Below are positions 1 to 64,000 of a DNA stretch of 64,000 nucleotides, piece after piece (the stretch's first letter is position 1; each line of letters begins with the position of its first letter). Source of the DNA: Owenia fusiformis. Its lineage: Eukaryota > Annelida > Polychaeta > Sabellida > Oweniidae. Where the stretch lies: assembly GCA_903813345.2 (NCBI GenBank), contig CAIIXF020000010.1, forward strand, positions 12,529,181 to 12,593,180, given 5' to 3'. Under the pieces are notes generated by a model. It saw nothing but the letters and a program-made list of their open reading frames with translations. It did not search any database and had not been told where the DNA came from. Position numbers and translations under genes: made by a program.

Positions 1-1
1 T

Positions 2-3000
2 CTCATGGGGATCAAATGGATTGATGAGCTACAGAAGTATTGTTATAAACGTGTCGAACATCCAGAGAAGGCTGTCTCTATGGAGTCCATACAGAGTGAC
101 AGGTCAAGCAAAAGTAATCGTTCCGCCCGGAACAGCACAAGTGAAACCTCGGAGAGTGTCAACATGAATGATATCCACGATTCAATGACACCCTCATATG
201 TTGCGGTCGATGAAGGACCATTGAATGATCCATTCTTTGATATGACTGTACGGGAACGTAAGACACATTGGGAGCACTATGACGCCCCACACTCCCCAAC
301 CTCCCCGATGTCTGTCCGCAGTGACATCTGGGACCTAACACCTGATAAATCCCACAAGGACTTTGAACAGTTCAATGAACCTGAATGGACTTTAAATGAT
401 AAGGAACTGGGAGGAGATGAGAATGAGGACTATGGCTATGTGATAACTGTATATAAAGCCTACTCTCCATCAAATATTGAACCACCCAGTCCTGATAGAA
501 AATCATTTCCAATGAAGGCTGCCTATGATAACCTTTCACCTATGACTGAAGCTGTTAAATTCAATAGCAATAAAGCAGTGGTTCCTTCTAAGATTCCTTT
601 ACCAAGCACTCAGATAATAGATGGCGATGCCTTACCCCACCTGGCTCTATCTAAGGAGCGATATTACTTCACTCTCGCCCAATCTCTCTGTAGACTCGCA
701 GATAACTTCTTCAAAGCAAAAAAATACAAAGTTGCAAATGACGTTTATGAGCGAACAGTTGGGTTATTTAAAGATTTCCCAAGAGATGAGGAAAGTTATA
801 CTCTGATGGCCAACACACTTAAAACAGTGGGAATCATCAAGTGTAAAACAGGGGACATTATAGGAGGCATGCACATGATGCAGCAAGCAATCCAGATATT
901 CCATCTTCTCCAAAGCGATGAATCAAAGGTGAACCTGGCGTCATCATGGTATGAACTCGGGAACACTTTCATAGAGGAGGAATGGACCCAAGATACCATT
1001 GTGGAGCATGTGATGAGGCAGCTAAATGAAGCAGTTGAAAATGAGGAGTCTGATGAGGCAAACCGTACAACATATGACAGTGATAGTGATACAGAATGTG
1101 ATGAGGACCAGTACGTTGTGGGAGCACTGGAGGCGAGGACATGCTACCAGAATGCAGTCGATACTCTCAAACAGATGCACATTGTAAACATAGAGCAGCG
1201 TGATGTACTAGCTAGATCTCTCACCCGTATGGGGAACTGTAACGCAATGGCTGGTGATTACGATTCGGCTCTGAGCAACTTCGAAGAAGCCCTCAGTCTG
1301 TTCAAGACAACTTATGGAGTCGATAACCTCAGTGAAAATGCAAACATCATGACAATGATGGGAGTTGTCTGCTTCCTGTTACGACAATACTCCAAGGCTG
1401 CCACCATGTACGAGGCAGCGATAATCATCTTGAAGAACCTCCAAGGAGTTGACGAACCAAAGTTTGACTATGCCTTCAACCTTGGTCTACAAGGGATCGC
1501 TTACTATGCAATGAGAAGCTATGACAAATGTGTGTCTTCATCCTTCCAGGCATTCGAGACATTCTCTTTGATCTACCATGATAAGTTGATGAGGCAGCCT
1601 CCCATCAAGCATTGGTTGATCTGCCAGAGTCTTTACGTCCTGGGACATTCCTATGGGAAGCTGGATCTATATGAGAAGGCTCTCTACTACCTAGGTCTGG
1701 CCAAGACAATGTTAGGCAGGATCAAGGCACCAAGCAATGTTCAGGTTAGTAACAAAATTAAGAAAACAATGGCATTTTAAAAAACAAAAATGACATTTGA
1801 ACCATACAGTCTTGAGAAAGTCCATAGATCTTGTAACTATTTCTTCTGTGATATTATACTAACTATTGCCTTCAAAACCACTGTGTGTTGAATGGTCTAT
1901 AATCAAATTTGTTCTCTATTGACATGTGGTTCCCGGAGAGGGTTAAAAACTGTTTCATGTAGACAGATTCCTTACAGAGGCGTTTCATCTGACACATTTT
2001 ACTGTGCAACATATTAATAGAAACCAGAAAATAAAATGTCAGTTAATACTATTACATAAATTCAGTATAAAATCTGTGTTTCAGGTTGTCCAGATCATTA
2101 AGGCACTGGCTGACAACTATTCTGCCACGGAGAAGTATGAAGAGGCTCTCCAACACTACAACGAGGCCCTTGAAATAGTAGATCGTGACACCACTCACGG
2201 ACCACTCAGAGTTCTCCAAAATCAGCTCCTCAATAAAGTAGCGAATGTCCATGTTTCGATGAAGAATTATTCCAATGCGGCATCTTTTCTCGAACAAGCA
2301 TTGAATACGCAGAAAGATGTGGAAGCTGATATTAAAGATGACATGTGTGAATTGTTAGAACAGTTGGGATCTGTGTACATGATGACATGTGAAATAGATA
2401 AAGCCATTGATTGCTTTGTAGACTGTTTGGACCAGAACCAAGAAATCAATGGAGTTCACAGTTTCGAAATGGCTTCCGTATGTGGTAACCTAGCAACATT
2501 GTACCATATAAAGGCATGCATGGCAGAAACGGATGACATCGAGGGATATGTCCGATTGGCTGAGACGTACTATAGAGATGGCATGCGTTTGGAGACCAAT
2601 GCAACTGTTTGCGTGAGATATGCTAACTTCCTGTACCATCAGGGCCTAGAGGGTGATGCAGCTCTTACCCTGGAACCCGTCCTCCACCCACGACGCACCA
2701 GATCTTCTATCGTGATGGTAGAGGATGTCGATATGGTCCTGAGTGGGCTTGAGCAAGTTATCCTACCAGACATGTTAGAGAAGGAGATAGAAGAACATGG
2801 TGAGATTACTATCCCAGCCAGTCTCTATGCCAAATACCTGGCTGTACTCTGCTACAAGCAGCTCAAGTTAATGTCTGATGCCGAGGCCATCGTCACCGCT
2901 ATGATAAAAGATGCCAATGAAGCAAACACACATATCTTCTACTCAGTGCTAGGGTACGCATTAATGGAAATGGGTACATTTGATGCGGCTGCTAAAAATT

Positions 3001-3599
3001 TCGATATAGCTGCCAACATGTTAGACTCAATGGATGCAAAGCTTGCCAGAGAGAATGCTTCCATGTGCCTTGCAACACATCTCTATGACACATCCAGCCA
3101 AGGTCTACAAAACGTCTATGAGTATGCTAAGCGAGCTCAGAGAAAAGGTACCCTACCTCGGATTATTGTACCCACTAAATATAAGACTGAATCAGAGAGA
3201 ATCTCTCCTGAAAGTGGCTCAAACTCTCAATCTTTCTCCTCATCCATTTACAGCAGGGACCATTACTATAGTAACGGAACTGACACTTACTCCCAGAATC
3301 GTTACCCTAGTAACGATAATGAGACATTTTCAAGGAATCGTTTCACTAATGACAAAAGTGACACCTATTCCAGTCGTGATACTTACTCTCGGGACACTTT
3401 CACAAATAATGGGAACGAGTCTCAATTGGACAATGATAACAGAGTAACAGACCGCAACAGGAATGAGAGTTTTGGGAGTGATAGATCATCAAGGAGTAGT
3501 ATAGGGGATGAGCCTATAGCTTGGTCCCCTAGACCTTCACCCTCAAGGTCTCCTGCACACACACGCTTCAACTATAGTTATGGGGGACCCTACCATTGA
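2..3599 (+). CDS. Tetratricopeptide-repeat (TPR) protein, 5' partial
   Basis: Two exons are visible, 2-1744 and 2085-3599, joined in phase 0 across a 340-bp intron with a GT donor (CAG/GTTAGT) and a TTTCAG acceptor. About 1,085 residues are visible. The frame is open to the left edge, so the Met at position 5 need not be the true start. Residues 1-210 are acidic and Ser/Pro-rich without repeats. From about residue 215 a long series of degenerate 34-residue TPR helices follows (for example around DYDSALSNFEEALSLF and KYEEALQHYNEALEIVD) and continues through both exons to about residue 960. The last 130 residues are low complexity, rich in Ser, Tyr, Asn, Asp and Arg. TPR arrays form superhelical protein-binding scaffolds; the spacing recalls kinesin-light-chain or nephrocystin-like proteins, but I recognise no orthologue. 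No signal peptide or membrane segment is seen. It is probably an intracellular scaffold. Confidence 0.85.
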
Positions 3600-4372
3600 A
3601 AGGACTCTATCCTATCACCTTTAATTATATCTCTAGGACCCCACCACTATAACGATACCATAACTATCACTATAACGACCTATCTAATGAGAGGACCCTA
3701 CCATATCACTGAGAAGGGTAATTTTGTCACCAAATTTGGGAGATCCTTTTGAATTGTGGGCAATTCTTTTAGTGAATCTTGGTAATTCTATTAGCAAATG
3801 CGGGTGATTCTGTCAGTGAATGTGGGTCATTCTGTTAGTGAATTCCAACGATTCTGTTCATGTGAGGGTCATCATACACATAGTAATAGGGAACCCATGC
3901 CACTCTGGTTATAGCAGTATAAAACTCATTAATTTGTATATTTAGTACATACTGTATTTTAGTTCGACAGAGTCTGATTAGATGGTGCTATTGTATAATA
4001 ATGAAGAACAAATACATCTTGTGTAAACATTTTTGCCTTTTTAATTAATATTCATTTCAAAATCCCGTCCTAAGATAAACTGATTTCAGACACTGCGTTG
4101 ATTTATTGATGACTCTTCCAAAAATTCTATAATTTTTCAAATTTTTGTGTTCAAATCAAGACTCTTAGATCATCCTTATAATCCCCATTTTTACAGCTTT
4201 ATACAATAGTCTACTTAAACATCTCACACATTGAGTCAGTACCCACAATAGACAGTTTGTACTTACATATTACTATATTAAGGTAGTACTCACACCTTAG
4301 AGCAGCTTTTGGACAAGAACTTGCATAGAATTAAGAATTTTTTAGTGGTTGGGTAAATATATTAAAGTGTGC
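3600..4372 (+). other. 3' flank of the TPR gene, probable 3' UTR
   Basis: There is no open frame here. Short runs of a degenerate phrase (tgtgggt/attctgttagtgaat) repeat around 3765-3860. The nearest AATAAA hexamers on this strand are at 4791-4796 and 4845-4850, beyond a repeat-like segment, so the transcript end is uncertain. Confidence 0.4.
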
Positions 4373-4640
4373 GCCTGACCCGGCTACGTATAGCACAGAG
4401 TTTATACTGGAGGATTAGACTAGTTCATTTTTTATATGTGTGTGAAAGCTTTCTCTTATTTGCGTTTTTTCGTTTAGTACGGTTTTGTTATAATTGCCGA
4501 GGTCATATAACCGGGATAAAACAATGATTATCGTTGACTGCCCACACACAAAACATACGTTGAGTGAACAGTGTTATTACAAACAACAGGCTTTAGAATA
4601 CAAAGCGTAGTGTGATAATAAGCTGCACACTACCACTGCT
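4373..4640. repeat. Diverged dispersed segment, sister to about 59840-60100
   Basis: The phrase GGCTACGTATA, then GTTTA, GGATTAGA and ATTTTTTAT occur in the same order and spacing here and at about 59840-59905. Both stretches later share a CACACTACCAC word. This looks like two old copies of one repeat family of unknown type. No coding content is seen. Confidence 0.35.
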
Positions 4641-5385
4641 GCATGTACATATTACTAATTTACTAGGGCTCCCAAAGAGTGGATAGGGAGGTTGTGTTCG
4701 TCACTTTTAAATTTTACATTTCAAAATTGTCATTTTACATGTCATAATTTGTTGGTTTCATTCGTTTAGCCAATCAAAACATTGTAAAACAATAAATTGT
4801 CTGTTACGTACAATCAATTTTGTTCAGTTTTGATTAGTTGTCAGAATAAAGTTACGTTCATCTGAATCCATGTATCAAAACAAAAATCCTATTTTCACTT
4901 CAAAATACTTCAGTGAGATGAAGGCTCGGAATTGTCACATGCAATAACTTATTGTCGTATTCGTTATTTTATCTTCTCGATAGTAGCATTTAGTCGCACA
5001 TTTGATGCCAGGTCACCTTGTCGCGTACCTCTTGGGGAACCCCACATTTATGTGTGTACTCATGGAAGTAAATTCCCCGGTGTAGCCGAGAGCCACAAAC
5101 TTTTCAACAGGTTCGAAATGACCAATTTCTCTCATATATACTCTAAATATTTTATTATTTAGCACCTACAAAGTATTGCTAATAACCATATGTAATTTCA
5201 ATAAGGAAACTTATCTGGCTACATATAAATTCAATAACAACACTAGCTGTTCTCTCAACACGTCCTGGCTTACCTTGTAGTGACAAACCCTGGATTTTCG
5301 CTATTTATAGTTTATCAACACCTGGACGCATGCGCATTTTATACTTTATCGGGCACTTTAATGTCCTTCAAATGATTAAAGTCTG
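4641..5385. other. Gene-free interval
   Basis: AT-rich sequence with candidate poly(A) hexamers for the TPR gene at 4791 and 4845. Open frames are short and show no domain or splice support. Confidence 0.4.
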
Positions 5386-5704
5386 CATGTTTGGAATTTT
5401 GCTGCATTCCTCAATTGAGTCACATGTTATTTTTCAAATAGGAATCACTCCTTCCCCACATTGTCTACATCTTTTAGCTTTGCACAACGATTGCACTAAT
5501 GAACCTAGAAAAGACTGTTTTGTAACATGTATAAAAACGAGAAAATTCATTTTTTATAGATTTTACAAAAAATCTTCTTTACAGTCTTTTCTAGGCACAT
5601 AAGTGCAATCTTTGTGCAAAGCTAAAAAATGTAGACAATGTGGAGGAGTGATTCCTATTTAAAAAATAACATGCGACTCAATTGAGGATTCCAGCAAAAC
5701 ATGC
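5386..5704. mobile_element. Foldback (inverted-repeat) element, about 320 bp
   Basis: The left arm from GCATGTTTGGAATTTTGCTG is answered by its reverse complement ending at AAAACATGC (5704). The arms run about 140 bp each with a short AT-rich centre. The words TTTGCACAA, GTGCACT/TTGCACT and CCTAGAAAAGACTG recur in a second copy at 45700-45935, which supports a mobile family. No transposase frame is present, so it is non-autonomous. Confidence 0.7.
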
Positions 5705-7057
5705 TTGAGATACAATACGTGAGGTATGGCACCTTTATTGTGTTATCTGTATGATCTTTTTCAGTAAATCATTTATTTTTTATTGTAATCATGGGATTAT
5801 CATCTGATAATTTCTCTTATATGCCTCGAATATATCAAATATCTCTCTTTCACCTCGCTTACTTGTACTGATATTTGATATCAACTCGTCGAGAAAAATG
5901 ATATCACTCAAAATTTCAAACTAAAATTAATGATGTTATTGATGAGTTCACCCAAACTATCACTTGAGAAACAAATATTTCAGTTGATAAATTTTGTTCA
6001 TAATATTCAATTGTTTCTGTATGACATAATCTTAGCAGCTTTGTATATTTTGTAATGTTTATATGGCCATATTTGGTTGGCTACATTGTTTATATGGCCA
6101 TATTTGGTTTGCTATATTATGGTGTAATGTGTATATAAAATTGCAGGCAATATTTGTTACTGTTCAATAAAATATTTTGTATTCATAACATAATAAAACT
6201 GTTTGTATAAATATTAAATATTTAAACATTTCATTAATAAACAATTTATAGAAATTGAAAGTTCCAAAAATGGGAGAACATAATCGATTCTCAGTGACCA
6301 TTTTCTTAGACTGTAAACATTAAGAAGCCCCATTCTCTTTGGACGAGCTGAAAATTGAAATCTTTTGGAACAAAAATATCACAATATCCAGCTAAAAAGA
6401 TATCTACTGTTAATCCTGCCCTCTTTTGTCGAAGTAGAGAAACCTGGAGTACATGACTAAAATATTCTTGTCTACAAACCATAGCAAGGATTACAAGGCA
6501 TAAACATGTTAAATATACCACCTACCATTTGTTACAAACACCAACAACTGAACGCCAACTGCCACCACAAAAAAAGTTGAAGACTATAACAATAAAGGGA
6601 CTAATAAAATTATGAATTTTGTATCTTTACAAATTCTTCAGGAAATCTGGTAATGTACTCCTTGAACAGTATATTGACCAATTTTACCTAAAAACTAATA
6701 TATGAAACAGTCCAATAGAGAGTACAATTGACTCATTAAAATGTCACTGTAATTGTCATTCATTTGAATTATTAAAGTTATTATATCCTTCAGGAGAATG
6801 AAGTGAATTCGGATGATGATGTAAAATGAGGAACTCGAGAAATGATTGGTTATTTCTGGTCCTATAAGCGAGCGGCCTCTTAGAAAATATTCTTGTATAC
6901 TCATTATAGTCGACTCTGCATTTGAAACAGGACCCAATTTTGACAATTCAAAGTTTGACTATTGCCTATGGACAACTGAATTTATCAATCGGTATCTCCA
7001 AATTACAATGGCCCTGATTCATGTCCATTCCATTCCAGAATAGTGTCCAAAGACTGA
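5705..7057. other. Gene-free or 3' UTR interval
   Basis: AT-rich. A two-copy direct repeat of a phrase containing TATATGGCCATATTTGG lies at about 6058-6120. The right end (below 7058) should include the 3' UTR of the minus-strand gene. Short minus-strand frames at 6306-6521 and 6695-6946 have no recognisable domain. Confidence 0.35.
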
Positions 7058-10000
7058 CTAAGAGGTTGCTATCATCACTTCACAACCATTTTGTCCTGGT
7101 GTAAAGTCAATTATATCTTCCAGCCTGACATAAGGCAAATCTTCAATATCTCTGACATCTGAAACAAAAAAAATGTATATTGTTTTCATGATTAGATAAG
7201 GGACAGGGTCAGCATTTGTGTAATGCTGCAACACACCTAAAACTATTCTAAAATGCCCAATATTAAATAAAAAAATAATATCAAAACAGTCTACTGTTTG
7301 CAATCCTTTTCTGTTAATACAAAAGTGATCCCAGGAGTTGAAGCAGACTATTAAATCTATTGTTTGAGGAAATTACAAATTATTTTGGTGTGCTTCAAGA
7401 TCAGAATTAAAGACTGGTTATCATGAATGGAAATAGAATTAAGCACCCAATTGAAAGAAGATCTCACTAAGTTCCTGTCCTAAACATGTTCAATATTAAT
7501 TTCCTGTTTGTAGAACATAATTAGTAAGGTTAGGCTTGTATTTTAACTAGACAACAGCAACACCAAAGCGTAGCAAATCCAATCGAACAGCCATGGATGC
7601 CATTTTTACAAAATCCTACTACTTTATGGTAATAAAATAACTCACATAAAAATGACCACCATTTTCAAAATGGTCGCTTACAAGCCAAATTGTCATAAGA
7701 AAGTGTATTATGCTTCAAAGTAGGTCCATATAAAATTTTGACAATATTGCTAACATGTACTTGTAAATGGCAGTCATTTTTCAAATATTCAATTACTGTA
7801 TACTAGATACACTTAATGTGTTCATTTTATAGTATAATTCATATCAACATGTTACCTGCAGGATTAAACAATCCCCAAATGGGATGTTCTTTTCTTGAGG
7901 AGGCACTCCTTGCATTCTTTCTCTTAACCCCATCAGATGAAGCTCTTTCGTGAACTTGAGTTCTCTTTTGGCTTTTTGAATTACTTGGTGGTCTATCATC
8001 TTGAGATCTCGCCCTTGGTTGCTGGTGTGATGTCGACCTGGGTGTTTCTTGACTCTGAGATCTTCGTTTTACTGTAGAGGGAGTAGATCCAGAATTAACA
8101 TTTGGCTGGTCATGAGACACCAGTAAGGAAGACAATCGAGCTGATTCAACAGAGTCGGGTGCCAAGCGTTTTAACCTTACAGAAGGTGAGAATTCTTGCG
8201 GAATATCAAATGTTGGTGCAGTATTTCTATGTCCCTCATTTTCATGTTGTTTCCTTTGTTTTGTTTGATTTTGTTTTCTTTGTGAATGTTGTTTATTTAG
8301 GGGTGTTTTGTGCTTTGGGGAGGATTGTCTTTGGGAACTTGTAGTTTGTTTTTGTTTTCTGGTAGATGATGGTGTTCTCACATTGCTTGTACTTTCCTGA
8401 AACATAATGAATTCTTATGAATAGCTAACCAAACAAGGATAATTCTCAAAGTACATTAATATTCCAATTTTGTCATTTATTATACAATATTACATATTGT
8501 AAGCAGTGTTCAAAAGTATAGCATTCTTTTATCATCAAGCACGGACTAGAATCATCAGCCATCATTGTCAATGGTTCATTCAAGCTTAACCATTGCACAC
8601 TAAAATTTACCCAGTATGCCCAGTACTACAACTAGATGCCACGAAGGATCCAAGAAAATTTCAAATCAATTTACCAAGTGCTTTGTCTGGAAACCTTCAC
8701 GCAGATTGCAGACATGTTGACAAATGTTAACAAGATCAAAATTAACCAACTACAGGCTTCTGGATTGGCGATTATGACACACCTTGGCTGGAAAAGTGTT
8801 TAGTAACTAACCTGAACAATAGATGTGGTGTCCTCAACATCCCATGGGAATCTGGTCTGCTGTCTAATAACTGGAAAAACAACAGAAATCTTACTATTGT
8901 ATGTACAGTGTATAATTAAGTGATGTCATTTCTCTATCAAACCTTTTTAATCATTAAACAGTATTTCCTCAAAAAACTCTAAACTTATGGATTTTTAGAA
9001 AATAGGCTTTAAGAATGATATCAGACAAAAAATACTAACCAAGATTAAGGAAATTTGCTTTCGAGATCTGATACTACACATATTTCTGGCTCTAAATGAA
9101 GAGAGATTTGATTTATTGTACAACCATTTATAACTAGATGTATACTTACTTTCATGTACCTCAGAAGGTGGTAGAAAATATCGTCCCAATATGACATTGT
9201 TCATCCCCCTCTTACGAACACATTCATTTACATAACTAGCATGAAACACTGCTAATTGGTCAATCAGATATGCGTCACTGTTATACAGCCTAAGTGAAGA
9301 AAAATATACACATGAATGTATCACCAGTCCACATTTAGTATGTATCCACATTTAGTATGTATCCATCTAATGAGATTCAGTCTGAATTTATTCAGACGAA
9401 GGATACAGTCTAAGTTCCAGTACCATATTACAGTTGCATTTATACTACTTATAAAGCATTCTAAGATATCAGTTATTCTTTGACACATGGTTATTTATTT
9501 ATAAATAAGTGATTCGCAAAAAGATTAAAAGTTCGAATATTCTAAAGAAGTGTAAGACTAGTATTCATTGAAAATAATTAAGATTATTACCTTTTTGTAT
9601 CGTCAGAGTCTGCCTTATCACTGAACAGGAAGAGGGCATCATTCTCATTTGCAAGTGTGCCACCATGATTTACTGGAAGTACAAATGATATATAACCCCT
9701 CTCAACATATACATGATCTCAACATGATATACAGGGTGAGCCTAAAAAAGGTAACCCAAACAAATCTGAATATCTCAGTCATCCATTACGGGTTTTAAAT
9801 CATACTTGGTACAATTAAACCTTGTTCTATGTTCTTCCATTCAATTAAGTTTCATTGGTGTATTTTGAATGGTCACGATTCTATGGCCATTTTACAAAAC
9901 ATGCTCCTAAGTGCCAAAACATTCTAAAACCATGCAACCAATACAAACCCCCAGAATTTTACCTCTGGTAAATTCTTAGAACATGTGTATATTAACAACC

Positions 10001-10748
10001 CTATAAGTATCAGAGAGTTGAAACAAGAGATTAGAAGAAACATGAGACCCATTATACTACATATTTGTGAGCATGTAGTCAGAAAACTTCACCCCATGCG
10101 TTCAAGTTTGCCTCTAAAGACAAGTTCGACATTTTGAGCATGTTTTGTAAAATGACCATAAAATGCTGACCATTTCCAATAGGCCATTGAAACTTGGTTA
10201 AATGAAAGAACATTGAACAAGATTCAACTGTGCCAAATTATTATTTAGATCTGTTGGGTAACTGTTTTTGGCTCACCCTGTATGACATTTCTCAGCTCTG
10301 CTCTGACCAATAGTATCTCTCTCAACAAATATCAAAGGATATTATTTCTGTTCAACTTAACCTAAATATTTGCTCACTCTACATTACCCAGATCCAGATT
10401 TCTTAAAAATAATTGGTAGGTCTTCTAAGAATAACATGAATTTAGCAATCTTTTTCTACGTGTTCATCATCATTTCCAGGTAGTGGTTCATTTGAAAGAT
10501 CTTTTAAAGTCACACAAAGTGTCAACTTTCAACTGGCCCAGTACCCATATTAATTTTCTTCAGAATGTTATAATGTAAACATTTTTGTATAACTATATTT
10601 ATAACATTGGGTAAATGCACTTTATCGAATGCAGTACAATCACTTACCCCACAGGTCTTTCCTGGTGGCTGGGACGCTACTAGAGAACCAGGCAGTTTGG
10701 TTTTTAAAATAGTCAATACTGGCCATAAGGCAGCTGTGGCGATCAATA
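7058..10748 (-). CDS. Multi-exon gene of unrecognised family (six 3' coding exons)
   Basis: Six minus-strand exons join in frame with canonical splice sites: 10748-10648, 9672-9591, 9289-9150, 8870-8812, 8396-7856 and 7158-7058 (stop TAG at 7060-7058). The joined product runs from IDRHSCLMASIDYFKNQ through DLWVNHGGTLANEND and HEIIRQQTRFPWDVED. A roughly 180-residue basic, Ser/Gln/Lys/Arg-rich low-complexity region follows in the large exon (8396-7856). The acidic end includes LPYVRLEDIIDF. The first exon here needs two bases from an upstream exon, so the 5' end is missing. The N-terminal half looks globular. The basic, disordered middle suggests a nuclear or nucleic-acid-associated protein, which is inference. 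I do not recognise the family. A mariner-like relic (9732-10280) lies in the intron between the first two exons listed. Exon/intron structure is well supported; function is unknown. Confidence 0.7.
9732..10280. mobile_element. Mariner-like (Tc1/mariner) deletion derivative
   Basis: Terminal inverted repeats begin CAGGGTGAGCC and agree for about 40 bp with mismatches. TA dinucleotides flank both ends (9730-9731 and 10281-10282), the signature target duplication of this superfamily. Between them, at about 9970-10130, the plus strand still reads as a decayed transposase C-terminus (NPISIRELKQEIRRNM, then HVVRKLHPM), like the final helices of mariner transposases. Most of the transposase is deleted, so the copy is dead. 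It sits in an intron of the minus-strand gene. Confidence 0.75.
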
Positions 10749-10876
10749 CTGAAATAGTAAAGTAAATAAATGTAAATCTTTGTGTAAGTTCTATACTCTA
10801 ATCATTTTCATATTCAGATTTAATGCATTAATAACAGTGAATTATGCTGAGTTTACACTATCATTTTCAAGAAGTC

Positions 10877-11368
10877 TAATGGCCTAGTCACATAGCCCGG
10901 CCGATGAGGTTCCGATGAGCCAGCGATGCAATTTTCACCGAACTCGGCCGAACACCGGCCGGACATCCGTGGCGTTTGTTGCTTAAAACCGCATCGGTGG
11001 CAGCTCGGTGAAATTTTAACTTCGGAGTTAAATTTCACCGGGCTCTCACCGAGCTCCCTCATCGCAGCCCCATCGTAACCACATCAGAACACACGTCGGC
11101 CGGTGCACGGCCGAGTATCGGTCGGTGTCCCGTGCATCTGAGACAACCAGAGGACGAGGTTTTTTTTAACGGACACCGGCCGAGCTCCGACCGAGCTCCG
11201 GCCGATGTGGGACAGAGCCTTGGAAAGTATAGTACCTGAAGATGTCCAGACGGAGTCCGTTCACGTCACCGAGCTCTGCTTCCGATGAGGAGAGCTCGGT
11301 GGCACCAAAAAAATCCACTGAGCTCTACCGATGCCGGACATCGGCCGGGCTATGTGACTAGGCCATTA
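10877..11368. mobile_element. GC-rich MITE with 28-bp terminal inverted repeats
   Basis: The ends ATGGCCTAGTCACATAGCCC and its reverse complement lie at 10879 and 11366, flanked by TA on both sides (10877-10878, 11367-11368). The inside is strikingly GC-rich for this window and is filled with short words such as CCGAGCTC, CTCGGTG and CCGGCCG in both orientations. No coding capacity is seen. The TA duplication fits a Tc1/mariner-type or related mobiliser. Confidence 0.75.
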
Positions 11369-11466
11369 TGAAACAAGATTGAGTTTACAACTGCTTAAGA
11401 TGTCTAAATCTTATCCAAATATGGAGACCCTATCTGTTGCAAGACTTACGCCTGGCGTAACCATTA

Positions 11467-11695
11467 TTATCCTATGCCAAGTAGAGTTTTAGGGAGATAA
11501 GTTGGTAAGATAAATCCTGTATCCTGATTTTGAGGTTTCCATATCCAGAACCTCCATATCTCCCACTTCGGTGCATATCTTCCCGCTTCTGGTAATGCAA
11601 TAAAATGACTTTTCATATGAATAATTTGTTTATTTTTATACCTTGAACTATTGAAATGGCCATATGCCCCTGGAAACTCTACTTGGTATAGGATA
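11467..11695. mobile_element. Short MITE nested in the compound foldback
   Basis: Inverted repeats TTATCCTATGCCAAGTAGAG and its near reverse complement CTCTACTTGGTATAGGATAA bound a 230-bp segment just inside the outer left repeat of the larger element. It may be a nested insertion or a sub-terminal structure of that element. Confidence 0.5.
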
Positions 11696-12285
11696 AAGCA
11701 GTTATGTGCGGTCAGTTTTGATATTGGGTTCATCCCTCGTGAGATATGCACATCTACCTTCGGTCCCTACGGTCCCTCAGGTAGATATGCATATCTCCCT
11801 ATGGATAAACCCCATATTTAAAACCTCCCAGTACATAACCCTTATCTATGTTATTCAGTGTTTTTAAGTAGCGCAAGGATCCTGCCATGACCGTGGTAGT
11901 GTTATAGTGAAAGCCTGGCGCGACCATGGCCTCTTTATGACATTTATGACTTATTTCATGTTTCGCCCGTTGCTGTTAGTTTTTTATGGATTAACCTTAT
12001 TGATTGATCATTTTAGAAAGTATGTGCTTTCGAATCGAACCTTCTTGTATGGGAGTAGAGATATAGTTTGTTCGCAAATTATTTATGAGTTAAAAATGAG
12101 TGTTTCGTTGTGAAATTAAGATACATTTTTATTTATCAATTATCAATGAACATGAGTACCATGTACATGTATACAGTATATTAGTCTTTATTTACATATT
12201 TAAGGTAGTTAAACATGAAGAAAATTGTCATTGCGGTGTTCTCTTGCTACTTTAATACAACCACGGTCATTAGAGGCCTATAAGT

Positions 12286-12600
12286 ATTGTCACGGTCATA
12301 TCAGACTTTAACCTTTCCACTGTCATGACAGGCTTTAACATTGCCACGTCATGACAGACTAAAGCTATCATTATGACGGTCATACCAGGCTTTAACATTG
12401 CCACGGTCATGACAGGCCTTGCGAGCATTGTGATGGGTATATCAGGCTTTAACATTATCACGGTCATGACAGGCCTTGTAACCATTATCACGGTCATATC
12501 AGGCTTTAACATTACCACGGTCATGACAGACGGTCTTGCAATATAATACAGCGTTGTCACGGTTATACCAGGCTTACACGATAACACTAACACGGTCATG
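12286..12600. repeat. Degenerate tandem array of about 30-bp units
   Basis: The words CGGTCATGACAGGC and TTTAACATT alternate about ten times with drift. The array lies within the compound foldback, between its inner inverted repeats. Confidence 0.7.
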
Positions 12601-12832
12601 ACAGGATCCAATGCGCTACTTAAAACACTGAATAACATGGCGACAGTTACGCCAGGCGTAAGTCTTGCAATAGATAGCATGTGCAAATATGGTCAGTCGA
12701 GTAAGTGTAATTACTGAACATAAAGTTTACAGAGCTTGAGGATTCAGAGTATAATGAAATTTAATTCTTTAAAATCTGCAGTTTATAGTCAGTATGCAGT
12801 TGTGATTTGGTGCAAGCCCAAATGATCTATAC

Positions 12833-13099
12833 TTTCTTCTCTCCAAGTTCAATAACGTAATCTAGAGTGTCCAGCAAAAAGTGGATGTGGTTCAAAATGC
12901 TGCAATCTGATTTGACTTTGAATAGTGAATTTCGAAATAATTGTCCGGCAAGTTCATTTTTGATGATTTAACTAAGTTCCTGTGTCATTTGAAAAATCTC
13001 AGAGTCAGAGAGATTCAGATTGAACCGAGTCAGACAATGTTCGCCGTGGGCTCTTTGTAAAGTGAAGTCAATATATTTCTGGAGCTTTTCCAAATACAT
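12833..13099 (-). CDS. Candidate 5' exon of the minus-strand gene, with an in-frame stop
   Basis: From an ATG at 13099 the minus strand reads MYLEKLQKYIDFTLQRAHG and on to EIFQMTQELS, meets TAA at 12970-12968, and then continues in the same frame as NELAGQLFRNSLFKVKSD to VIELGEKK before a possible GT donor at 12832. Both halves look like helical protein of one frame. The reading may therefore be a real first exon interrupted by a nonsense change or a sequence error. Joining straight to the exon at 10748 does not keep phase (phase 0 here, phase 2 needed there), so at least one exon is missing or the assignment is wrong. It lies head-to-head with the MBD gene. Confidence 0.3.
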
Positions 13100-13539
13100 A
13101 GAAGTATTAAAATAGGCCTAACAGATAATCGTACTTACAATAAATTGCATATTTTCACAGAATAATGTGTCAATTTGCCAAAATCGACAGCAAAAGGTTT
13201 GTTTACTTTTTCCTTCGAAATTACCGCGCTTCCGGTCTTGCGCACTTCTTCAGCCGCACTACTTTATTCAAAAGTAGGTCAAATCATCCGCATACTATAG
13301 CATAATCTTTTTTGCATTCAAATGAATAAGTCTTTTTATAGATAACCTATTACTAGAAAACGATATTTTCTACTTGAATTTATGAGTCATTTTCCTCTAA
13401 ACTCTTCTATGAGAATAATAATAATGCACATTTTCTTCTTTGCGGAGGCTTGTTCCGGGTGTTCTTCGGTTACAACATCAGAAAGAAAGCATCCAAATAT
13501 TTCACATTTCTAGTTCATTCCAACGCACATAGTTTCCCA
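13100..13539. promoter_or_regulatory. Putative bidirectional promoter of the MBD gene and its divergent neighbour
   Basis: About 440 bp separate the MBD start codon (13540) from the candidate minus-strand start (13099). The centre holds an ETS-like GCTTCCGGT (13229-13237) in a locally CG-richer patch (ACCGCGC, TTGCGCAC) within AT-rich surroundings, as in many TATA-less housekeeping promoters. This is inference from layout and motif; no TATA box was seen. Confidence 0.45.
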
Positions 13540-16500
13540 ATGGAGGTGAAGAGAAGTTCCGATGTTATCGGGTTACCTTCGGGATGGGTTCGAGAAGAAG
13601 TTGTACGAAAATCTGGTCTATCGGCAGGAAAAACTGATGTTTATTATTACAGGTCAGTTGTGTTCATTTTTTGATTTTCAATTCATCAAACTTTCAATAT
13701 ACTACTTACTGTAATCTGGATAGATATATTAGTAAGAATCTCAGGGTATTCCAGTGCTCGTTACTAGAGATAATCAATTGATTGTATGAAATTATTATTA
13801 CATTAGTTTTAACCTCGAACCACAGGGGCTTGTCTCGAGGCGTCGGGCAAGCCCTCCGATGAGTCTACTGCTTATTAAGAGTATTAAGGGTGGTCGGTTT
13901 TGATGCTACCTGAAATTTGTAGAAAATGATTGTTAGATATATCAAGTAAAAATATATGGAATCCTTTCAATAATCGACATGCTGATTCAAACAACACTAA
14001 ATAGTAAACTTACCTAAAATGGTAGCAATCCATCCACTTGTTGCTGAGAAATCTGAATAATTTGTTAAGAAGTGATTACACTGCAAGTACCGAATTTTTT
14101 TGCAGCCAAATTATTACCTCCAGAGTCGATTTCTTCCCCAAGACACGTCCACTGTTAAAAATTGGTAGTTCCTAGAGTTCTTTGTTTCCTTAGGTCCATT
14201 CCCGTATGTTATTTTTAACGGAGGACAGCCTATAACGACTGCTATACGCAAAAAGATGCATGAAATTAAGTTTCGAAACTGAAAGTTGAAAAATGGCGAC
14301 TTTCCCGTGTTCTATGCATGCGCAGCGCATGCGCAGCGCATGCGCAAAAATGAAAGTACTTCATTCCCACAATTCAGAAGGATTCGAATTACTTTTAGGC
14401 GGTTGGTTCGGTTATACTTAGATACCAAATGAAAGATTATTGCCAAGGAATGGAAAACGTATTTCGAAGATGAGAGTTATTTGTTTTATCACTAAAGGAA
14501 AATATTTCCGCAATATTAGGTGCATCATGGGAAGGGACTGCTGTGAAATAATGAACGCAAGTGACATCTATCTAAAAATATATGTGTAGTTATTGCGCAT
14601 GCGTTCATATAATATGAACTAATCAAATTGCTGGATTGAACGCACCTGCGCATAGAACACGGGAAAGTCTCCATTTTTCAACTTTCAGTTTCGAAACTTA
14701 ATTTCATGCATCTTTTTGCGTATAGCAGTCGTTATAGGCTGTCCTTCGTTAAAAATAACATACGGGAATGAACCTAAGGAAACAAAGAACTCTAGGAACT
14801 ACCAATTTTTAACAGTGGACGTGTCTTGGGGAAGAAATCGACTCTGGAGGTAATAATTTGGCTGCAAAAAAATTCGGTACTTGCAGTGTAATCACTTCTT
14901 AACAAATTATTCAGATTTCTCAGCAACAAGTGGATGGATTGCTACCATTTTAGGTAAGTTTACTCTTTAGTGTTGTTTGAATCAGCATGTCGATTATTGA
15001 AAGGATTCCATATATTTTTACTTGATATATCTAACAATCATTTTCTACAAATTTCAGGTAGCATCAAAACCGACCACCCTTAATACTCTTAATAAGCAGT
15101 AGACTCATCGGAGGGCTTGCCCGACGCCTCGAGACAAGCCCCTGTGCCTCGAACGACTTATCGTAACGACCCTTAGAATCACATGTCAGTGAAATTATTC
15201 ATAAATCTACAAAATATTGAGTTTAGTTTCGAGTGATGGGTAAGACGTTGGACAGCATACCTAACAAACCGCAGCATACCATGAGTGCCATGAGCAGACA
15301 CAATGTTTTTATTTTGTTTTTTGACCACAACACATTTCTTGATAGCTTCCTGGATGTATAAAATATAGATAAAACCATCATATGTTCTAAAAAATATAAT
15401 TTGTAAAAATATGAAGCTTATATGTAGCTTTCTAAGGTGCTGTGAGGTTCTCACCAAAAACAAATTGAATAGAGACCAATAGATTGCCAAAAGACACATT
15501 TAATCTAAAAGTCTGATGTAAAGAATAAAACTCACAGGAGTCCCCACTTAAAAAAAATGTAAATGTAATCCACAGTTGAACTAACTAACAAATTAACAAA
15601 AGTCAACAAAGATTAATTATAATGTAAATGTTAGCTATCTTGGAGAATTATCAGTGAATTGCATATAATCGTCAATTGGATAAAAACTGGATAATTATCA
15701 TACATGAGAGTGATGCTTCATTATAAAACAATTGAGATGTCAACCAACAATATCCACCTTTAAAAATCATGTCAAAAGAAACTTCTCAACCCAACCAAAG
15801 ATATTTACAAATTGTCAAAATATTGATATTGATAGATTTTATGAAATTAGTTTGAACAGGCTTAGAGTAGGATTTCTTTTAAAATCACATAAATATGCTC
15901 ATAACTTTCCTGGAATTTTGGATGACCTCTGTCAATGTGGAAAACCACAAACTACTGAACACTTTTTCCTTCACTGCAACCTACATATCGATGAAAGACT
16001 AACTCTACTTGCAAAACTTTCAGAGCTAAATGCAACTGAAATTTTTCTAGATTCAAATGTTCGAAACAAAATTGAATTTCTACTAAATGGAAATGACGAA
16101 CTAAATATTGAAGAAAACCAAGCTGTGCTGCAGATTACTGCCAATTTTGTATTCAGCTGTAAATAACTATTTAATTTGTTTTCTGCTTATTGCCTAAACA
16201 CCCCAGACAGAAAACCTGACACCACCCTTTAGTTTTTTTTGTTTTTTATAATTTTACTATGTTTGTTAAATAAAAACTGCCACCAATGTTTTTCAACTTC
16301 GGCAGTCATTACATGTGTAATTTGTATGTACTAAAATTGAATAAAGAAGAATAAAAAAAAAAAAAAAAAAAAAAAAAAATTATAAAACAATGGAATGCTA
16401 TTTTTAGATTGACCTTAACATTTTTCTTGTGAGAACCTGTTAAAGTCAACAGTAACAGGGAGCTAATTGTTAGACAAATACATTTGAGGGCACTGAGGAT

Positions 16501-19500
16501 TATAGACTGAGTACAGTTGAATTTAATGAAAATCTAGAATAGAAGGGATCCTCAAAATCTACTTTGCGTCTTTGCCTCAAAATTTAAAAACTAAAAGGCA
16601 TAGTTCAAAATTTAGGTCAAATTAATAGTTTTTTCCTTATTTCTGCGATTCTGACACTACACTTTAATAATATTCATTCTAACAAATAACAATTCCTACA
16701 TGTTTTTAATAATTTTAAGCTAAACAACTTGTCATATTTATTTGTAGTCCTGATGGCATAAAGTGTCGCAGCAAACCACAGTTGGCAAGACTGGTAGGAG
16801 ACAATATTGACCTCACCGCCTTCGATTTCAGATCTGGCAAGATTTTACAAAGTTCACTACGTAAAAATAAAAGATTGAAGGGAGCAACATTTGACTACAC
16901 AAGAGGTAAACCTTAACAATAACAAATTGTGTAAAATCATTACAAATACAATATTCCCTTGTAGTACAAATGCAATTCTCCCTTGTAAAATCATTACAAA
17001 TGCAATACTCCCTTGTCCCTTGCCTTGTGTAGGATGATAAAATTTTGGATTGATATTATCATGAGTGATGATGAATTAGGTAGAAAAATGGATGAATAGA
17101 AACAAGAACAATGTTTTAAATTATTAAATGAAATTGTTTATGAAATAAATTTTCCTCAGTCCAACAAAGCAATATTTTACCTTTATGTTTATTGTCTCAT
17201 TTAAAATGCCAGGATGTAATTCTCAGGATCAACCTCAGGAGAGGTGAACAATTATACATGTATACTTCTATAGTATCCCCACCTCCTCTGTCTTAAACCA
17301 GAGACATATAATAACAGATAGGGAAATTGTAAGTCACTCATCTCTTTATTTTATGTCTCTGCTTAAATGCACATATGTTAAATAAATAGCAAAATATATA
17401 TGTGATTGTAGAAATGTATTAATTTACCTGTACAATGTTTCAGGAGTGAGGCATGATGCTAGTCTAGTTTTACCAATTCGCCAAACAGCTTCTATATTTA
17501 AGCAGCCTGTCACAGTGAAACGTAACCATCCACAGTCAAAAACACGTACAGATCTCAAACATGGTCCACAGGACCAGCCAAAACAGGTAAGTTTGCTGGT
17601 CTGGTCAATTTAACATTCATAAACAGAATAAAATGGTCATATTTCTTTCCAAATGTTCCAATATTCTGATTTTGCATATATCTTGGCTACTCTAGATTCA
17701 GCCTCTTGGACTAGCTGGCTCGGGTGTTTGCTTAATAAAATATGTTACATTATTGATTTTATCCAGTATGACCATGAGTTTATGGATTCATATGAAGAGG
17801 ACTTTCGAAGATTTCAATTACGTTATAACATAATCTCACAGGATTATGCATTTGAGTGTTTTTCCTATTGTTTTCTCAGCTTTTATAGTACAATAAAATA
17901 TTGGATGATATGGAGAATTAATAATTTATTTTCCAGTTATTCTGGGAGAAACGCCTACAGGGCCTTAATGCCAGTGACATCACTGCAGAAGTGTTCCAAG
18001 TACTAGATCTACCTAGGAGTATTAAAGGTGTGTTTTACTTGTGAGAAATAAGGTTTTTCTTGACTTTCTAAAATAAGAGCAATTTACCTTGCATTTACTC
18101 TTATCAGTGATTACACTCTGCTTTGAACAATTATAAATATTACATTTCATGAATTAGTGTTGTAAACATTCAAGTGAAATGGCAATCCAACTCCTATAAC
18201 ACATTTGAGTACCAAATTGTATAAAAATCCAACTAAACTGGGTCCACATTAAATGGATCCTTCTTTACATTTTACTCACAGTAAACTGTATTATATCAAA
18301 TAATCATTGAATTGAAATGATTTGTAGTTATAGTGGATTTCATGGATAATAGTAATATACATTACTATTACATTACATTACATTACATTACTATTACATT
18401 TCATTACTATTACATTACATTACTATTACATTACATTACTATTACATTACATTACTATTACATTACTATTACATTACTATTACATTACATTACTATTACA
18501 TTACATTACATTACTATTACATTACTATTACTATGGTTTTTATAAGATGAAGTACAAAACCAAGTTCACATATTCTATAAATTGAAGTTATCGGCCTATT
18601 TCTATACAAACAAAGTTTTACTGACCTAAGTATTATGTCTATCGTTTAAAATTGATTTGCCCTTGATATTGAGTTTTTGGAAACTTAAAACTGTTTTTAT
18701 AGAATGAGGTATGGCAAAGACTAAGTTACATGATAATGAAAACACAGAATGAAAACCTGCGCTAAGGGCTGATGTGAATAAGTCAGTCCACCCCATTGGG
18801 AATTAAACCCACAAGGCAAAGGCTGAGTTACATGTTCTATTTTTTAAATATTTTCAAATGACTCCAGGTGTAGGCCCTAACCTGACAGATGAGAATCTTC
18901 TCCAAAGTGTAGCAGCTGCCCTTCATCTAAGTAATCAGCCCCTCACAGGACAACAGGCCACTAAAGCTCTCATGGACAAGAACCCAGGTGTAAATATCAA
19001 CACTGATCAACCTTTAATTCAGGTATGTAAAAGCTCTCTGTTTAACATCTGAAGATAAATACTTCAATGTGAACTTTTCATTGTCCTATTTTATGTTCCT
19101 ACCATTGATCCATTTTAAAATAGACACTCCCAAGTTTGACAATAAGATAACTGAATGCATCACTGATGAATGCTTATTGATCTCCACTCATATATTTGCC
19201 CAGTTGTGTTGAGTGGTGTGTTAGGGGGGTAACACAAATACTTGATGCAAATATGTTAAATGTTTGAATAATTATAGCAAGTAAACTTAATGAATAAATA
19301 CAGGCATTTGTTTATTTTAATCCAGTTAAATCTGAATCCTAAAATATATAAGAAATCATTTTTTATGTCGCTTCACAGTGTTCTTATTTGCTTGAGTGCG
19401 TCCTTATTCACATCAGGCCTTATATCATACTTTATGAGGCATTGTTACGGTAAACAGCGATTCCAAATAAAACATCATTTCTTTCGGATACATATGTGAC

Positions 19501-22275
19501 CCCCGTTGTTGACTATTGGTTAGTCTAAGGTGTTCTCATTGACATGATTCTGTCCTACATTTTACACAAACATATTTCAATCTGTATATTTCACAACCCA
19601 AATATAGCTATTGCTATCCCCTACTAACAGATGTCCATCATTATCAGTCACCAAACACGTAGGTAGATACAGTCCATCTGATCCTGTTAGGAGAAATCTG
19701 ATGAACTTGCCATCTGGACTCAGCAAGTGAACCCTGTTGTTGAAGAAGTCAGCCACTATGATATTGTTAGCTGTATCAGTGCATAGACCCTTGGGACAGT
19801 TCAGTTGGTTCTGTCCATTTTCGCATGGCCCATATCTGAACAGCTCTTTTCCATCTCTAGTCAAACCTACCACGCAGTTTTCTAGCATGTAAGACACAAT
19901 TACCACATCATGACTGTTCACAGCTAAATAAACTGGTTCACTGAAACTTTGTGACTTGGTCAGGATTCTACCAGTAGCACTTTCAACATGGCAGACAGCC
20001 TTTGTACTCCTGTCATATGTAACAAGTTCACCTCTAGAGTTGACTGCGATCTCCGTATAGCTTTTCAATGTTGGTGTCTTTATCTTTCTACTGTGCATAC
20101 ATTCCTGGTTGTATATACTGACTGTATCAGTTCCACTGGTAAGATATATCTCATTACCTTTAGTAGTGACATTATAAAAACCAACACCAAAAGTACCCTT
20201 CAAAGTAAGATCCTTGTTGTAGACTTTTGCTAGCCCACCAGAACATGTAGATATAGCTTCATTTTTGCTAGTTACCGCTATATCCCAAATTTGGGCATTT
20301 TGTCTTACTTTTCTTACTATTGTTGGCTTTGGTATTTTGCGATTCATAGCTCTCAGAATGTTAATGTCCACTTTTCCAAACACTATTTTATCATCAAGCA
20401 CTTCACCTCTCTGTATTTTGAATGTAATGTTATTGTCAAAGTCAGAGTCTTTAGGATTGGACCATTCTTTGGATTTTGAAATGATGTCTTGAGCAATGTT
20501 AGCAAGCTGAGTGTCATTTCCATGTTGTTTTAATGCAAATAACTGGCTCATTGCACTCTCAGTGATGGCCTTCTGCATTTGGAGATGTGCCAGATGAGCT
20601 TCAGCTTGTTTATCACATATGGCTCTTTTCTCTGCAACTAGATTAATTTCCATTGTGTATTTCTTCCAGATTGCTTGGATAGCAGTGTTCATATCATTGT
20701 TCAGTTCATTTGTGACATCATCTGCTTCTTGTTCTATTTTATTTTTCTTGGTGTGAATATTCTGTATTGATTGTTCATAGCTCGCTATCAATTTGCTACC
20801 TTTTGTGAGCAGTTCATCAATGAGTTTAATATTGTCCTTCGCAGCTTTATAAATGTCGACACATTTATGGCCAGAATGGTTGATCACGTAACAAGTCGCA
20901 CAGAGAGCACATTGGTCCACTTGACAGTATGTCTCGAGTGGATTGGTCTTGTGTGTATCACAATATACTACTCGCTGTTGTACAGCCTTAAGTATGTTCT
21001 GTTTATCTTGAGTCTTATCAGCTGTAACGTCAAGCACTGTATGGCCAACATGGAATTTTGTGTGATATCGATCACAGTCCTTACAGAATAGTTTGTTGCA
21101 TTGGATGCATTTGCTCTTAGCATCTATTTCAATATGATCACTCTCTTTACATGGTGTACACTGGGGTTTTTCTCCAATAACATCCATAGATTGAAGTAGA
21201 TCTACTATTGAACTAGTGGTAAAGTTGACCTTAAATTTTGCCACTCCCCCTGTGGGTACTATTGTGTGTACTTGTCTACATTCTGGGCAGTATAGGGTCA
21301 GTTCCCAACCTCGTTTCTTCTTTTCCAGCTTATCCAGGCACTTGCAACAATATGTGTGCATACATGGTAGTGTCCTAGGGTCTGTCAGTGTCTCATAACA
21401 CACCTTACATTTCAATGTCTCTTTAACGTGTTCCTCCATTGCCGTAGCCATTTTAGAATATCACATTTTAAACATGTGACTAAATAAATAGTTAACAAAA
21501 AGAACATACAACGGTATTTTTTCACATACTCTTTATATGATAAGTTACTGATTAACTTATTGTAAAAAATGTATGTTTGGTAAAGATAGAATGAATATTA
21601 TTTCTACTTGACAAGGTTTTTTATTTATCTATTTCAGAACCTTTTTCAAAGTCGTATATTTTAAATCCAATAACTATCATTTATAAATTCACCGGTTGCT
21701 ATATTCAAGACAAAAGATAATACAGTGAAACCTGTAGAGTGGAACACCTCTGTAAGTGGAACACTTCCGAGTCCCAAGGCTAACTGACTTAAAATGTGAA
21801 ACAAACTTTTATAAATGGAACACCTCCCAAGTAGAAAACAATTTAGAGGAACCAAATGTGTTCCATTTAGACAGGTTTCACTGTAATATGATTTGTATTT
21901 TGCATTTTAACATGTATCACTGTCTGACATTGTGTGATTTAGATTGCATCTATATTTGTTTTTGGATTTTGAGCAAACTTCATCCAGCTTGAAATAGTTA
22001 ACTCGTATTTTGAAGCAGCTACCTAATTATATAAAGCTCTATATGTATGTTCTATACATGTAAAGTATACAAATGAAATCTTATGGAATTGTATCTATGC
22101 AAATGAGATGTTTCATAAAATACCTTTGCACATAATTTGAATATAATTTAAGTTTGATTTCTTGATTCTGTTTCAGGCATTGGTTGTAACAGACGAAGAT
22201 ATCCGTCGTCAAGAACGTCGTGTTGTTGATGCAAGGAGAAAGCTAGAGTCGATTATGCAGGGCATGGACATGTGA
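13540..22275 (+). CDS. MBD2/3: Methyl-CpG-binding domain protein MBD2/3
   Basis: Six coding exons join in frame: 13540-13652, 16748-16905, 17444-17586, 17937-18027, 18868-19022 and 22177-22275, giving 252 residues. Exons 1-2 encode the methyl-CpG-binding domain (GLPSGWVREEVVRKSGLSAG, DVYYYSPDG, then RSKPQLARLVG). Exon 3 holds the MBD2/3 signature LPIRQTASIFKQPVT. Exon 4 gives LFWEKRLQGLNASD. Exons 5-6 match the C-terminal MBD2/3 region, with TGQQATKALMDKNPGV and the helix VTDEDIRRQERRVVDARRKL, which in MBD2 pairs with GATAD2A/p66 in a coiled coil. The family recruits the NuRD deacetylase/remodelling complex to methylated DNA in the nucleus. ATG at 13540 is preferred because the MBD follows directly; the frame upstream lacks homology. 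Length is near that of MBD3, but the acidic tail of vertebrate MBD3 is absent. Introns 1 and 5 carry insertions and a nested gene. Confidence 0.95.
13821..15145. mobile_element. hAT-like foldback element, 1,325 bp, nearly perfect arms
   Basis: The ends are CACAGGGGCTTGTCTCGAGG and its reverse complement. An identical 8-bp target duplication, CCTCGAAC, lies at 13813-13820 and 15146-15153, as expected for hAT transposition. The left arm (13821 to about 14328) and right arm (about 14650-15145) are close to 500 bp each and differ at only a few positions by eye. The loop of about 320 bp holds repeated GCGCATGCGCA words. No transposase is present. The near-identity of the arms suggests a recent insertion or ongoing conversion between arms. 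It lies in intron 1 of the MBD gene. Confidence 0.9.
15733..16378 (+). mobile_element. 5'-truncated LINE with poly(A) tail
   Basis: A 13-bp target duplication, ATTATAAAACAAT, lies at 15720-15732 and 16379-16391. The insert ends in an A-run of about 30 (16350-16378) after an AATAAA. The frame 15732-16166 encodes the C-terminal end of a non-LTR reverse-transcriptase protein: LRVGFLLKSHKYAHNFPG, then CQCGKP and EHFFLHCNLH, the Cys/His knuckle (CxC...HxxxHC type) that ends many CR1/jockey-like ORF2 proteins. Everything upstream is lost, as is typical of incomplete target-primed reverse transcription. It lies in intron 1 of the MBD gene, in sense orientation. Confidence 0.9.
18353..18532. repeat. 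ATTAC/ATT microsatellite
   Basis: Mixed ATTAC and ATT units (attactattacattac...) run for about 180 bp in intron 4 of the MBD gene. The plus-strand frame over it is an artefact of the repeat. Confidence 0.95.
19577..21451 (-). CDS. TRIM-like RING/B-box/coiled-coil protein, intronless
   Basis: A single uninterrupted 624-residue frame starts at ATG 21451. Residues 15-58 form a C3HC4 RING finger (C15, C18, C30, H32, C35, C38, C55, C58). Two B-box-like zinc modules follow: about 95-140 (CTPCKE..., CIQCNKLFCKDC) and about 163-200 (CDTHKTNPLETYC, CALCATCYVINHSGHKC). A coiled coil runs from about 205 to 335. Residues 380-624 form a beta-propeller-like region with NHL-type strands (GLCTDTANNIIVADFFNNRV, CLVTDNDGHLLVGDSNS). 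This is the order of TRIM E3 ubiquitin ligases, closest in plan to the TRIM2/3/56/71 kind; no precise orthologue is claimed. The predicted role is cytoplasmic E3 ligase, with the propeller binding substrate or RNA. The gene lies wholly in intron 5 of the MBD gene on the opposite strand. The lack of introns suggests a retrocopy-derived or single-exon family member. TTTATT at 19311-19316 gives a candidate AATAAA on its strand. Confidence 0.92.
   Translation of the reverse strand: MATAMEEHVKETLKCKVCYETLTDPRTLPCMHTYCCKCLDKLEKKKRGWELTLYCPECRQVHTIVPTGGVAKFKVNFTTSSIVDLLQSMDVIGEKPQCTPCKESDHIEIDAKSKCIQCNKLFCKDCDRYHTKFHVGHTVLDVTADKTQDKQNILKAVQQRVVYCDTHKTNPLETYCQVDQCALCATCYVINHSGHKCVDIYKAAKDNIKLIDELLTKGSKLIASYEQSIQNIHTKKNKIEQEADDVTNELNNDMNTAIQAIWKKYTMEINLVAEKRAICDKQAEAHLAHLQMQKAITESAMSQLFALKQHGNDTQLANIAQDIISKSKEWSNPKDSDFDNNITFKIQRGEVLDDKIVFGKVDINILRAMNRKIPKPTIVRKVRQNAQIWDIAVTSKNEAISTCSGGLAKVYNKDLTLKGTFGVGFYNVTTKGNEIYLTSGTDTVSIYNQECMHSRKIKTPTLKSYTEIAVNSRGELVTYDRSTKAVCHVESATGRILTKSQSFSEPVYLAVNSHDVVIVSYMLENCVVGLTRDGKELFRYGPCENGQNQLNCPKGLCTDTANNIIVADFFNNRVHLLSPDGKFIRFLLTGSDGLYLPTCLVTDNDGHLLVGDSNSYIWVVKYTD
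21723..21883. mobile_element. Pogo-like MITE, copy 1
   Basis: The ends are CAGTGAAACCTGT and its reverse complement, with TA on both sides (21721-21722, 21884-21885). The inside is built from the word TGGAACACCTC in both orientations. The ends resemble pogo/Tigger-type termini. The same family occurs at 23528, 29430, 33122 and 39357. Located in intron 5 of the MBD gene, upstream of the TRIM-like gene. Confidence 0.8.
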
Positions 22276-23896
22276 GGGAGGGTGCAATAGGTTAGACATC
22301 CGTAATTGATCTTAGAATATATTCATGAAAGCCCATGAAATGATTTGAAATTGCAAGTTTATGAAGGTTGCCTGGATCCGTCATTGAGATGTTTGCTTTG
22401 AACTCTGATGGTACAAGAAACACACTGGAACAATCCATACAAATCTAATTTATATGTAATTTTAGACACATCCATGGATGTGTGTTCATTTTTTCGTTCT
22501 TTTTTCTCTATGGCAATCCTGTGAAATCAATTTCACAATCCTCAAAAGATGGCATGGCAGATATACATAATTTAAAGAAGAAAATAGTAGATTTGAAAGA
22601 TGTCACTCCTGATATAAACGTGTAGATTTTGATTGAAATAATTCCCACTGGCATTCTGCAGATTATTGGATATTCCGAATTCGCCTATATCCCTGTATTG
22701 TGCTGACATCTTTTGTCTGAATACTGACTCCGTGGTTTTATTTCTGAATGATAAACATTTCTTTGAATCATTTGTTCTATTTTGTCTCACCTGAATCATA
22801 AACTGTGTCACTTATAGTCTGACACAGGTGAAATGACTCATAAGTAATTGTTATCAGAATTAACAAAGCAGATGATTTAGTCACGTTTAAAGTCATTAAA
22901 TATGATGTGTCATATATTTTACAGGTGACAGAGATGTTGAAAAGAAAGTGCAAGCATCATACAAGGTACTTATCCTATCACCCCTAGTTCAATATAGAAA
23001 GGACTATATGAATAACTTAATGGACCAGATTAACTCATGAACATAGGGGTGTTTAGGTTTTATATTCTTGTAGTTAAGGATATATGTGAAGGACATGTAG
23101 GCCCTGTTGAAGTAAGGCCAATTATACTATGGGCTGCAGTACTAGTATGGTGAACTCCGATCTAAATGTACTAGGGCCCTGTAATCTGAAATATAATGTA
23201 TTGGTGCCAAGCTTATTCGTGGCCTAATGTTGGAAGTATTTAGTGTACTTGTTAAAGGAGGTATCAGTGACTTACGAAGGTGTATCAGTTCTAATCCCTT
23301 CGAGTTGACATGTGTCGTCAAAAATACTAATGCAGTCTTGCTTTTGGCTGTTTATTTAGATCTATACAGGAACATGTCATTTTGAGATAAACACTTGCCT
23401 AATTGTTACATAAGATACTTTTATGTAGTACATGGACTACATACTTGACACAAGTGACTTCATGTTAAAAACGCATGTTTTTTTAGTTGATGAATAAGTT
23501 AAAAATATTTTATATTTATTCGGAGATAGTAAAACCTGTGAAATGGAACACCTCCACAAGTGGAACACCTCCACAAGTGGAACGCCTCCACAAGTGGAAC
23601 ACTTCCACAAGAGCAACATCTGTCAAGGTCCTATTACCACTTATCTCACTGTAAATTGGATTGCTGTAAGTGGAACACATCCCAAGTGGAGCACTATTTT
23701 GAGGAATCAAAGGTGTTCCACTCACACAGGGTTTACTGTATAATTGTTTTGTTCTTTTCTTTTTTATACATTCATGTCTATTTCTTTGCAATTTGAATCT
23801 GTACTGTGCCCTTGTCTTGTATACATTTGTCATAATATAATGTTTTCATACTGTAGTTAGTTCACATGATATAAGTGCATGCTGTCTGTAAATAAA
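22276..23896 (+). other. MBD 3' UTR and flank with candidate poly(A) signal
   Basis: No coding sequence follows the TGA at 22275. A consensus-like acceptor and donor frame a small possible untranslated exon at about 22926-22966 (TTTTACAG before, GTACTT after). AATAAA at 23891-23896 is a plausible end signal. A pogo-like MITE lies inside this stretch. Confidence 0.4.
23528..23738. mobile_element. Pogo-like MITE, copy 2
   Basis: It starts AGTAAAACCTGTG and ends CAGGGTTTACTG before TA. Several direct copies of CACCTCCACAAGTGGAA lie at the left, an internal tandem expansion not seen in the copy at 21723. Short frames on both strands here are repeat artefacts. Confidence 0.75.
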
Positions 23897-23993
23897 TGAT
23901 TTATTTTGTATTTAAAATTAAAAGTTTATTTCTGTTTGTTTATTTAAAATTAATATGCCCAGATTTTCTCATAATGGGCCCAAGTCCTTATTA

Positions 23994-24125
23994 TGTCACC
24001 ACCACTAGTGGTGACATATTGTTATAGTTTCCCACGTTTTGTGGATGGCATTTGGTATTCGGTGTATGGTGTCTGTAACAAATGGCAGGCTGTGATATTT
24101 TGCATGTTAATGCCTTGTTTTCTCC
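23994..24125. repeat. ATGTCACCACC dispersed family, copy 1
   Basis: The copy begins ATGTCACCACCACTAGTGGT, then GACATATTGTTATAGT, and ends with GTAACAAATGGCAGG and TTTTGCATGTTAATGCC. The opening ATGTCACCACC is echoed as GGTGGTGACAT near the end of other copies, giving a terminal-inverted-repeat look. Other copies lie at 30907, 36705, 38778, 43211, 44897 and 52870. Confidence 0.7.
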
Positions 24126-24239
24126 ATCAAAATATGTCAATATTTCATCCCTTTGATTATGAGCAAATAGGTTTCAATAGAGTACCATGCAATTTCAAAT
24201 TTATAACAGAGTACAACACCCCCTTGTTTTGATGCTTGG

Positions 24240-27105
24240 GGGATCACTGATATGGTATTTTGCAAAATGTATATAGGAAACCTTTTATCCTTAATATAAA
24301 TGTCTCATGATGAACACATAATAAGGTAATTCAACAAAATCTATTTCCCCCATAACGACATGCTTCCAAACGGTACAAAGAGGTGCCCTTGAAAATCTGC
24401 AACTTCGGTCTAGACATATATTTAAAATGCCTGAGATTGCTTTTCTTAAATATTTCTTTATTATTTTCATTCATTAAGTTTGTGTTCCTTTTTTATTTAG
24501 TCCATTTGTGCTTAGATTTGCGCCAAAGTGTCAAAAACATGATAAGTAAATGTGTCAAAAAGACAATGATTAATACCAATTTGTAAAGGTAACACTAGTC
24601 CATTAGACTATATCTACCAGACCAATAAAATATAAAATATTTTTGCAAGAACAAATCACAAAAACATTTCTTGTTGCCCTTATACGATCTTGTATTATAC
24701 ATTTTGGCATATTCCTTAGCATAGAATAAGCTTTTTGTATAAAATGACAAGCAATGACGTATTACACAAAGTATGTACATCTATATTTCATGAGTTATTG
24801 ACTTTAAGAGGACAATTAGTTGCATGAAGCGTAATAGATGTGGTTGCTTTGACCCAAATTGTCTTGAGGTTAAAAAGAATCAATTTCTATGTCTAGAAGC
24901 CTTGGTTTATATTAATTCATGATGGTAACATCCTATTAAATATACCCAAATTGATCATATATACCGCAACCTTGGGAAATCAATTTCTTTAAAATTCATC
25001 GGGGATGATGACATTTAATGTTCTATTTAAGAAGTCAATCACATAAAGGTAGCATTATTATATCTAAGAGTTGTTTTTAAGAAGTTGTAGCATCATTGAG
25101 GAAAGGATCAATGTATTTATAATGATTACCACACATAACTGAAAGATTGGCATTCTCATATGGTATAATGGAAATGTCTTTCACATCTTCGTGTCATTTA
25201 GATGATTTTCTTCCATAGATCTTTATGACCAATTGCTCTACTATGTTTGGGAAATATTAATTTTTTGCTTCATAGCGCGTATTCTTGATATTAATCCTGC
25301 ATTGATTTCAGTTAATTTACATCATATTGGTGACTAACGCTACTTCTATTCACAGTCACTATACTTAATAACATTTTACATGCTAAATGAATCATTTTGA
25401 TATTTGTTTTTCGGCCATCGACTTTTCTTTAGTTAATTCCTATGTATTTCCTTTTAATTGGAGTTGGTTTCAAAGGCTTGTTGTTATTGGGTGTGTGACA
25501 GTTAAGCTTCTTAAAACAAAGGTCTCGGATAATTTCCGCTACTTGGAGTAGTGTAGACAATCCCTTGACGAAGGAGCCAATGTTGAACTCGCATAAGACA
25601 TGACTAGATGAATGAAACTTTGTAAGACCTCCGTCACGAGACATTTTGATTAGTAAACTGATTTATTCTTAAGAGATTCTACACTGCCCTACTTAATTAT
25701 AGTACAATAAGTATAATTTTATTAGCATCTGAGAGTGGGAATATACCCACATTTTTTTCTGGTAGTTTAATTATGGAAAGATGATTTATATCCTTGGTTT
25801 AAGTGGCAATCGTGTCTTTTTAGAGGGACACATTTTTTGAGTGTTCAACCTATCATAGTGCAGCGAATCCAGGCACTTCTTAATCACTAAAGCTAAATTA
25901 ATTCCAATATTTCAATGATTGCTGGAAGGTATCTCTTGCAAGAAACTGACCCTTTGATAAAACAACAAAGTTGTTATTATAGTCTCCATTTAAATATCAA
26001 CAGATTAAGAGGCAAGAATTAGTTGAGTATCAGTTATTTACACCGAAAATTAAATCTAGAACATACATTTCACTCTCATACATAGTTAACCCGCAGAGAT
26101 AATTAAGTCATTATTGTTGTATTTAACAGATTGAAAAAGAAAAGCCAGTATCATAAACCAGTGTAACAGAGGTGTAGGTAACACCCAATTTTTGTAGAAA
26201 TTCTAGAAAGGTTCAACAACTTTTTAAGTGAAATTACCATGATTGGAGACCCATTTTAAATGTAGGTAATATATTCGTATGATGGGACATTATTGTTCGT
26301 TGGCATGTGAGAGAATCATTTGTAGTCGTATCATCTTGTCTATATGAGCTGGGAAGTTGGCTGGCGAGATTTATGACGAAATCTTTACTTTATCTCCGTT
26401 CAGCATTATACCTTAAGGTGCCCTCAGTTGTTAATTAACAAAGTTATTTTCTAATTTTCTACAAGATTGCAACACTAAAGTTGCAATGTGGTAATGTTTG
26501 CTGAATTGTTAAGGCTTGGAGCATTAATACAACTTCAAATACAAGAACGCCAACACTTTGAATATTTTATTTACCTTGAAATTCATGTTTATCTATAGAT
26601 TTTTTGAAAAATGTAACCTTTATTGAATAGAAATTATGCTCTTTGTATTATGTTCTCAATATTGCCTAACATGGTGTCTAATTATTTGAATGGTGTCTTC
26701 GATTGAGAGTGTCAGTGTCAGAATGTTACGAGATGATTCTTACGTCATATCCTGGGGCACAAATATTCCTTTTATGGTATTACGTCAAGCAAATGACCCT
26801 AGGGACTTCTGTCTGCGTCCAGTCTGTCCCGTCTCATCATAAGAGTACATTCATTAGTGTCAGATTATACAATGTTTATGTAAATTGTTCATCTTTATAC
26901 AATTATGAAATATATTAAATACAAATAAGTTTCATTCCATTTTTAGCATCACATATCTGTAGCATATGATAGAAAAATGTGTTATGTTCCATCAATACAA
27001 ATATATTAGGCTAAAAATGTAACACAAAACCTCTCTATTTTTGAATATACCATTCATGTAGAACAAAATGAAACTCGATTGAAAAAGTACAATTTCAGAG
27101 AATGT
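24240..27105. other. Gene-free AT-rich interval
   Basis: No open frame with domain, codon or splice support was found on either strand, and no strong inverted or tandem repeat was seen by eye. Confidence 0.4.
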
Positions 27106-27109
27106 CCAG

Positions 27110-27317
27110 GCCCGTAGCCAGGATTTGCCAAGGGGGGTTCACTTTTTGAAAAATTCCAGGGGGGGTTCACTTGTAACAATTTTGGTCCAAAAATGGCCAA
27201 AATCTATTAAAAAGTGCTCAGAATGGTGAAATGCTATATGATTTTGAAATAATATTTGGCCAGGGGGGGTTCGCAGGGGGGGGGGTACCCATCGAACTCC
27301 CCCTGGCTACGGTCTTG
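27110..27317. mobile_element. MITE-like repeat with CGTAGCCAGG ends, copy 1
   Basis: It opens CCCGTAGCCAGGATTTGCC and closes CCCCTGGCTACGG, an inverted pair. G-runs around 27130, 27160 and 27260-27290 are part of the element. A second copy lies at 41820-42010 with the same inner phrases (AAGTGCTCA, AATGGTGAAA, TATGATTTTGAAA). Confidence 0.75.
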
Positions 27318-28620
27318 ATGTACAATATTTGTTTCGTACCCTGCACGCAGAGTCTAGTAACAAACTACCCACGAAGATGAAGAATTGCGAAGTCGAACAA
27401 ACGCAAAGGGTATTGTTTTGGGGTTTTACTTATTAACGCTTTCACATCATTGATAGGCTACAACTGTGTGAAACATTTTCTCTTTCTAATGAATCAGCTG
27501 GTTTGGTCAGACTACAATCACACTTAGGAAGGCTCCCTTATGAATCTATATTAGCCTTCTGAGTCATTAGTAGTTAATTTTCACTTTAAATGTGTTCGTT
27601 TTTTATAAGAAAAGCACAAGGGAGTGTGATACATTCATTATTCAATAGAAAGGTCCCAAATCATTTTTCTCAGTTTTTCACAATTGTAAATTTTCAAAAC
27701 ATAAATATTTGTTAAGATAATATATAATTACATTTACTTTTACTCAGATATGATAAAATTCTTGTCTCGAAGGAGATGTAAATAGTTTTGGTAGCTGTAT
27801 GCATCTATTAACACCAATATTTAATCACTAAGGGACATTATAGGAATAAAACTGACCACTGGGCCTTAATTGATGAATATCTGACGATGCAGAGCTCTCC
27901 TGTCAATACTACAAGCTTTTAACTTTGTTTTTCTAGTTAATGATTTAACCTTTTATAAATATTGACATCTAATGTCTGCCAAAAATGTCATTAACTAATA
28001 TTTGATTAAAACATCGACTTTTTTGATGCTTACTACATTTTTTCTATAGGATTGAAGATTTTTAGATGAAGCCAGAGGCTACAAACAGTACTTGCTTGCA
28101 TCGCAGTTTGATTTCCAGATAATTATTATCTAGTGTACTTTACTTGAATGAAGCATTTGGTGCAAGCATGGCCAGACATAGTCAAATTAAATACAACCAC
28201 TGCATATAGAAAAATTTAGATTTTCTGATGGATCTGGGGGCCAGCGGCCAGCCGATTGAGTATTTTGATCAAAATTGAAGGTCAAATCTCAAATTTGAAG
28301 TCAGATGTGAACTCCTGAGAACTTGTATATGATTTTAAAAAGGTTTGTTCAATTTGAAGCAAGTTGAAATCAATTTTAAACAAAATAATCCTACACTGAT
28401 TGTATTCTTTTTATTTAAAGTTTTGTTCATGTTGTTGCAGATTTATTTGCTTGACAATTCAAAGTTAGCATTAGATCTTAAACTATTTTACAATAACGAT
28501 ATCTAAGATCTAATTGTAATTTTTTATTTTAAATATTGTCATTAGATTTTTGTGGTTACCATTTTTCTTAGAGAATCATATTTGATCTTTTATTTGATTT
28601 TTGGTTTACTATTAGATCTA
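27318..28620. other. Gene-free AT-rich interval
   Basis: No supported gene or structured repeat was seen. GATCT words become frequent from about 28470 and lead into the minisatellite that follows. Confidence 0.35.
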
Positions 28621-28624
28621 TAAT

Positions 28625-29075
28625 GGCAATTCCAAAGATCTAATGACTATCCCTAAGATCTAATGACTATCCCTATGATCTCATGGTATCCCCTAACGTC
28701 TAATAACTACCCCTATGATCCAATGGTAACCCATATGATCTATTGATAACCCCAAAGATCTGATGACTACCCCTATGATGTAATGGTGACCACTAAGATC
28801 TCATGACTACCCCTATGATGTAATGGTGACCCCTAAGATCTGATGACTACCCCTATGATGTAATGGTTACCCCTAAGATCTGATGACTACCCCTATGATG
28901 TAATGGTGACCCCTAAGATCTGATGACTACCCCTATGATATAATGGTGACCCCTAAGATCTGATGACTACCCCTATGATCTAATGATAACCCCAATGATC
29001 TGATGACTACCCCTATGATGTAATGGTGACCCCTAAGATCTGATGGCTACCCCTTTGATCAAATGATAACCCTTA
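28625..29075. repeat. 40-bp minisatellite rich in GATC
   Basis: The 40-bp unit is two related 20-mers: GATCTGATGACTACCCCTAT followed by GATGTAATGGTGACCCCTAA. Central copies (28755-29040) are nearly identical, and outer copies drift into single 20-mers. This suggests a 20-mer array that later amplified as a dimer. Confidence 0.9.
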
Positions 29076-29429
29076 AGTAACCACATCAACATTATGTTGA
29101 CATAAATTGTCTCAATAATTTCAAATCCTGTCTGAGCCTGGAGTGTGTTCTATGCGTCATCCTCTATATCAAGTATATGGAAAGAGCACAAAGACCATGG
29201 ATCATTGTCTCCACTAAAGGTCAGTTGGCAGATAATATTCACATGAGGATGTTCATGTCTCATTTTTAACTCTACCCCTTTTAACAGATAGCAGAGTTTG
29301 ACTAATGTGTCGTGAGCAGCACTGGCCATAAATAAAAGAAATGACGCACAAAATAAAATCTATGACGTCCAATCTTAGCTATAATGGAATGTATAATTTG
29401 GTGAAAATCTCCTCAATATACATAATATA

Positions 29430-29570
29430 CAGTAAAACCTGTCTTAGTAGAATACTTTTGGTTTCTCTAAAAAGTGTTCTACTTGGGAGGTGTTCCATTT
29501 TTAGTGGTTCATTTAATATTAAGTCAGTTGGTCTTGGGACTCTGAAAAGTGTAGAATGTCATGATGGAAA
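29430..29570. mobile_element. Pogo-like MITE, copy 3, right end lost
   Basis: TA then CAGTAAAACCTGTCTTAG at the left; inside are GGGAGGTGTTCCATTT and TTAAGTCAGTTGG, matching (inverted) the copy at 21723. No clear right terminus remains. Confidence 0.6.
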
Positions 29571-29609
29571 GACTCACCTTAATCAATAAGAGAGAAGAAA
29601 ATACATCGA

Positions 29610-29888
29610 TACATCACAACAATGCCCTGTCCTTCTTTAATACATCACAACAATGCCCTGTCCTTCTTTAATACATCACAACAATGCCCTGTCCTTCTTT
29701 AATACATCACAACAATGCCCTGTCCTTCTTTAATACATCACAACAATGCCCTGTCCTTCTTTAATACATCACAACAATGCCCTGTCCTTCCTTAATACAT
29801 CACAACAATGCCCTGTCCTTCTTTAATACATCACAACAATGCCCTGTCCTTCTTTAATACATCACAACAATGCCGTGTCCTTCTTTAA
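29610..29888. repeat. Nine-copy 31-bp minisatellite
   Basis: Exactly nine units of 31 bp (279 bp) carry TACATCACAACAATGCCCTG then TCCTTCTTTAA. Only two single-base variants were noticed (CCTTCCTTAA in copy 6, GCCGTG in copy 9), so the array is very homogeneous and likely young. Confidence 0.95.
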
Positions 29889-30357
29889 CAGCAAATGGTC
29901 ATATGGTATATAACAGATGGTCTTGTATATCAAAATGATATACATGTAAACATATTGATTGAACAACCATGCAAATGTTTTCTTGATATGAGGACATTCC
30001 GGCTGAGGCTGTAACTACCAGGTGTTACTGTCTGCAACAATTGTTACATTTTGCTTTCTATATGATGCCATGTATATCTTTATACTTTGAATATGTTATA
30101 TAAACCTGCTATTGTAAGTTGTGCTTTATAGCAATTGATAGAGTGCATGTTAAATAAAAAGATTCACATTTGTCAATTTATGCTATCTCTTCGGTCACTA
30201 ATAATGTGGTCCAGTTATGTATTCCCTAGGGAGATGTTGAGATTGCTTCCTATGATTTAATTGATGATCCTGTGATAAAATTGAATCAATTGATCTAGTG
30301 TTTGTTATTTTGCACCAGATCTCATATAATTATACATAGTAAGTAGTTGTTTACTAA

Positions 30358-30600
30358 AAAGACTGGTTGTTTGTTTGCTGAAGAAGGACTGGTTATTTTA
30401 TGAAAAGGGACTGGTCATTTGACTAGCAAAGCAAGAATAGTTATTTGTCTATCAAAGAGAGACTGGTCATTTGTCTATCAAAAGGAGCAAGTTATTTGTC
30501 TATCAAGGAAGGACTGGTCATTTAACTCTAAAAAGGACTAGTGATTTGTCTATAAAAGAAGCACTAGCCGTTTGTCTATCAAATGGGAACTAGTCATTTT
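30358..30600. repeat. Degenerate tandem repeat, about 30-bp unit
   Basis: The words GGACTGGTCATTTGTC and TATCAAA alternate about eight times with substitutions and length changes. This is an old array. Confidence 0.7.
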
Positions 30601-30906
30601 GGGTTTTGTGAAAGGTTTACTGTATCACTTATCGCATTTGTTATTAGCAAGTTGACAAATTGTTGAAACAACTTCTACTTCATCTATGTGGCATTTATTG
30701 TATTTCTTGGCTACTGATTATATTACTTACTCTGATGGCCCATTGGGAAGTACACATAAAGGTAGCCACTATAGCATAGAGCCACTATATAGCATACCAC
30801 TATAGCCAGAGCATCAAAATCATTCTTCATATGAGAGGGGATCATTTCAAGATATCAATGTCTGATTAGTGTGACTGTTGAAGAGTTACCCTTGGGTCCA
30901 GGGGCT

Positions 30907-31050
30907 AGTTATGTCGCCATCAAAAGTGATAACATATTGTTATAGTCTCCAACGTTTTGTGATTGTGTCAGCAGTTGGTGTTTTGTATTTGGTGTCTGTA
31001 ACAAATGGCAGGTCGTGACATTTTGCATGCAAATGCCTTGTTGAATTTAC
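30907..31050. repeat. ATGTCACCACC dispersed family, copy 2
   Basis: ATGTCGCCATCAAAAGTGAT, then ACATATTGTTATAGTCTCC, ending GTAACAAATGGCAGG, GTGACATTTTGCATG and AATGCCTTGTT. Same order of blocks as the copy at 23994. Confidence 0.7.
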
Positions 31051-33120
31051 AAATGACTCCAGACATAGCTCTCTTTTTCAAAGTGGAATTGTACTTTTGA
31101 AATGATGAGAGTGGTGGATATAACATTTTGCTGAGAAGTTGTTATACTATATCTGATTAATTAAGAAGGAAATTAATATTTCCTGCCTTGGATATTTGTG
31201 TGTTTTCTGAATCATTTGGTTCAGCAGGAATTATTGACTTGATACGAGAAAAATAAATAAGTTCCATGATTCCAGATGTGAAATATTTCCACCTTTAATT
31301 TTGATGATGCACCTCTTTAAATTAAGTTTGTTTTGTATATATTTCTCATTTTATCAGGTTACATGAAAGATTTAACAAAAGTACACTCTTCTTCAGAATT
31401 TATTCAGTATTTAGTATTTATATGCTGACTAAAAATTTGATTTTGTGTTTTGGGACATATTATTGCTTTAATATTCTCTTTTACATTGTAAAATTCAATT
31501 CAGAATATGGTGCATAGGTTAAGTGAAATGAGACTTTTACAGACGCAGTGGGAATCTCAATGCTTACTATATGATAACTACATTAAATTGGATTCTGCAT
31601 TAGAATACCTTCTATAATAAAGTAGTTCTTATCAAAATAGTTTTTGTGTTAAAAATGTTTCTGGATAGTTTCTGCATCAAAAAAGTTTGTGCATCAAAAA
31701 GTTCTATAGCAAAATATGTGTTTTATTGATAGGATTGTTTGAAGCAGACTGCATAAGAATTGAGATCTAGTAAATACTCCAAACAGACAATTAACATCCA
31801 ACAAAGCCAATTCTTATTCAATAGTCCATCAATACTGGATGCTTTTAGCCCGGTTGGGTTTCTCGGGGATTCCTGCATCCTGTGCTACATTTATCTGTGT
31901 TAATAAGATATTACTGTGCTGTGTCGCTCTTCTATCTCACTAAAATCATTCTTTCTGTGTTCTCTTGTTCATTAGAAATTGCCAATGTATGCACACTTTG
32001 TATGCATAAGAGAAATGGATGATTTTTGACCTGAGATTAATGGAATATATCAACATATAAACATAGGAAGTCTATTTGTCTGTTTGAAGTTTTCAGGCTT
32101 GTGTTGTCCTAACAAAAATGAATTGCGCTTCTTTATTATTGATAAAAGTAATGATTTGGAAATAATCTTGGGTGTTTATATACTGAGTATACCAAATTGC
32201 AATGAACATGTTATTTTTACATAACTTTAATTACCTTTGTAAATTGAAATTATCATAACTTACTTTTTTTCATACTAGCTGAAGGAGAGTTTACAAAAGT
32301 ATGAATATATTTTATACATTCATTCTTTATTATTTATTCTGTCTTCTACCTAACCTGCTCTTTGTGTGAAAGTCAACATAAGTAATGGAGATTGCTGTGA
32401 GATTTATTTAATTAAGCTCCTGAATTTTTTACAGCAATTTTCCAAAAATGCAGCCTAATTTCCTTGCTTAAGATAAATGGCAAGAGTATATTGTTGAATC
32501 TTGTGTGTTGAATCAAGCGGATCAATAGCAAATATCTAGTATACAATTCCTGGGAAAATGTCATTCAAGGATCTTCTGTAAGATGTGGTATAGGGAACAT
32601 CATTCAATGCAGTGAGCCTATGCAAGTACCTACTCAGTCCCACCATCCATCTTTCCATCAGTTCGTCCATCAACTTCTTTTGGATAGTTATTTGAACTAA
32701 TGCTCATATTCATTTTATGTGATGCTAAGGTGGTAGTCCTAATTTTGGAGCAGTTTTCAGCAGCCAGTTTTTTTATCATCAAATTATTTTTTGAAAATAA
32801 ATGAGAAATGAGAATTTGGTAGTAGATTTGGCAGTTTATTAAAAGTATCAGTATGACCTATTTTTGAAATTTAATCTATTTTTTATAGAAATTAGCTTTG
32901 CTTTTATAACAAATATTCTCCCAATCATGTATTTTTCTTTGTCACCATGTGAAACCCAATGAATGGAGCCATTTTAAATGAATTTTAGAATTAATGTTTA
33001 GCTGAATGTTCGAAAATTTTCAACAGAATGGCATTAAATGTATCAAATTGTTGCTCATATCGTGTGGTTAGTATCGAGATATGTATCGTATCATATTATA
33101 ATGTATCATGGGATTACTGT
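31051..33120. other. Gene-free AT-rich interval
   Basis: No exon-like frame or strong repeat was detected. Short look-alike phrases (AAAAGTTT) near 31640-31710 are too weak to call. Confidence 0.35.
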
Positions 33121-33121
33121 A

Positions 33122-33226
33122 CAGTAAAACCTGTGTACAGTGAACACCTAAGGAGCCACAAAATTGTTCTATGTAGGTAGGTGCTCACTACAGAGGGAGA
33201 TGTTTTTACTAAGACAGGTTTTACTG
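33122..33226. mobile_element. Pogo-like MITE, copy 4, complete
   Basis: CAGTAAAACCTGTGTACAG at the left and ACAGGTTTTACTG at the right, with TA on both sides (33120-33121, 33227-33228). Only 105 bp long, and both ends are intact. Confidence 0.85.
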
Positions 33227-33365
33227 TATTATCACCACTAAAATATCAAATAATAACAATTACATTTTATCAGTTAAAGGATGTTTCACCAGATCCCTGA
33301 TGCACTAAGATATTTTTTTAATTGACTAACTACAGAAGTATTTTTTGCATTTTTGATCCAATATA

Positions 33366-33485
33366 CAGGGTGTCAAAAAACAACGGCACCCCAGAATTGA
33401 ATTATCTTAACAATAAGATATGATACATCATGTAACACTTACACACTTTTTACTGTAGAGGGGTGCCATTGTTTTTTGACACTCC
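33366..33485. mobile_element. 120-bp MITE with CAGGGTGTC end
   Basis: TA then CAGGGTGTCAAAAAACAACG at the left; the right end carries the reverse complement CATTGTTTTTTGACAC with a decayed tip. TA before the left end and the terminus type suggest a mariner-like family. Confidence 0.75.
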
Positions 33486-34116
33486 GAACATCATAGAATA
33501 ATTTGTATATTTGGTACTCAACATGCTGCCTTTAGAACTTTTCAATTTGTTCTGTCCAGTTGTGGTATTTGATTAAAAGACTGCGCTTCAAAGGAAACTT
33601 TCAAAGGTCAAGCTTCAGCTTTATCCTGATTACAATATATCTTGCTCGTCTTACAATTAACTCTGAGTACTATATTACTATAGCATTTCTACAGACTTCA
33701 AGAGTTCAAGTCACTGATATTTTATCCCTGATTAGAAGTTAAACTAAAAATTAGATTGATTGTTTTGCATTCCCATAACAATAAATAAATAACATTTCAT
33801 GTGATTAGGATTTGAATTAATGATCTCATCTATAAATACAACCTTGTATTTTCTGACTTGATTCCTTTTGGAATAATTAAAGCCATAAGGGTAAATCATA
33901 AAACTACTGACAATAGTGCGAAATCATTCTTGCTACAATAGCTAGCCTGAAGACTTTGCTATTAAAGTCTCAGTCCTCTTCTTCTAAGAAATTAAATAAG
34001 CTATGAGAATATTAAGGAAGGAGTAGTTGAAGGATTTTTGTTTGTGCATGATGTCATTGTTGAAGTATTTTTGTAAAAGGTCTAATTAAAGTAACCAGAT
34101 GAAATATTCTACTTGG

Positions 34117-35710
34117 CATTCCTTAATGCCCATACTTATCCAATTCCTTTATGACCAAAGTACTGTCTAATTAATGTCCTTGTAACTCTTGCTTAGATGA
34201 GCTAACGTGACATAACTTTTATGCACTATGTTCTTCATTATCACCATTTGTATTGCCAAGCATTCCTTAATGCCCATACTTATCCAATTCCTTTATGACC
34301 AAAGTACTGTCTAATTAATGTCCTTGTAACTCTTACTAAGATGAGCTAACGTGACATAACTTTTATGCACTATGTTCTTCATTATCACCATTTGTATCGC
34401 CAAGCATTCCTTAATGCCCATACTTATCCAATTCCTTTATGACCAAAGTACTGTCTAATTAATGTCCTTGTAACTCTTGCTAAGATGAGCTAACGTGACA
34501 TAACTTTTATGCACTATGTTCTTCATTATCACCATTTGTATTGCCAAGCATTCCTTAATGCACATACTTATCCAATTACTTTATGACCAAAGTACTGTCT
34601 AATTAATGTCCTTGTAACTCTTGCTAAGATGAGCTAACGTGACATAACTTTTATGCACTATGTTCTTCATTATCACCATTTGTATTGCCAAGCATTCCTT
34701 TATGCCCGTACTTATCCAATTCCTTCATGACCAAAGTACTGTCTAATAAATGTCCTTGTAACTCTTGCTAAGATCAGCTAACGTGACATAACTTTTATGC
34801 ACTATGTTCTTCATTATCACCATTTGTATTGCCAAGCATTCCTTAATACCCATACCTATCCAATTCCTTTATAACCAAAGTACTGTCTAATTAATGTCCT
34901 TGTAACTCTTGCTAAGATGAGCTAACATGACATAACTTTTATGCACTATGTTCTTCATTATCACCATTTGTATTGCCAAGCATTCCTTAATGCCCATACT
35001 TATCCAATTCCTTGGTGACCAATGCAAAGTACTGTCTAATTAATGTCCTTGTAACTCTTGCTAAGATGAGCTAACGTGACATAACTTTTATGTACTATGT
35101 TCTTTATTATCACCATTTGTATTGCCAAGCATTCCTTAATGCCCATACTTATCCAATTCCTTGGTGACCAATGCAAAGTACTGTCTAATTAATGTCCTTG
35201 TAACTCTTGCTAAGATGAGCTAACGTGACATAACTTTTATGCACTATGTTCTTCATTATCACCATTTGTATTGCCAAGGATTCCTTAATGCCCGTACTTA
35301 TCCAATTCCTTCATGACCAAAGTACTGTCTAATAAATGTCCTTGTAACTTTTGCTAAGATGAGCTAACGTGACATAACTTTTATGCACTATGTTCTTCAT
35401 TATCACCATTTGTATTGCCAAGCATTCCTTAATGCCCGTACTTATCCAATTCCTTCATGACCAAAGTACTGTCTAATAAATGTCCTTGTAACTCTTGCTA
35501 AGATCAGCTAACGTGACATAACTTTTATGCACTATGTTCTTCATTATCACCATTTGTATTGCCAAGCATTCCTTAATGCCCGTACTTATCCAATTCCTTC
35601 ATGACCAAAGTACTGTCTAATAAATGTCCTTGTAACTTTTGCTAAGATGAGCTAACGTGACATAACTTTTATGCACTATGTTCTTCATTATTACCATTTG
35701 TTTAACCAAG
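34117..35710. repeat. 144-bp satellite array, 11 copies
   Basis: The word CATTCCTTAATG (or its variants) recurs at 34117, 34261, 34405, 34549, 34693, 34837, 34981, 35130, 35279, 35423 and 35567. The period is 144 bp, except for two adjacent 149-bp copies (34981, 35130) that carry GGTGACCAATGCAAAG instead of TATGACCAAAG. A second variant (CCCGTACTTATCC, TTCATGACC, AATAAATGTCC) marks copies at 34693, 35279, 35423 and 35567, so variants are patterned rather than random. No coding frame was seen. Confidence 0.95.
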
Positions 35711-36189
35711 TAAAAGGCAGCCGAGGCAAAAGCCTCATCAAAATTTTCAGAAAAAACATTGATTTAAACTTTCTAATAAAACCAGGAAATATGGTCTTGA
35801 ACTAGTATTTTTATGTCCCTACCATCAATACGATGCACATATGAATTTTGGTGGTGCAACAGTCTGTGGCGGGATACATTCAGAAAGAGATTATAAAGGT
35901 TTTTCTAGATTTTTCAATTTTTGTCGTAAATAATCTTAAGTATCTGCTTTGAATTGGTACATATGGACAGCTAGTGATATACCTAACATACCTTTAAGGC
36001 CATTTTGGTGTGATAACATACCTAGGCCATTGTGGTGTGATAAGCATTGAAAACATGACCTAAACAATGACTGAATGACATGAAATGGTAAGATTTTTTC
36101 TTGTTTATTTTTTAGTGAAATCGTGAATCTTAAATGATAGACGCAAAATCATGCTAATTACTTGATTCCAAAAATCTCAGCGATTACAA

Positions 36190-36260
36190 CACTTTTTGCA
36201 TTTGTAACAAATGGTATGTCGTGCTTGTTGCAAGTTAATGCCATGTTCTCCCTTGTATTG
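36190..36260. repeat. ATGTCACCACC family, short 3' fragment
   Basis: Only the closing blocks remain: GTAACAAATGGTATGTCG, then GCAAGTTAATGCC. Confidence 0.45.
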
Positions 36261-36547
36261 CTAATTTAATTTTGCCTTGCCTTTTCTAGATCCCAACTAC
36301 GCTCCTAATTACATGTTCATAAAAGATGAGTTTCTTGTGTCTATAGTTAGTAATTGCAGTGAATGTAGATTAATTGAAGGGTAATAGTGTAATGAGAGGG
36401 ATCTCTGAGGATATTGATGATGCATCTCCTTCAACTGTCAGTAATGAACTATTGTACCTGGAACAATGAACTTACGATACTCTCTCAATCACACGCTCTT
36501 CAATACAGGAGCTATGCACTCTTACCACATCACCCCTGGTACAGGCT

Positions 36548-36590
36548 TCACAGGGGCGGATCAGTATGTTTTAAGGGGGTACCAACAATT
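36548..36590. mobile_element. Possible solitary hAT-type end
   Basis: CAGGGGCGGATCAGTATGTT followed by a GGGGG run resembles the left end of the complete MITE at 60519 (CAGGGGCGGATCTG). No matching right end was found nearby. Confidence 0.35.
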
Positions 36591-36704
36591 AATTTCGAGT
36601 TCCTGATTAAAATCCAAATAATCCAAATAAGCCACATTTGCTCATAATAAGGCTCATATTTTGGCCCAACATTAAAAAAATTCAAAAACTGAATAATATG
36701 ATGT

Positions 36705-36850
36705 TTATATCACCACTAGAAGTGGTAAGTGGTGACATACTGTTATAGACTCCAGCTTTTTATGGACAGTGATCTGGGTTGGCGGCCGGGGGGTCATTTT
36801 CTATAACAAATGGCAGGTGGTGACATTTTGCATGTTAATGCCTTGTTTAT
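36705..36850. repeat. ATGTCACCACC dispersed family, copy 3
   Basis: TATCACCACTAGAAGTGGTAAG at the left was read as the family head. Then come GACATACTGTTATAG, TAACAAATGGCAGGTGGTG and ACATTTTGCATGTTAATG. Confidence 0.7.
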
Positions 36851-38144
36851 CAATGATGTTAGCTACACATCTTTCTAAGGAACTCAATACAATGAAGGAT
36901 TTTTTATTATAACAGAAGAGGGCATGTTTGTTTACAGTTTTAAAAAAAATATTTCTAAGAAATGAATCATACTGGGAACATAATTATATTATTTCAAATA
37001 TCATCTAGGCTTTCTGGAACAACCCATGTTTCTATACTATCACATTGTGCAGATTTAATGAATTGGCTTTCCAAGAAGAGAAATGATGTCTACCTTGAAA
37101 TATTCTGATTATCAATTAGATCTACTCATATCATAGTTAGGAATTGATATTAGATGTCACATGTCATACATTTGTGTAAGATAGTAACATATCTCGTCGA
37201 GGACGTGATGAAGATTCTTAATTCATAAGTTATCTCTGCCCTTACTTTTACACTCTTTTGTAATTTCCCATCTGTGTTTGAAATAATAATTTAGTGTAAA
37301 TGTATAGAGGATGTGGTTTCTCATTCCTACAAAGGATACTGAGCTTCAGGTATTTTTAATAAAGAACTTGCTGTATAGGCAGATAATAGATGGCGTAGAT
37401 GGTTTTGGTTGGGTCAGAAAAATATTCATAATATGTAGACAATTGACAAAAGTCACTTATTCTCCAGATTTATCAAATATTTCAATCTATGAAATTGCCT
37501 TCTGTATGCTCAGTCTGCATAGGGTGAAATGCATTATCAAATAAATAAAGTTTTAGACAGTTCTTAATTAATAAATATGCATATCCTCTAAAATCTTTTA
37601 TTGACTTTTTCTCTAAAATCACCGCATTCAAGTGCATTTCTTTAATGGGAATCCTAGACTTCAGCATGGCTCCCTTTCAAAATGTCTTATGTTATCCACC
37701 TTATCTGCATTTTAACCGGATGTTTGAAAGAAATAAATGCAATGAAAATATTTAATCAATGAAGCTTAAACCAAATGATAAATTTTATAAAAATCATTTT
37801 GAATATTCCTCATGAAATGGTTGTTATACCCATATATTAGTCCAGCATATAGGAACCAAATGTCATCAATTGGTTTCAGTAGAGTGGTGAACTTTGATCA
37901 CAGTTTATCAGAATATAGATTGATATGGTTAGTGTGACATCATCAACGCAAGGCACGCTTCCTTTTGTCATCCTGCGCTTTTCTTCCTTTTTATCTCTTC
38001 GCTATTTGTATGTTACGAACTCTCTATAACATCGACATATGTCATTTTTATACGCAAAAGTCGGGGCATCGTGACAGCCATATTTTTCCTTTCATGAATG
38101 TTGGTGTCTTTTTATATCAACATGAACAGGCTCTTTATTGCTGT
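36851..38144. other. Gene-free AT-rich interval
   Basis: No supported feature was seen. Short frames at 37311 and 37482 lack domain or splice evidence. Confidence 0.35.
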
Positions 38145-38152
38145 GTTAAGCT

Positions 38153-38690
38153 CCCGGGGGGTTCACTGTATATAAAACTCGACGGGGGTCCTAGGCTGAA
38201 GCCTCAAATATCAATATGTTCCCATACCAATCTGTCAAATTTCAATATGTTCCCATACCAACCAAAATAACGCCCAGAGGCCATACCAAATGTTCAAATA
38301 TAGGACCAATGCCATACCAAATGCCTAATTATGGGACCAATGCCATACCAAATGTCAAAATGTAGGACCAATGCCATACCAAATGTCCAAATATGGGACC
38401 AATGACATACCTTAATTCAAAGTAAATGAAATATAGGATCAATGTCATACAAATTTGCAACTACTGGACCAATGACATACCACGAATGTTAGGTAACGTA
38501 TCTACAACGACCATTCTCATACCAGAAGAGCAAAAGTCCGACCATTGCCATACCTCAGAAGTCAGAAATTTCCAGGCATTCCCATACCAAATCCTAAAAT
38601 ATGGGTCCATTGCCATACCAAACGTTGAAAAAGGTACCCCACATGCGCCGAGGATCCCCGTCAAGGTTTATATATAGTGAACCCCCCGGG
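38153..38690. mobile_element. hAT-like MITE with CCCGGGGGG ends
   Basis: Terminal inverted repeats CCCGGGGGGTTCACTGTATA (left) and its near-perfect reverse complement (right) extend for about 40 bp. A perfect 8-bp target duplication, GTTAAGCT, lies at 38145-38152 and 38691-38698. Inside, a 31-bp phrase (CCATACCAAATGTCCAAATA, TGGGACCAATG) repeats about ten times with drift. No transposase is present. The 8-bp duplication points to hAT-type mobilisation. Short frames over it are repeat artefacts. Confidence 0.9.
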
Positions 38691-38777
38691 GTTAAGCTGT
38701 TTGAAATGTTTGACATAATTTGAAAATATCTCATTTGATGTAGAATCCAATGATTTTGAAATCATTTTTAGATTTAT

Positions 38778-38875
38778 TATGTCACTTTTTTGTGGTGGTT
38801 AGTGTTTGACATCTGTAACATTACAAATGGTAGGTAGTGACATTTTGCATGTTAATGCCTCCTTGTTTAATTTAC
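38778..38875. repeat. ATGTCACCACC dispersed family, copy 4
   Basis: TTATGTCACTTTTTTGTGG head, then CAAATGGTAGGTAGTGACA and TTTTGCATGTTAATGCC. The middle is partly deleted. Confidence 0.6.
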
Positions 38876-40580
38876 TTGCACTTGTTATTAGACTTGATAA
38901 CTTTTCTCACAAACCTGATGTCATGGTTGACTTTATTATATCTTTATTTTATTAAGATATCAGTTTCCATTAGAACATAATTTTAAAGAAAAGAAAATGT
39001 TTAATTGTTTGATTAAACAAGTTATAAATCAATGCATCAAAGTGTTTGTATCTGTTGAAAGGAAATTGAAGTTTGTGATCTCTTATAATAATCATTTGGC
39101 AAGCTTTCTTTGATTAGTTCAGTGTAACCATGATCAGGAAGACAGAGGCCAGCAAATTGCTTTATGAATCCAAAAACAACTTAAAAAGTTCACAACATAT
39201 ATTATACTCCTTTTTGTACTTTAAGCAATCAAAATGAGACATTGCTGTAAATAAAAATGAACTTTAAAGTGCTAATAAAGACAAAGGGTCGTCAATAAAA
39301 GATTGATGAATAGGCAACACATTGCTTACTAATTGCCTTATAAACTTATAATGATACAGTAAAACATGTCGGATGGAAAACCTCTGTATTTGTCTGTAAA
39401 TAACACCTTTTTGATGGATTATGGAACAGTTTTTAAAAGTGCTTGCATGTTAATATTGAACTATCTAAAGAAGAACATCTGTCTGTAAGAAGGAATCATT
39501 TTGGTAAAAATGGAGAGTTTTAATGTGAAGCAAGCTGGGGTTTCACAGAATAGAATTTCTCACAACAGGCTAAATAAATGAAAACAACTAGCAAAATTAA
39601 TGGAAATCATAAATTTAAGATGGAAAAGTTACTAATTCACTAAAAACAACTGACGATGCTGTGAAAACAACCAGTAAAAATCGCCTGTTGCCTGCTGCTA
39701 ATGAAACCCCTGAGCAAGCTTTTCAGGGTTAAACATTCCTTCCTATTCTAAGTCGTTGTCAAGTGAGACTGCATGATTATGTATGTACAGTATATATGAT
39801 GCCTCTCAGCCAAAAACCCTTTCTTCAACAATGCTATTCTTCCCATGGTGACACGTTGTTGTTATATGGGTCAAACCTGAGGCCCGGGTATACAGTAAAA
39901 TAAAGTTTCTTGTGTTTTACAACTATCTTGTTTCGTTACATCTTATTCACTATATTTACATATACACTGGCATTACCAACATTAGTACACTGGGGGATTA
40001 TTAAACACTTTATAACGTATGCCAAGGCCTCAGGGTCAAACTATTTAATTAGTTCTTGACAACACAAATATTCCAGGCCTAAATTTGAGGGAAGAATATC
40101 AAAATATCTTGTGTCATGTTGATCTGATTTTCTGTTCAACAACTGATAAATTAAAAATAAATGGTCTAAAACAGAAAATGTTTTGAAGAATAATTCTGGT
40201 TGGAGCAATAACAGTTTGTCCCTTAAACCAGATCTGAGTTTGAAGAATGTCTTTCCAGTGGTCATGAAATATATTGTGGAAATTAGTTTCTTTTCTTAGC
40301 TAGTGCAAATCCCAAGATAGCTCATTTAGTGGCAACCTCCTCCATTGATTTATTTGTTTTTATAAAGATGTGTGTATAGTCTTCATTTAAAAAGATGTGT
40401 TAAGTCTTCATTTAAAGATGTGTGTATAGTCTTCATTTAAAGATGTGTGTGTAGTCATCTTTCATTGTATGTACTATGTGTTGGCGGACTGTGAAATGCT
40501 TCATCTCAAGATAACCAATATGTCTGACAACGGAATGTGTATATACCCATTTATTTTACAGTTTTTATAAATCTGACATC
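38876..40580. other. Gene-free interval with minor repeats
   Basis: It contains a decayed pogo-like copy starting TACAGTAAAACATGTC (39355 to about 39530). A four-copy direct repeat of AGATGTGTGTATAGTC and TTCATTTAA lies at about 40366-40460. No gene was seen. Confidence 0.45.
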
Positions 40581-40659
40581 ATGTGGCTATTGTGCTTGAT
40601 ATTTGTTTATTTCTGCAAGCGAGCCTCCAACCCAAAAATTAAAAAACAGATATATTCCT

Positions 40660-40745
40660 TCAGGAATCGAACCCACGACCTGCCGCACATGAGGCAACAA
40701 TTCTGCCAACAGACTATCCGGTCAATTAGGATTACCGAAGCAACG
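40660..40745 (-). repeat. tRNA-derived SINE head
   Basis: On the minus strand a B-box GGGTTCGATTCC (40674-40663) lies about 30 bp downstream of an A-box-like TAGTCTGTTGGCAG (40716-40703), the internal promoter layout of RNA polymerase III tRNA genes. The cloverleaf does not close cleanly, and AT-rich sequence follows, so a SINE or tRNA pseudogene fits better than a working tRNA. Confidence 0.5.
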
Positions 40746-41819
40746 AGTCAGTCAAGTCGCACGCATTTAGGAAAACCGAGAATTATTTTGTATTGCATGA
40801 AATGCTCCATTCATACACCCCTTCAAGTTAGCTAATTTTATTGAGTCCCTTTAAAACACGTTTTGATGAAATAAGAAGAATAGATGTCAATTTAGTACAT
40901 CTAAAAGGGTAAAACATGTTAATATCAAGACTGAAAATTGCATGCTATGAAAGATATGTCCCCTTTACAACCGTAAAATGGCTGCATATATGACTTTTAC
41001 AATATTATAGTGTGCACTTAATTGTTTCATGATAGAAATATATCGTTTGAGACAGAGTCACGCTAGAATATACGAGGCTGTGTGCCCTTTGGTTTTATGT
41101 AGGAGTTGCGATGTCTCTCGGCTCAGTGTTAATTACTTTCTGTTCAGAGACAATGTAATTATCCAACAGGAGAGATGTGACATCCTGTCCAAATATCCTT
41201 TTACGTCACATTCATTATAACCAGATCTCTCAAACACGTTTTAAATCCTGATTTTTTACATTTCTGTTTGATTATAAGTTTGGATGTCATAGTAATGCAT
41301 CATTTCAATTATTATTTGTTTGTTCAGCATGAATAGTAGCAGTTGGTTTTAAGTGATCGTTATGAGCAAAAAATCTGTGTGGGTTCGTACTTCAAGGGAA
41401 TTGAGCTTGCTACTAAAGGCAATAATCTGACCACGTTCCCATCAATATTGAATGTTGCGCTATATTTACATGTCTGGGAATAATGAATTTTATTTGAATA
41501 AGGATGAGATGTCCTTGTTGGGAGTTCTTCCTGTGCTTGACATCAGAATTGTTATGTTCAGTGCTTCATTTTGTTTTATTTTGGTATGTTTTTCATGGAT
41601 AACAACTCTGATATTTTTTTCATCCTGGATGATTTAATTTTATGAAAAAAAGGATTGAGATATCTGATCAGATATAGATATTATTGAATATTCTTCCAAA
41701 ATTCCATATGACAAATATTGGGAGAGATGATCTACTTCACCAAGATTTGAATAATATTTCAATTGAAATGATATGTAATTGGGTCCTATTGAGTCTCCAA
41801 ATTGAAACAGATTCAATGA

Positions 41820-42010
41820 TCATCGGTCCCGTAGCTAGGATTTGCCAAGGAGGGGGTCAGTTTTCAAAAATTTCCGGGGGGTTCACATATGACAATTTTG
41901 GCCCAAATATGGTGAAATTCACTTGAGAAGTGCTCAAAATGGTGAAAAACTGTATGATTTTGAAAGAATTTTTGGCGGGGGGGGGGGTTTGCCTGAACTA
42001 CGGGCCTGAT
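41820..42010. mobile_element. MITE-like repeat with CGTAGCCAGG ends, copy 2
   Basis: CCCGTAGCTAGGATTTGCC at the left; G-runs at 41875 and 41975-41987; right end decayed to CTACGGGCC. Inner phrases match the copy at 27110. Confidence 0.7.
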
Positions 42011-43210
42011 CATATACCCATTTCGTTGAATTATCTGCAAGTATAAGATAGGTCAGCTTGTATTATCCTTTGACATGTTTAATCTTAATGCTGTAGTTAA
42101 TTACAGCACGGTTGACTTTTCCCAGAGATCAAGCAAGACCTTTAATTAGTCTCAGAAAAAATGGACGAAGTGCCCTGGATGCACTAGAAATATGAATCAA
42201 CCTGCGAAAAATGTCACAGTGCTGATTAACTAAAAATAAGGTAAATGGAAAAGATAGAAAAAACAGGGAAAATGAAAAGTAAATTTATTGCAAATTATGC
42301 TCTCCAAATTGTGTATAAATTCATGGACCCTTATATCTTAATTCTGGATTTACATTGAAACAATGTAGCTTCAGGCAAGAGAGATGCCACGTATGTCTAT
42401 AGAGTTAATAGATCCTTACATGCGAAGTGACATTTAATCATGTTAGTTGTCCATTGTTTTATTAGCATACAAGGGTCTGCAGACATCTGCTATTGTGATT
42501 TCACCTGATATGGTAACTACATGCTATTAGTCATTTACAGAGAGGCTTTCTCATTAGATTATCAGCCTAGATTACAAGAACTACTGTAAAAATAGAAATT
42601 TTTCCCAGATTTGAAAATATTATATTAATTTCAGCCTAGGAAAAATGAATTTTACATAAATCATTAAATTAGCCGAATAGCATAATATGTTATTTCACTA
42701 ACTGTTTCCATTAAAGGTAAAATTGATTCATGGGTAAATTTCTTCTTTTAGAGTATATAACTTATATATAACTACCCATGTTAAAAGGGTTCAAGCTTAA
42801 ATTCTGACCCAATTTAGCCAAAATCAGAACAGCTTGCAACTTGCACTATCATAGAATTTGATGACACTTTTATAGCAAAAAGTAAAACAAGAACAAATTA
42901 CCTAGCTAATTAGCAGCTTGTCAAGTGCATATTATAAGAGGTGCATGCACCCTTTATGATTTAAGAAAGCAATTTTTTCACTTATTATACTTTCAGATTT
43001 TTTTGTAATATTTACAGAAAGAAGTGTTCAAATTAGAAAGGAATGTTTAAATTAAATCTGTTTACAGTGCGAATTATAAGATGTTTTCAATTTTGATAAA
43101 GATAGGCAAAGCCTCTTTAATTTAAACTGTAAATAGTAAATGCAAGTGGGTCACAAATTCATCCGAACCTTCAATTTCTCTAAAAGTTCAAAAAATCTTC
43201 TTGCATTTTT
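42011..43210. other. Gene-free AT-rich interval
   Basis: No exon-like frame, tandem repeat or strong palindrome was seen. Confidence 0.35.
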
Positions 43211-43625
43211 ATGTCACCACCAAAAAGTAGTGACATATTGTTATGGTCTCTGTTTTTTGTGACTGCACTTGGTGATTGGCGGTTGGCGATCGGTGGGTGT
43301 CTGTAACAAATTCTAATAACTTAGCAAATACTGTTTAGACTGACTTCAGTTTACCCCCTGGGATAAGCAGTAAACATTCCCCAATTAAGAACTTGCAATC
43401 TGATTGGCTGTCGCAACACTGCAACAGAAAACATGTATAAGTCATTGTTCATCATTGCGCATAATTAGATCACATGATTCAGTTTAATCGGGCGCTTCCA
43501 AATTGGTTTTAGCAGGGGGAAGAATGGTTATAGCAGGGGGAAGGAGGTACGGATTCTGGATACCTGCCTAGGAGGATGTGATAAACGAGGTTGTGGCATT
43601 TGTCATGTAAAATGTCTTGTTTGTA
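43211..43625. repeat. ATGTCACCACC dispersed family, long copy 5
   Basis: It opens ATGTCACCACCAAAAAGTAG and closes near GTGGCATTTGTCATGTAAAA, TGTCTTGTTT. About 270 bp of extra, less AT-rich sequence (43317-43600, with a duplicated GCAGGGGGAAG) separates the two ends. It is either an inserted element or a longer ancestral form. Confidence 0.55.
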
Positions 43626-44719
43626 ATTTACAGTTTCTTAAAGTGAATTCAAAATTAACATTAAGTCAAAGTTAACAATAATTTTGTGAGAGAATGTTCA
43701 AGTTGTCATCTGTATACATTTTTCTTAAAATTAATGTTTTTATTCATTGTATGATTTTTACTGTGTTTAAAATTAGAATTGGTTGATAAGCCCTGGTGGG
43801 CTTGGTTGATATATGTGGACTTTCACTCCTTTTATTTTAGAAATGCTAATTCTCATTTAAGACTCAAAATGATATTATTTGAAGGGAATGCTCAGATGAA
43901 CAAGAAAATAGTGTCCTCATCTTTGGTGAATGTAATATACGTATTTCTACAAGAGATAGTAGTTTGCTCTATTATATATTAATTAAAAGGTGCACTTTAG
44001 GATGCCCTCAATAATAAAATAGAAAGATAGTTGAAAGTCACACCCCCTCAGTTTTAAACTTGAAGATAAAATGTGATATTAGGTCTTAAATTTAATATGT
44101 ATTTTTATTATCAGGATATTTATTTTCTTATAACTTGAAACTGTAAGCACATGCTTACAAGCACCCATAAATAGACATAATATGTTGTTTCAGGGTAATT
44201 AAAGGAACAAAGTATACTTGGGGACTTTTCTAATACATCGTGTGAGCTAGATTGATATGGGAGGGGATGTCTTTAGAGGTCTGTAATATGCAACCTTTCA
44301 TGGAATATAGGAATGGTGTTAAAAGATGAGGAATTAACAAGAAATACAAAAATATGCAGAGCAGCTAACACTTAAAATAATGCATTAACACCATTTATAT
44401 TTGACACTTTGTTCATTTCAAGAAAATATGAAGTAAACAATTATATAAACATGTATCTCACCTAGAAAGGCACCCTGCTCCAGACTACTGAACATGTCCT
44501 TTTGACATTTAGAAATTGTTTTGATAATTTTTCTTATGATTGTATCACTTCTCAGCATCTAATAAGGGTCAATGGATGCTTTGTATATCATCATCTGGCA
44601 TGCATTTTCATCAACACAAGCATATTTCAATATAAACGAGAATATTTTTATTTAAGTTGTGAATCCCTGATAAGTAAAAACTTCTATTTTGTTTGTTGGA
44701 TTTTGCAAATCCATGGAGT

Positions 44720-44870
44720 TTCCATTTTATATATATTTATATATATTATATATATATACTTCTTCTGTTATTTTCTGTTTTTATAGACAATTTTCAAATA
44801 ATATATATTATATAGTCTATATATATTATATTTTTATTATATTTTATATTTCCCATTTACAATTAAATTT
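44720..44870. repeat. TA-rich low-complexity tract
   Basis: Repeated TATATATT and TATATTA words fill the tract. Frames crossing it are not coding. Confidence 0.8.
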
Positions 44871-44896
44871 ATATCAGTTTTTTTGTAGGCTCATCA

Positions 44897-45098
44897 TTAT
44901 GTCACCACCAGAAAGTGGTCTTTAATGTCCCATTGCAAATATACAGGGGATCAAAAAAAGACTGGTCAGTGTATATGGCGCTTTAATGCCTTGTTGTGAC
45001 TTGTTTTATTATGTCACCACCACAAGTTGGCGGGTCAGGTGATTGATGTTAGTAACAGATGGCAGGTGGTGACATTTTGCATATTCAAACCTTGTTAC
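44897..45098. repeat. ATGTCACCACC dispersed family, two adjacent pieces
   Basis: ATGTCACCACCAGAAAGTGG (44898) and, about 110 bp later, ATGTCACCACCACAAGTTGG with GTAACAGATGGCAGGTGG and GTGACATTTTGCATATT. The first piece is cut short, so one copy may have landed in or beside the other. Confidence 0.6.
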
Positions 45099-45699
45099 TT
45101 TTCCAACAAGGTTGACTTACATGTAAACATTAACTGTCAGTTTCACAATGAAAAATCCAATACATTTAAAAGTACACAGCTAGTATAATAACAGCAACTA
45201 TTTTCATTTTTTCAACTTTTTGTAAACATGTAGTGTGTTAAATCAAAGTTTACGACATTAAGTTACACTTTCTGCATTCATACATGACATCAAGACAAAT
45301 GTAATGACTCAATTTCCAGAAATGGAATGAAAGCTTTTAATAAGAGTGTTATTGTAATGTCCATAATATGTTGAGAGCTTACTGAGATGTCTCATAATGT
45401 GATATTGTATTGACCACAGAGAGAGGAGAGATATTAGACTACACATGCTTCTGACAGCTTTTTGGCAGCCTCTCTTAAGAGAAAGTGTCAATATATCGAT
45501 TTATGACTGGGGAGAAGTAAAGGGTCAGTTTTGTCGCTTAGTTTAGATTGATTTCAATAAAATGTGCCTATAATAAAGGATTCTCAAATGTTTAAGATAC
45601 ATTACATGTACTTTGATTTTATAAAACAAACATTTCTTAGAAAATTTCCTTACGTTTGAATATCATATAAAGGACTGAAAGCCTCTAGTTTTTTTAGAA

Positions 45700-45935
45700 A
45701 ATTGAAAAGTCCAAATCATCTTCCAGTTTTGCACAAAGAGTGCACTTATGTGCCTAGAAAAGACTGGCAGGAAGATTTGTTTTGTAAAATATATAAAAAC
45801 GAGAAAATTTGGTGAAAAAGATTTCTGAAAAATTTTCACTGAATTGTCTTGTTTTTATTATACATTTTATCAAAACATTCTTCTCTACACTCTTTTCTAG
45901 GTACATTAGTGCACATTCTGAACATGCACCCTGAC
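45700..45935. mobile_element. Foldback element, second copy of the family at 5386
   Basis: TGCACTTATGTGCCTAGAAA at the left is answered by TTTTCTAGGTACATTAGTGC at the right. The inner words TATAAAAACGAGAAAATT match the first copy. The arms are more diverged than at 5386-5704, so this copy is probably older. Confidence 0.65.
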
Positions 45936-48655
45936 CTTAATGCCCTGTTTATTTGTGTGCAAGCTTACTATTAGAATCTGAACACAAATTCTCTAGATAA
46001 GTTCATGTGGTGAAAATAACGAAATAATGAAATGTTACCGTGTGTCTAGTTTGTTCTATGTCATCCATCCTGCTAGGTTACATTGTGGAACGCAGCACAC
46101 TACCCTACCTCGATAGCGCATGCGCGAATTTTTGGGCTTTCAACCACGTCGCTTTTGAGTATTTCGACTGCTTAGTCAAAAGGTTAATACGTTTGGTGCT
46201 CGGAGTGAGTCAATATTGCTATTCGCTGAATTTTAGTGGTGCAATAGTGAAGTCCATGTTCCAAGTTATATGATAGTTGAAGAAAGAATGTAAATAATAT
46301 CGTTTTAAATTTTAAAATATTTGATATGTCATAGTACACGGTACACAGATGCAAAAGTTGATCAATACAGGGTACAAGGAATGTAAATTGCTCAATAGTA
46401 CAGGGAGTGAGAAAGTAAGCTGATTATACAGACATACTATGTCCCGATCTCATGTACATTTACGTTGCAAACAGTGAAAATAATGCTAAAAAGGCCGCCT
46501 GTTGATGCTTTGAGGTGTCATCAATTGTTATTTAATCCAAATAAAGTAAACATTATTTTGTAGATTTAGACACGGGCTTTCAGGTCGTATACTAGTATGC
46601 ATTTTAGTCATTAAAGAACGCTAGACTATACGTGTTACTAGGGTATCAATTTAAAATGAAATAACGAAATTAAATATGAACACGTTAATGATAAATGACT
46701 ATCCGCTATCAGGATTAATGACTATCCGCTATTCAGAATAATTTGCCTGAACTACATGTAAAGAATCGTTCTATATAATCCTTGAATGGTCTAATTCACT
46801 ACCGTCCTCAAAAACGATCATTTAAAATATTTTGTTCAAAATACCACCATGCCACGACTTGAGAGCATTTTGTTCTTCACGATTTGCTGTAGCGCTGATA
46901 TGACATCGCATTTCTCTATAATTGCAAAAAACTAATACCAGATCGATGTATTCTTATATGACGTGTTGAATGTCAGATGTTTTTGGATGATATCTGCTCC
47001 AGTGATTTTGCATTTAATCATTAAACGCTCATCACAAGACACCTCGAAACAAACATTATCCTCTTTGTGACAAGAGGAAAAATGTTTCACAACATGTTTT
47101 GCCTTACGACAAAGTAAAGATACATTTCTGGGACGACGTTTTTTGCATCTTAAGATTTTAGAAAAGCAATTAATTCACAAAAATACAGTTGAATAACATA
47201 CTGGAAAACGTATCCACATATAACACGATGACACGCAGTTTAAATAACAGTTAACTGGTTTTTTGTTACATATCAATGTAACATTTTTGAAGGGAAACTT
47301 ACATGCTCCCTGTACGTTGATAGATTTACTGAAATGTATCGTGTATTGCATTGAGTTTTGCTTCACTGCACCCACTATTATCTATCTTTGCCTATAGTGG
47401 TTTTTTGCCAACAATATTCTACAAACTGCTTGATTAATCAATTCTATGTCTGGTAGAATACTAGAAATAAATATAAAATGTATTTTACGTTCAGAAATAT
47501 GGAATTAAACCCACGTCCTCCATTTGCAACTTAGCTGTACCCTGTTTCCCTTTTAAACGTGGTCACATGGTAGGGTAGTGTGATGTAGGTGCAGTGGTGC
47601 ACTTGTTTGGTTCAGTGATTTAGAGGTCAGAGTTCAATCAGATCAGATTCAAAAGCTCATCTCCAATAAAATCAAGACTCTGAGTGTTATTTTCTTGATC
47701 AAAATTATACAGATTTTCTGCCAGACAGACACGAGTAAATCTTTTAAATCATTCACAACTCAGTGGCTTCAACAGGATTCACCCAGTTATAGCCTATCTA
47801 AGATATTTTTCTAATACTAGATGACCTTCGTCTGATGTATTTCTCTTCTTTATTGACTATAGACAGTATACATATTAAGCACTTTAGATGAAGTTAGATT
47901 TTACATTTCCCCCGGTTTATTAATTTGTGTTCGTCCTCAGATATTTAATCCTGTCTAGCCTCACTGTGGTTAGAATACTGATTATTTCAATTCTTGATGG
48001 CATGTAATAATTGTGCAATGTGATGGAAGGTTTAATCTCTCAGGCACTAAGTTGATGTTTCAAGGAAATATGGGAGTTTTGTCATAAGAATCCTAATAAG
48101 ATTGTTCTATTATAACCATGTATCTTGTCAGTCATGGGAACCCGGAAGATTGAGCTGTTATAGATATTATGCCTTGTGTCATGTTCTTCCTTAATTACAA
48201 GTTTTTGAATGGATCTTGAAGGTATTCAACTCAAGGAGTAGGATGAATAGCACTTGTTTGTCCTCAGATATTCAGTCCTCTGCATGTTCATCATTCATCA
48301 AAAAGCTTTATTGTTCTATTTCAATTCAAGAAATAAAAGGTGAAATAAACCACCGGAAAACATAAGAAATATTTATTTACTTAAAACTTACACTCACATT
48401 CACCACAGTCTTTTTTATTGTGTCATTAATTTATTAATTTATTGTATGATACCAGAATTCACAGTGTGAGTTAAACATTACATGTTGTTCTTAATCAAAA
48501 CATTCAGAGCTTAGTTTCAAATGATTGTTGCTGTTTTCCCAGAGTTGTTTTGGACTTGATGATTGGTGGGGGTCTTAATACCTTTGGGCGTCTCCTCTTC
48601 CTTTTCTTGCGATTTTTGTCACATAATGAATTTACTTGTTTGACTGACTGACTTT
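45936..48655. other. Gene-free interval
   Basis: No supported coding exon. Two weak tRNA B-box-like words (near 47508 and 47640) lack a convincing A-box. A GCGCATGCGCGA word lies at 46107. Confidence 0.35.
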
Positions 48656-48659
48656 GTCT

Positions 48660-48990
48660 GCATACTCTGGAAATTTGATAGAAATATCTACTCTTATCGC
48701 TCGCTTATTTTCTACAAATTAAGATTCAGTGACCTACTTTTTAAAAGTACAAAAAGTAGGTCATTGAATCAAAAGTGAAATACGGTAAGAAATGAGCTAT
48801 ATGAACCTGAAAATTACGCTTCTCTTTTAGTCCCATGTAATTTTCAGGTTCATATAGCTCATTTCTTACCGTATTTCACTTTTGATTCAATGACCTACTT
48901 TTTGTACTTTTAAAAAGTAGGTCACTGAATTTTAATTTGTAGAAAATAAGCGAGCGCTTAGAGTGGATATTTCTATCCTAGTATGCTGCA
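48660..48990. mobile_element. Foldback element with palindrome inside each arm
   Basis: Left arm 48668-48825 and right arm 48835-48985 are near-perfect reverse complements (for example GTGAAATACGGTAAGAAATG and its complement) with about 20 bp between them. Each arm holds its own short palindrome, GACCTACTTTTT...AAAAAGTAGGTC. No coding content. Confidence 0.8.
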
Positions 48991-49299
48991 CTAAATGCTG
49001 AACTTTGAAGTACATTTTAATTGTTAGAATTAGGATCTAGTTAATGATATTGTCCTACTTACCTTTGTTTGACTTTATAGAAATTATGCCTTAATTAATG
49101 AAGCTAATGTTGATATAATGACAAAGAGTCACTTAGAAGTCAAGTAGGCCTTAACACAAAAATCAAGATATTTAGTTTTATTATGCACCTCATTAAAATA
49201 CTCAAATCTGATTGGTTAAGAGCTGCAGGGTCTATTGCCATACGTGGCAGTAAGATCTTGTTCTATCCAGTATTGAAGCAACGAGATCTCCAACCATCC

Positions 49300-49545
49300 C
49301 GTATGCCAGAATACCTATCCCCGAAAAAAATACTAGGCTCGGCTTCTGTTTTAGTAGACCCATTCTTTAAAATAAAGTATTTCTCAAGGGAGGCGCATAA
49401 TAAAATAAATACTGGATGTATATGAGGTGGATATGCCAGAATACCTATCCTCGAAAAAAAATACTATACTATACTAAATAGTATTTTTTTCCTTTGATAG
49501 GTATTTTGGCATATCCACCTCATGGTCATCCAGTATTTGTTTAGT
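49300..49545. repeat. Direct and inverted repeat cluster
   Basis: ATGCCAGAATACCTATCC occurs at 49303 and 49433. The second copy forms a palindrome with GATAGGTATTTTGGCATATC at about 49495-49517 around a short AT centre. A phrase with CATGATTACATTAGTCA just downstream (about 49576) recurs at about 53150. Confidence 0.6.
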
Positions 49546-49800
49546 ATATAACTTTAATTGACATATTGTATCATTACATGATTACATTAGTCACAACTAC
49601 TCATTAAGACTAAATAAAAACTACTTCTACATTTACAAAGTAATGTACAAACTATATACGTATGCATATTGAAAGCATACAAGATACTGAATATTAAGAT
49701 AAACAGCTATAGTTTAAAAACAAAAATAGCTTGAATTTTGTCAGATCTGATTATCCCTTGTGTGAAATGGGTTGAATAAAGAGTCAAATAACATTTACTA

Positions 49801-49960
49801 TCGTTCTGAAATCATATGGCTGCTAGCTTCCCAAAATCAAAAGAAATATAAAGCATAAAATATAGGGATAAGCAGTATGATGTAGATTTTCTATATCGAT
49901 TTTGTGTAGCTACGGCTGCTGTAAAACAAATGTGACTGAGGTTTAAATGACTTTTTTTAT
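49801..49960 (-). pseudogene. Fragment resembling the 3' UTR of the LRR receptor gene
   Basis: CTTCCCAAAATCAA, AGCATAA, AGTATGAT, TAGAT and CAAATGTGACTGAGG follow in the same order and spacing as at 62510-62630, just beyond the LRR gene stop. The two stretches are clearly related by eye, with many substitutions. No LRR coding sequence was found beside it. It is either a relic of a duplicated gene end or a repeat shared by both places. Confidence 0.5.
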
Positions 49961-50034
49961 CCAAGAAAGTAAAGTTTTGTATTTGCTTTTTCTGTTGCCC
50001 CCCCCCCTTCTCCCCGTCCCCAGCATAAAACATT

Positions 50035-50570
50035 GAATCAATGGAGAGAATATGAATATGAGGGGATTGATTAACACAGGGGAGGGAATATGAATTTGGG
50101 GGATTGATTACATAGAAGATGGAATATGAATATGGGGAGATTGGTTAACATAGGAGATGGAATATGAATATGGGGAGATTGGTTAAAACAGCGGGAGGGA
50201 ATATGAATAGGGGGATTGATTAATACAGGGGAGGGAATATGAATATGGGGGATTGGTTAAAACAGGGGAGGGAATATGAATAGGGGAATTAATTAATACA
50301 AGGGATGGAATATGAAAATGAGAGATTGATTATCACAGGGGAGGAAATATGAATATGGGCGGATTGATTAACACTGGGGAGGGAATATGAATATGGGCGG
50401 ATTGATTAACACAGGGGAGGGAATATGAATATGGGCGGATTGATTAACACAGGGGAGGGAATATGAATATGGGCGGATTGATTAACACAGGGAAGGGAAT
50501 ATGAATAGGGGTATTTATTAATACAGGGGATGGAATATGAATATGGGTGGATTGATTAACACATAGACCT
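50035..50570. repeat. 38-bp minisatellite
   Basis: Units of about 38 bp carry GGGAATATGAATATGGG, then GGATTGATTAACACAGG, about 14 times. Central copies (50350-50500) are almost identical; flanking ones vary in the G-run and in the length of the ATATGG word. Confidence 0.9.
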
Positions 50571-51606
50571 AGCTGATTGATTCAGAACTACTAAAAGTCT
50601 AGAAATTCTGCAATAACATCAACTGGAAACAAGTGGTACAAGTTGATGAAAATGAAAATAATGATTATTATGCTCAGTGGGTATCCCATGGTGAAGCAGG
50701 TTACATCATTTGTCAATGTTATCCCATTAGACAATCCCAGGCTGGCAGCTTTGGAACGCAATATTATTCCTTTTTTTCAATTTTCTCTCTTACATTCCGT
50801 AACATCATCGATTCTGATAACTTGATTATGTAATAGTCTTATACCAAAAGGGATTCGTTTACATTATGTAATGTTGCTTAAAGGTTGAGATTTCTATTGT
50901 CTTTTGGTGAGGTTATTTTTGGAATTAATCATAACATATTAAAGACCTTCATCAAATGACCTCTGGTTGGCCAAGGGAACGATCAGTTTCGCCAAAATTA
51001 GGACGTAAATCGTTTAAGTCAAAGATGACAAATGGCCGTGTGTTCTTAGCTAGGAGATCACTTTCCTAACGAGTTGGCTTTTTATAAGATTTCCCTTGAG
51101 ACCGTTACACGATTTTTGCCCTTCTTAGATTAAAATGATGCATCGGACAAAATGGGATTTATTTCATGAAAAGGTACTTAAAACGATGGATTGCTTGTTT
51201 TCAGCTCTGTAAGTGAAATTGATACATTCAGTGGATGAGATTACTGAAAATGGAAATAAAGTTGAAGGAGATTCTCTATTGTTGTGACATTTTATTCAGA
51301 ATGGCCACATCCAAACATCCCCCATACTTAAAGTCATTCATATACATTGAATGAATAATAAAGCAAAAAAAAAAACGCAAATAATTTGTCTTTTCCCTTT
51401 GCCCTATTTTCATGTTCTCAAGGGCCAATGCTTAACATTCAACAATTCAAGTAAGTTTTTATCTTGGGAATTGCAAAACTGTTGAATTAATTGTTTTTTG
51501 ACTAGACAATTTCCGATCATGATGACCATTTTGCAATCAGTGAATTCAATTGCTATTTGAAGAGTTGTTTGGATTGTTTAAACTCACAGTTAGGGCCATT
51601 TTTTAA

Positions 51607-52094
51607 TACTGTACTCCCAGTAATTTTCGCGCACTACTACATTTCGCACTTTTCGCAAGTTTTGCAAAATTCACGAAACATAATAGCCACGAAATTCCTC
51701 CAGTTTAAATTTGTGAAATTTGATAGTCGCAAAATTCCAAGGAAATTCCAGAGGATTTCAATGTTGACAATATTTTCGTCCAGTGCTTGGCTATAATAGG
51801 TAAAAACATGACATTTTGAGATTTGAAAAAGAGAAATTAGAAGAGAGATCGTTATTACTATATTAAAATGAACATTCTAACGAAAAGGCTTAATAAGAAG
51901 CCAAAATCATTGGGTGAAGGAACAACCATGGCTGATATCAAAGTTGAAAGAGTGATCCTGTATGACAAATCCGTGGAGATTAATAGCCGCGAAATTTCAA
52001 AAAATGAAAATTAGCGAACTATAATAGCCGCGAAATTTCAAAATGCCAAAGACCCGAAATATAATAGCGTCAAATATTAGTGGGAATACAGTAT
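51607..52094. mobile_element. MITE-like element with TACTGTACTCCCA ends
   Basis: The left ATACTGTACTCCCAGTAAT and right ATTAGTGGGAATACAGTAT form an inverted pair. The inside repeats CGCGAAATTTCAAAA and related words. The TA at each tip suggests a TA target duplication. Confidence 0.65.
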
Positions 52095-52104
52095 ATGTTA
52101 TTAT

Positions 52105-52850
52105 CCCAACGAACGGAGTTCGGTAGGGATTTGGTGAAGCCCTCCGTCCGTCAGTCCGTCAGTCAGTCCGTCCGTCCGGAAGATAACTCAAATACGAGTT
52201 GACGGATTTTCTTCATATTTAGTGGAAAGATGTATATTGGTGAATAGTTGTACGCAAAAAAAAAATTTTCAAGATGGCCGCCGCTTAAAAAATGACAGGA
52301 CTTTTTTGCAAAAACCATAAATTTTTCATTCTAAACCAAAGTAATTAATATTATTGTTTGAAATTTTGGTAGTATATTCGCAACATCTATCTATTTCACA
52401 TATATTCCGTGTTTTTCATCCTGACCCCCAGGGGCCGTGTATGGGGGGTCAGGAAAACAGTAATTTTCGCTAATTTTTAGATCTTTCTGAAGTATAGCTT
52501 TATTATACTCAAATGAAAGGCAATTAAGTAGATTGCAAATATTGTATCTTTTTTCTGATTCGAGCCTCGTAAAATTCAAAATGGCCGTCTAATGTACGAT
52601 TTCGTAATAATTTTTCGATCCCTTCAAAATATGGCTATATTATACTCAAATTGAAGGAATTTTCGAGTAGATCACAATTATGGTATTATTCTTCAGATTT
52701 GTACCTCAGAAAATTCAAAATGGCTGCTTTGTAGGGATTCGCAATTCTGAAATCTAAATTTTTCAATTTTAACCAAAGTAATGAGTATAATTGATTGGAA
52801 TTCGGTAATTGATATTTTGTTCGTTGGGATTTGCTACTCCGCGGAGTTGC
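52105..52850. repeat. Dispersed-type element with CCCAACGAACGGAG and TCCGTCCG tract
   Basis: CCCAACGAACGGAG at the left is mirrored by GTTCGTTGGG at about 52818-52827. A CCGTCCGTCAGTCCGTC tract follows the left end. Inside, three degenerate segments each contain AAATGGC preceded by AAGATGG- or CAAAATGG-type words, similar to motifs in the arms of the 54749 element. No coding frame was seen. Confidence 0.5.
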
Positions 52851-52869
52851 CATTGTCTAGTTACATTTA

Positions 52870-53040
52870 TATTTTTTGTAACCACCAGCAGTGACATATT
52901 TTTATAGTCTCCAACTTTTTTGTGGCTGGGGTTTGGTGGCTAGTGTTCAGCAGTTGGTGTTCGGTGACTGACGTAACAGCATTCAGTGGTTTGCAAATGG
53001 CAGGTGGTTACATTTTGCATGTTAACACCTTGTTTTAGCA
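52870..53040. repeat. ATGTCACCACC dispersed family, copy 6
   Basis: GTAACCACCAGCAGTGACAT at the head, then TTTTTATAGTCTCCAAC, CAAATGGCAGGTGGTTACA and TTTTGCATGTTAACACC. Confidence 0.65.
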
Positions 53041-54027
53041 CTGTTATGTATTTTATGTTGTTTAAATCTAATTTGAAGAGAATGCCATCTCTAAATTCCC
53101 AACATCTGATCATTTGTATTATAACTTTTATTGACATATAGTATCATAACATGATTACATTAGTCAGAACTATGGTAAACTACATATCTAAACTACAAAA
53201 CACCAACTAAACTAAAAAAAAATACAAAAAATATATAAAAATATATAAGGTAACAATAATAGTGTGGTGCACACACAATGCATTATGACCATGCTAAATT
53301 CTTAAATGAATGGTAAATGAATTTAGAAAAACTAGATTGATCAGTAGTTACAGAGACAACTACATCCAAACTTCAAAAAGTCAAGAAAATCAAAGGGAAT
53401 GCTGTTAATTAAAAGATTAAGCTGTAATGATTATTATTATACAATATTCTGGAGTTGTTTGATATCAATTTATTGATAGATGGCAGCTTGTTTTATCTCT
53501 ACTGGTTACAATCTACAAGTATTTAACTTAGTTTAAGGATTTAAGTCCTGGACTCAGCACATTGTGGACTGAATCATTCCTCTGAAGGGAATATAAAGTT
53601 TAGATAACAATGTCTGAGTGGAATAAATCAGCCACAATGCATTTTACTTTGGGCGTAAATTCATTTCACACATTGCAAAATATTTTCTACAAAATCACTA
53701 AAAGAATATATTTTCAATGAAACTTTTTGCAAGGGTCAAGTTGGCTTGAGATATAACCATTTATGTGACATGGGGGTCAAAAAACACCTTCTCAATTTTC
53801 ATCAATTTTGCAAACAATAGCTTATTTCTACCAAATCTTACTGTTCATTGCAACATTGTCAAGAGTCTCATAATTGGATATATATTGTTTTCATTCAGTT
53901 TTTGAACCACGCCTGGTCAATATAGATCTGTATGCTTATAAAACAAATTAATTTCTTCTTTAGCCAGGGTTGTTGAAAATTGTTCTATTATATCATTTTG
54001 TTGCAAATTAAATTATCTTTATATGAG
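53041..54027. other. Gene-free AT-rich interval
   Basis: Contains the segment near 53125-53165 shared with about 49560-49600. No gene was seen. Confidence 0.35.
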
Positions 54028-54362
54028 ATATCATATCGGAATAAAATGAAACATCTATCCGAACCTCATTGGAACATAACGACATAAACACAACATGTTT
54101 AGGTCTCTCAATATTGTAATAGTACAAAGGAAAGTTTGGTTGATTTTAAAAAAGCATCTTGTTAATGAAATGAAAGGTTCGTCTTAATTTTTATCTATTT
54201 TGGGGGGTTTTGTTTTAATTTTTGGCATACTTTTTGTTAGGTCAACCAAAATTTCCTTTGTGTAACTATAATATTGAGAGGTCTAAGAAAATGTTGTATA
54301 TGCTATTTTGTTCCAACAAGGTTCGGAAAGACATTTTTTCAGTCTCAAGAATTGGTAGAAAG
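54028..54362. mobile_element. Diverged foldback element
   Basis: ACATCTATCCGAACCTCATT, then GGTCTCTCAATATTG and GGAAAGTTTGGTTGA, are mirrored in reverse order by GGTCAACCAAAATTTCC, AATATTGAGAGGTC and AAGGTTCGGAAAGACAT. The arms are about 120 bp with many differences, so this is an old copy. Confidence 0.65.
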
Positions 54363-54563
54363 GAACAAAAAGAAATTGCACTAAAAAACAAAAATGTTAA
54401 CAAAACAATTAGAAAATATATTTAAATAATTTTTGCATTAAATTGTTGTCAATCAGTCAACACAAAGGACCATGTTTTTTACAGAATGTTTTCAATAATT
54501 GATTGAAGAGAAAAACATTGTTTAATTCAGTTCATCATATCGATACCTATCCTTTGTCATATG

Positions 54564-54748
54564 TTCATTTCTGTTGATGTCATCCATGCAGACAATTGCA
54601 CCCTGGCAATTGCAAACCTTTAACCTTAATTCCAGTACAGTACAATGATTGAATATCTCTAAACTAGTGGATCTCTATTATTCTGTGTTTCTGACCAATG
54701 CTTCAATCTTCCACTTAACATGATTACAACTTTAACCAATATAACAAT
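54564..54748. repeat. Duplicated segment, copy A (left part)
   Basis: It matches 60292-60462 almost base for base, apart from a 14-bp local duplication of CCCTGGCAATTGCA type. It is cut at 54748 by the foldback element and resumes at 59497. Confidence 0.9.
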
Positions 54749-57700
54749 TAGGCCATCAGCCTGGGGGGTTGGTCGGTATCAAATTAGGGGAATAATCGCC
54801 ATAGTGATTTTTGGGAAGGTTAAGACCTCTAGAGTAGGAAAATATGTGATAGCATTGTAACAGTTGTAGCTAAATGGGTGTTATCGCCCATTTTTCAAAA
54901 TGGCCGCCAGTGTATGTGTCACAATACAAGAGTGGGTATATCTAAGCACACTGAGATGCAAAAACTGTGATTTTAGGACCTATGTCTGGGTTTTAGGGGT
55001 CAAGGATTTCATTTATGTCTAAATCTAAGTCATCAAACAATTTTTTCTCATAGAAATCCAAGATGGCCGCCAAAATGGGTGCAAAAACGGATATGTAACT
55101 ACTGTTAATGCTCAGGAATCACTTAAGAACAGTGATTTTGGAGCCCATGTCTACGTTTTAGGGGTCAAGGATTTGATTTATGTCTAAATCTGAGTCATCA
55201 AATAATTACTTTTCATAGAAATCCAAGATGGCCACCAAAATGGATGCCAAATCGAATATGTAACTATTAATTTGAGCTCCAAGAACAGTTAAAAACAGTG
55301 ATTTTGGAGACCATATCTAGGTTTTAAGGGTCAAGGATTTGACTTATGTCTAAATCTAAGTCATCAAACAATTACTTTAAATAAAAATTCCAAGATGGCC
55401 ACCAAAATGGGTGCCAAAATGAATATTCAACTATTGATTTAAGCTCAAAGAATAGTTAAGAACAGTGATTTTGGAGCACCCATGTTTAAACGTAAACCAT
55501 GATACCATGGTATACCATGGTTTACCATGGTCTATCATGATTGGCAATGAAATTACCATCAACTCTGACCATGGTGGCAATGATGTTTTTTTGGTCAATT
55601 TTTGACCATGGTATACCATGGTATATCATGTTATACCATGTTTCATGGTATTTCATGTCCAAAGTTTGCCATCAAATACCATGGTATTTCATTGCCATGT
55701 TCCTGACCATCATTTACTATGGTATTACCATGGTATATCATGGTTGATTGCATTTCATGGCATTTCATTGTAAGATGTGACAATCAAATACCATGGTATT
55801 TCAATGCCATGTTCCTGACCATAATTTACCATGGTATATCATGGTTGATGGCATTTCATTATAAGATGTGACAACCAAATACCATGGTCATACCATGGTA
55901 TTTTATTGCCATGTTCCTGACCATCATTTACCATTGTATATCATGGTTGATGGTATTTCATAGTACAATTTGACAATCAAATGTCATGGTCATACCATGA
56001 TATTTTATTGTTATGTACCTGACCATCATTTACCATGGTATTACCATTGTATATCATGGTTGATGACATTTCATGGCATTTCATTGTACCATGTGACAAT
56101 CAATTACCATGGTCATACCATGTCATTTCATTGCCAAAATCATAACTCTCATTTATCATGGTTTTATCATTGCATTTCATGGTTGGTGGTATTTCATGGC
56201 ATTTTATTGTCAAACCTGACCATCAAATACTATGGTCATACCATGGTATTTCATTGCCATAATCATAACTATCATTTATCATGGCATATCATTGCATTTC
56301 ATGGTTGATTGTATTTCATAGCATTTCATTGTCAAACCTGACCATCAAATACCATGGTTATACCATGGTATTCCATTGCTAAAAAGAACTCTACAAGAGT
56401 CTCAAGTCTAAAATTGGTCAGAGTTGAAATGGATCATGAAATGCAATGAAATACCACGTTTAACCATGAAATGCAATGAAATACAATGATTGATCATGAT
56501 ATGCAATGAAATGCAATGGTCTTTCTTGCAATGCAGTGAAATACAATGAAAGACCATGTTCAAAAAGTACTTTTTACATGAAATATCTTTATTAATAAAT
56601 GTTAATTAGATATCCAAATTATTATAATTAGTGATTCTGATATTCATCAAAATCACAACTTTATATACTTTTGTTCCTTTATTTAATAAATTAATTTCTA
56701 TTATGAATAATTAAGTTAATAACCCTAGAAACAATTTTTTTTTGTTAAACAAATATGCTTTACTTTTATTTGACTGTTGTCTGTTAAATAGGAGATCAAC
56801 TTGATATTTTGTAAGTCAAACCTCCAGTCTTCGATTAAACATCTTGACTGTACTTCATTGCATTTGATGGTTTGCATCCATGAAATACTGCAAAATATCA
56901 GTATTTTTAAATGCAAAATTTCAAGTATAGTTTCCACAGTATACCAAGGTAGATCATGATAATTAAATGGTTCCATTGCATATCATGGTTAAATGTCTAG
57001 ACCATGATATCACTGCATTTGATGGTATTTGACCATGAAATACTGTGAAACGGTGGTATTTTTTAGATACAAAATTACATGTTAATTGACCATGGTATAC
57101 CATGGTATATCATGATCGTTAAATGGCACCATTGCATTTCATGGTCAGGAGCGTTTTTTTAACATGGAGTTTCCCATTGAAAAAATACTGCCGTTTCACA
57201 GTATTTCATGGTCAGAAACCATCAAATGCAATGATATCATGGTCAAGAAACCATCAAATGCAATGATATCATGGCCGAGAACTTGACCATGATATCATTG
57301 CATTTGATGGTTTCTGACCATGAAATACTGCGAAACGGCAGTATTTTTTCAATGGAAAACTCCATGTTAAAAACGCACTGTTAACAATGAAATGCAATGG
57401 TGCCATTTAACGTTCATGATCGGCCATGGTATTACCATGGTATTTCATTGCATTTCATGGCCATATACCATGGTATACCATGGTCATACCATGGTATACC
57501 ATGGTATGGCCATGGTCCATTTCAACATGGACATGTCTGCGTTTTAGTGGTCAAGGATTTCATTTATGTCTAAATCTGAGTCATCGAATAATTGCTTTTC
57601 ATAGAAATCCAAGATGGTCACCAAAAACGGTGCCAATAACCAGTAAATATTGATTTAAGCTCAAAGAACAGTTTATAACAGTAATTTGAGACCATGTCAA

Positions 57701-59496
57701 GATTTTTGGTGTCAAGAATTTCAGTTATGTCTAAAACTATAACTAATTCCTTTATTTGGATCCAAGATGGCTTCCATCATTGCTGCCGAAGTGAAAATAA
57801 GATTTATTATCCAAAAATATAGAGGAGTTAGAACATTAATTTTTGATATTTTAAGTTTGTGGGGTCAATGATTTTAATTTTGTCTTTAATAAAATCAACA
57901 AATATTTTATTTATATGGATATCTAAGATGGCCTCCAAAATGAATTCATATCCATTTAACCACATAGATCACCAAACAATCTGTGATTAATATCAGAATT
58001 CAAGATGGATGCCAAAGTGTTAATATTATAAAAGGTCAAATAAGAACAAACAATTACATGAAGATTTGCGAAATAAAATCTTATGATCATCACATTAGCA
58101 ATATTACTGTAATTTGCCTTCCTTTCCCTTAGTTTTGTGGTGGCTCAGTATCATAAACATTGACTATAGAAAGAAGTAGACTGCCCATGGGAAGAAGTAG
58201 ATTATTGGATGGAGAAGATCAAGCACAAGAAATTCCTCAAAGACAAGTGTATGATAAACCAGAAAGAGTTTGATGAAGATAAACATTTTAGTCAGTCCTC
58301 AAAATCGTGACTCTGGAGCCATTTTGGTGGTCGGTCATCTTGGATTCAAAATAAAGGAATTGTTTTATGACTTAATTATAGACAAAATAGTTATTCTTGG
58401 CCTCTTAAACCTGGACATGGTCTCCAAAATCACTGTCCTTAACTGTTCTTTGAGCTTAGATCAATAGTTACATATTCATTTCAGCACCCATTTTGGTGGC
58501 CATCTTGGATTTCTATAAAAAGTAATTATTATTTGATTACTTAGATTTAGACATAAATAAAATCCTTGGCCCCTACAAAATAGACAGAGTCTCCAAAATT
58601 ACTGTTCTTAACTGTTCTTTTAGCTTCAATCAATAGTTACATATTCATTTTGGCATCCATTTTGGTGGCCATCTTGGATTTCTATAAAAGTAATTGTTTG
58701 ATGACTTAGATTTAGACATAAATGGAATCTTTGACCCTTAAAACCAAGACATGATCTCCAAAATCACTGTTCTTTGAGCTTAAATCAATAGTTACATATT
58801 CATTTTGGCACCCATTTTGGCGGCCATCTTGTATTTCTATGAAAAGGTAATTATTTGATGACTCCAATTTAGACATAAATGAAATCCTTGACTCTAGAAC
58901 TGTGGCATGATCTCCAAAATCACTGTTCTTAACTCTCATTCGAGCTTAAATCCATGGTTACATACTGGCAATCGTTTTGGCATCCATTTTGGTGGCCATC
59001 TTGTATTTCTATGAAAAGTTTATTATTTGATGACTCTGATTTAGACATAAATGAGATCCTTGACTCGAGAACTCAGTGACATGATCTCCCAAATCACTGT
59101 TCTTAACTGTTCTTTGAGCTTAAATCAATGGTTACATACCGGTATTCGTTTTGGCACCCATTTTGGTGGCCATCTTGGATTTCTATAAGAAGTAATTCCT
59201 TGATGACTTAGATTTTGGCATAAATGAAATCCTTGACCCCTAAAACCTCAATATAGGCCCTAAAATCACAGTTTCTGCATCTCAGTGTGCTTAGATATAC
59301 CCACTCTTATATTGTAACACATGCACCGGCGGCCATTTTGAAAAATGGGTGATAACACCCATTTAGCTACAACTGTGGCAATGCTATCACATAGTTTCTT
59401 ACTCTAGAGGTCTTAACCTTCCCGAAAATCACTATGGCGATTATTCCCCTGATTTGATACCGATAACCTAAATTTTGGGGTGAAGCTGATGGCCTA
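54749..59496. mobile_element. Giant foldback element, 4,748 bp, with empty site known
   Basis: The ends are TAGGCCATCAGC and its reverse complement. A 3-bp AAT lies on each side (54746-54748, 59497-59499). The neighbouring duplicate has a single AAT at 60460-60462, that is, an unfilled site. Apart from a later insertion, the arms are about 1.2 kb each: 54749-55484 plus 57531 to about 57960 on the left, and about 58270-59496 on the right. They are built from roughly 150-bp units containing CCAAGATGGCCACCAAAATG, ACAGTGATTTTGGAG and GGGGTCAAGGATTT, inverted in the right arm. No transposase was seen. A 3-bp duplication would fit PIF/Harbinger-like or other 3-bp families, but the terminus is not one I can assign. 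Confidence 0.85.
55485..57530. mobile_element. 2-kb CCATGG-rich palindromic array nested in the foldback
   Basis: It interrupts one arm unit of the host element: the phrase before it ends CACCCATGT and the phrase after it resumes ACATGTCTGCGTTTTAG, as in intact units. Ends read CATGTTTAAACG and TTTCAACATG, a short inverted pair. The inside is a dense series of self-complementary words (ACCATGGTATACCATGGT, TACCATGGTA, TTTCATTGCCATG) in units of about 60-130 bp, with opposite orientation in the left and right halves and an AT-rich centre at about 56580-56930. Frames over it (rich in HGH, PWY) are translations of the repeat. Confidence 0.8.
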
Positions 59497-59833
59497 AATG
59501 ATGATGAAGCTCAATGTAAAATACAACCATTCAAGATTAGATTTGGCTGGAGTGGATTTGATTAGATGAGATTGTCTTTGCTAACAGTATATCTGGATGC
59601 AGCCTTAATTAGTTATAAATATAATATTGACCCAAATATTCAATAAAAAGCCAAATTTTCAAAGTAGAGCTCACATTTATTTTTGCATAATAGTGAATGG
59701 AAGGATTTTTCATCATTTTGATCTTCATATATGAAAATCTTAAAAATCTATTAAATGTTGATACTTTGTAATAAATTCCATCAATAAAACAGAAGTATAT
59801 GAATGCTTGTATATGAATTTATTATTACTTAAA
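59497..59833. repeat. Duplicated segment, copy A (right part)
   Basis: From GATGATGAAGCTCAATG to TTATTATTACTTAA it matches 60463-61093 with few substitutions, except that copy B has a hAT-type MITE inserted after GGCTGGAGTGG. Confidence 0.9.
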
Positions 59834-60125
59834 GTCCCCGATAAATCGGGCTACGTATACCGCCGTGTTTACATTAGGGGATTAGAAGAGTTTATTTTTT
59901 ATTTAGGTATGCAAGCGACGTATATCAATATTAGGCCTTCCATGTACTCGTGTGCATGTAATCGCCCAAAGACGTCTCACCCCTTTATAAACAAACGAAC
60001 CCCAACTTTCCCAAATCATAACATCAAACACACACTACCACGGAAGTTGGAGCCATTCGTTACAACAGCATGCATTCAAAATTTCCATCATTCTTGAAAA
60101 TATGGCAATATATTGCAGGACTAAT

Positions 60126-60240
60126 AGGTCCAAGTTGTCTAGGGTCCGAGTTAATTAGGGTTTGAATTAACTAGGGTCTGAGTTGACTAGGGTCCAAGTT
60201 AACTAGGGTCCGAGTTAATTAGGGTCTGAGTTGATTAGGA
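60126..60240. repeat. 16-bp minisatellite
   Basis: About seven units of AGGGTCCGAGTTAATT with C/T and A/G variants. It lies between the two duplicated segments. Confidence 0.85.
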
Positions 60241-60291
60241 ACCCTTAGAAGCATATTTTTTGCGTACTATTTTATGACTTTTGAGACATAC

Positions 60292-61093
60292 TTCATTTCT
60301 GTTGATGTCATCCATGCAGACAATTGCAAACCTTTAACCTTAATTCCAGTACAGTACAATGATTGAATATCTCTAAACTAGTGGATCTCTATTATTCTGT
60401 GTTTCTGACCAATGCTTCAATCTTCCACTTAACATGATTACAACTTTAACCAATATAACAATGATGATGAAGCTCAATGTAAAATACAACCGTTCAAGAT
60501 TAGATTTGGCTGGAGTGGCAGGGGCGGATCTGGGAACCAACAAGGGGGGGCAAATCTTAGGTCAGAGAAAAACATTTTGGGCCCCTATAACTGAAAAGTG
60601 GGCTCAAATTTTGAAATTCTGGGGCCTATTTTCTTCAAAATTTGGCCTGAAATTAAAAAATAAGGCCTTACAAGGCCCAGTAATGACCAAAAAGGCCTAC
60701 TCTTTGGGGCATTAAGGCCTTATTTTGCCCAAAATTTTTTTGGGCCCAATTTTTTTGGTGGGACCACCCAAGGGGGGGTTGCAGGCTCCCCCCCCCCTCA
60801 GATCCGCCAGTGAGTGGATTTGATTAGATGAGATTGTCTTTGCTTACAGTATATCTGGATGCAGCCTTAATTAGTTATAAATATTATATTGACCCAAATA
60901 TTCAATAAAAAGCAAAATTTTCAAAGTAGAGTTCACATTTATTTTTGCATAATAGTGAATGAAAGGATTTTTCATCATTTTGATCTTCATATATGAAAAT
61001 CTTAAAAATCTATTAAATGTTGATACTTTGTAATTAATTCCATCAATAAAACAGAAGTATATAAATGCTTGTATATGAATTAATTATTACTTA
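60292..61093. repeat. Duplicated segment, copy B
   Basis: The tandem partner of 54564-54748 plus 59497-59833. It lacks the 4.75-kb foldback and so preserves the empty target site (AAT, 60460-60462). It carries its own insertion at 60519-60811, for which copy A (about 59542-59552) is the empty site. Confidence 0.9.
60519..60811. mobile_element. hAT-type MITE, 293 bp
   Basis: It begins CAGGGGCGGATCTG and ends CAGATCCGCCAGT, an inverted pair with a hAT-like terminus. GAGTGG is present on both sides (60513-60518, 60812-60817); two further bases expected of an 8-bp duplication do not match. Copy A reads GGCTGGAGTGGATTTG uninterrupted, which proves the insertion. The inside is G-run and GGCC rich. 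Confidence 0.85.
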
Positions 61094-61574
61094 AGTGGAT
61101 TATTTACTAAGTGTATATATTTCCTATACATTATTTACATTATTTCAATAAAGATGCACAATTGCCTTTTGAAGGTACAAGACATATCCAATATGTGTAT
61201 TATACAGCTGACAGTATCTCCTTAACTCTCAATTCAAATATATGATATTGTATTCTGAATACTATTGAAAATATACATATCCATTCACTCTAGGATAATA
61301 CAAGACATCCAAATATAAAGTTTGAATGTTTTATGGCTTAATTTATGTGCATAATGATTAAAGTATGCAAATATAAGAATTTTGTTGAAACATTAATTTG
61401 AAAGTACTATACAATTATAGAAAAGAAATATGCACAGAGTGTACATACTATTTTCTTTGCAAACATAATACATCCGCATACATTATGCTAATAAAAAACA
61501 TTTATTACAAAATTCATTTTAACGTTTATTCAAAAAATATTTTATCAATCATATAAATTGAATATATAAAAGTG

Positions 61575-61920
61575 ATTTGCAATGACAAGAAATATATTTG
61601 CTTTTTGTGCAAAATACAGCAATGTAAATTAAACAATCTTTATATAGAATACAAACTTCCTTCAAACTTTCTTCAAATGAGAATATTTCGTCAAATGAGA
61701 AAAATATTTGCTATTTATGAATATAATACAGTCTTGTAAATTATACTTTTCATATAATTACAAGCTTTCTTTGTAGTGTCCAATGAGAAACATATTTGTT
61801 ACCTGTGATTATAATACAGTCTTGTAAATTATACTTTTTATATAGATACAAGTTTTCTTTGTATGTACAATTTGAGAAAAATAGCTGTAATCAAATATAA
61901 TACATGTAAAATAAATATTC
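61575..61920. repeat. Degenerate tandem repeat, about 88-bp unit
   Basis: The words GAGAAAAATATTTG, AATACAGTCTTGTAAATTAT and TACAAG...TTTCTTTGTA recur in order about four times, decaying at the ends. Confidence 0.65.
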
Positions 61921-62452
61921 AATGGAAAAAAATGTTCACATTTGCCATGATTTTTTCTATCTTTGCAATTATTATTTAGTTAAACCTATATTTTTATACA
62001 TATACAATCAAGTGAATTACATATTTATATTATATAACAAAACAACTGTTCGATGTTTTATGAAAATAATATGTTGATACTGAGTATACATATAAGCCTT
62101 AGAAGAGTATATCAGACACACTCTCTTTATCATTCGGTCTTGATAATAATGTTGTTAATATTTTATTTTGATTATTTTCTAATTTCACATACCTTGATAT
62201 TGAATTTCATTTTATTTTGATCATGTTTTTTTATTTCACATATCTATATATTGAATTTCTTTGTTTTTCATTATTTATGCATCTCCATCAGATGCTTTAG
62301 CAGGAAGAAACAAGATACAATAATTTTGAAAAGTTTTCAGTTATTCCTTTCCATATGTTTAAAAAATTCTATTTATATGATGATATTATGCAGATATAGT
62401 CTTGTTTATAGCAAATATGACCCATAACCATTATAGTTTTATCCTCCTTCCT

Positions 62453-62458
62453 TTTATT
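62453..62458 (-). terminator. Candidate poly(A) signal of the LRR gene
   Basis: Minus-strand AATAAA about 200 bp beyond the LRR gene stop codon. Confidence 0.5.
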
Positions 62459-62658
62459 AATTCCTCAGTCACATTTAATCTATGGCAACCATATGACAGC
62501 CGTGACAGCTGTAACTTCCCAAAATCAAGATAAATATGCAGCATAAGATATGAGGATAACAGTATGATATAGATCTTCTATATTGCTTTTGTGAACCTAT
62601 GGCCACTGGAGAGCAAATGTGACTGAGGCTTAAAAGCAGGATGTATATTGTCACCAGT

Positions 62659-64000
62659 TTAATTTTCAAAAGTTGGATTCATATATGCAGCAACTGGTTC
62701 AGTCTTATTACTAATGAATGATATTTCAGTTAATGAAGCACTATTATGTATCACATTTGTATGTGTATCATCAAGATGTACCTCATATGATGATCCACTA
62801 CGTTTTTTAAGACATACTATTACTACAGCTAGAACAGTAATCAACAAAATTGAAAGTGGAATTCCAACTGCCAAGCCAATGACTAAAGAATTGTTTGTTT
62901 TTGTAGATGGTTGTATTGCTAGTGTAGATGGTTGTATTGCTTGGGAAGATGGTTGTATTGCTAGTGTAGATGGTTGTATTGTTTGGGTAGATGGTTGTAT
63001 TGCTCGGGTAGATTGTTGTATTGCTTGGGTAGATGGTTGTATTATTTTGGTAGATGGTTGTATCGCTTGGGTAGATTGCTGTATTGCTTGGGTGAATGGT
63101 TGTATTACTTGGGTAGATGGTTGTATTGCTTGGGTAGATTGCTGTATTGCTTGGGTAAATGGTTGTATTGCTTGGGGACATGGTTGTATTGCTTGAGTAG
63201 ATTGTGTTGTTTCAGTGGATTGCTGTTCTGTTATATGCATAGATGACTGTGTCTTGCAAGGTGTGGCTGTTATTGTTGAGTTAGCCAAATATCTTACGTT
63301 TATACAGAAGTCACTATATATAGCTCTCATTGCAGTAACATTATCTGTGTACTCTGGTTTTATTTTAGTTATGTAGTTTCCATGTAAATATAACCTTGTC
63401 AGCATTGGCATACACAAACATATATCAGATGGGACTGATTGAAGTTTATTATTTGATAAGTCAAGATATCTCAGTGATTTCAAGCTGCTGAATATGCCAT
63501 TTGGTAATGTTGTTAGTTCATTTCTCCGAAGGTTAAGTCTGACCAGTGATGTCAAGTTACTGAATATGCCATTTGGTAATGTTGTTAGTTTATTAAAATG
63601 AAGGTTAAGGCTTGTCATTAATCTTAAGCTTCTAAATATGTTATCTGGTAATATTGTTAGGTCATTAGAGTAAAGGTCAAGATCGGATAATGATGTCAAG
63701 CTACTAAAGATGTCATCTGATAATGTTGTTAGTTCATTGTTCTTAAGTTCAAGTATAGTCAGTGATGTCAAGTTACTGAATATGCCATTTGGTAATGTTG
63801 TTAGTTTATTAGACTGAAGGCTAAGGCTTGTCATTAATCTTAAGCTTCTAAATATGTTATCTGGTAATATTGTTAGGTCATTAGAGTAAAGGTCAAGATC
63901 GGATAATGATGTCAAGCTACTAAAGATGTCATCTGATAATGTTGTTAGTTCATTGTTCTTAAGTTCAAGAGTAGTCAGTGATGTCAGGTTACTGAATATG
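62659..64000 (-). CDS. Leucine-rich-repeat transmembrane receptor, 5' partial
   Basis: The frame is open from the right edge to TAA at 62661-62659, about 446 residues. The N-terminal part is at least eight 24-residue LRRs of the form LxxLxxLxLxxNxLTxLPxxIF. A cap-like stretch follows (YTDNVTAMRAIYSDFCINVR, with two Cys in this stretch). Then come about 16 copies of a heptad such as TQAIQPS (about 63215-62895), which look like an O-glycosylated mucin-like stalk. One hydrophobic helix (SLVIGLAVGIPLSILLITVL) is followed by the basic stop CLKKRSG and a tail of about 45 residues ending AAYMNPTFEN. YMNP fits the pYxN pattern bound by Grb2-type SH2 domains. Type I membrane topology is inferred; the signal peptide lies off the window. 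Two blocks of the LRR array (63600-63760 and 63830-63990) are nearly identical in DNA, a sign of recent tandem growth. The ligand is unknown; an immune or adhesion role is plausible. Confidence 0.88.
   Translation of the reverse strand, partial: IFSNLTSLTTLELKNNELTTLSDDIFSSLTSLSDLDLYSNDLTILPDNIFRSLRLMTSLSLQSNKLTTLPNGIFSNLTSLTILELKNNELTTLSDDIFSSLTSLSDLDLYSNDLTILPDNIFRSLRLMTSLNLHFNKLTTLPNGIFSNLTSLVRLNLRRNELTTLPNGIFSSLKSLRYLDLSNNKLQSVPSDICLCMPMLTRLYLHGNYITKIKPEYTDNVTAMRAIYSDFCINVRYLANSTITATPCKTQSSMHITEQQSTETTQSTQAIQPCPQAIQPFTQAIQQSTQAIQPSTQVIQPFTQAIQQSTQAIQPSTKIIQPSTQAIQQSTRAIQPSTQTIQPSTLAIQPSSQAIQPSTLAIQPSTKTNNSLVIGLAVGIPLSILLITVLAVVIVCLKKRSGSSYEVHLDDTHTNVIHNSASLTEISFISNKTEPVAAYMNPTFEN

Follow-up and report, generated by a model that had tools for sequence, protein, structure and literature searches.

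The 64-kb stretch of DNA analysed here (contig C10, positions 12529181-12593180 of the Owenia fusiformis assembly; hereafter the window) contains an insert of 4,748 bp (54749-59496, + strand), which lies within one of several copies of a local repeat and was described in a first-pass annotation as a giant foldback element. This locus raises the question of what kind of transposon gave rise to the insert, whether its large size is a property of the element itself, and with which known group of elements it can be affiliated. The insert was compared with paralogous sites and with the genome as a whole (498 Mb in 525 contigs).

Ends, flanks and empty sites of the insert

The boundaries of the insert, which are based upon its ends and flanks and upon the alignment of four paralogous sites, are exactly those given in the first-pass annotation. 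Pattern searches placed a 12-bp terminus, TAGGCCATCAGC, at its left end (54749-54760, + strand) and the reverse complement of this sequence at its right end (59485-59496, - strand), and within the window this 12-mer occurs once on each strand, just at these two positions. The insert is flanked by a target duplication of AAT on the left (54746-54748, + strand) and on the right (59497-59499, + strand). A second copy of the local repeat (copy B; 60292-61094, + strand) is without the foldback and reads AACAATGATGATG at positions 60457-60469, where the unoccupied AAT (60460-60462) is found precisely as annotated. A genome search with copy B led to two more copies of this repeat, C10:12603259-12603753 and C10:12615173-12615667 (L063 and L064), and when these were aligned with copy B and with the joined flanks of the occupied copy (copy A), both were continuous through the site and the foldback was absent from them.

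The first-pass annotation had allowed that the empty site might prove to be a deletion in copy B. Because L063 and L064 are also empty, what is seen is an insertion in copy A, and the case made from the empty site is strengthened. It is very unlikely that copy B at one time carried the foldback and lost it by deletion or precise excision: a precise excision would leave the same sequence in copy B and may apply to one copy, but two further paralogues are equally empty, even if these two, being identical in sequence, may reflect a single recent duplication or an assembly effect and may count as one. With three empty copies of one local repeat the empty site is unusually clean. Empty paralogues were also observed for two other members of the family that is described below, namely two for L046, which are at 21721-21885 and 29427-29552 of the window (80-86% alike), and one for L048, which is present in L021 (79% alike).

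Some other features of this region were also noted. Copy B alone, among the four copies of the local repeat, carries an insertion of about 0.3 kb (at about 60519-60811 of the window), which has the ends CAGGGGCGGATC...GATCCGCCAGTG with GAGTGG on either side and many similar copies (83-87%) in the genome. Tandem arrays are present at 34116-35701 and 50032-50563 of the window, their unit lengths being about 144 bp and about 37 bp as judged from self-alignment offsets.

A nested element within a foldback of ordinary size

The 4,748 bp of the insert consist of a foldback of 2,695 bp, a nested second mobile element of 2,051 bp and a 2-bp repeat, AC, which is found on either side of the latter. The nested element (CCATGTTTAAACG...CATTTCAACATGG; 55480-57530, + strand) is rich in CCATGG and contains internal inverted repeats within its 2.05 kb. 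In a comparison of 21 members of the foldback family, the corresponding middle part of the window copy, about 2 kb in length, had no match in any of the 20 others, and three sister foldbacks were continuous across its insertion point. After removal of the insert, the foldback was 95-96% identical to L046, L044, and L055 over 2.4-2.5 kb. When the region 55490-57530 (2,041 bases) was used as a query against the genome, at least 30 other full-length matches (94-98%) were obtained among the best 40 of 178 candidates scored. Six of these other copies were read together with their flanks; they have ends of their own and lie in unrelated sequence, and three of the six are flanked by TA on either side, the flanks of the other three being non-matching.

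The reading that the insert is a single foldback of 4.7 kb, with the CCATGG-rich middle as its own part, draws on the enclosure of all 4,748 bp by the termini and the AAT flanks, but it is refuted, and retains hardly any probability, in view of the absence of this middle from 20 other members, its independent full-length copies with their own ends at 30 or more other places, and the uninterrupted insertion points in three sisters. The term "giant" hence does not apply: about 2.05 kb of the insert is an independent high-copy element in the left arm, and the foldback itself is of a size that is ordinary for its family. A pitfall is thereby indicated, in that oversize members can be ordinary ones with other elements inside them, as is seen for the window copy, for L062 and for a member of 11.8 kb.

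The structure of the foldback is as follows. The part to the left of the nested insert (54749-55479, + strand) belongs to the left arm and, by tandem-repeat analysis, contains 3.1 copies of a unit of about 165 bp starting at 54963. The remainder (57531-59496, + strand) comprises the end of the left arm, the spacer and the right arm, with 5.5 copies of a 169-bp unit at about 58328-59239. Once the nested insert is removed, positions 25-1141 of the foldback pair with positions 1519-2662 (79.6% over 1,159 columns), giving arms of about 1.1 kb and, between them, about 0.4 kb of spacer. The arm length of about 1.2 kb that was annotated earlier is nearly right for this form. It does not hold for the window as it stands, where the left arm is broken off after 731 bp, arms of about 0.7 kb (85%) being collinear. 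Without its insert the foldback is an imperfect palindrome over almost its entire length, and its identity to the reverse complement of itself was 76.9%, as against 45-46% in two shuffled controls. Identity between the two ends is limited to the outer 12 bp; the adjoining stretch of about 12 bp or more is different on the two sides (left CTGGGGGG, right TTCACCCC), and the arms start after it. Due to this divergence inside the 12 bp, left and right ends can be distinguished from each other. The number of the approximately 165-bp units in the arms is variable, with as many as 9.8 of them in one arm of L047. The element thus has the long inverted arms of the foldback class, which are tandemly repetitive inside and vary in length between copies, and its mobility is indicated by target duplications and empty sites.

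Distribution and diversity of the foldback family

With up to 2 mismatches allowed, 120 matches in the genome were obtained for a 22-base pattern of the left end, 136 for a 23-base pattern of the right end and likewise 136 for a 21-base variant of the left end; the reversed control gave 0 in each case. Pairing with the listed right ends gave at least 68 pairs among 100 listed left ends (of 120), a number that is a lower bound as the lists used for pairing held 100 each of the 120, 136 and 136 matches. When one abutting pair (2 bp) and two pairs spanning 11.4 and 19.5 kb were set aside, the remaining 65 paired members ranged from 2,213 to 5,319 bp with nested inserts counted in (median 2,907), and the window copy was the third longest; sequence was read for 20 of these approximately 65 members, and the sizes of the remainder are from end positions alone. 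The family is dispersed and has more than 100 well-delimited ends in the genome; it is well documented, and its kind is an old one. No description of it was seen among the titles and abstracts listed for foldbacks with 3-bp duplications or for foldbacks in related animals, a survey that lay outside Repbase and would not preclude a published description; a phage search and Rfam also gave no result.

The first-pass annotation had proposed that other copies be sought and their flanking 3 bp compared, and had regarded different ends or a different duplication length as evidence against its boundaries. The other members share the same ends, and an exact 3-bp duplication was present in 23 of the 25 members for which both outer flanks were read; none of the 25 had a flank match of 4-8 bp. 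When left and right flanks were paired at random in 2,000 trials, the mean number of matches was 3.0 and the maximum was 11, as compared with the 23 observed. The duplicated sequences are varied and A/T-rich (AAT, ATT, TAT, ATA, TAA, TTA, AAA, GCT, CTT, GAT, CAT and ACA), and all 23 end in A or T. The two exceptions are L048 and L055, and the empty paralogue of L048 is consistent with a CAT duplication from which one base has been lost. Outside the 25 are L042, L058, L059, L061, L074, L075 and the abutting pair L072/L073, for which a second end or an outer flank was lacking; L059 and L061 have a single family end each. For 171 pairs of copies, the median identity in the outer 215 bp was 95.8% at the left end and 97.2% at the right, with L060 and L062 excluded from the calculation.

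Several members differ from this general pattern. L071 (C10:20675568-20675724) is only 157 bp in length and has both ends, with ATA on either side, and no arms. L073 (C8:30209640-30209780) and L072 are arranged head to tail with one TA common to both at the junction and no duplication between them, and are perhaps a product of recombination or a dimer. In L059 (C358:42900-50900), a long open frame is present at about 2750-4800 beside the lone right family end; 500 bases of this locus are N. By eye this frame resembles what we take to be a Mab21/cGAS-like protein.

Other large members were also studied. The middle of L062 (5.5 kb) had no Pfam family, and its part from 1700 to about 3975 (C10:18949499 onwards) represents a third mobile family, which lies nested within the foldback, with eight other places in the genome matching about 2.28 kb of it at 96-99%. 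Three very long members have matching duplications, viz. those of 11.8 kb (ATA), 25.3 kb (TTA) and 19.5 kb (TAA). The first of these was read whole, and 5,172 bp of it is an LTR element (L076 947-6118, within C10:23174650-23184600) whose two LTRs, each of 1,162 bp, are 100% identical and which contains open frames that by eye are gag-like and RNase-H-like. Subtraction of this element leaves about 6.6 kb, part of which has no match in any other member, so that the excess length is not fully accounted for by nesting. Outside the LTR element no Pfam family was found in six frames of L076 6100-9951 and L077 1-1400 or in one frame of L076 630-950. The member of 25.3 kb (C12:8130985-8156274) was sampled in 11 stretches of 850 bp, amounting to 9.35 kb, and that of 19.5 kb (C10:20111992-20131530) in 8 such stretches, amounting to 6.8 kb. 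Among ten open frames that were selected from these samples were one reverse transcriptase (L086) and two with weak matches below the cut-off (L087 and L092), and nothing transposase-like was seen in any of the ten. The 25.3-kb member is thus enlarged by reverse-transcriptase sequence at least, and the unread parts of this and the 19.5-kb member could contain a transposase.

Proposed mode of transposition and affiliation of the family

The element in the window is very probably a foldback DNA transposon, 2,695 bp in length and non-autonomous, which would move by a cut-and-paste mechanism using a transposase supplied from elsewhere. In favour of this are the three other copies of the local repeat in which the site is empty, the empty paralogues of L046 and L048, the duplications in 23 of 25 members and the shared ends; counting against it are the lack of a coding partner among the sequences searched and the two of 25 members without a 3-bp match. 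The palindrome predates the spread of the family, because the arms of one copy are about 80% alike whereas different copies are about 96-97% alike near their ends. The foldback entered copy A of the local repeat at AAT and thereby produced the 3-bp duplication there, just as the same ends have produced 3-bp duplications at many other sites in the genome, and a 2.05-kb element of another family later entered the left arm. The transposase may recognise the 12-bp ends and cut with a stagger of 3 bases, and the arm units of about 165 bp may serve as additional putative binding sites, by analogy with Galileo, in which the transposase DNA-binding domain is reported to have bound inside the tandemly repeated part of the long arms as well as at about 70 bp from the end (PMC3688188). 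The armless L071 hints that these units may be dispensable, unless this single case is the result of a deletion after insertion.

Among foldbacks described previously, Tetris of Drosophila virilis is similar in having long arms with a varying number of tandem units (about 220 bp), a non-coding middle and no reported autonomous partner, whereas its duplications are 8-10 bp in contrast to 3 bp here, and three structurally complete copies are reported as compared with more than 100 ends in the present family (PMC4079207). Galileo, a member of the P superfamily from Drosophila, also has long repetitive arms with unequal numbers of units in the two arms of one copy, and the binding sites inside its tandem units are Galileo's data, being applied here by analogy; it differs in its 7-bp duplications, its known coding copies and its ends (PMC3573991, PMC3688188). 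Tm1, a Mutator/foldback element of root-knot nematodes, resembles this family in its composite arms of varying length, its small derivatives and the presence of other elements nested in its members, but its duplications are mostly of 9 bp and members with a putative transposase are known (PMC3169594). Turmoil-1, a Harbinger element of C. elegans, has inverted repeats of 760 bp and belongs to a superfamily that usually makes 3-bp duplications; it is unlike the present element in its length (5,024 bp) and in encoding a Harbinger transposase, and arm arrays are not among the features given for it in the text available (PMC2572040). The duplications of FB4 are reported to be 9-10 bp. The present family makes 3-bp duplications (23 of 25 members), whereas the foldbacks FB4, Tetris, Galileo and Tm1 are described as making duplications of 7-10 bp, and an affiliation with the Mutator- and P-type foldbacks (FB, Tetris, Tm1, Galileo) is disfavoured by this difference in length.

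The sequences of the duplications and the termini bear upon other groups. Tc4 of C. elegans is a foldback over nearly its whole length with a 3-bp duplication, and in these respects it is similar; its target is TNA, a sequence found in just 3 of the 23 duplications here. For PIF/Harbinger elements, in which the target duplication is TWA, the 3-bp length fits, and TAA or TTA is present in just 3 of 23. CACTA/EnSpm elements have a CACTA-like terminus, whereas the ends of this family are TAGGCSATCAGC, and TAGGC is not a CACTA terminus. By these criteria, the sequences of the duplications speak against PIF/Harbinger and Tc4-like elements, and the terminus speaks against CACTA.

The earlier description of the foldback as non-autonomous is borne out in that a six-frame Pfam scan of the window element (E up to 0.1) revealed no family. 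An autonomous partner with the same terminus, for which the first-pass annotation had advised a search, was sought in the long members, by Pfam scans and with transposase models across the genome (PF02992, PF07592, PF13359 and PF18758), and was not found in this search, which is not exhaustive. Three-bp duplications are characteristic of the superfamilies Academ, Chapaev3 and CACTA/EnSpm, and Zator, which is linked to the ISAzo13-type transposase (PF07592), is a further candidate. We consider it likely that the family belongs to a known superfamily of this kind (e.g., Academ, Chapaev3, CACTA/EnSpm or Zator) of which the coding member was missed. The duplication of 3 bp is in accordance with this, as Zator makes duplications of the same length (PMC10045372), and two of the long members are known from samples alone. 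Against it are the TAGGC terminus, as noted for CACTA, and the results with the transposase models. None of the 174 listed matches to PF13359, PF18758 and PF02992 was within 15 kb of the 138 family ends listed, these being the ends on contigs other than six small ones, with right ends paired to a listed left end counted through their partner. For DDE_Tnp_4 (PF13359) this applies to the best 150 of 269 candidates scored, and for Transposase_21 (PF02992) to all 14 genome matches. The Zator-like PF07592 had 0 matches in the genome, though the control genomes likewise had 0. The alternative that this family, with its TA...TA ends and its A/T-rich 3-bp duplications of free sequence, is moved by a transposase of an undescribed superfamily, for which the arm arrays would form the binding platform, appears unlikely. 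As a separate observation, Transposase_21 matched with equal score at nine places with an open frame of 608 aa (e.g., C1:24242559, C6:14011940 and C9:391472), which probably represent a recently active family of the CACTA type.
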